From contig NZ_KE952940.1 in the NCBI RefSeq assembly GCF_000466405.1, positions 1 to 35,878 on the forward strand: 35,878 nucleotides of DNA. Direction: 5' to 3'. Positions 1 through 35,878 of this stretch are shown piece by piece. The notes below the pieces were generated by a model, which searched no databases, was not told the origin of the DNA, and worked only from the letters and a program-made list of their open reading frames with translations. Position 1 is the first letter of the stretch. Every line of letters starts with the position of its first letter. Source of the stretch: Atopobium sp. oral taxon 810 str. F0209 (GTDB lineage Bacteria; Actinomycetota; Coriobacteriia; Coriobacteriales; Atopobiaceae). Made by a program: the position numbers and the translations under genes.

Positions 1-39
1 TGCTTGACAAGCCATAGCTGGTCTCCCTTTTACCCACAT

Positions 40-144
40 CGGGTTCAAGAAGCGCCCTTGCGGAAATTTTTACCAGCGGTTTTGTGGCGTATAAGGTACG
101 GTTTTGAACCGTCTGCATAAAAGGAGATGCAACGGGTTCAAGAA
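40..144. repeat. 12-bp direct repeat CGGGTTCAAGAA (two copies)
   Basis: CGGGTTCAAGAA occurs at 40-51 and again at 133-144, both upstream of engB. The copies are 93 nt apart. They could be protein-binding sites or chance. Nothing identifies a cognate regulator. Confidence 0.35.
98..112. promoter_or_regulatory. Dyad ACGGTT-TTG-AACCGT upstream of engB
   Basis: This is a perfect 6-bp inverted repeat with a 3-bp centre. It lies just downstream of a TATAAG sequence (90-95) that could serve as a -10 element with a poor -35 (TTTTTA, 67-72). It is operator-like in position, but the promoter assignment is weak. Confidence 0.3.
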
Positions 145-277
145 ACACCTGCAGCAAAAAAGCTTGCTTCAGGCGTAGGGACCTTTCAGCAATCTACTAT
201 TCAACGGGCACTTTTTACTGCACAGCAAAGAGTAAAAGATTCTGGCACAATGAGAGGACTCGGCTGGAGGAGTGTGC

Positions 278-874
278 ATGTCTATTAATTATCAACAGGT
301 TCACTTTGCGGCTGCCTATGGCACTGCTGCGCAATTACCCGAATCTACTCGCCCAGAAGTCTCTTTTGCAGGACGCTCCAATGTGGGCAAGTCATCACTC
401 ATGAATCGACTTTTTAATCGTCGCGGCTTGGTCAAGGTTTCGTCCAAACCAGGAAAGACAACCACCATCAACTTCTTTCCCACTGATATGGTCGATTTTG
501 TCGATTTACCTGGTTATGGCTTTGCAAAAGTCAGCGCGAGTGAACGCCAGCGCTGGAGCGAGCTAATGAATGGGTATTTTGAACAGCCTCGCCAGCATGC
601 TTTGGTAGTATGTCTTATCGATATCCGTCACGATGCAAGTCCTCTTGACGTTCAAATGGTTAACTACCTTGCCGACCATCAGCTTCCCATGGCAATTGTT
701 TTGACCAAAGCAGACAAGCTGAGCAAACAAAAACAGGTCAAGCAAACACGCACGCTTTGTGCCCAGCTCAAAGCCCCTGGGGATACTCCTGTATTGATTT
801 GCTCGTCAGAGACAGGACAGGGCATTGAGGACCTACGTACTCTTATCAGCGATTTTGTATCCGCTTCGGCATAA
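278..874 (+). CDS. engB: Ribosome biogenesis GTP-binding protein EngB (YihA/YsxC)
   Basis: EngB is a TrmE-Era-EngA-EngB-type GTPase needed for late assembly of the large ribosomal subunit in the cytoplasm. The motifs appear in order: G1 GRSNVGKSS (residues about 32-40), the G2 threonines, G3 DLPGYGFA, G4 TKADK and G5 CSSETG. The length of 198 residues is usual for the family. A GTG at 272 is in frame, but GGAGG at 266-270 is only 1 nt from it and 7 nt from the ATG at 278, so I chose the ATG. The gene opens a forward operon: the next start follows the stop after 2 nt. Identification is firm. Confidence 0.97.
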   Translation: MSINYQQVHFAAAYGTAAQLPESTRPEVSFAGRSNVGKSSLMNRLFNRRGLVKVSSKPGKTTTINFFPTDMVDFVDLPGYGFAKVSASERQRWSELMNGYFEQPRQHALVVCLIDIRHDASPLDVQMVNYLADHQLPMAIVLTKADKLSKQKQVKQTRTLCAQLKAPGDTPVLICSSETGQGIEDLRTLISDFVSASA

Positions 875-876
875 CC

Positions 877-2451
877 ATGCGTGATTGTGATGTCTTGGTC
901 ATAGGCTCAGGTATTGCAGGCACTACCGCTGCCCTTGCTGCCGCTAAAACTGGCGCACGTGTCATACTAGCAAGCACGGCTAGCATCTTTTCTGGCTCAA
1001 GCTTTTTTGGTGGCACGTGGGGTCTTGGGCTCATCAGCCCCCAAGACATATCAGATGAAGCAGAACTCGCACAGACAATACAAGCTGTTGGACGTGGAAT
1101 GGCAGTACCTACCCTGATCACGCAGTTTGTCAAAGGCATCAAACCCGCGATTCAACAGCTTGAATCGCGCGGTGTTCACCTACGTCATGCCAAAGCTGCC
1201 GAGCAGCAAGAATTCATTCCCTGCTTTGACCACAAGCAACGCAGTTGGTATGGCCTTGGTCGCAGCGCATATCGTAAAGCAATTGCAGATGCCCTTGAAA
1301 TGCAACAGGTGGTGCAGCTCCCCTACCATGAACTAATCGACCTGCTGGAAGATGACCATGGCATTTGCGGAGCTCTGCTTTATGACTCAACCCATAGTGA
1401 ATTGAGACAGATCAAAGCGGGTGCAGTCGTACTTGCAACAGGCGGTTTTGGTGGACTTTTTGGTCGTACTTTAACTATGCCTGATGTACTGGGCACTGCT
1501 CAGGCTATTGCTCTAAAACATGGAGCCGCACTTATCAACGCAGAATTCATCCAGATTATGCCAGGGCTTTTGAGTCCCAAAAAGGGAATCGTTTTTAATG
1601 AGAAAAGCTTCCGTTTTGCTTGTCTAGAGGGATTTGAGAAGCAAAACTTACCTGATCTTATGACAGCTCGCGCAGGCCATGGACCCTTCTCAGCAAGCCT
1701 GCCTGACCATCTTGTTGATCTTGCTATCGCTGGCCAGGCCGGTGGAGCAAAACTAAGTTATACGGTACCTGATGTACTTCCCGAATTTATGCAGACCTAT
1801 GCAGACTGGTTTTACAACAGCTTTAACTGCAGTCCCTTTGAAAACGTACGCATTGCCCCCTATGCTCATGCCGCAAACGGAGGCATTTATATTGACAACT
1901 CAGCTTCCTGTGACGTACCTGGACTTTTTGCCTGCGGAGAAGCAACGGGTGGTATGCATGGAGCAGACCGAATAGGAGGTCTTTCCAGCGCCAACTGCCT
2001 CGTCTTTGGCGAAATTGCGGGTCAGGCTGCAGCAGCATACGCACAAAACCATACGACAAAAATGCAAAACATAGCTTTGCCCACAAAGGCCACCAGCATT
2101 ACAGATTGCCAACACGCACTCAAACAAATTCGCAGCATTATGGATACAAACTGCTTGCTGGGGCGAGAGAGTAGAACGCTTACCTACGCTCAGCAGCAAT
2201 TATCTCATATCCAAAGTCAGCTATCTCAACACTCCACACCATGCTCAGATCCTCGAAGCATCGCTTTTACAACGCGCGCTACACACGCTTGTCTCAGCGC
2301 ACGAGCTCTTGTTGCAGCAATGCTTGCGCGTCCTGAAAGCCGCGGATCGCATTTCCGACATGACTTCCCCACGGCAAATTCCGCCTGTGCTCAACCTCAT
2401 ACTCTCACCCTTCACAACGAAGAATTTGACATCGCACCGGTTATTTTTTAG
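877..2451 (+). CDS. FAD-dependent oxidoreductase, fumarate reductase / L-aspartate oxidase-like, altered active site
   Basis: This 524-residue flavoprotein starts with the Rossmann FAD motif VLVIGSGIAG (7-16). It also has ATGG (187-190) and the family's C-terminal FAD motif around GLFACGEATGGMHGADRIGG. Compared from memory with FrdA and NadB, His331 in HAANGG and Arg365 in HGADR occupy positions of conserved substrate-binding residues. The usual QxHPT motif reads QIMPG (M228 for His), and the catalytic-Arg segment (PRD in FrdA) reads LPD. It may therefore use a substrate other than fumarate, succinate or aspartate. There is no iron-sulfur subunit, nadA or nadC nearby. The start is 2 nt after engB with no clear SD, so it is probably translationally coupled. 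The fold is sure; the substrate is unknown. Confidence 0.8.
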   Translation: MRDCDVLVIGSGIAGTTAALAAAKTGARVILASTASIFSGSSFFGGTWGLGLISPQDISDEAELAQTIQAVGRGMAVPTLITQFVKGIKPAIQQLESRGVHLRHAKAAEQQEFIPCFDHKQRSWYGLGRSAYRKAIADALEMQQVVQLPYHELIDLLEDDHGICGALLYDSTHSELRQIKAGAVVLATGGFGGLFGRTLTMPDVLGTAQAIALKHGAALINAEFIQIMPGLLSPKKGIVFNEKSFRFACLEGFEKQNLPDLMTARAGHGPFSASLPDHLVDLAIAGQAGGAKLSYTVPDVLPEFMQTYADWFYNSFNCSPFENVRIAPYAHAANGGIYIDNSASCDVPGLFACGEATGGMHGADRIGGLSSANCLVFGEIAGQAAAAYAQNHTTKMQNIALPTKATSITDCQHALKQIRSIMDTNCLLGRESRTLTYAQQQLSHIQSQLSQHSTPCSDPRSIAFTTRATHACLSARALVAAMLARPESRGSHFRHDFPTANSACAQPHTLTLHNEEFDIAPVIF

Positions 2452-2499
2452 GACTTTTTGTTTGTTGCTCGTCGCATACCTATGGATTCCCACCGTAAG

Positions 2500-2517
2500 T
2501 CCTATCTGAGGGTAGGA
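2500..2517 (+). promoter_or_regulatory. Small RNA hairpin in the gap before the pyrophosphatase gene
   Basis: TCCTATC-TGAG-GGTAGGA can form a 7-bp stem with one G-U pair and a 4-nt loop. No T-tract follows, so it is not an intrinsic terminator. It lies in the 150-nt gap between the flavoprotein gene and the pyrophosphatase gene and could be an mRNA processing or stability element. Confidence 0.3.
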
Positions 2518-2601
2518 ATGACCATGAAACGCTGTACCATTCCTGCACAACAAGATAAAGTACGTGCATCACTTTGCGCGTCAACTTCGCAGGAGGCATG
2601 T

Positions 2602-4263
2602 ATGCCCGAAAACATTCGTAAGGTCAACGTAATCGGCCACCTTCACCCAGATACGGACAGCATCTGCTCTGCCATTTCTTACGCTTATCTCAAAAATCAC
2701 ACGGGCGAGCATATCTATGAGCCTCGTCGCGCAGGCACCATCAACCGTGAGACTGCTTTTGTTCTTAATCATTTTGGATTCAAGGAGCCAGAACTCATCA
2801 CCACAGTCACTCCCCAGATTAAAGATATTCAAATTCAAAAATCTGAGGGCATCGATGCAGATATGAGTCTGTTTAGCGCTTGGAACAAGATGCGCGATAC
2901 CAAAGTTGATACGCTCTGCATTACCGACGAAAACAACGACTTACAAGGCATCATTGCGATCAAAGATATCGCTAATGCCAATATGGATATCTTTGATAAC
3001 AGTGTTCTTTCTGCGGCACACACCAAGTATCGCAATGTTGTTGAAACCCTCAAGGGTGAAATGGTACTCGGTGATCCCGAAGCCCGTATTGAACGTGGCG
3101 CCGTAACTGTAGGCACCACCCCCGAGCTGATGGAAAACTCCGTCCACGAGGGTGATATTGTTTTGGTCACCAATCGTTTTGAGACCCAGCTATTTGCTGT
3201 TGAATCCAATGTCAGCTGCATGGTAGTGTGCGCTGGCGCACGTATTTCTGGCGTAGTAAAAAAATCTGCCGAGGAAAAAGGTATCGCTGTCATTACCACA
3301 CCATATGACACCTTTGCTGCTTCTCGTCTTATCACGATGTCGTTGCCTGTACGCGACCGTATGCTCACCGACGGTATCCTGCGTTTCTCAGTAGATACCT
3401 CTGTAGATGAAGCACGCAAGGTTATCGCCCAGTCTCGCCACCGTTTCTTCCCCGTGTTGGATGAAAACGGCCATTATGCTGGCGTTGTCTCGGTACCCAA
3501 TCTGCTGTCAGTCAACCGCAAGCATGTCATTTTGGTCGATCATAACGAGCGCGCTCAGGCTGTCGATGGTCTTGAAGAAGCCATCATTATGGAAATCATC
3601 GACCACCACCGCATTGGCACTATCGAGACCTCTCAGCCTGCCTACTTCCGCAATGAACCCGTGGGCTGCACCTGCACTATTCTCTATAGCATCTACCAAG
3701 AACTAGGTGTCGAGATTCCCAAGAATATCGCTGGATTGATGATGTCAGCAATTCTATCTGACACCTTAATGTTCCGCTCCCCCACCTGCACCCAGCGTGA
3801 CCGTGTTGCGGGCAAGGCATTAGCTGCTATCTGTGGTGAAGATATAGAGCCTTACGCAGATGCTATGTTTGATGCAGGCGCCGACGTCAGTGGTCGTACT
3901 GCCGAGGAGGTCTTTAACTCAGACTTCAAGATCTTTAGTCGTGGTCAAGCAAAGTTTGGCGTGGGCCAAGGCTCGTACATGACTGCCAATAGTCGCAAGG
4001 CTGCTGAGGCTCTTGTGGGTCCCTACCTTAAAGAAGCCGCTGCTGCCAACGACATCCCCATGGTCTTCTACATGTTTACCGATGTAAAAAGCCAAACTAC
4101 CGAATTGCTGTACTACGGTGTTGGCGCCGATGATATTGCTCGTCGCGCCTTTGGTGTCGAGCCCGTTGATGGAATCTTTACTCTGCCTGGCATAGTGAGC
4201 CGCAAAAAGCAGATGATTCCACCTATCATGGCAGCTTTCCAGAATCTTGAGGAAGCCGACTAA
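2602..4263 (+). CDS. Family II (manganese-dependent) inorganic pyrophosphatase with CBS-DRTGG-CBS insert
   Basis: The enzyme hydrolyses pyrophosphate to phosphate and is a DHH-superfamily cytosolic protein. The N-terminal metal site VIGHLHPDTDS (10-20), DHNE (from residue 313) and DHH (334-336) are all present. The DHHA2-type C-terminal domain follows. Between the first two metal motifs lies a long insert with two CBS domains, the second near the RFFPVLDENGHYAGVVSV segment, around a DRTGG-like domain. In studied CBS-PPases this module binds adenine nucleotides and tunes activity. An in-frame reading continues upstream to 2458, but AGGAGG at 2591-2596 sits 5 nt before ATG 2602 and the protein then begins as family members do (553 residues). 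Next is trmB after 14 nt. Confidence 0.93.
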   Translation: MPENIRKVNVIGHLHPDTDSICSAISYAYLKNHTGEHIYEPRRAGTINRETAFVLNHFGFKEPELITTVTPQIKDIQIQKSEGIDADMSLFSAWNKMRDTKVDTLCITDENNDLQGIIAIKDIANANMDIFDNSVLSAAHTKYRNVVETLKGEMVLGDPEARIERGAVTVGTTPELMENSVHEGDIVLVTNRFETQLFAVESNVSCMVVCAGARISGVVKKSAEEKGIAVITTPYDTFAASRLITMSLPVRDRMLTDGILRFSVDTSVDEARKVIAQSRHRFFPVLDENGHYAGVVSVPNLLSVNRKHVILVDHNERAQAVDGLEEAIIMEIIDHHRIGTIETSQPAYFRNEPVGCTCTILYSIYQELGVEIPKNIAGLMMSAILSDTLMFRSPTCTQRDRVAGKALAAICGEDIEPYADAMFDAGADVSGRTAEEVFNSDFKIFSRGQAKFGVGQGSYMTANSRKAAEALVGPYLKEAAAANDIPMVFYMFTDVKSQTTELLYYGVGADDIARRAFGVEPVDGIFTLPGIVSRKKQMIPPIMAAFQNLEEAD

Positions 4264-4277
4264 GCAAGGACGTACAC

Positions 4278-5117
4278 ATGCATGCGCTTCACCTACGTCT
4301 CCCCAAGGGTTTTGTCCTTGAGGAACGACTCGCCCGCTATGCGGACGCAATCGAAACTTCTCCTTCCCAGCTTGCAGGCCTGTGGGCAACAGCCTGCAAG
4401 CCTCTTGATGGAAGTTCGAGCTCTGCTTTTCGCGAAGTTCATTTAGATTTAGGTTGTGGCAAAGGCGCTTTTCTTGTCGAAGCTGCTCGCCGCAACCCTG
4501 ATGTACTCTTTCTTGGCATCGACAATGAACCTGTATGCATCGCCTATGCTGCTCAGGCAGTTTGTGAAGCAGAGCTTAAAAACGCCGTGCTCATCCCTGG
4601 TACTGCTGAGCGCCTAGAAGATTTTTTTGCACCAGCTGAACTGGACCGTATCTATATCAACTTTCCAACTCCCCACCCCAAACGACGTCATGCCAAACTA
4701 CGTCTCACACATGTAGCTCAACTCGCTGCGCTGAGGCGCTTTCTTGCACCAGAAGCCAAAATAGTCTTTAAGACAGATAGCACACCGCTTTGGCTTTACT
4801 CACGTCCACAGTTTGAAATGGCTGGTTATGACATTTGCTGGGTGAGCAATGATGTACGTCGAGACCATCCAGGAGATCCCGAAACTGGATATGAACAAAG
4901 ACTCACTGCTCAAGGGGCTCAGGTTCATGGGATTTGTGCTGTAGCCAACCCCAAATATATTCCTAGTACAGACGAGCTAGCGCTGGCCGAGAAAGCTGTC
5001 TCGCAGAGCTTGGTAGATTATCTTCCCGATGACCTCAATACCATGGATTACATACCCCACGGTATGAAGGCCACCGTCATCAATCTACGCAATCTCAAAG
5101 CCAAACAGCAACGCTAA
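4278..5117 (+). CDS. trmB: tRNA (guanine-N7-)-methyltransferase, divergent TrmB
   Basis: A class I SAM-dependent methyltransferase of the TrmB family, which makes m7G46 in tRNA. The SAM-binding motif LDLGCGKG (56-63), the family segment INFPTPHPKRRHAK (127-140), KTDSTP (165-170) and TGYE (203-206) are visible. At 279 residues it is longer than the usual 210-240, with extra sequence at the N-terminus. The nearly invariant PDPW motif reads PTPH here, so Asp is Thr131 and Trp is His133. The Arg three positions after the conserved His (the R154 position of the E. coli enzyme, as I recall it) reads Leu141. It closes the forward operon 14 nt after the pyrophosphatase and converges on folP. The family is sure; full activity on the standard site is not. 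Confidence 0.83.
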   Translation: MHALHLRLPKGFVLEERLARYADAIETSPSQLAGLWATACKPLDGSSSSAFREVHLDLGCGKGAFLVEAARRNPDVLFLGIDNEPVCIAYAAQAVCEAELKNAVLIPGTAERLEDFFAPAELDRIYINFPTPHPKRRHAKLRLTHVAQLAALRRFLAPEAKIVFKTDSTPLWLYSRPQFEMAGYDICWVSNDVRRDHPGDPETGYEQRLTAQGAQVHGICAVANPKYIPSTDELALAEKAVSQSLVDYLPDDLNTMDYIPHGMKATVINLRNLKAKQQR

Positions 5118-5131
5118 AAGACGCCTTGCTT

Positions 5132-5995
5132 TTAGGAGGCCTCCTGTATTGCACGAAGCATCCGAAATGCCTGCGCCGTAGCTGCCACGTCATGTACACG
5201 CGCTACTGCTGCTCCATGTGCCGCAGCATAACAAGCGCCAGTAACCGACCCAAAGACTCGCTCGTCCGCCTTGGCAACGCCAGTAATCTCGCCCACAAAA
5301 CGTTTGCGCGAGATTGCCACCATCAAAGGCCAACCTAATTCTGAGAGCTGACGGGTTGCACGAAGCAAAGATAAATTATGATCCGTTGTCTTGCCAAAAC
5401 CGGGACCAGGATCAATGCAAATACGCTCGTGAGCAATACCTGCCTCTTCAAGCATCTGGGCCTGCCCACAGAGATAACGTGAAATATCCTTTACGACATC
5501 TTCGTATTGGGGAGCCAACTGCATGCCCTTTGGCTCGCCCAACATATGCATCACTACAAGACCTGCACCACAGCCCCTTGCAACCTCTACCATATTGGAA
5601 TCGCGAAAACCTGATACGTCATTGATGATAGACGCCCCAGCTTCCACACAGGCACGTGCGACCTCGGCGTGACGCGTATCAACCGACACCACAATATTTC
5701 GTACTACAAGCTCTTGTACCACAGGCAGTACGCGTGAAAGCTCCTCTGAAGGCGCCACCTCATCCGATCCAGGACGCGTCGACTCTCCACCTACATCAAT
5801 GATGTCTGCACCCTGCTCAATCATGAGCTGCGCTGCTTCAACCGCCTGCATCACTGATGTAAAACGTCCGCCATCGGAAAAAGAGTCAGGAGTGACATTG
5901 AGGATGCCCATGACAAGAGGATGTGAGAGCTCAAGTTGATACTGCCCACACTGCCAGTATTTAGGTTTTTCTGGATGCAATCCTTCTCTGGTCAT
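5132..5995 (-). CDS. folP: Dihydropteroate synthase
   Basis: Condenses 7,8-dihydropterin pyrophosphate with para-aminobenzoate in folate synthesis and is the target of sulfonamides. The family motifs are all present in a TIM-barrel order: GILNVTPDSFSDGG, GGESTRPG, VSVDTRHAEVA, INDVSGF, DPGPGFGKT and SRKRF. The length of 287 residues is normal. The ATG at 5993-5995 is preceded by an AAGGGGG ribosome site. No other folate gene is adjacent. The gene converges with trmB, leaving only 14 nt between the stop codons. Confidence 0.97.
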   Translation of the reverse strand: MTREGLHPEKPKYWQCGQYQLELSHPLVMGILNVTPDSFSDGGRFTSVMQAVEAAQLMIEQGADIIDVGGESTRPGSDEVAPSEELSRVLPVVQELVVRNIVVSVDTRHAEVARACVEAGASIINDVSGFRDSNMVEVARGCGAGLVVMHMLGEPKGMQLAPQYEDVVKDISRYLCGQAQMLEEAGIAHERICIDPGPGFGKTTDHNLSLLRATRQLSELGWPLMVAISRKRFVGEITGVAKADERVFGSVTGACYAAAHGAAVARVHDVAATAQAFRMLRAIQEAS

Positions 5996-6079
5996 GAATT
6001 ACCCCCTTGGTGTCACAGTCATATTGCAGTATGAGGATACTAGCTTGTAAGCTGCAACACCAAGTCTCAACTCAGGCGG

Positions 6080-6805
6080 CTATGGCAAGCCAGTTGAACA
6101 AGCAGCTTCAGACTCAGGATAGGCCACCACCTCTACAGTCCCCCGATAACGACCCCGAGCGCCAATCAAATCGCGCGCGCATGACAGATAGCTCTGCGCG
6201 CAGTTTTTCTTTGCATCAGGACCTTCAAAGCGACATTGACTCATCTCAGTTACGCAAACATGCTCATCTTTGCGTAGACCTCGATCATGAAGAGGTATAC
6301 CACCCACCATGCGCCACTCACCATCAATATGTGCAATCCTCAAACCTAATAGTCCGTCTTCCCAGTTTTCATTACGTGCCACCAATCCATTGTGCAGATG
6401 AAAAAGCTGTTTGCTTTTGCTATCCGCTAACAGTGCAGTCCCATGTTCCTCATCCTGTGCAATTACCCAAAACTGGGAGAAAAACTGCGAATGTTCTACT
6501 TGCTTCAGTTGATCAGCTGCCAGACATCGCCCGGCGCCATTGCATGCATCCATATAGTGATAAAGCGGATTATGTCCATCAGGCGCTACATAGTCAAAAA
6601 CAAGCCATTCGGTAAACATCATCTGCACTAGCTGGATATCACTCTCACATGGCATCATCAAATGCATGGCATAAGGATCGACCTCTCGCACAAAACGCTC
6701 CTGTGCCTCATGAAAACTCTCAGGATGACAGCGCTCCCAAAAATACCCAACTTCACCTACATCGTAGGCATCTTCAAAGACATATCCCTCATCTACTACA
6801 AGCAT
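6080..6805 (-). CDS. Uncharacterised protein, possibly of the SEC-C-associated type
   Basis: I do not recognise this 241-residue protein firmly. It is acidic and cytosolic, with no signal peptide or membrane segment. The central part (EWLVFDY, then FFSQFWVIAQDEEHG and GLLGLRIAHIDGEWRMVGG) has the rhythm of the domain that accompanies SEC-C motifs in many bacterial proteins of unknown function, but the Cys/His SEC-C motif itself is absent. The start is set by AGGAGA 5 nt before the ATG at 6803-6805, and a longer in-frame start at 6835 lacks such a site. It lies upstream of folP (84-nt gap) and is divergent from the DUF3516 helicase across a region with repeated AGTTTA-type motifs. Confidence 0.6.
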   Translation of the reverse strand: MLVVDEGYVFEDAYDVGEVGYFWERCHPESFHEAQERFVREVDPYAMHLMMPCESDIQLVQMMFTEWLVFDYVAPDGHNPLYHYMDACNGAGRCLAADQLKQVEHSQFFSQFWVIAQDEEHGTALLADSKSKQLFHLHNGLVARNENWEDGLLGLRIAHIDGEWRMVGGIPLHDRGLRKDEHVCVTEMSQCRFEGPDAKKNCAQSYLSCARDLIGARGRYRGTVEVVAYPESEAACSTGLP

Positions 6806-6856
6806 TTTCTCTCCTAACACTTGCCTGCCATACAAGCCAGCCTAGAAGCATATGAG

Positions 6857-6920
6857 CAGTTTAGAGCCCAAAATTTGAATTTGCCTTGTCTTAAACTGAC
6901 GGTCAGCTGACCTTAAACTA
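6857..6920. promoter_or_regulatory. Operator-like cluster in the 310-bp divergent intergenic region
   Basis: The 310-bp gap between the start codons at 6805 and 7116 holds no gene. Three copies of one motif lie in it: AGTTTA at 6858-6863 (inverted), and TAAACT at 6892-6897 and 6914-6919. The last two sit in an 8-bp direct repeat CTTAAACT exactly 22 bp apart, which is two helical turns. Between them is the perfect 12-bp palindrome GGTCAGCTGACC (6901-6912). This arrangement suggests a binding site for a regulator of one or both divergent genes. I could not place a convincing -35/-10 pair. Confidence 0.45.
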
Positions 6921-7115
6921 CAGGGGCTTGACCAGCAGCTTTCTTTGTTACTCTTTCAAAAAGACCGTGCGCCCAACAACAGCTGCCAAGTTTTATCCAA
7001 GCGTTCCTTTGTGCTTTGCATAAGTCGCACCATCGCTACGCTAGGATAGAAAGAGCACAAACAGCACTATCACCAAGCAGCGCTTTTATTTATATAGGCA
7101 TTTACAGGGAGTTTT

Positions 7116-9758
7116 ATGGTACACAGCGCAACAGAGCCTTTTTCTCAGAACAATTCAGGCAGCAACACAGACTCTCATGCAATGGATACCTCCTCTGAAA
7201 CCTCGAATACATGGATAAATGATGGTGAGAGCCAGCTGCCAGCTTCGGGGCAGCTCCCCCTCTACGACGAGGATATGGCGCCCGAAGATGCTCTTGACGA
7301 GTTTTTGAACTGGGTAGAGTCACGTGATATTGAGCTTTGGCCCCACCAAGAAGAAGCTCTGCTTGGTCTTGCTGCAGACAATCATGTGATTTTGGGCACC
7401 CCTACAGGTTCAGGAAAATCCTTAGTAGCCCTTGGCATGCTGTACCTTGCACTCTGCGCTGGCAAGGTAGCCTACTACACCGCCCCTATAAAGGCGCTCG
7501 TTAACGAGAAATTTTTTAGCCTAGTTGATCTGCTTGGTCGCGACAATGTCGGCATGATAACGGGTGACACCCATATCAATTCTGATGCACCAGTTATTTG
7601 TTGTACCCAAGAAATTGTTGCCAATCTAGCCCTCCGCGAGGGTGAGCAGAGCGATGTTGCGGCTGTAGCAATGGATGAGTTCCACTACTATGCTGACCCT
7701 GACCGAGGTTGGGCATGGCAGGTACCTCTACTCACTCTACCTCACACTCAGTTTTTGCTCATGAGTGCCACCTTGGGCGACGTCAGCCAGATTGCTTCCT
7801 CACTTGAAGAGCATACAAATAGAAGTGTTGACTTGGTACTTGACGCACAGCGTCCTGTTCCTTTGCACTATCGTTATGCCCTCACACCTCTAGAAGCAAC
7901 TGTCGAACTCGCTATCAAAAATAACGAAACACCACTCTACATTGTCCATAGCTCCCAAGATGCAGCTCTTAAAACAGCGCAAGCGCTCTCAAGCTTTGGT
8001 GTCTCGGACAAAACTCAGCGTGAAGCGGTCAAGCGCGCTTCCAAAGATACTCGCTTTACCACAGCATTTGGCAAAACACTCAAGCGCCTACTCTCTTCAG
8101 GAGTTGGCGTACATCATGCAGGAATGCTCCCGCGATATCGCTTGCTCGTAGAAAAGCTTGCCCAGAGGGGCCTTTTACCTGTCATTTGCGGTACCGATAC
8201 GCTCGGTGTAGGAATCAACGTACCCATTCACACTGTTGTAATGACTTCGCTTACCAAGTTTGATGGCAATCGTATGCGCCGCCTTAAAAGCCGTGAGTTT
8301 CACCAAATTGCTGGTCGTGCAGGTCGATCGGGTTTTGATACCGAGGGCCTCGTCATTGCAGAGGCACCCGAGCACGAAATCGAAAACGCCAAAGCGCTTG
8401 CAAAGGCAGGTGACGATCCCAAAGCACGCCGTCGCGTCAAAAAGAAGCGTCCACCTGAGGGCTTTGTAGCTTGGAACGAACAAACTCTTAACCAGCTTGT
8501 AGAGTCTATTCCCGAAACGCTTACACCACGCCTACACATCACACACTCCATGGTACTTGCTGAAGTTATGCAGGGTGGAGATGCCATGGCGCGCATGCGC
8601 AAACTCATCGCTGATTCCGCTCAGACAGACGAGCAAAAACAACGTCTCAATAATCGTGTTGATGAAGTTATGACAACGCTCATTGATGCTGAGGTGGTAT
8701 TGTGCGCCAAGCAACCCGATGGTAGTACCAACTATTCCACAATGGTGGAACTACCTGATGATTTTGCTCTTGACCAGCCACTCTCACCTTTTTTGCTTGC
8801 GGCACTTGAGTTGCTTGACCCAGAAAGTGAAAGTTATACCTATGACCTCATTTCCATGGTTGAATCTACACTCGAAAATCCTTGGCAGATTCTGCGTGTA
8901 CAGGAGCGACGCGCCCGTGACGAAGCAATGGCAGCTATGCGTGCGGAGGGTATTGAATATGACGAACGCATAGAGCGCATAGCCGAGGTGAGCTACCCCA
9001 AACCCCTCGCCGATCTACTTTACCACGCTTTTGATATCTACTGCAAAGAAGTTCCTTGGGCCCGTGACTTTGAATTACATCCTAAGTCCGTACTCCGCGA
9101 CATGCTCGAAACAGCAAACGACTTTAGAAGCTATGTCTCAGGCTTTGGCATGAGCAGATCTGAAGGTACGCTATTGCGTTACCTCTCCGAAGCATATCGC
9201 GCACTTTCACGCACGGTACCCCCCGATAAGCTCAACGACCAGCTGAAAGAAATCATCGACTGGCTGGGCTTTACCGTACGTACCGTAGACTCTAGCCTGG
9301 TTGACGAGTGGGAATCTTCTGGCATAAACAGTGAAGAACGACTCCCACCTGTGGCAAAAGACGTTGTTATCCGTGACCGTCGCGCTATTACGCTACTTGT
9401 CCGCAATGCACTCTGGCAGCGTGTACGCCTGCTCGCCGCACGCGATATTCAAGCATTAGGCGCCATTGATATCGATTGGGGCTGGGGAGAACGTCGTTGG
9501 CGTGAATGCTCCGATGCCTTCTTTGAGCAGCACGGCTATATCAAACTAGACGGTGATGCGCGCTCCACACAATTCTTCTCCATCGATAAACAAGATGAGA
9601 AGAGCAAACATCGCTGGCAAGTTACTCAAATCATTAGCGATTCAGATGATGATCGTGATTTCCAAATCAAAGCCGATGTTTTGCTTGATGTGACACAAGA
9701 AAACGGCGAAGTAGTCTTTGACAACTACCGCGCCGGATTCTATGAAGATCTTGATTGA
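7116..9758 (+). CDS. Ski2-like DEAD/DEAH-box helicase with DUF3516 C-terminal region
   Basis: An 880-residue superfamily 2 helicase. After a disordered, polar N-terminus of about 60 residues come motif I GTPTGSGKS (from about residue 93), motif II DEFH (187-190), motif III SAT, and motif VI QIAGRAGRSG (near 396-405). The DEFHYYADPDRGWAW segment and the long C-terminal half match the actinobacterial helicases that carry DUF3516. These resemble Ski2/Mtr4 RNA helicases, so a role in RNA or DNA strand separation is likely, but none is proved for this subfamily. ATG 7116 follows AGGGAG. The gene stands alone and converges on the PNP fusion gene with an 17-nt gap. Confidence 0.92.
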   Translation: MVHSATEPFSQNNSGSNTDSHAMDTSSETSNTWINDGESQLPASGQLPLYDEDMAPEDALDEFLNWVESRDIELWPHQEEALLGLAADNHVILGTPTGSGKSLVALGMLYLALCAGKVAYYTAPIKALVNEKFFSLVDLLGRDNVGMITGDTHINSDAPVICCTQEIVANLALREGEQSDVAAVAMDEFHYYADPDRGWAWQVPLLTLPHTQFLLMSATLGDVSQIASSLEEHTNRSVDLVLDAQRPVPLHYRYALTPLEATVELAIKNNETPLYIVHSSQDAALKTAQALSSFGVSDKTQREAVKRASKDTRFTTAFGKTLKRLLSSGVGVHHAGMLPRYRLLVEKLAQRGLLPVICGTDTLGVGINVPIHTVVMTSLTKFDGNRMRRLKSREFHQIAGRAGRSGFDTEGLVIAEAPEHEIENAKALAKAGDDPKARRRVKKKRPPEGFVAWNEQTLNQLVESIPETLTPRLHITHSMVLAEVMQGGDAMARMRKLIADSAQTDEQKQRLNNRVDEVMTTLIDAEVVLCAKQPDGSTNYSTMVELPDDFALDQPLSPFLLAALELLDPESESYTYDLISMVESTLENPWQILRVQERRARDEAMAAMRAEGIEYDERIERIAEVSYPKPLADLLYHAFDIYCKEVPWARDFELHPKSVLRDMLETANDFRSYVSGFGMSRSEGTLLRYLSEAYRALSRTVPPDKLNDQLKEIIDWLGFTVRTVDSSLVDEWESSGINSEERLPPVAKDVVIRDRRAITLLVRNALWQRVRLLAARDIQALGAIDIDWGWGERRWRECSDAFFEQHGYIKLDGDARSTQFFSIDKQDEKSKHRWQVTQIISDSDDDRDFQIKADVLLDVTQENGEVVFDNYRAGFYEDLD

Positions 9759-9775
9759 TGGAACTATTACTTGAT

Positions 9776-10966
9776 CTAGAGCATTCTTAAAACGCCACGC
9801 ACGAGACGCTCAAAGTTAGCTGCATATTTGCCCGCCTGCAAAAGCACACTTTCGTGTGTTGAAGTGCCATCCCCTGCAGCGTTTGCCGCCAAGGTAAGAC
9901 CCAAAACATTCATCTCCAGAGCGCGAGCCATAATAACCTCACAGGCTGTTGACATACCCACATAAGACACGCCTAACGTGCGCAGCGCAGCCACTTCAGC
10001 CTTGGTCTCAAAACAGGGACCGAGCACACCAGCAAAAACACCTTCCTCAACGGCAATACCTGCATCATCAGCGACGCCACGAGCAAGGGTACGCAGATAA
10101 GGACTATAGGCATCAGTCATATCCACAAAAGGTGTATCGATATTACGAATCTCATCCCATTCAGCCAAAGGACTACGTGCCGTCAGATTAATCTGATCGG
10201 ACAGGATGCCTAAGCCCACATGGTCCTTGCCTTCAACTGCACCAGTTGCACAAGCAAAAATAATATCTCGTGCACCCAAATGATGAGCATGACGGACCAA
10301 TGAGGTAACCTCAGCGGCAGAATACCCCTGATACAGGTGGATACGACCGGGATATACAATGACTGGCACTCCATCAATTGTGCCAATAGTTGCTTCGAAA
10401 CTATGACCCTCAATAGGTCGCGCATCCACAGGGAAACCTTCAATATCGTGATAATCAATGCGACGCACAGGCTTAACCAGCTCTGCAATATGACCCAAGC
10501 CAGTCCCAAGAATAATAGCTACGGGGTGCTCAACAGACGGTTTGCAACTCTCAACAACCTCTTCACTTACCACACACATCCCCTCCTCCTGGAGCAGTCG
10601 AGCAAAGATACCCGTACCCTCCTGTAATACTCCTGAATATGTACCATCGTAAACGTACGAGACACCGCATGTGGGGCTTTTCTCTTTAAGAACCGCGAGC
10701 GGTGCTCCAAAGTGCTTTGCTTGCTCTAAACAGAGATTAGCACCACGGTAAAAAGCCTCTGTCACCTCGCGCCCGTCTTTGAAAAATACCTTGCCATCTT
10801 GAATTTCTGCGGGTGGTCGGGGTACGGGAAGACCTGCCTCACACTCGGGGCAAACCCCTAGTGCTTCAACTTTTTCACATAGTTTTGAGACAGCAAAGCA
10901 GGGCTTTGCTCCACCGTCATAACGGCAGGCAAAACCCTGCAAACATTTGCTCACTATGACACGCAT
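9776..10966 (-). CDS. DUF523 (TudS-like) desulfidase domain fused to purine nucleoside phosphorylase
   Basis: A two-domain protein of 396 residues. Residues 1-136 are DUF523: SKCLQG (C8), VCPECEAGLPVPR (C39), VTEAFYRGA and SPTCG (C100). These three cysteine motifs are where the characterised member TudS, a thiouracil desulfidase, holds its [4Fe-4S] cluster. Residues 147-396 are a trimeric-type PNP: LGTGLG, GRIHLYQGY, GPCFETKAEV, VGMSTACEV and the purine-contact Asn in LAANAA. The phosphate and base sites look intact, so phosphorolysis of purine nucleosides is expected. The PNP part lacks some of the usual N-terminal helix. AGGAAG precedes ATG 10964-10966. It is last in the operon, 13 nt after the SurA_N-like gene. 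The domain calls are firm; joint action on thiolated nucleosides is inference. Confidence 0.92.
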   Translation of the reverse strand: MRVIVSKCLQGFACRYDGGAKPCFAVSKLCEKVEALGVCPECEAGLPVPRPPAEIQDGKVFFKDGREVTEAFYRGANLCLEQAKHFGAPLAVLKEKSPTCGVSYVYDGTYSGVLQEGTGIFARLLQEEGMCVVSEEVVESCKPSVEHPVAIILGTGLGHIAELVKPVRRIDYHDIEGFPVDARPIEGHSFEATIGTIDGVPVIVYPGRIHLYQGYSAAEVTSLVRHAHHLGARDIIFACATGAVEGKDHVGLGILSDQINLTARSPLAEWDEIRNIDTPFVDMTDAYSPYLRTLARGVADDAGIAVEEGVFAGVLGPCFETKAEVAALRTLGVSYVGMSTACEVIMARALEMNVLGLTLAANAAGDGTSTHESVLLQAGKYAANFERLVRGVLRML

Positions 10967-10979
10967 AGTGTTTACTTCC

Positions 10980-11843
10980 TTAGCTGGCGAGCGTGCTCAA
11001 AGAAAGCGTTGCTTTAGCAAAAAGACTATTGAAGAACTTCTGATAAGTCTGGGTAATCTCTTGGCTCTTGGTTGAATACTCAGTCATTGCAGTCTTGTAG
11101 GCAATGGTTGCAACCTCATAGGTAGCAGTTTTGCCATCAAAATCATAGTTGGCGAGAGCCGCGGCATAACTACCCGCCTCATCCTTCCAGCTATTCTTCT
11201 TGGAATCCCATTGATCACCCGCGAGCTTAATGACGTACTTGGCATAATCTTCGGTAGCCTTGTCTTTGTTGTCATCAGAAGGCTTAGTAGGAGCGCTAGG
11301 TGCCGTAGGAGCAGTCAAACCTGTTGCCTTTTCGCGCAGCTTGGTAGTCATAGCCTGCTCACGAATCAGCTTCTTGAGGACATCAACATCAACCTTATAG
11401 TTTTTGGCAAGCGTCTCGTAGTCGGCACTACCTAATTGCTGAGTAGTGTATTCATCGAGTTCTTTATCAGAAATCTTGATTCCTTGATTTTCTGCCTCTT
11501 GCAACACAATCTGAGTGCGTGCAGCAGCAAGTACTCCATCAGCAGAGGGCAATGTGTAGCTACCATCTTTTTGTTTTGCACTATCAAGGTTACCCGAAAG
11601 CTCCAATACATCTTTAACGGTAATGTTGGAGGTCTTTCCGTCATAGGTATACATCGCCATTACGGTATCAAGTTTGTCAGCGGCAATTGTAGTCTTGTCA
11701 CCAAGGTTTTTAATTGATGCAACGCTTGTATTGCTGGTAAGCACAAACTTGCCAATCAATAAGCCCACAACAAGGCAGACCACAGCGATAAGTGGCCACA
11801 TAATGCGCTTAAAACCAGAGAACATCTGAGAATTTCCTGCCAT
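10980..11843 (-). CDS. Membrane-anchored SurA_N-like extracytoplasmic protein
   Basis: A 287-residue protein with one N-terminal membrane segment (about 15-35, FKRIMWPLIAVVCLVVG) preceded by basic residues, so the bulk should lie outside the membrane. The section with AARTQIVLQEAENQGIKISDKELDEY resembles the SurA/PrsA N-terminal chaperone region, followed by a helical stretch, a Thr/Pro/Ala linker (about 180-197) and a further helical domain. No parvulin (PPIase) domain is visible, so it would be a chaperone-like rather than isomerase protein. AGGAGG stands 5 nt before the ATG. It is the fifth gene of the operon if the 33-residue frame directly before it is counted. Confidence 0.7.
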   Translation of the reverse strand: MAGNSQMFSGFKRIMWPLIAVVCLVVGLLIGKFVLTSNTSVASIKNLGDKTTIAADKLDTVMAMYTYDGKTSNITVKDVLELSGNLDSAKQKDGSYTLPSADGVLAAARTQIVLQEAENQGIKISDKELDEYTTQQLGSADYETLAKNYKVDVDVLKKLIREQAMTTKLREKATGLTAPTAPSAPTKPSDDNKDKATEDYAKYVIKLAGDQWDSKKNSWKDEAGSYAAALANYDFDGKTATYEVATIAYKTAMTEYSTKSQEITQTYQKFFNSLFAKATLSLSTLAS

Positions 11844-11945
11844 CTAAACCTCCTGCAAAACCAATGCTGTCATAGTGTAAATTTCGCGCTGACCGACAAG
11901 GTCTGCAATTTCATCTTTGCGGTAATAAGCAGCATTGCATCTCAT
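11844..11945 (-). CDS. Possible 33-residue small protein
   Basis: This short frame begins with ATG at 11943-11945 and its stop TAG touches the ATG of the SurA_N-like gene. It fills most of the 133-nt gap after the HEAT-like gene. The sequence, including YYRKDEIADLVGQREIYTM, has protein-like composition and could form an amphipathic helix. The upstream site GCAGG is a weak SD, 8 nt away. It might instead be a leader peptide coupling translation of the next gene. It has no recognised family. Confidence 0.35.
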   Translation of the reverse strand: MRCNAAYYRKDEIADLVGQREIYTMTALVLQEV

Positions 11946-11976
11946 ATCGACAGCCTGCAAAACGAAAAAAATGATA

Positions 11977-12576
11977 CTACTCACCGTTGGAATCTGCTGC
12001 ATCGGACAAAGCTTTAAGGATATCTCCCGAAAAAGCCTTGATATAGCCATGTCCATGTTCAGCATCAAAACTCACACGCTCAATCAACGCAGCACGAGTC
12101 TCATCAGATAGAGAGCCTTGTGCAAAGAGCAACAAGCTTGCCAACATGTCGCGATACTCGGGGTCACCATGATAGCATTGCACAGCTTCATCCAACAGAC
12201 GCCAGACTGCGTTGGACCTCTCAGGGGTAGTTGCACCAAAACATGAAAGGAATCTAAATGCAGACTCACGCACCGAAGAAGAACTCTCATCAAAAAGGGC
12301 AGCCTCAGCACCATCACAACCATCCGCTACCAAGTCAGCACGCTCGGCGGCGATGCAAGAAAGCGCATCGAGCACCTCCCAACGGGTCTGAGCTTCAGGA
12401 CGATAGAGAGCCTCCACCAACTGAGGTACGATGTCATAAATGCGCTCGGGTGTATCATGTGCAACGGCGGCGAGCGCATGGGCCGCTTCTTGGCGTGCCC
12501 TACGGCGAACGCCGCCCAGCTCTTCCACACAGGAGGCAAGCATTTCATCGCTCAGAGTTGTTTGCTGTTCAGTCAT
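11977..12576 (-). CDS. HEAT-repeat-like helical protein
   Basis: A 199-residue all-helical protein whose N-terminal half repeats a pattern of paired helices: RRRARQEAAHALAAVAHD, IVPQLVEALYRPEAQTRWEVLDALSCIAAE, and FDESSSSVRESAFRFLSCFG. These spacings suit HEAT or armadillo-type repeats used for protein-protein contacts. No enzyme motif is seen. The start is the ATG at 12574-12576, preceded by GAGGAAG. An in-frame start 12 codons upstream lacks a site and would overlap the NYN gene. It lies 35 nt after the NYN-LOTUS gene and may be its partner. Confidence 0.68.
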   Translation of the reverse strand: MTEQQTTLSDEMLASCVEELGGVRRRARQEAAHALAAVAHDTPERIYDIVPQLVEALYRPEAQTRWEVLDALSCIAAERADLVADGCDGAEAALFDESSSSVRESAFRFLSCFGATTPERSNAVWRLLDEAVQCYHGDPEYRDMLASLLLFAQGSLSDETRAALIERVSFDAEHGHGYIKAFSGDILKALSDAADSNGE

Positions 12577-12611
12577 AGTTCGCTTCCTCTCATATGCCTT
12601 TACGGCAGTCA

Positions 12612-13403
12612 TTACTCTTTAAATCCATCTACGACAACAGTGCCGCTCTTTTCATCCTGATGTGTCTCAAGGAAACCAAGCTTGGATGCCTCGCGCAAAA
12701 GATTGGTAAAGGAATGATAACCGTAGGTACGCTCCGAAAACTGCGGGCGCTTGCGACGCATCGTTTGCTTGATAAGACTAGCGAGAGCAGGACTATCATT
12801 CTCACGCTGGAGTGCATCAATGGTCTCAAAAAGTAACTGATAGCACTCGTGTTTGTCCTTGGAAACCTTGCTACGAAAATCAGGGATGCCCGTATCACTG
12901 ACAATGTCTTCGTAAAAGATAAATTCATCGCAGTTTTCGGAAAGCAGTGGACTCGTTGACTCCTTCATACCCACCGCTACAACTGTTTTGCCAAATTCCT
13001 TGAGCTTGGCTACCAGCGGAGAGAAGTCAGAGTCTCCCGATAAAATGGCAAACGTATTGATGTGATCCTTGGTAAGACACATCTCTACTGCATCAACAGA
13101 CAAGCGAATATCTGCCGAATTCTTACCCGTATAGGCACGGTCAGGAATCTCAATTAGCTCAATACCCAGCTCATGCAAGGGTGTAATTGCATCGTCAAAA
13201 CGCTGCCAATCACAGTAGGCACGCTTAGAAACAATGCGGCCTTTCTCAACCAAACGCTCGAGAATTTTTTTAACATCGGGACGAGGCCCCGGCTCTTGGT
13301 GGCCATTACGCTTGCGTTTACCTGTACCTAATGCCAAATTTTCATAGTCAATGAGCACCGCCATGGAGCGTTGTGCTTCATTCTCACTCATAAACAAATC
13401 CAT
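12612..13403 (-). CDS. NYN domain (PIN-like) protein with C-terminal OST-HTH/LOTUS domain
   Basis: A 263-residue LabA/NYN-type protein. The PIN-like fold is marked by its acidic residues: D19 in VLIDYENLA, D98 in NSADIRLSVDAV with D104, and D124/D126 in SGDSDFSPL. These would bind the metal of a ribonuclease. Residues about 184-262 form a LOTUS (OST-HTH) domain, a winged-helix RNA-binding module. A role in RNA turnover or RNA binding is likely, with the target unknown. Two starts are possible, ATG 13401-13403 or ATG 13389-13391, and neither has a strong SD. It lies 27 nt after the dehydrogenase gene in the same operon. Confidence 0.88.
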   Translation of the reverse strand: MDLFMSENEAQRSMAVLIDYENLALGTGKRKRNGHQEPGPRPDVKKILERLVEKGRIVSKRAYCDWQRFDDAITPLHELGIELIEIPDRAYTGKNSADIRLSVDAVEMCLTKDHINTFAILSGDSDFSPLVAKLKEFGKTVVAVGMKESTSPLLSENCDEFIFYEDIVSDTGIPDFRSKVSKDKHECYQLLFETIDALQRENDSPALASLIKQTMRRKRPQFSERTYGYHSFTNLLREASKLGFLETHQDEKSGTVVVDGFKE

Positions 13404-13430
13404 TCTATCTGCTACTTGCTTGCAGCAGCC

Positions 13431-14489
13431 TTAGTCCTCGTGGTGATGATCACAGTTGCAGTCGTGGTCGTGACTATGCTTGTGGCAATGTTCATGGTCA
13501 TGATGACCATGGTCGTGACCACAATCACACCCCTCATCTTCATCCTGCTCTGCTTCCAAAATAGACCAGTCAAGACCAGCTGCTTCGCCCGTTTCTTGGT
13601 CGGCATATAGTAGAGTCAAAGCTTGGGTCCCCATACGAGAGCCACCCACCTGACAAAGTAGGTCATAGAGGGTAAATGCTGTCTCCGTACCAGGAAGCGT
13701 GATACCCAAATCCTGCGCAGATGCCAAAGCAAGGTTCAGGTCTTTGTGCAGATGTTCTGCTAAAAAGCCTGGCTTGTAGTTGCCCGCAAGTGACTTGGGA
13801 GCCAAGCGAGTCATCGCAACTGATCCACCCATGCCATCAGAAATCATCTGTAGAGTCTGCTGAACATCAAGATCTGCCTGCTCGGCCAAAGCCATAGCGT
13901 CGGCATAACCCACCATGCAAGAAACAAGCGATACTTGATTGGCAAGTTTTGCAAGTTGGCCCTTACCTGCAGCACCAAAGTAGTACTGCTTGGCAGAAAA
14001 AGTCTGAAGAAGAGGAAGTACAGGAGCTGCCGTGGGCTCGTCAGCACCGATGATAAGTGTTAACGTACCCGCTTCAGCACCTTCTTGTCCACCAGTTACG
14101 GGGCAATCGAAGGCATGCCTACCCGAAACTTCAGCCGCGTCATGAATATCGCGCGCAAGCTCGGGCGAGCTGGTTGTAAGGTCAATGAGATAGGCGCCCT
14201 TCTTGGAACTTGCAAGGATGCCTGCCGTTGCCAGATACACATCCTCAACATCAGTGGGATAGCCCAACATAGTAAAGACCACATCAGCATTCTGAGCAGC
14301 ATTGGCAATGGAGCTTGCCTCATGAGCACCCGCTGCTACCAGAGTTGCCATCTTGTCCTTACTGCGATTAAACACGGTAAGGTCATAGCCCGCATTTAGA
14401 ATATGTTTTGCAATGGGCGCACCCATGATGCCCGTACCAATAAAGGCAACCCGAGATTTAGCGTGTATTTGAGCATGCTGATCGTGCAT
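13431..14489 (-). CDS. NAD(P)-dependent beta-hydroxyacid dehydrogenase with His/Cys-rich C-terminal tail
   Basis: A 352-residue member of the 3-hydroxyisobutyrate/glyoxylate reductase family. It has the Rossmann motif FIGTGIMG (17-23), the substrate loop FDCPVTGGQEGA, and the catalytic Lys181 with Asn184 in LAKLANQ. The catalytic domain ends near residue 300, as usual. The last 41 residues are acidic and then carry 13 histidines and 5 cysteines in short steps (CDCGHDHGHHDH, HCHKHSHDHDCNCDHHH). Such tails bind nickel, zinc or copper in other proteins; none is part of this enzyme family's core. GGAGG precedes the ATG. This is the first gene of the operon ending at 9776. Confidence 0.92.
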   Translation of the reverse strand: MHDQHAQIHAKSRVAFIGTGIMGAPIAKHILNAGYDLTVFNRSKDKMATLVAAGAHEASSIANAAQNADVVFTMLGYPTDVEDVYLATAGILASSKKGAYLIDLTTSSPELARDIHDAAEVSGRHAFDCPVTGGQEGAEAGTLTLIIGADEPTAAPVLPLLQTFSAKQYYFGAAGKGQLAKLANQVSLVSCMVGYADAMALAEQADLDVQQTLQMISDGMGGSVAMTRLAPKSLAGNYKPGFLAEHLHKDLNLALASAQDLGITLPGTETAFTLYDLLCQVGGSRMGTQALTLLYADQETGEAAGLDWSILEAEQDEDEGCDCGHDHGHHDHEHCHKHSHDHDCNCDHHHED

Positions 14490-14513
14490 CTATTCCTCCA
14501 TTGAATACTGCGC

Positions 14514-14541
14514 TGTATAGACAAAAATTTTCTGTCCACAA
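14514..14541 (-). promoter_or_regulatory. Promoter of the dehydrogenase-to-PNP operon with a dyad spacer
   Basis: On the minus strand TTGTGG (14536-14541) and TATACA (14514-14519) are 16 nt apart, 25 nt before the start codon. The spacer is an imperfect dyad GACAGAAAATTTTTGTC (14520-14536) with one mismatched pair. This suggests either a repressor site or simply a curved A/T-rich spacer. No second strong promoter was found inside the operon. Confidence 0.5.
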
Positions 14542-14620
14542 GACATGAATCCCCGTTAGGGTTCCCTTTTTGCGCAGTTTCTATTCTTCTTCATATAAAA
14601 CGCCAGGCACACAAGCTATT

Positions 14621-15718
14621 CTACTTTTCGTCGACCCCCCGCTTGCGCACGCGACGTGCAATACGGTCAGTCAACGATAGCTTCTCTCTACGGTCAACAC
14701 CCCAAAAACAAAGCGCTACCATACCAGGACCCACATGAGAACCTAACACGGGAGAAACCGAGCTACGAATAACTGCGACATCTTCGCAACCCTTTTCTTT
14801 GCGAACCTGAGCTTCAATCCAGTCCGCATCTTTGTCGGCATCGGCCGAGACAATACCCAGCGGTAATGAAGAGTCGTGGGCATAGTTATCACGAAAGTCT
14901 TGCAGAATGGCACGCAGAGCTTTTTTGCGACCACGGCACACGCCACGCAGTGTGAGGGAACCATTGGTATCGTAAGAAAGCTCGGGCTTCATATCTAACT
15001 TTCCTCCCAACTGAGCTGCTGCGGGCGGAATACGTCCACCCAAACCCAACCAATGCAGACTATCAAGAGTGAAGTAACCATGCACAAAATAGCGTGCATC
15101 CTGTGCCCATGCATAGAGCTCCTCAGCGGTCAAACCCAAAGAAGCTTGACGCACGACTTCAATAGCCAAAAGCTCTGCTGCGGCCGAATCACAGCAGTTA
15201 TCTAGCACATATAACTCAAAGTCTGGATATTTTTCGGCAATCATCTCTGCAGCTTGTCGAGCAGAGTTAATAGTTGAGGAGAGACCTTCAGACAGGCAAA
15301 GGTAGAGCGTGGGCGTGCCTTCCTTGGCAGCGTTCTCAAAAATCTCAAGGTATGTGCCTGGCGTGACTGCCTCAGTGGTAAAACGTGCTTCAGGATTTTT
15401 GCGCATGTACTCATAGAAGTCATGCGGCGTCTGTGAGGTCCAAAGATCATCCTCATGCTCACCATCAGGACCTACATAGCGGAAGTGAATCACCTCGACG
15501 CCAAGCTGTTTTAAAACTTCAACGTTGTAGTCAGAGGTGGTATCTACAATGATGCACGTCGTACGCTTTTTGTGATATGCGTTGCCAATACGTTTTACTT
15601 CAAGAGGGGCTACAGCGGACGTGCTGCCCTCATTTTGTGGGGGAAGGGCCCCGCTGTTGGCAGCAGAGCCCTCCTGAATATCAATGTGCTGTTCGTTCTC
15701 GCGACTAAGCTCGCTCAT
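14621..15718 (-). CDS. DegV family fatty-acid-binding protein
   Basis: A 365-residue DegV-fold protein. Some members (FakB) carry fatty acids for a FakA kinase. The N-terminal domain starts after about 50 polar residues with TCIIVDTTSDYNVEVLKQLGVEVI. The TTEAVTPGTYLEIF, LSEGLSSTINSARQAAE and HVGPGMVAL motifs follow. The start is the ATG at 15716-15718, set by GAGGAG 5 nt upstream. A longer in-frame reading would run further into hpf. It overlaps the last 14 nt of hpf, so the two are co-translated. No fakA is in the window. Confidence 0.9.
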   Translation of the reverse strand: MSELSRENEQHIDIQEGSAANSGALPPQNEGSTSAVAPLEVKRIGNAYHKKRTTCIIVDTTSDYNVEVLKQLGVEVIHFRYVGPDGEHEDDLWTSQTPHDFYEYMRKNPEARFTTEAVTPGTYLEIFENAAKEGTPTLYLCLSEGLSSTINSARQAAEMIAEKYPDFELYVLDNCCDSAAAELLAIEVVRQASLGLTAEELYAWAQDARYFVHGYFTLDSLHWLGLGGRIPPAAAQLGGKLDMKPELSYDTNGSLTLRGVCRGRKKALRAILQDFRDNYAHDSSLPLGIVSADADKDADWIEAQVRKEKGCEDVAVIRSSVSPVLGSHVGPGMVALCFWGVDRREKLSLTDRIARRVRKRGVDEK

Positions 15719-16298
15719 CGTACTCCTCGATCTTTGGCTTGATAATGCCGTAACCACCATTGTGGCGATGGTAGATGACATTTATAAGACCGGTCGTTGC
15801 ATTCTCAAAAACAAAGAAATCGTGGCCGAGCAAATCGGTCTGCACCAGCGCCTGTTCCTCAGTCATAGGCTTGAGATCAACATACTTCTCACGTACAAGC
15901 TGATCGTCGTCCTCACTTGGCTCAATCAAATCTGCCAAATCCTCTACAGAGGTAGGCAGAGGACGAGGCATAGTATGACCTGCATGCTGATGGCGATCGA
16001 CCACACGAGTCTTATAACGACGCAGCTGACGAGCTACTTTGTCAGCAGCTTCATCAATTGCCGCATACATATCCTGGGCCTCAGCAACAACACGTACGAC
16101 AGTATCACGAACAAAAACCGTAACCTCGCAGGCACGACGCTCAGGGTTAGAGCGATTTTTGTCCACACGCAGTACAACATCGCAGGTCATAGGCTGAATA
16201 TCAAACACCTTGAGGGCACCACCAATTTTTTCCTCAACGGCATCGCGCATGGCGTCCGTGACGCTAACCTTGCGTCCCGAAATCTTAATATCCACCAT
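15705..16298 (-). CDS. hpf: Ribosome hibernation promoting factor, long form (RaiA/HPF)
   Basis: Binds between ribosomal subunits and dimerises 70S ribosomes into inactive 100S particles under stress. Residues 1-100 are the RaiA/S30AE domain (MVDIKISGRKVSVTDAMR, then IDEAADKVARQLRRYKTR). A linker leads to the C-terminal dimerisation domain (VREKYVDLKPMTEEQALVQ to GLINVIYHRHNGGYGIIKP). The length of 197 residues is typical of the long form. AGGAGG is 5 nt before the ATG. The next gene downstream, degV, overlaps its end. Upstream in the same direction are a lipoprotein gene, the 264-nt RNA and comF. Confidence 0.97.
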   Translation of the reverse strand: MVDIKISGRKVSVTDAMRDAVEEKIGGALKVFDIQPMTCDVVLRVDKNRSNPERRACEVTVFVRDTVVRVVAEAQDMYAAIDEAADKVARQLRRYKTRVVDRHQHAGHTMPRPLPTSVEDLADLIEPSEDDDQLVREKYVDLKPMTEEQALVQTDLLGHDFFVFENATTGLINVIYHRHNGGYGIIKPKIEEYDERA

Positions 16299-16403
16299 CG
16301 GCGCCTCCTTGCTGTAGTCCTATAAAACGAGGGCTCAAAAGCTATGCCCTATTGCTTTGATACCCTCTCTTACCCAAAGCATCACCAACAATCCGCTCAG
16401 CGG

Positions 16404-17597
16404 CTACTCTTGGGGCGTGACTGTTTCTTCGCCACTTTCACCTTCATTTGTGCTATAGGCGGTCTCCTCACCACCTGTAGCTTCAGTATTGGTCTCAGCA
16501 GCGTCAGCATTTCCACCTTCGTTATAGTCGTTATACGTGTTGTAATTGCCGTAGTCGCTGTAATCAACATAGCTGCCATAACCAGAATTAGCAAAGCCCT
16601 CAGAATCACCTGTATTTGCAGGCGCTGTTGCTGTACCTGCATTGGTGGCCACTTCAGGAGCATCATCTTTCTTCTCGGTAATTTTGATGCCGCCTATCTG
16701 CGTCTCAGCACTCAGGCCTGCAAATTTACCCAACCACCTCGTGCGCAAGATAGTATCAACACCATTGGATTTAAGGGTCTCAAGAGCACGTCCTATTTCA
16801 GTAATGAGACCCTTGTTAGAAGAAAGCACAGCGATACCGCGATTTACAGGAGCTATCAGGCTACCGGCAAAGTGAATATCCTTGTACTGATTGGCAAGAA
16901 AAGCACCAGCATAGGCATCACAAAGCACATATTCAACTTCACCGGCATCAAGAGCATCAAAAGCTTCATTGAGGTTGCTATAAGATTTTTGATTCATCTT
17001 GAGATCGGTACGACTAAGAGTTGCCTCAGAAGACTTCCCTGCCACCAAACCACAACTCTTACCTGACAGTTCTTTTTTATCGAGCACGCGCTCATCGCCG
17101 CGATAAAAGAAAGAAGGTGCTGCTTCATTGGTTTGGCCAACAATACTGCATTTCTTAACATCATCCTTTGAAACACCCAGCACAATATCAACGGTATTGG
17201 CACAGGCAGAATCAATATCGCTCACATTCACAAAGCGCACGTCCAAGCCCAGCTCATCAGCCAGTGCCTCGCCCAGCTCGATGCCGTAACCCTTAACAGC
17301 GTCGCCACCCAGAGTCGAGAGTACAAAAGGTGCCGAAGTTAGATTGGTGTTGATGCCAATTGTGAGTACGCCAGCCTCACGAATAGTAGGCTCCGCCAAA
17401 TCAGAGCCACTACGTTTGAGAGAAGCAAGACCATCAGCGATACTTCCCTGCTTTGTTGTTGAGGAAGTGATATGAGACAAGTCTGGTAGCTCAAAGGGAA
17501 GTTGAAAAGGAAGTTTGGCTTTGCAGCCCATCAAGCAACTCGTAATAAGTACGGTACAAACAAGGCCAGTGAGCTGCTTTTTTGTACTTCGCCCCAT
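16404..17597 (-). CDS. Family 3 solute-binding lipoprotein with Tyr/Asn-rich tail
   Basis: A 397-residue lipoprotein. The signal peptide has the lipobox LMGC with lipidated Cys25. Residues about 70-305 form an amino-acid-type binding domain (GVLTIGINTNLTSAPFVL, KGYGIELGEALADELGLDVRF, AFDALDAGEVEYVLCDAYAG), like those feeding polar amino acid ABC importers. No permease or ATPase gene is next to it, so it may serve a remote transporter or act as a sensor. The last 90 residues are low complexity, with seven Tyr in 20 residues (340-359). GAGAGG precedes the ATG. It sits between the structured RNA and hpf and may be read through from the RNA promoter. Confidence 0.85.
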   Translation of the reverse strand: MGRSTKKQLTGLVCTVLITSCLMGCKAKLPFQLPFELPDLSHITSSTTKQGSIADGLASLKRSGSDLAEPTIREAGVLTIGINTNLTSAPFVLSTLGGDAVKGYGIELGEALADELGLDVRFVNVSDIDSACANTVDIVLGVSKDDVKKCSIVGQTNEAAPSFFYRGDERVLDKKELSGKSCGLVAGKSSEATLSRTDLKMNQKSYSNLNEAFDALDAGEVEYVLCDAYAGAFLANQYKDIHFAGSLIAPVNRGIAVLSSNKGLITEIGRALETLKSNGVDTILRTRWLGKFAGLSAETQIGGIKITEKKDDAPEVATNAGTATAPANTGDSEGFANSGYGSYVDYSDYGNYNTYNDYNEGGNADAAETNTEATGGEETAYSTNEGESGEETVTPQE

Positions 17598-17641
17598 ACA
17601 CTATCCTCTCAAAGCCACTATGAGCTTACTCAAAAATCACA

Positions 17642-17905
17642 GTCTTCCCAGCTGACCTGGTATTTGACCCCACACTCGCGCACAGGAGTCTTCGCTTCGG
17701 GCGACGCGGTGCCCCCACTACAAACTCTCTCGCCCGCGAGATGGAATATCTCTAGTAGGACGGGCGGTGCGGCTTACCTCTAGGACGAGCCATGCTCGCT
17801 CGGATCGCGATCCGAACTTACGTGGATCCTTTTGACCTCGTCTGTCATGGACTAAGACGCACAGGCTATAGCCCTTTGCGTCCGCAACCACAGACCTGGA
17901 AAGAC
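17642..17905 (-). ncRNA. Structured 264-nt RNA, probable raiA RNA
   Basis: This GC-rich, non-coding stretch folds by eye into a closed structure. The ends pair as a 10-bp stem P1 (17896-17905 with 17642-17651, one G-U). Inside are 17890-17895 with 17840-17845; 17877-17882 with 17856-17861, capped by GGCTATAGCC; the 16-nt perfect hairpin 17800-17815; CGAGC-GCTCG at 17786-17798; and 17731-17736 with 17761-17766 enclosing GAGAT-ATCTC. The first P1 base is 8 nt after a consensus -10 box, and T5 follows 5 nt past P1. comF lies upstream and hpf (raiA) lies downstream after one gene. Known raiA RNAs of Firmicutes and Actinobacteria are similar in size and sit near raiA and comFC. That it is a structured RNA is nearly certain; the family name rests on context. 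Confidence 0.75.
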
Positions 17906-17912
17906 AATACGT

Positions 17913-17921
17913 ATTATACCA
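17913..17921 (-). promoter_or_regulatory. Extended -10 promoter of the structured RNA
   Basis: On the minus strand TGGTATAAT gives a perfect -10 box (17913-17918) with the extended TGn motif. The -35 region is poor. Seven nt further on is 17905, the first base of stem P1, so the promoter and the RNA fold agree on the start. It lies between the comF stop and the RNA. Confidence 0.75.
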
Positions 17922-17936
17922 GCTGCTTACCTTTGC

Positions 17937-18773
17937 CTACCATGCGCGCGCAAGAGAACAGGCAGTGACCGATTGAGCACCACGTCCAAGCAGCACACGC
18001 GTACTTTCACGCAGGGTAGCACCCGTTGTAATAACATCATCTACCAACAACAGACGTGCATCAGCTACATCATCTATCACCTCCACTGAACCTTCTAAGT
18101 TGCGCAGGCGACCCTGTCTATCCAGTTCACGCTGGTCGCGACCCTCATGGCGTAGCAATACGTCATACACAGGCAGACCCAGTAAAGTTGCAAGCACCTG
18201 CGAAATAAGTTCCATATGGTCAAAACCGCGACGCATAAAAGCCAAAGGTGAGGCAGGTACAAAACAGATTCCATCTAACTCCTGAGAGTCATAACGTGCA
18301 CAACCATCTGCTGCCGCCCAGCTTGCCGCTTCATCAAGGGCTGTAGCCATCAAAGCTGCAATAATAGGAGCCAAACGCAACTCGTGAGAGTCTTTAAGTG
18401 TGGTTACAAGCAAAGCACCGCTACCTGAAAACTCTAGTGCCGAGATAGTCGCACGAGCTTCCCAGTGATAGGGCGCAAGACCTCCATCTGTATCAGAGTT
18501 TTCCCGCACACGTCTTTCACGCAGGGCTTCTGCTCCGCAGTTTGTACAGGTTAGCCAGCCATGTGGAGTGCCACAGATGGGACAGGCATAGCGTTGTTGT
18601 ATCCACTTGAGCTTCTGACGACAATCACCACAAAGCAGCTGACCTGGCATATCACAGACGATGCAGCGAGTAGGCCACATCAACTCGATGAGATGGTCAA
18701 GTAAATGAGGTTCTAGATTATATGGCTGATTTTCTTGATATGAACTCAAGGCAGGGCAACTCCCCTCGCGCAC
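17937..18773 (-). CDS. comF: ComF family protein (ComFC-like)
   Basis: A phosphoribosyltransferase-like protein involved in DNA uptake in competent bacteria. The N-terminal zinc finger has four CxxC-type pairs (CIVC, CGDC, CPIC, CTNC, residues about 37-80). The C-terminal PRTase domain carries the PRPP loop LLLVDDVITTGAT. The length of 278 residues assumes the GTG at 18771-18773, which lacks a clear SD. A TTG further in, preceded by GAGGGGAG, is an alternative start, so the first residues are uncertain. It ends the metG-rsmA-tatD-comF series. Confidence 0.9.
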   Translation of the reverse strand: MREGSCPALSSYQENQPYNLEPHLLDHLIELMWPTRCIVCDMPGQLLCGDCRQKLKWIQQRYACPICGTPHGWLTCTNCGAEALRERRVRENSDTDGGLAPYHWEARATISALEFSGSGALLVTTLKDSHELRLAPIIAALMATALDEAASWAAADGCARYDSQELDGICFVPASPLAFMRRGFDHMELISQVLATLLGLPVYDVLLRHEGRDQRELDRQGRLRNLEGSVEVIDDVADARLLLVDDVITTGATLRESTRVLLGRGAQSVTACSLARAW

Positions 18774-18839
18774 AAGCAGTACACGAGGAAGACCAGTGCT
18801 TGGGATATACCCAGTCCCTAGAGCATCAATACCTAAAAG

Positions 18840-19826
18840 TTAAAGCGTAAGTCCAAAGAAATCGTGAGCGTTATGCCAAAAGTTGCGATACGTTTCTTCG
18901 CAAGAAGAAATGCCCGCAAGCTCGCGTTGCTCGGCCAAAAAATCAATTGTCAAAGCCGCCATTGCAGGCTCACATTCCATACCACGCAAAGGAGTTGGCG
19001 CCATATAAGGACAATCAGTCTCAGACAGCAGTAGCTCATCTGGGCAGGCAAAAAACGCCGCTCGGATATCATCGGAACGCTTAAAAGTAGCAGCGCCACC
19101 AAAGGCAATATGGCAGCCCAATTCAACAAAAGGCTTCATAATTTCAGGACCGCTCGTAAAACAGTGCAGATCGCATCCTGCCTGTGGCACGCCCTCTTTA
19201 CGAAGCAATTGAAGCGCTAGGTCATGACCCAAACTATCGTTTTCTCCATCGCGCAGGTGCAACTCAACAGGAAGGTTGTGTTCATGCGCCATGCGTAGTT
19301 GCTGACGAAAAGTCTCAATTTGTACATCTGCAGACAACTCATGATAGGGGCCAAAATCAAGACCAATTTCGCCCATACCTAGGCAGTATGGATTGGCCAG
19401 CAGCATATCCAAACGCTCATGAGCAGATGCGTCATCAAGCCAAATCTGAGCACCATAGGGGTGAATACCTGCAATGAAATAAAGTTTATCAAGCAAATCT
19501 TTATCATCGCTTGTCGCAATACCTATCTCTGCCAGCTGCTCCAACATCGCATGTGCATGTTCTCTGATTTCATCCCACCAATTAAGAAAAGCAGGAACAT
19601 CTTTTACATCCTCTGTGGGATCAAGCGGCACCACCAAAAGCCTCAGTCCTGCAAGAGCTGCGCGCACCAAAGCCTCTACAGGATCTGTTTGTCTAAAGAC
19701 TGTAAGATGACCGTGAGTATCCGCCAACGCAGCCAAAGGCTGAGGCAAATTTATTACACGTTTCTTTTTGTCGCGTAGACACCAATATTCAGCACTAAGC
19801 TGTTCTTGACTAAGTTCTACATTCAT
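18840..19826 (-). CDS. tatD: TatD family metal-dependent deoxyribonuclease
   Basis: A TIM-barrel metal hydrolase of 328 residues. The metal ligands are visible: DTHGHL (first His pair), GEIGLDFG (Glu), VELHLRD, LHCFTSG and SETDCPYMAP (Asp). It has about 35 extra N-terminal residues before the DTHGHL motif. It starts 2 nt after the rsmA stop, with GGAG 9 nt upstream. The metG-tatD-rsmA neighbourhood is common in Gram-positive bacteria. Confidence 0.93.
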   Translation of the reverse strand: MNVELSQEQLSAEYWCLRDKKKRVINLPQPLAALADTHGHLTVFRQTDPVEALVRAALAGLRLLVVPLDPTEDVKDVPAFLNWWDEIREHAHAMLEQLAEIGIATSDDKDLLDKLYFIAGIHPYGAQIWLDDASAHERLDMLLANPYCLGMGEIGLDFGPYHELSADVQIETFRQQLRMAHEHNLPVELHLRDGENDSLGHDLALQLLRKEGVPQAGCDLHCFTSGPEIMKPFVELGCHIAFGGAATFKRSDDIRAAFFACPDELLLSETDCPYMAPTPLRGMECEPAMAALTIDFLAEQRELAGISSCEETYRNFWHNAHDFFGLTL

Positions 19827-19828
19827 CG

Positions 19829-20707
19829 CTATGACTCCAAGGCTCGAGCAAGCTGTATGAAGTCCTCAACAGCAAGCATTTCTGCACGACATGTTGCCTG
19901 AATATTTGCCTGCTTAAATGCAGTATCAAGAGCTGTTTTGTCAAAGCCACTTGCGGCCATGGAATTTCGAATAGTTTTACGCCGCTGCGCAAAGGCGGCA
20001 TCAATAACCTGAGACACAAAGACGGGGTCACAGCCTTGCTTGAGCGGTCGCCTATCAATACGCACAACCGCTGACTCAACATGTGGCGCTGGCATAAAGC
20101 AAGCATGGCTCACTTCAAAACGTCCAGTTACCTCAGCATAAAGTCCAAGCTTTGCTGTATACGCACCATAATTCTTGTTGCCAGGTACCGCTGCGATACG
20201 ATCTGCTACCTCCGCCTGTACCATTACGACTACCCGTTTGATAGAAGGAAGTTCACTCAACACCTTGAGTATCAAAGTGGCCGCTACTTGATATGGCAAA
20301 TTAGAAACCAACTGAGTCGGCTGCGCCTCACCCAGACCTGTAGGCAACACTTTAAGCGCATCACCCCAAAGAATCTCTAGATGATCAGAGGCTTGGGCAC
20401 AAGTCTCAGCAAGTACAGCTTCTAGCGTGTGATCTGCTTCAACTGCAATGACTTTTTCTGCGCGAGGCAAAAGTGCGCAGGTAAGCGTACCCATGCCAGG
20501 CCCCACCTCGAGTACCGTATCTGCTTTGCTAAGCTCTGCTAGCTGCAAAATACGACGCACAACAGAATCATCAACTAAGAAGTTCTGTCCCAAACGATGC
20601 TTTGCAACAAGACCATGACACTCCAGAGCGGCACGGGTCGCACGAGGATTGGCAAGAGGAGAGGCGGCTACAGACGACAGGGGCGCATGCTTGGTCTCAG
20701 TCGTCAC
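19829..20707 (-). CDS. rsmA: 16S rRNA dimethyladenosine transferase RsmA (KsgA)
   Basis: Dimethylates two adjacent adenosines in the 3' helix of 16S rRNA during small-subunit assembly. Motifs: RLGQNFLVD near the start of the fold, the SAM motif VLEVGPGMGTLT, GDALKV, and the catalytic NLPYQV. I chose GTG 20705-20707 because GGGGAG lies 8 nt before it (292 residues). A TTG at 20762-20764 would add 19 residues. It follows metG in one transcript. Confidence 0.95.
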   Translation of the reverse strand: MTTETKHAPLSSVAASPLANPRATRAALECHGLVAKHRLGQNFLVDDSVVRRILQLAELSKADTVLEVGPGMGTLTCALLPRAEKVIAVEADHTLEAVLAETCAQASDHLEILWGDALKVLPTGLGEAQPTQLVSNLPYQVAATLILKVLSELPSIKRVVVMVQAEVADRIAAVPGNKNYGAYTAKLGLYAEVTGRFEVSHACFMPAPHVESAVVRIDRRPLKQGCDPVFVSQVIDAAFAQRRKTIRNSMAASGFDKTALDTAFKQANIQATCRAEMLAVEDFIQLARALES

Positions 20708-20784
20708 GCCTGCTCTCCCCTCTTTTAGTTGGACAAATTTATATTTGCTGCTACTTATGGACAACCACTTCTACTTGATACTGC

Positions 20785-22410
20785 TTATTTAGCTGCCAAA
20801 CGTGGGAAGAGCGCTTCACCCTTCTCCACTGCAACACCAGAAGGCAACTGACCCCAGTTGCAAACCGCAGCCAAATCGTCAGTCTTAGCCTCATCACTGA
20901 GGGAAAGGCGACGCAAAACCTCAGAGGAGGTCTCGGGCATGAAGGGTGCAAGTAAATGAGCAGAAATGCGAATTGCCTCAAGCAGACCACCAATGACAAA
21001 GGACAGCTCGTCCAGCTGAGCCACACCATTCTCATCTGGCTTTGCCAAAGCCCAAGGCTTGGAGTCCTCAATGTAATGATTTGCAGCACCCACTAGAGCC
21101 ATGACCTCATCAATTGCATCAGGATATGCCATAACGTCCATTTTTGCAGCATAACGCTCATAGATACCTGCAGCTACCTGCGTCAAAGGACTCTCGCGCT
21201 GCGCCCAGTCCTCGGGAAGCGCAGGTGTCTTGCCATCAAAATACTTGACAGACATATTAAGTGCACGAGACACAAGATTGCCCCAGCTATTAGCCAAATC
21301 GGCGTTATAGACCTGCTCCATGCGAGCAAAAGAAATAGCACCGTCCTCGCCAGGCTTGCAATCGCGCATAAAGTAATAGCGGTAGCCCTCAATGCCCAGC
21401 AGGTCGATAACCTCCTGAGGCGCAATAGCATTGCCGCGAGACTTGCTCATCTTTTCACCTTGGCCCGTTTCTTCATTGCGGACCATCAAGAAGCCATGAG
21501 CAAAGACGTGCTCGGGCAAGGCTTCACCGATAGCCATCAGCATGGCAGGCCAAATAACACAGTGGAAACGGATGATATCCTTACCAACCACGTGATACTG
21601 AGCAGGCCAACGGCGAGCAAGATTTGCTGCAGCATCTTCACCTGACTGACCATAACCCACTGCCGTCATGTAGTTAAGTAAAGCATCAAACCAGACGTAC
21701 GTCACATGCTTCTCATCAAAGGGGAGCTTGATACCCCAGTCAAAGCTCGTACGGCTAACAGAAAGATCCTGCAGGCCGCCCTCAACAAAGGTACGAACTT
21801 CCTTCATGCGGAAGGCAGGCATCACAAAGTCAGGATGCTCATCATAAAAAGCAAGGAGGCGATCCTGGAAAGCAGAGAGTTTAAAGAACCAGCTTTCCTC
21901 TTGCACACGCTGTAGGGGACGTCCACAGTCGGGGCAAAGATGCTGACCTTCGGTGTGATTTTCCTCGTCAGAGTGGCGCACTTGAGTCTCGGTGAAGTAC
22001 GTCTCCTCGGGAACGCAGTACCAGCCATCATAGCTGCCCTTATAGATGTAGCCCGACTCCAGCATGCGCTCCCAGAGGTACTGCACCGCGCGCTCCTGAC
22101 GGGGCTCGGTAGTACGAATGAAGTCATCGTTGGAAATCTCAAGAGTCTTCCAAATATCCGTAAAGGCAGGAGCTAGCGAATCACACCACTCTTGAGGAGT
22201 CATCTTGTGTTCAGCGGCCGTAGTCTCAACCTTTTCGCCATGCTCATCAAGACCCGTGAGGAACTTGACATCATAGCCAGCAGCACGGCGATAACGGGCC
22301 TGCACATCACTCAAGATAGTGCAGTACGCGGTACCTAGGTGTGGAGCGGCGTTGACATAATAGATAGGGGTGGTGATATAGAAAGACGGCTTGTTCAAAT
22401 TGTCTGCCAT
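20785..22410 (-). CDS. metG: Methionyl-tRNA synthetase
   Basis: Charges tRNA-Met. The class I signatures are PHLG (the HIGH motif, near residue 23-26) and KMSKS (320-324), with GLDEHGEK and the anticodon-binding helical domain after residue 370. The zinc region has one CxxC (CPDC) plus a single Cys in WYCVPEE. At 541 residues it lacks the C-terminal Trbp111-like dimerisation domain found in many longer homologues. GGGAG precedes the ATG. It heads the metG-rsmA-tatD-comF series. Confidence 0.97.
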   Translation of the reverse strand: MADNLNKPSFYITTPIYYVNAAPHLGTAYCTILSDVQARYRRAAGYDVKFLTGLDEHGEKVETTAAEHKMTPQEWCDSLAPAFTDIWKTLEISNDDFIRTTEPRQERAVQYLWERMLESGYIYKGSYDGWYCVPEETYFTETQVRHSDEENHTEGQHLCPDCGRPLQRVQEESWFFKLSAFQDRLLAFYDEHPDFVMPAFRMKEVRTFVEGGLQDLSVSRTSFDWGIKLPFDEKHVTYVWFDALLNYMTAVGYGQSGEDAAANLARRWPAQYHVVGKDIIRFHCVIWPAMLMAIGEALPEHVFAHGFLMVRNEETGQGEKMSKSRGNAIAPQEVIDLLGIEGYRYYFMRDCKPGEDGAISFARMEQVYNADLANSWGNLVSRALNMSVKYFDGKTPALPEDWAQRESPLTQVAAGIYERYAAKMDVMAYPDAIDEVMALVGAANHYIEDSKPWALAKPDENGVAQLDELSFVIGGLLEAIRISAHLLAPFMPETSSEVLRRLSLSDEAKTDDLAAVCNWGQLPSGVAVEKGEALFPRLAAK

Positions 22411-22487
22411 GAAAAATGTCTCCCGCTAAAAGTCTGCGAATGATGCAACTCATTATTCTAACTCAAGCCCCATTTGTTCTCCTCATA

Positions 22488-22514
22488 GAAAAAGGCTCCA
22501 AACAGACTGGAAGC
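22488..22514 (-). terminator. Intrinsic terminator after rsmI
   Basis: On the minus strand GCTTCCA pairs with TGGAGC (one bulged T) around a 7-nt loop, and CTTTTTC follows at once. It begins 4 nt after the rsmI stop codon and separates rsmI from metG. Confidence 0.7.
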
Positions 22515-22517
22515 AGT

Positions 22518-23432
22518 TTAGTTGTCAGAGAGCTCCAAAATGCGAGAGTAGGCATCAGATTTTGGGAGACCATATTGTTTGGCAAGACGCTTAGCAAGAA
22601 CAGTTTTTGCTTCTCCAGCGGCAAGTCCTGCTTGTGCCGCTTCTTCAAAACTGACAGCTTGCCCCTGAGTTTGTGAGAGAAGCAGAGCAATCTGGCGCAA
22701 TTCGTCTGCAGAAGGTGGCGCAATCACAATGACACACTCGCCTTTGAGCACATTGCCCGCAGCTTCTCGCTGCACAAGTTCATCTACCAACTCGCTTGCT
22801 GGCCCACGCAAAACTTCTTCATGCAACTTAGTCAACTCGCGCACCAAAGCTACCAAACGTCGAGGAAAAGACTGAGCAATCACAGTCAAGGTGTCTACCA
22901 CACGGCGTGGCGACTCATAGAGTACCAATGCCCCCGGCACTACCGAAAGTTCGGTCAAACGCTCGTGCTGAGCTCTTGCTTTCCGCGGCAAAAAGCCTTC
23001 AAAGAAGAAGTGCTCCATGGGTAGGCCTGATGCCACCAAAGCGCACGTAACCGCTGATGGTCCAGGAATAACTTCCACGCAAAGGTTTTGCTCAAGTGCA
23101 GCGTCTACCAAACGAACACCAGGATCGGATACTCCAGGCATACCTGCATCAGATACAAAAGCAACACGCTGACCTGCAGCAATACGTGCAAGCGTAGGCT
23201 CAATACGACTCGCTAGCACATTGTCATCGGCGCGCTCAAGAGGTACATGCAGGCCTAAATGTGACATCAACTTGCCAGTAACGCGGGTGTCTTCACAAAG
23301 CACCACATCAGCAGAACTCAAAGTCTGCTTTACACGTGGTGAAATATCACCAAGGTTACCAATAGGTGTACCAACTAAAGAAAGGACACCCTCCCCCTGG
23401 GCTGCAGCTGCATGAGAATGTGCAATAGCCAT
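22518..23432 (-). CDS. rsmI: 16S rRNA 2'-O-ribose methyltransferase RsmI
   Basis: Methylates the ribose of C1402 in 16S rRNA. Motifs of the tetrapyrrole-methylase fold are clear: LVGTPIGNLGDISPR (near residue 19), CEDTR, VSDAGMPGVSDPG, and EVIPGPSAVTCALVASGLP. The length of 304 residues is slightly above the family norm because of the alanine/histidine-rich start. Its ATG overlaps the stop of the GH5-like gene (TAATG), so the two are translationally coupled. Confidence 0.96.
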   Translation of the reverse strand: MAIAHSHAAAAQGEGVLSLVGTPIGNLGDISPRVKQTLSSADVVLCEDTRVTGKLMSHLGLHVPLERADDNVLASRIEPTLARIAAGQRVAFVSDAGMPGVSDPGVRLVDAALEQNLCVEVIPGPSAVTCALVASGLPMEHFFFEGFLPRKARAQHERLTELSVVPGALVLYESPRRVVDTLTVIAQSFPRRLVALVRELTKLHEEVLRGPASELVDELVQREAAGNVLKGECVIVIAPPSADELRQIALLLSQTQGQAVSFEEAAQAGLAAGEAKTVLAKRLAKQYGLPKSDAYSRILELSDN

Positions 23433-24475
23433 TAGTCGAGCATCCGCCTCTCAAAGGTCGCCAAAGCCACACGAGCATCCCAGCCTATCAGCCTACTTGT
23501 CGTCTTCCAAGTCTGGAAGAACCACGCAGGACAGTCGCGAAAAGCATTAATTTGTTCGGCTATAAAGACACGCTCAAGTGCAATGCGACCTTCAGGTGTC
23601 ATCAGAGAATCTGGGAAAGGCAAAGAACCCGACCATTTACCTACCATCATGGGCAGACGACCACGTCCTGTAGTTTTAAGCGCTGCGCGAGAACTTGCCA
23701 CGAGTTTGCGCACGCCTACAGGACCTGTAGCATCCACCTTATCTTCGTAATGGTAAAGATGAGCATCAAGCCAAACATTTTTGTATTGACGCTGTCCCAT
23801 AAACGAACGCCAAGAGTGATGTAAATCTGCGTCGGGCAAAACTACAACGACATCCTCGCCCGCTTCCTTACGAATAAGTTCGTACGCATCACGATAATAG
23901 GTACGCAAGATGTGCATAGGCACACCGTCGCTTAAGACCAAGCCATGACGTACCTGAGCTAGAGGCTCATCTGCTACTTCAATACCAGCAAAACCATCAC
24001 GCAACGCATAACGGCGAGCCAAAGTAGCAATTACTTGCAAAGCACTTTGGCGATAATCGATAAAACGCGCCCGACCGTGTACAAGACCATCATCATCCGT
24101 CTCGCGACCAGGATTGATATCTAACACAAGCAGCAATTTGAGTCCAACATCTTCTGCCCACTCAAGCGCATTATCGACCTGCTGGATACATCCCACATAA
24201 GGACCAGTCTCGGGACCATCATCACCTAACACATACCATGGCACGGTTAGACGCACCGCATTAAACCCGCGACCAGCAATCTGTACAAAATCTGCCTGAG
24301 AGATAAAAGTCTCACGATGATGGCGCACAATCTCCTGATAGCGCTCCACACCCACCGCACGAATCAGTGAAGGCTCATCAAGGGCACCGGAATCCGCAAA
24401 AAGACCAGGGGTCACCCATGATTCAAGCGTGAGCCAGCCAGTAAGGTTCACACCATGTAGAGCCCGCCTGTCCAT
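23432..24475 (-). CDS. GH5-like (exo-beta-1,3-glucanase-type) protein with replaced nucleophile
   Basis: A 347-residue TIM-barrel protein of glycoside hydrolase family 5, closest by eye to the exo-1,3-glucanase type (HGVNLTGWLTLESWVTPGLF at 7-26). The acid/base motif NEP reads DEP with Glu170 kept. The nucleophile motif GEWS reads GKWS: Lys280, codon AAA, takes the place of Glu. The HGAPGSQNG loop is also gone (DINPGRETD). It is therefore probably not a retaining glucanase and may bind sugar or have another role. There is no signal peptide. GAGGAG precedes the ATG. The gene is coupled to rsmI and lies downstream of the rhamnose genes and queD, separated from queD by 160 nt with a possible TATACT -10 box at 24513-24518. 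Confidence 0.78.
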   Translation of the reverse strand: MDRRALHGVNLTGWLTLESWVTPGLFADSGALDEPSLIRAVGVERYQEIVRHHRETFISQADFVQIAGRGFNAVRLTVPWYVLGDDGPETGPYVGCIQQVDNALEWAEDVGLKLLLVLDINPGRETDDDGLVHGRARFIDYRQSALQVIATLARRYALRDGFAGIEVADEPLAQVRHGLVLSDGVPMHILRTYYRDAYELIRKEAGEDVVVVLPDADLHHSWRSFMGQRQYKNVWLDAHLYHYEDKVDATGPVGVRKLVASSRAALKTTGRGRLPMMVGKWSGSLPFPDSLMTPEGRIALERVFIAEQINAFRDCPAWFFQTWKTTSRLIGWDARVALATFERRMLD

Positions 24476-24636
24476 TACTTGCTCCTCTGTTCAAAATTTT
24501 GCTCGCACTTGAAGTATACCCACCCCACCGAACACCAAAGGAGGAACATAAGGACCTTGCTACCCCCCCATGACACTACTTTTTGCACAACCAATCCAAT
24601 TTGAATACAGGAAAATCGATGAAAATCTCTCTAAAG

Positions 24637-25059
24637 CTAATCTACAAAATAACTTGCACAGTTCAAAGGCGTTTCATATACATCCACTTGGCTTATAGGC
24701 AGACAGCGTTTGCCAAAAAGCTCAGCAAAATTTTTGGCTAAATTTTCTGCAGTTGTTCGATAGGGCAATATCTTGAGCTTAAAACCCTCGTTGCGCAAAG
24801 CGTCAATGGTGGTCTGCTTGAGCGTACCCTCCTCAACCAAAAACATATGGTCAAACGCAGCAACCTCTTCGCGCACAACACGCTTAAACTCACCAAAATC
24901 AAGCACCATATCGCGCTCTGTTCCCTCAGCGCCAAGCTGGTTTTGCTTGATATACACAACGACACGCCAGCGATGACCGTGGAGGTTTTCACATTTGCCG
25001 TGATAGTCAGCCAAGAAATGTGCGCTATCAAAGCACGCTTCCGTCTTGAGTCCAAACAT
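24637..25059 (-). CDS. queD: 6-carboxy-5,6,7,8-tetrahydropterin synthase QueD-like
   Basis: Converts dihydroneopterin triphosphate to 6-carboxytetrahydropterin in queuosine synthesis. It has the zinc His in SAHF, the catalytic Cys and zinc pair in CENLHGH, FDHMFL and YETP, as in active QueD proteins. The 140-residue size is right. ATG 25057-25059 is 6 nt after GAGGAG, whereas the GTG just before it is too close. Its SD lies in the last codons of the rfbC-rfbD gene, so it belongs to that transcript. No queC or queE is in the window. Confidence 0.88.
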   Translation of the reverse strand: MFGLKTEACFDSAHFLADYHGKCENLHGHRWRVVVYIKQNQLGAEGTERDMVLDFGEFKRVVREEVAAFDHMFLVEEGTLKQTTIDALRNEGFKLKILPYRTTAENLAKNFAELFGKRCLPISQVDVYETPLNCASYFVD

Positions 25060-25062
25060 CAC

Positions 25063-26547
25063 TTACTCCTCATTAGCCTTCTTAGCCTCAATATAGGCTT
25101 TGAGCGATTGTTCCCAATTCGCAGGAACAAAACCTGTGGCTGAGAGTTTATTCAGCGCAAGGGTGCTGTAATGTGGACGAGGAGAGATGGGACTTGTAGC
25201 AGCGGCAAAATAATCTGCTGTAGAAACTGGCTTGACCGCATCGCCATTACCCTCGGTCAAATCAAAAATGCGCGCAGCAATATCAGCCCAACTGGCACTT
25301 GCACCACTACCAGTAAGATTGTAGGTACCAAATTCAGCATGTGGCGCACGGTCATCTAGTGCCGTATCACCCTCACGATATCCCAACAGCCACAAAATGC
25401 CCGCAGCCATATCTTCCGTAAAGGTCAGGCGACCAATTTGGTCGTTAACCACGCTTACCTGAGAAAGCCCGCCTGTTGCAACGCGATGCGAAAGATCCAT
25501 CATTGTACGAACAAAATTTTTGCCATCACCAATAACCCAACTGGAGCGCACAATAAAATGGCGATGGAGCTGCGCTACTAGTGCATCTGCTGCAGCCTTG
25601 GTTTGTCCATATACGCCTAAAGGAGCAAACTCTTCGCTTTCGTTATGGCTTTCTTGAGTACCATCAAAAACATAATCACTACTCACATGTACAAGCGTGA
25701 GATGATGCTCAGCAGCCGTACGGCAAAGTTTGGTGACACCCTCGACATTAATTTTCCAAGCAGCCCTACGACCTTCAGTGGTCTCTGCCTTGTCCACCGC
25801 CGTAAAAGCAGCCGCATTAATTATGGTGCCAAAAGTATCCCAAGCGATACTTTTATAGGCTGAGGGGTCACACATATCAAAACTATCGATATCGTGAAAC
25901 TCCCAGCCCTCAAGCCCACGCCGCGCAACTTCTGCTTGGAGTGCACGTCCTAGCTGACCATGGCTACCCACTACAAATGTTTTGCGAGGGCCCATGGGCA
26001 AGGCATCCGCAAGGAAAGGATGATGCAAGTCTGCCTCGGAGCGTATCGATTCCTCCAAAGGGATGGGCCAATTGATATTGAGTTGTGGATCAGCCAAATT
26101 TACAAACGTATAGTTTTTCTTTTGCTCAGCAGACCAATGCGCATTAACGAGGTAGGTATAGATGGTACCGTCCTCAAGCGCCTGATACGCATTGCCTACG
26201 CCACGTGGCACGTAAATAGCCCGCGTTGAATCTAGCTCACAGCAAAAAACCTGACCGTAGCTAGCGCCAGGACGCAAATCTACCCAAGCACCAAAAATCT
26301 TGCCTGCTGCAACAGAAATCAATTTATCCCAAGGCTCAGCATGAATGCCACGAGTAGCACCACGAGACTCGTTATAAGAAATATTGTTTTGGACAGGACC
26401 AAAGTCAGGAAGTCCCAGCTTCAGCATCTTGGCACGCTGCCAGTTTTCCTTGAACCAACCGCGGTTATCGCCGTGCACAGTTAGGTCAAAAACAATAACA
26501 CCCGGTATGCTTGTCTCGTGTGCCGCGAGTTGCTTTCCAAAATCCAC
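25063..26547 (-). CDS. Fused dTDP-4-dehydrorhamnose 3,5-epimerase and reductase (RmlC-RmlD)
   Basis: One 494-residue protein does the last two steps to dTDP-L-rhamnose. Residues about 10-185 are the cupin epimerase RmlC (DNRGWFKENW, the catalytic His in ATRGIHAEPWD, then YVPRGVGNAYQ). Residues about 190-490 are the SDR reductase RmlD (FVVGSHGQLGRAL, INAAAFTAVDKAE, VSSDYVFDG, and the YGQTK active-site pair). Such fusions are common in actinobacteria. The start is GTG 26545-26547 after GGGAG. It follows rfbB by 22 nt. Confidence 0.95.
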   Translation of the reverse strand: MDFGKQLAAHETSIPGVIVFDLTVHGDNRGWFKENWQRAKMLKLGLPDFGPVQNNISYNESRGATRGIHAEPWDKLISVAAGKIFGAWVDLRPGASYGQVFCCELDSTRAIYVPRGVGNAYQALEDGTIYTYLVNAHWSAEQKKNYTFVNLADPQLNINWPIPLEESIRSEADLHHPFLADALPMGPRKTFVVGSHGQLGRALQAEVARRGLEGWEFHDIDSFDMCDPSAYKSIAWDTFGTIINAAAFTAVDKAETTEGRRAAWKINVEGVTKLCRTAAEHHLTLVHVSSDYVFDGTQESHNESEEFAPLGVYGQTKAAADALVAQLHRHFIVRSSWVIGDGKNFVRTMMDLSHRVATGGLSQVSVVNDQIGRLTFTEDMAAGILWLLGYREGDTALDDRAPHAEFGTYNLTGSGASASWADIAARIFDLTEGNGDAVKPVSTADYFAAATSPISPRPHYSTLALNKLSATGFVPANWEQSLKAYIEAKKANEE

Positions 26548-26569
26548 TGAAGCTCCCTCGAATTTTTAC

Positions 26570-27607
<1,038 letters not shown>

Positions 27608-27676
27608 CTACCAGAGCGGTACTGCTTTCTCATTCAAAATAAACAAGCAAAACCCGCTTGAAATGATTATCAAATC

Positions 27677-28579
27677 CTATTCGAAGCGACTATCCTTGCG
27701 AATCTTGCCATCAAGCAGATGGCGCAGGTGCTCACCATAGGGACTTTTACCGTAAGCCTCGGCTGCTTGTCTGAGCGCATCCTTATCAATCCAGCCATTT
27801 TGATACGCAATGTCTTCGGGTACCGAAACCATAATGGACTGCGAGCTTTCGATAGTACGAACAAAGTTAGAGGCATCAAAGAGGCTGTCCATGGTGCCAG
27901 TATCCAACCATGCATAACCACGACCCAGCGTTACTACATCAAGATCGCCGTCCTGCAAATACATCTCATTGAGTGAGGTAATCTCCAGCTCACCACGGGC
28001 AGAAGGCTTAACCTGACGAGCCAACTCGGTCACGCGGTTATCATAAAAATACAGACCAGTCACAGCATAATTGCTTTTGGGGTTGGTAGGTTTTTCTTCG
28101 ATGGAAACTGCCTTGCCATCCTCACCAAATTCCACCACACCAAAGCGCTCGGGATCATCAACGTAATAACCAAAGACCGTCGCTCCCCCATCACGCTCAG
28201 CTGCCTCGACAGCATGACGCAAATGACGCGAAAGACCATTGCCATAAAAAATATTGTCGCCCAAGACGAGCGCACAAGAATCTCCTGCAATAAATTCCTC
28301 TCCAATGATGAAAGCTTGAGCTAGCCCATCAGGACTAGGTTGAACAGCATAGCTAAGTGAGATGCCAAACTGACTACCATCACCAAGTAGTTGCTCAAAA
28401 CGAGGAGTATCTGTAGGGGTAGAAATCACCAAGATGTCGCGAATACCAGCCAACATTAACGTAGACAACGGATAGTAAATCATCGGCTTGTCATACACAG
28501 GCAAAAGCTGCTTGGACGTGACCATGGTCAAGGGGTAGAGGCGCGTTCCCGAGCCGCCCGCAAGAATAATGCCTTTCAC
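27677..28579 (-). CDS. rfbA: Glucose-1-phosphate thymidylyltransferase
   Basis: First step of dTDP-rhamnose synthesis: joins glucose-1-phosphate and dTTP. It has the nucleotide-binding signature [14 protein letters not shown] at the start, then [26 protein letters not shown] and [21 protein letters not shown] chose GTG 28577-28579 because AGGAGG is 6 nt upstream (300 residues). The TTG two codons earlier touches the SD. With rfbB and rfbC-rfbD it supplies rhamnose for a cell-surface polysaccharide; the glycosyltransferases lie elsewhere. Confidence 0.97.
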
Positions 28580-28610
28580 AAACAACCTCCTGTATAGGGA
28601 CTCTCACAGA

Positions 28611-28639
28611 TATATAAAGAGTAACGCAAGCAGAACCAA
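28611..28639 (-). promoter_or_regulatory. Probable promoter of the rfb operon
   Basis: On the minus strand TTGGTT (28634-28639) and TATATA (28611-28616) are 17 nt apart, between the uvrD/pcrA stop and rfbA. Spacing is ideal and the -35 is half-consensus. Confidence 0.5.
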
Positions 28640-28653
28640 AGAGTCGTTTGCTC

Positions 28654-31173
28654 CTAAACAATCTTGACTATCGGCGCAAATCCCTTAAGCAAGCGTTTGG
28701 TAGTGCCAAGACTTTCGAAATAGACCGTCAAGGTGTCCTTGTCTATTGCACACACGATTCCCGTCTTGAAAGTCTTGTGCGACACTCGGTCACCCACCGC
28801 AAAGCTTTCATTTGCCTTTGCAGCATCGCGACGAATGAGTTGTGCGTTAGAGCCAATCTCACGAGAACCACCTGTTGAGCGCGTGCGCGAGCCAAAGACC
28901 TGACCACCATAAACCTCGCTACCGCGACCACTACCATAGGTACCATGTCGATCGCCACGTTTTTCCCAACCGACTCCACGATACCCCGAAGAGCCGAGCC
29001 CTATAGCCTGAATATCGTCCTCAGGGATTTCTGCCAAAAAGCGGCTAGGCGCATTTGCCGAAGTAGAGCCAAACATTCTGCGTATTGCTGCATAGCTAAG
29101 ATAAAGCCTACGCTCTGCTCGGGTAATGGCCACATAGGCAAGACGGCGTTCTTCCTCAAAGGAATCTGGCTCGCCTTCCTTTGCACGATGAGGAAAAAGC
29201 CCCTCTTCCATACCCGCAACAAAAACAACAGGAAACTCCAAGCCCTTTGCAGAATGAATAGTCATGAGCGTTACAGCACTACTCGATCCAGCTAGGCTAT
29301 CAAGATCCGAACGTAGAGCCAGCCATTCCATGAAGGCAGGAAGCTTTTTGGCAGCAACGCTAGCCGCATTTTCTGCTGCTACACTGGGCGCTGCAGAAGC
29401 TTCATCCCCGGCAGCGGCCACGGCAAGTTGAGCTAAGCTCTCAAGCGTTGCTGCAACATCATCATGCGACTCATCAAACTCGGCAGCCACACCAAAAAAC
29501 TCTCGAATGTTGTCAATGCGACCATCGGCTTCAACGGAATGCTCTGCCTCAAGAGCACGTATAAGACCCGTTTTGTCAACAATTGCCTCAACCACATCTG
29601 ACAAGTCACCCTGCAGATGACGACCTGCTTCTATAGCTGCGGTAAACTCCCCCAAGCCTGCACGTACCTTAGGACTAAAAAGACCTGTTTCTGCCACACA
29701 AGCTTGAGCAGCTGCAAAAAACGTCAAATTATTTTCTGTGGCATAACTGCGGATTTTGCCAATGGAAGTTGTACCAATGCCTCGACGGGGCGTGTTGATA
29801 ATACGTAATGCCGATACGTCATCGTCAGGATTGACCACGAGCTTGAGATAAGCCATTACATCGCGAATCTCTGCCCGATCAAAGAATCGCGTACCGCCCA
29901 CGATTTTGTAAGGCACTCCCGCACGCAGTAACATATCTTCGAGTACACGCGACTGAGAATTAGTACGATAAAAGACCGCAATATCATCATAGCTGGTACC
30001 CGTGTCATGAATTTTTTCGATCTCCGAGCCAATCCAACGACCTTCATCGCGTTCATCATCCGCTTGATACAGACGAATCTTGTCTCCATCGCTGCGATCA
30101 GTAAAAAGACGTTTAGCCTTGCGTCGGGAATTGTTACTAACCACCGCATTTGCTGCAGACAAAATATGATGGGTTGAGCGATAGTTTTGCTCGAGCTTAA
30201 CTACCCGCGCATCGGGATAGTCCTGCTCAAAAGCAAGAATATTTTTTATATCGGCGCCACGCCAGCTATAAATTGACTGGTCATCATCGCCAACCACCAT
30301 TAAATTGCGATACTTTGCTGCCAATAAATTGGTAATTGAATACTGAACATGGTTGGTGTCCTGATACTCATCCACACTAATTTGACGGAACCGCTCTTGA
30401 TATTTGTCCAATACTTCGGGATGTTTTGCCAACAGCTCGTATGCCTTGATAAGCAAATCATCAAAATCCATAGCGTTTGCGCGTGCCAAGCGAAGCTGCA
30501 ACTCTCGATATACACGAGCCGCTTTGAGGCTAAGCGGATTATGATCTCCTGCGGCTTCACCTGCCATATCCTCAGGTGTTTTCATTGCATTTTTTGCCTG
30601 AGAAATACGCGAACGAATAGCCTGTAGGGGAAACTGCTTGGGGTCAATATCCAGCTCATCCATGATGGTCTTGACAAGACGCTTTGAGTCATCGTCATCA
30701 TAGATAGTGAAATTTGGACGATATCCCAACAGCTCACCATCCTCGCGCAGCATACGAACACACATCGCATGGAAGGTACACACCCACATACCACGCGTAC
30801 CCCCAGGAAGCAACACGTCCAGACGCTCGCGCATCTCGGCGGCTGCTTTATTGGTAAAGGTGATTGCTAACACCTGCCAAGGACGCACACCTTCATCAGA
30901 AATCATATGTGCAATGCGGTAAGTCAACACACGCGTCTTGCCTGAACCAGCGCCTGCCAATACCAGCAAGGGTCCGCATGTACACAGCGCAGCTTCGCGC
31001 TGAGCAGCATTAAGACTATCGATATCAACAGCACTCTCTATATGGGGAAGAGGTGTTTTATCAGATGTACCAACAGCTGGTTGAGATTGTTTTTTTAGGG
31101 CAGGCGCAGAGGCGCTCTGTACCTCGGAGAAGGTAGGCTGAGACTTCATAAACTCATCGAAAGACAGCGGCAA
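28654..31173 (-). CDS. pcrA: ATP-dependent DNA helicase PcrA/UvrD
   Basis: A superfamily 1A 3'-5' helicase of repair and plasmid replication, 839 residues. About 50 variable N-terminal residues precede LNAAQREA (Q motif). Then come the Walker A AGAGSGKT (73-80), ITFTNKAAAEM, the Walker B VDEYQDTN, GDDDQSIYSWRGA, LEQNYRS, TIHSAKGLEFPVVF and AITRAERRLYL. The end (RVSHKTFKTGIVCAIDKDTLTV) is the Tudor-like domain of PcrA that contacts RNA polymerase in relatives. An Ala-rich insert lies near residues 595-625. The start is TTG 31171-31173 with GGAG 6 nt upstream; the exact start is less sure. Confidence 0.94.
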   Translation of the reverse strand: MPLSFDEFMKSQPTFSEVQSASAPALKKQSQPAVGTSDKTPLPHIESAVDIDSLNAAQREAALCTCGPLLVLAGAGSGKTRVLTYRIAHMISDEGVRPWQVLAITFTNKAAAEMRERLDVLLPGGTRGMWVCTFHAMCVRMLREDGELLGYRPNFTIYDDDDSKRLVKTIMDELDIDPKQFPLQAIRSRISQAKNAMKTPEDMAGEAAGDHNPLSLKAARVYRELQLRLARANAMDFDDLLIKAYELLAKHPEVLDKYQERFRQISVDEYQDTNHVQYSITNLLAAKYRNLMVVGDDDQSIYSWRGADIKNILAFEQDYPDARVVKLEQNYRSTHHILSAANAVVSNNSRRKAKRLFTDRSDGDKIRLYQADDERDEGRWIGSEIEKIHDTGTSYDDIAVFYRTNSQSRVLEDMLLRAGVPYKIVGGTRFFDRAEIRDVMAYLKLVVNPDDDVSALRIINTPRRGIGTTSIGKIRSYATENNLTFFAAAQACVAETGLFSPKVRAGLGEFTAAIEAGRHLQGDLSDVVEAIVDKTGLIRALEAEHSVEADGRIDNIREFFGVAAEFDESHDDVAATLESLAQLAVAAAGDEASAAPSVAAENAASVAAKKLPAFMEWLALRSDLDSLAGSSSAVTLMTIHSAKGLEFPVVFVAGMEEGLFPHRAKEGEPDSFEEERRLAYVAITRAERRLYLSYAAIRRMFGSTSANAPSRFLAEIPEDDIQAIGLGSSGYRGVGWEKRGDRHGTYGSGRGSEVYGGQVFGSRTRSTGGSREIGSNAQLIRRDAAKANESFAVGDRVSHKTFKTGIVCAIDKDTLTVYFESLGTTKRLLKGFAPIVKIV

Positions 31174-31367
31174 GGGAAACTCCGTTCATCGTTTGGGAAC
31201 TAACAGTCTACCCCCTGTACCGGACCTCAAAAAGACATTACTAATCTGTCTCTTATATGTTCATCAATTTTCGACTTGTTTAACTCTGCTGCATGAGTCT
31301 TAACTAATGTGGGAACATTCAAGTCGTTCAAGCGTGCTCACCACGAGCAGCAGACATTGGGGAATGT

Positions 31368-32090
31368 ATGATTAATTTTGTCACTGAAGAGTCTTTCTGG
31401 GAGCTTTTTCCCGAGGCAACTATCGGCGTTTTGACAGTAGATGGCATCAAGCCAACCAACCAAATTGATCCCGAGCTTGTCGCCCGTGCTCAGAAAGAGC
31501 TTAAACGCGCCAATATCGTTGCGCGCAAATGGGTACCCAACAACACGATCAGCAAAAACGAAGTCCCCGCTGTATGGCGCGAGGCATACCGCAAATTCAA
31601 GACCAAGCACGGCGCCCGCTGCTCAGTCGAAAACCTACTTAAGCGCGTCCTTAAAGACAATCCTGTTGGTTCCATCAACCCCGCAGTTGATGTATCCAAT
31701 GCAGTTTCTCTGACCTATGCCTTCCCCATGGGCGTTGAGAATATCGATGCCTTTGTGGGTACCTTCCGCCTTGCCGTAAGCGAAGGTGGAGACGACTATC
31801 TTGCTGTTGGTGAAGATACTCCTGACCCCACCCTACCTGGTGAGCTTGCATACCTAGATGATGCTGGAGCTATTTGTCGTTGTTGGAACTGGCGCGACTG
31901 CCAGCGTACTGAAGCTACGGACAATACTCCCCACTGTGCCTTTATCATGGAGTGCATCGAGCCAAACCGCGTGAATGATCTGCATGCTGCCATCGATCAG
32001 ATGGAGGTCTTTACGACCGAAATTCTTGGTGCTCATACCACTAACAAAGATTATCTGACGATTGATCATCGTGAGACCCCGCTTATCTAA
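31368..32090 (+). CDS. Stand-alone B3/B4 tRNA-synthetase-like domain protein
   Basis: A 240-residue protein related to the B3/B4 domain of the phenylalanyl-tRNA synthetase beta chain, where it edits mischarged tRNA. Markers are SVENLLKRVLKDNPVGSINP, VDVSNAVSLTYAFPMG, DDYLAVGE and GAICRCWNWRDCQRTE. Free-standing copies are widespread, with function unproved, though trans-editing has been proposed for such domains. GGGGA lies just before the ATG at 31368. It is transcribed alone, divergent from pcrA across 194 bp without a gene or a clear promoter, and ends in a strong terminator. Confidence 0.85.
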   Translation: MINFVTEESFWELFPEATIGVLTVDGIKPTNQIDPELVARAQKELKRANIVARKWVPNNTISKNEVPAVWREAYRKFKTKHGARCSVENLLKRVLKDNPVGSINPAVDVSNAVSLTYAFPMGVENIDAFVGTFRLAVSEGGDDYLAVGEDTPDPTLPGELAYLDDAGAICRCWNWRDCQRTEATDNTPHCAFIMECIEPNRVNDLHAAIDQMEVFTTEILGAHTTNKDYLTIDHRETPLI

Positions 32091-32120
32091 GCGGCGGCTC
32101 ATCCACCTATAACGCACATC

Positions 32121-32155
32121 GCACCTAGGACAGCAATGTGTCCCAGGTGCTTTTT
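32121..32155 (+). terminator. Intrinsic terminator of the B3/B4 gene
   Basis: GCACCTAGGACA (32121-32132) and TGTCCCAGGTGC (32139-32150) form a 12-bp stem with one A-C mismatch and a 6-nt loop. T5 follows directly. It stops forward transcription just before the convergent permease gene, which ends at 32157. Confidence 0.93.
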
Positions 32156-32156
32156 C

Positions 32157-32873
32157 TTACAAATCCCTTTTTGCGTAAAGTCTCTGCGAGAGTTTTAGCG
32201 AAGCAAAGTAGAGCAAACCCACAAGTAACGCCGCAGCAACTAAACTCCACCCCATTCCTAGCTGCACATACAACTTTGACAGCGTTTCTACTGCTAACAA
32301 AAAGCCTTGCTTCACAGCGTTAAAAGTCATCAACAAGGGAAGTAGCGCGGGTAGTGTCAAAACAAACCAACCACGTTGAGCTCCCCACCAAAACAAAACA
32401 GGCATTTGAAACGAAAGTAGCACAAGCAGCATCAAGGCAGTAGCTACTAGTACAGGTCCAACCTCTGCCATGTTTTCCAAAGCATCAATGTCGAATTGTT
32501 GTATTGCAAGTACCAACAAACCATTTAGTAGCACACAAACTACAGTTACCGTAATAATTGCCGCAAACACAAAAGCATAACGTCCTGTTACCACTTGAGC
32601 TCGCGTCAGAGGCAGAGCGTCACGCGCCTGCTGCCAACTATTTGCCTCATCATCTCGGAAGGCACCCGTTAGCAAGATATAAACCACCATAAAGCAAATT
32701 GTGAGCGAAATCTGTATCTGCAAGTTTGTTATCGTGACTTGAGCAATATCTACGTCGTCTCCTCCAAAGACTGCACCCGCCCCTACGATAATGATTACAG
32801 CCGCAAATGCCAGAAGATACTGCGGGAGTTTACGCAAAAACTGGCACCAATCTGCATAAAGAACTGCAAGCAT
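32157..32873 (-). CDS. ABC-2 type transporter permease
   Basis: A 238-residue membrane protein with six hydrophobic segments (about 18-36, 57-72, 98-124, 138-163, 168-186, 208-228). Between segments 2 and 3 is the cytosolic stretch DDEANSWQQARDALPLTRAQVV, typical of ABC-2 permeases of the YtrC/YhcI type. It starts directly after the ATPase stop codon. With the ATPase it probably exports or removes an envelope-active compound; the substrate is not evident. Confidence 0.87.
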   Translation of the reverse strand: MLAVLYADWCQFLRKLPQYLLAFAAVIIIVGAGAVFGGDDVDIAQVTITNLQIQISLTICFMVVYILLTGAFRDDEANSWQQARDALPLTRAQVVTGRYAFVFAAIITVTVVCVLLNGLLVLAIQQFDIDALENMAEVGPVLVATALMLLVLLSFQMPVLFWWGAQRGWFVLTLPALLPLLMTFNAVKQGFLLAVETLSKLYVQLGMGWSLVAAALLVGLLYFASLKLSQRLYAKRDL

Positions 32874-33905
32874 TTATCTCAGCTCTCCCTTCGCAACGAG
32901 GGTCATGGTCTCGTCGATTGTCGCCTTGTCGATGGCAAAATTTGGGAAGTTACGCTCAAACTGAGCACGGTTGGGAACAAGCACGTCCCAAGAGAAGTCA
33001 CGCTTTACTATACGGATTTGACCGGCAGGAATATAACCACTTGCTAGCAGATGCTCCAGCTCCTCGCCACGCAAATGAGCCACACCCATTTCGTCATAAA
33101 TGCGGTCACAATCACTTGCAAATGCAATTTTGCCCTCTTCAAGCATCACGATATAGTCTGCGATATGCTCAAGATCGCTGGTAATATGGCTAGAAATGAG
33201 AATTGATTTCGTGCCGTCCCCCATGCACTCGCGCAAAATATCGAGCACTTCATCGCGCACAATAGGATCAAGACCTGCCGTAGGTTCGTCCATTACCAGC
33301 AAATCTGCGCCGCAGGCAAGCACGCAAGCCAGCTGCAATTTCATACCCATACCACGAGAAAGCTCTCCCACCTTTTTGCGGGCAGCATATGAACGATGTG
33401 GCTTTGGATTTGACTTTAGCAAACCCATACGCTCAAGCAGATTCTCTAGCAACTGATAGTCAAGCTTTGGATATGCCAAGCTATACATAGTTGCAACCTG
33501 TGCCACACTCATTTGCAACGGATACGCGCAGACCGAACTCACATAACCTATGCGCGCTTTGAGAGCGGTGAGCTCCGTACCAGAGAGATTGTCTCGCGTT
33601 TTGCCAAAGAGCTCAACTGATCCAGAATCAGATTTCACGCAACCGAGCGCAATTTTCATAAGCGTAGTTTTACCTGCACCGTTACGCCCCACCAAACCCA
33701 CAATTGATCCTCGAGGCACATCAAGAGATACCGACTGAAGGGCAAACTCACCATAACTTTTGCCAATCCCGCGCAATCTCAGATCGCAGATCTCCCCTGA
33801 CAAGTCAAGACTACCAAGGGGCAGTTTGTTATCCATATCCAAAGACTTCTTTGCAAAATGCGCAGCACTCTGAGCGCCTGTACCCACATATGCTTTCATG
33901 CTCAT
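32874..33905 (-). CDS. ABC transporter ATP-binding protein
   Basis: A 343-residue ATPase with Walker A GLVGRNGAGKTT (70-81), a signature reading LSRGMGMKLQLA instead of LSGGQ, Walker B LLVMDEPTAGLD and the switch His in ISSHI. The LSRGM form is common in ABC-2 systems controlled by YtrA-type GntR repressors. A 40-residue tail precedes the ABC fold. Its ATG overlaps the repressor stop (ATGA at 33902-33905), with GAGGAG 5 nt upstream. The C-terminal 80 residues are an accessory domain. Confidence 0.94.
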   Translation of the reverse strand: MSMKAYVGTGAQSAAHFAKKSLDMDNKLPLGSLDLSGEICDLRLRGIGKSYGEFALQSVSLDVPRGSIVGLVGRNGAGKTTLMKIALGCVKSDSGSVELFGKTRDNLSGTELTALKARIGYVSSVCAYPLQMSVAQVATMYSLAYPKLDYQLLENLLERMGLLKSNPKPHRSYAARKKVGELSRGMGMKLQLACVLACGADLLVMDEPTAGLDPIVRDEVLDILRECMGDGTKSILISSHITSDLEHIADYIVMLEEGKIAFASDCDRIYDEMGVAHLRGEELEHLLASGYIPAGQIRIVKRDFSWDVLVPNRAQFERNFPNFAIDKATIDETMTLVAKGELR

Positions 33906-34279
33906 TGCTCCTCCTCGAGAACCAAGTCAAGCATTTCGTGTAGTTGTTGAGAATCAATCGAAGCAGTTCGCGCCGCATTGGCCGCTTGCGCAAGCGCTGC
34001 TTCCACCCGCCTGAGTTGCTCTTCTCGCAGCAGCCCTGGATCGATACCTGCTACAAAGCAACCTTTACCAGGGACAGTTTCCAAAATGCCTTGGGTCTCA
34101 AGCTCTGCATATGCACGTTTGGTTGTAATAGCACTAATGCGTAGGCTCGTCGCAAGACTCCGAATGGATGGGAGCTGCTCACCGGGAGTAAGCTCACCTG
34201 CCAGAACAGCCGCCCTCAACTGATCTGCAATCTGCTCATAGATGGGTTTGCCAGAGGAGTTAGAAATCACAATCTCCAC
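33902..34279 (-). CDS. GntR family regulator, YtrA subfamily
   Basis: A 125-residue repressor. The winged helix-turn-helix (KPIYEQIADQLRAAVLAGELTPGEQLPSIRSLATSLRIS, split by eye at the recognition helix) is followed by a short helical dimerisation tail, as in YtrA-type regulators. I chose GTG 34277-34279 with GGAGAGG upstream. The longer reading to 34351 would run through the promoter and operator. It controls the ABC pair it overlaps and, most likely, itself. Confidence 0.92.
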   Translation of the reverse strand: MEIVISNSSGKPIYEQIADQLRAAVLAGELTPGEQLPSIRSLATSLRISAITTKRAYAELETQGILETVPGKGCFVAGIDPGLLREEQLRRVEAALAQAANAARTASIDSQQLHEMLDLVLEEEQ

Positions 34280-34315
34280 GCTAGTTTCCCTCTCCTTTTC
34301 TTCTGTTAATTGCGT

Positions 34316-34348
34316 ACATACTGTATATACCTTATATATACAGTATGT
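34316..34348. promoter_or_regulatory. Operator dyad of the GntR/ABC operon
   Basis: A perfect inverted repeat with 14-bp arms: ACATACTGTATATA (34316-34329) and its complement TATATACAGTATGT (34335-34348) around CCTTA. It covers the spacer and -10 of the operon promoter, so binding of the GntR protein should block RNA polymerase. The length and symmetry leave little doubt that it is a regulatory site. Confidence 0.9.
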
Positions 34349-34351
34349 CAA
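34324..34351 (-). promoter_or_regulatory. Promoter of the GntR/ABC operon
   Basis: On the minus strand a consensus -35 TTGACA (34346-34351) is followed after 16 nt by TATATA (34324-34329); TATACA with an 18-nt spacer is an alternative. It lies inside the operator dyad and about 45 nt before the GTG start. Confidence 0.85.
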
Positions 34352-34352
34352 G

Positions 34353-34384
34353 AAAAATCCGCCTAGGATTCTCCCTAAGCGGAT
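34353..34384 (-). terminator. Intrinsic terminator of fprA
   Basis: On the minus strand ATCCGCTTAGG (34374-34384) pairs with CCTAGGCGGAT (34357-34367; one G-U) around GAGAAT, and a T5 run follows. It lies 25 nt past the fprA stop and directly before the -35 of the GntR promoter, which insulates the two units. Confidence 0.92.
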
Positions 34385-34408
34385 GAATGGTGCGTAAGTT
34401 ACGGTGAA

Positions 34409-35605
34409 TTAGGCGGAAACGAGTGCGTCTGCCAAAGCCTCAATCTCGACGAGATTAGCTTCCTTAACACCGGAACGCAGATGCACCATAGGTTCAAGAA
34501 TAGTCATGTTGGGCATGGCCTCAACTTGTGCTTGGATGAGCTTGCCTGCCTGAGGAGCCCAACTGCCATTTTCCATGATGCCGACAACGCGATTCTTAAG
34601 GACATGAGCCGCAATATCATCCAGCAAAGTGCGCATGCTATCAAAGATGCCCATATTATAGGTAGCACAGGCAAAGACAAGTTTGGAGTATTGGAAGGCA
34701 ACAGAGACAAGCTCGGAGGTCATAGTCTTGGAGCTATCGTAAACGCGCACATCGCGCATGCCTCGCTCAGCCAACTTGCCAGCAAGAATATCGGCCGCAG
34801 CAGCCGTATCGCCATAAATAGAGCCATAGAAGATTGCGACAGAATCGACCTCGGGTTCGTAGCTTGCCCACTTGACGTACTTATCAAGGATGAGATTAAA
34901 GTCCTTACGCCAGATATGGCCATGCAGCGGACAAATCATACGGATATCCAACTTGGCAGCTTTTTTGAGCAGCATATTGGTTTGCAAACCATACTTGCCC
35001 ACGATATTCACGTAGTAGCGACGAGCCTCATCCAGCCAGTCATGCTCCCAATCAACCTCGTCAGCAAAGATATTGCCACCCAAGGCGCCAAACTCACCAA
35101 AAGCATCGGCAGAATACAAAACGCCCGTCAACTGATCGTAGGAAACCATAACCTCAGGCCAGTGAACCATAGGAGCCAAGAAGAACTGCAGAGTATGGTG
35201 ACCCAATTCAAGTGTGTCGTTTTCCTTGACCGTAATTGCATGAGGAGCAACATCAAAATCAAAAAATTGTGACATCAACTCAAAAGCCTTGGCTGTAGCC
35301 ACAAACTTAATCTCGGGATAGCGCTCCACCAGCTGAGGAATCATACGGCAATGGTCGGGCTCCATATGATCCACAACCATATAATCGAGTTTGCGTCCCG
35401 CAAGCAAATACTCAAGATTTTCCATTACCTGCAGCATGACAGCCTCATCAGTGCCATCCATCAAACAGGTTTTCTCATCCAAAATAAGATAGTTGTCATA
35501 CGACATACCCGCAGGCGTGGGATAGGTGTTTTCAAAAAGCTCTAGTCGCCTATCAGATGCGCCCAACCACCAGCTATCTTCGCAAATCTCGCGAACGTTG
35601 TGCAT
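34409..35605 (-). CDS. fprA: Flavo-diiron protein FprA (A-type flavoprotein)
   Basis: Reduces oxygen to water or nitric oxide to nitrous oxide, protecting anaerobes in the cytosol. The metallo-beta-lactamase-like half has the diiron ligands HMEPDH (80-85), the His of PMVHWPE, the Asp of SADAFGEFG and the His of CPLHGHIW. The C-terminal half is a flavodoxin domain (FYGSIYGDTAAAADIL) that binds FMN. No rubredoxin domain is attached. ATG 35603-35605 follows AGGAG, giving 398 residues, the normal size. The in-frame reading to 35830 is upstream leader. Confidence 0.97.
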   Translation of the reverse strand: MHNVREICEDSWWLGASDRRLELFENTYPTPAGMSYDNYLILDEKTCLMDGTDEAVMLQVMENLEYLLAGRKLDYMVVDHMEPDHCRMIPQLVERYPEIKFVATAKAFELMSQFFDFDVAPHAITVKENDTLELGHHTLQFFLAPMVHWPEVMVSYDQLTGVLYSADAFGEFGALGGNIFADEVDWEHDWLDEARRYYVNIVGKYGLQTNMLLKKAAKLDIRMICPLHGHIWRKDFNLILDKYVKWASYEPEVDSVAIFYGSIYGDTAAAADILAGKLAERGMRDVRVYDSSKTMTSELVSVAFQYSKLVFACATYNMGIFDSMRTLLDDIAAHVLKNRVVGIMENGSWAPQAGKLIQAQVEAMPNMTILEPMVHLRSGVKEANLVEIEALADALVSA

Positions 35606-35878
35606 AATCTCACTCCTTGCTGAGCAACGCTTACCAAGCACAAACAAAATTTTCCCCACTTCCCCGCATGTGCAATGCAAGCGGATAATGCCTGGGGACA
35701 GCTCTCTTCTCAAATGATATGCGATTCTGCCTGTATGGGGATGTATAGAGCAAAACTGTTTCGATAAACAGCACATGGGAGATTCCGCCCGCATAGCGAA
35801 TGGTTTTCTTGTCCTGTGCAAAGAACACACGAGACTGGGTTGATGACCTAATCGGGTAGGAGGCGCGCCGTTAGCCAG
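35606..35878 (-). promoter_or_regulatory. fprA upstream region with dyad and possible promoter
   Basis: No gene is called in this 273-nt edge. On the minus strand a possible -10 TATACA (35742-35747) lies about 137 nt before the fprA ATG. The perfect dyad CTGTTT-N4-AAACAG (35756-35771) overlaps where the -35 would be, so an activator or repressor may act here. The outermost bases may belong to a gene beyond the window. Confidence 0.4.

Follow-up and report, generated by a model that had tools for sequence, protein, structure and literature searches.

The window, by which we mean the whole 35,878-nt stretch of DNA that was analysed, carries on its minus strand a raiA (ModT) RNA that lies downstream of comF and upstream of a gene for an SBP_bac_3-type lipoprotein (SBP1), with hpf as the second gene downstream. 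The features are listed in the direction of transcription:

17937..18773 (-): comF (TIGR00201, PF18912, PF00156), ending 31 nt before P1, with the promoter in the gap
17913..17921 (-): extended -10 element TGGTATAAT with no -35 and a predicted start at about 17905, from the sequence and its conservation in the class
17642..17905 (-): raiA (ModT) RNA, of 264 nt once the outermost P1 pair is counted, from RF03072 and covariation
17896..17905 (-): 5' arm of P1, GTCTTTCCAG, with compensatory change at 9/9 model pairs among 70 class loci
17856..17882 (-): P2 hairpin (GACGCA/TGCGTC), an insert relative to the 209-nt model, from the cmscan alignment
17826..17852 (-): P3, composed of P3a (GTCC/GGAT) and P3b (TGAC/GTCA), placed after the cryo-EM architecture (PMC11751092)
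17783..17843 (-): pseudoknot pk-1, pairing AGACGAG of the P3 loop (17843-17837) with CTCGTCC (17789-17783), from covariation
17642..17651 (-): 3' arm of P1, CTGGGAAGAC, on the same basis as the 5' arm
17632..17641 (-): short gap and then a T5 run after P1, in this genus a candidate terminator that is weak and off-register and that the terminator scan did not report
16404..17597 (-): SBP1, an SBP_bac_3-type lipoprotein of 397 aa, first gene downstream, starting 45 nt after the RNA
15705..16298 (-): hpf, encoding a long HPF/RaiA ribosome hibernation factor (PF02482 and PF16321, TIGR00741), second gene downstream

A reading of the sequence alone had proposed a 264-nt raiA RNA here and a search of the minus strand with the Rfam raiA model as its check. 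This search (cmscan) returned a match to RF03072 at 17904-17643(-) that covers the full length of the model (1-209/209) and scores 168.3 bits (E 9.7e-43), 67 bits above the gathering score of 101.3 bits, and it was the one Rfam match at the curated threshold across the whole window. With the pair G17905-C17642 added, the model match extends to 264 nt and its terminal stem to 10 bp, and the extra length relative to the 209-nt model resides in a P2 hairpin of 29 nt and in longer hairpins of the 3' domain. The cmscan match and the P1 sequence uphold the proposed position, strand, size and both ends of the RNA, and the name is correct as judged by the model score and by the covariation of P1 and internal helices. 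The window RNA is an ordinary, well-formed raiA copy, a plain member of the described family. A chance hairpin and a protein-coding origin of the 17642-17905 stretch were rejected, as was the notion that the RNA is a mere product of the comF 3' UTR.

Covariation was assessed in a fold alignment of 95 RNAs, 70 of them from Coriobacteriia, with slid helices serving as controls. The 10-bp terminal stem (17905-17642) is present: P1 is paired in 94% of class cells versus 38-60% when slid, with all nine model pairs showing compensatory change. Pseudoknot pk-1, which joins the P3 loop to the P5/P6 junction and by which membership in the family is judged, is likewise present, paired in 92% of cells with 3 compensatory pairs versus 0-1 in the slid controls. 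Each of three helices in the 3' domain has 2-4 compensatory pairs and is paired in 99-100% of class cells. P3a and P3b, for which the published helix numbering appears to map onto the window sequence, are paired in 100% and 92% of cells, respectively (70 loci). For P2 (89% of cells paired, 6/6 pairs compensatory) the evidence is weak, because the slid controls also reach 5-6. The earlier reading had drawn at least five internal helices by eye and had asked for covariation across Coriobacteriia; covariation is seen in pk-1 and the 3' domain, with weak evidence for P2. A two-pair helix in the Rfam model (CG/GC, model positions 54-55 with 79-80) is unsupported, with 11% of class cells paired. The second pseudoknot, pk-2, comprises two pairs only and its residues are nearly invariant; cryo-EM also shows non-canonical tertiary contacts (PMC11751092).

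Seven nucleotides separate TGGTATAAT (17921-17913) from G17905, such that P1 begins at +8 relative to the extended -10, exactly as had been counted from the sequence. An extended -10 (TGnTAnnnT) occurs 3-14 nt before the RNA in 78/90 class loci versus 0.5% of random anchors in the same loci, more than chance would give, and before raiA outside Coriobacteriia in 1/25 loci. A -35 box finds no match at the window (best 2 of 6), and none is conserved in the class. The more extra pairs P1 has, the farther the -10 lies from the model start (rho 0.40, p 1e-4), and in 50/89 class loci the outermost P1 pair follows the -10 at a distance of 6-7 nt. Both the conservation of the -10 and a spacing that tracks P1 length agree with the earlier claim of a single 5' end to which both promoter and fold point. 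From these sequence features, the raiA RNA is expected to have its own promoter throughout the class, with a predicted start that coincides with P1.

The RNA is present in 379/398 Coriobacteriia genomes (310/316 of the good ones), nearly always in single copy and once in the window's own genome, and in 101/296 Actinomycetota genomes, a sample that includes Coriobacteriia. Only three class genomes have two raiA matches (G119, G188 and G369); in G369 both score identically on one contig, making an assembly duplication likely. Among named relatives the nearest is Olegusella massiliensis, whose ComF is 89% identical and whose raiA (166.3 bits) occupies the same place, and the window host is an Olegusella-like coriobacterium. 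A search for Spo0A, in which Bacillus subtilis served as positive control, detected it in 0/149 class genomes; sporulation therefore cannot be what maintains raiA here, and these Spo0A-less genomes separate the core role of raiA from sporulation.

The sequence-only reading had placed the RNA between comF and hpf. Its upstream half stands, whereas the adjacent downstream gene encodes the SBP_bac_3 lipoprotein and hpf comes second. In a survey that took in 90 loci of the class, with 23 families sampled, and 25 loci outside it, an orthologous SBP1 directly follows the RNA in 84/90 class loci (median gap 35 nt, IQR 32-51) versus 0/25 loci outside, where hpf is downstream in 21/25. The exceptions within the class are one genus (g4: L020, L026, L057) along with L061, L025 and L100; in the g4 loci and L061, SBP1 is lost and hpf is next after the RNA. 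The g4 loci belong to the window's family, and there hpf lies 214-227 nt past the RNA and T-rich sequence follows the RNA. Within the class, 65/90 loci have a comF gene in the same direction no more than 300 nt away, and hpf lies within 4 kb in 26 of the 56 loci whose sequence extends to that distance. Deep families continue after SBP1 with an amino-acid ABC uptake operon, made up of genes for a canonical SBP2, a permease and a GlnQ-like ATPase, and in three loci hpf comes after these. In family f2 (L041, L058, L104-L114) 10/13 loci have comF on the opposite strand and hpf is not found within 4 kb, yet the RNA-SBP1 arrangement is intact in 13/13, and we count this retention despite unlinked comF and hpf in favour of an RNA-SBP1 unit. 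Earlier gene-order work, in its summarised form, gave comFC upstream in 74% and raiA downstream in 66% and judged gene order uninformative on function; on these frequencies the comF/hpf context is usual for raiA, not required. Within Coriobacteriia, gene order does point somewhere, namely to a single SBP1 clade behind the RNA's own promoter. One apparent SBP1 without RNA (G368) was dismissed because runs of N interrupt the assembly at that point. A genome that gave no raiA match has, close to an SBP gene, a T-box leader-like match (L123, 1048-1328; 69.6 bits, below the cut-off of 93).

The window SBP1 scores 25.1 bits against PF00497, below the cut-off of 26.4, and matches TIGR01096 at 2.6e-12; it has a lipobox (C25) and a Shine-Dalgarno sequence. 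Profile matches to PDB entries reach 1.3e-51, the solved relatives being amino-acid-binding proteins and sensor domains such as that of BvgS. In a tree, SBP1 forms one clade versus SBP2 and other paralogues with 100/100 support, and the two rows labelled 'par' inside this clade are the RNA-adjacent SBP1 copies themselves. Scored with a profile built from 31 SBP1 sequences, a partly circular comparison, RNA-adjacent SBP1 reaches 250-334 bits versus at most 156 for the best other copy. In two genomes outside this profile, G179 and G016, SBP1 scores 250 and 306 bits versus 113 and 110 for the best others, and no second SBP1 copy near its score was found in the genomes searched. The TxTxxR carboxylate-binding motif is missing at its place in the window SBP1 and in 82/84 SBP1 sequences; SBP2 keeps the motif. 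On sequence, SBP1 appears as a clear homologue of the SBP_bac_3 fold and not as a canonical member: it resembles that family in fold (TIGR01096, PDB profiles), in its lipobox and in the permease and ATPase that deep families add, and differs from it by the absent TxTxxR motif and, in the window's family, by having no transporter genes beside it. An AlphaFold2 model of SBP1 from two sequences (pLDDT 30) was discarded.

A terminator scan found none between the RNA and SBP1, and P1 followed by a U-rich tract, a terminator-like arrangement, occurs in 12/25 non-class loci versus 6/90 class loci; these six include the SBP1-less L026 and L057 and, weakly, the window. Both the window and its sister species carry a T5 run immediately past P1, where some termination may occur. 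The SBP1 Shine-Dalgarno sequence sits in the RNA-SBP1 gap and reaches a length of at least 4 in 65/66 first loci, and the gap seems too short to accommodate a separate promoter as well. Between SBP1 and hpf (window 16299-16403) an AGGGC/GCCCT stem precedes TCGTTTTA; this could be a weak terminator, not listed by the scan, and would then separate hpf from the transcription of SBP1.

We consider it probable that the locus encodes an independently promoted, trans-acting raiA/ModT RNA which in this class also leads the SBP1 transcript. Transcription would start at P1 from the extended -10 promoter and yield a stable, compact RNA that may act in trans on the growth-to-stationary transition, as it does in Clostridia. 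In the class, the transcript would continue into SBP1 and, in some families, into the amino-acid uptake operon or hpf, and cleavage or trimming close to the 3' end of P1 would release the RNA, leaving the remainder as SBP1 mRNA. A very strong stable-RNA promoter would in this way also drive a binding lipoprotein and tie nutrient capture to the RNA's growth signal. Against dependence on SBP1, the three g4 loci and L061 keep the RNA without SBP1, and therefore the RNA does not need SBP1; the SBP1-less genus offers a natural control. More tentatively, raiA and the degenerate amino-acid-binding lipoprotein could form an ancient, co-transcribed, class-wide pair that has outlasted the linkage to comF and hpf, in which case the work of the RNA might be tied to extracellular nutrient sensing or capture, not to ribosome hibernation or sporulation, with the RNA released from the mRNA by processing.

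The same adjacency could mean that the RNA is a gene on its own, terminating after P1 (by Rho or at a weak site, for example the T5 run), with SBP1 expressed by read-through from comF or from a promoter inside the RNA gene and the gene order inherited without functional meaning. The T5 run in this genus and the frequency of a nearby co-directional comF, which makes upstream read-through possible, are consistent with such an arrangement. We regard it as unlikely in view of f2, whose comF mostly runs in the opposite direction and whose loci all retain the RNA-SBP1 order, and in view of the loss of most U-tracts in the class. Alternatively, the RNA might be a cis-acting leader that senses a ligand or protein in the manner of a riboswitch and controls SBP1 and amino-acid uptake genes in the class, as could be supposed from its class-wide place directly upstream of SBP1 across a narrow gap, from an adjacency that outlasts the comF and hpf linkage, and from the Rfam type label of RF03072 ('Cis-reg; riboswitch'). 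This typing conflicts with the published trans action, and trans complementation excludes a cis role in Clostridia (PMC11706538). Moreover, no riboswitch expression platform, neither a terminator (terminator scan) nor a sequestered Shine-Dalgarno sequence (80 loci, nested folds only), was found before SBP1: predicted Shine-Dalgarno accessibility is 0.44 with the RNA versus 0.46 without it, with a drop of over 0.3 in 2/80 loci, and sequestration by the RNA was thus rejected as a class-wide effect. As the RNA also persists without SBP1 in g4 and outside the class, a cis-acting leader is in our view quite improbable. The window itself departs from the class in predicted accessibility, which falls from 0.46 to 0.26 with the RNA (nested folds only).

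The release step raises the idea of a ribozyme, in which the compact pseudoknotted fold would cleave its own RNA or others, such as the precursors of tRNA or 5S, and also cut itself from the SBP1 message. Such an activity has been proposed on the basis of the fold and of the higher tRNA and 5S levels of a modT mutant (PMC11706538, PMC11751092), and the tandem place with SBP1 would require release of the RNA; we nonetheless hold it to be very unlikely, with no cleavage reported in the literature covered.

The preferred reading, a trans-acting RNA that also leads the SBP1 transcript, draws on modT of Clostridioides difficile, a trans-complementable, very abundant and stable RNA whose loss mainly changes genes for metabolism and for ABC transporters of sugars and amino acids (PMC11706538). 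Trans action is known only in Clostridia and by analogy may extend to Coriobacteriia; that raiA in another phylum is placed in front of the gene for an amino-acid-binding lipoprotein is in keeping with the transporter effects of modT, as a correlation. The earlier description of an unresolved function holds for the molecular activity, few bacterial RNAs of no known activity being as highly conserved as raiA, and falls short in that knock-outs, trans complementation and cryo-EM structures have been published (PMC11706538, PMC11751092, PMC12286853). The class RNA resembles raiA/ModT of Clostridium acetobutylicum and Clostridioides difficile in its full-length model match, P1, pk-1, conserved core, upstream comF and own 5' promoter. 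It differs from the clostridial RNAs in having an extended -10 without -35, a longer P2 and other hairpins (262-264 nt versus about 209-210), no clear P1-linked terminator, SBP1 and not hpf directly downstream, and no Spo0A. The RNA itself is already known; the class-wide RNA-SBP1 unit is possibly new, as it is not described in the literature covered, which did not extend to the discovery paper of 2017 or to the main gene-order paper (Soares 2024, PNAS). In its features, raiA shares with the ornate RNAs OLE, ROOL and GOLLD a large size, a high degree of structure, abundance and an unresolved activity, whereas raiA resolves as a monomer and those as multimers (PMC12286853).
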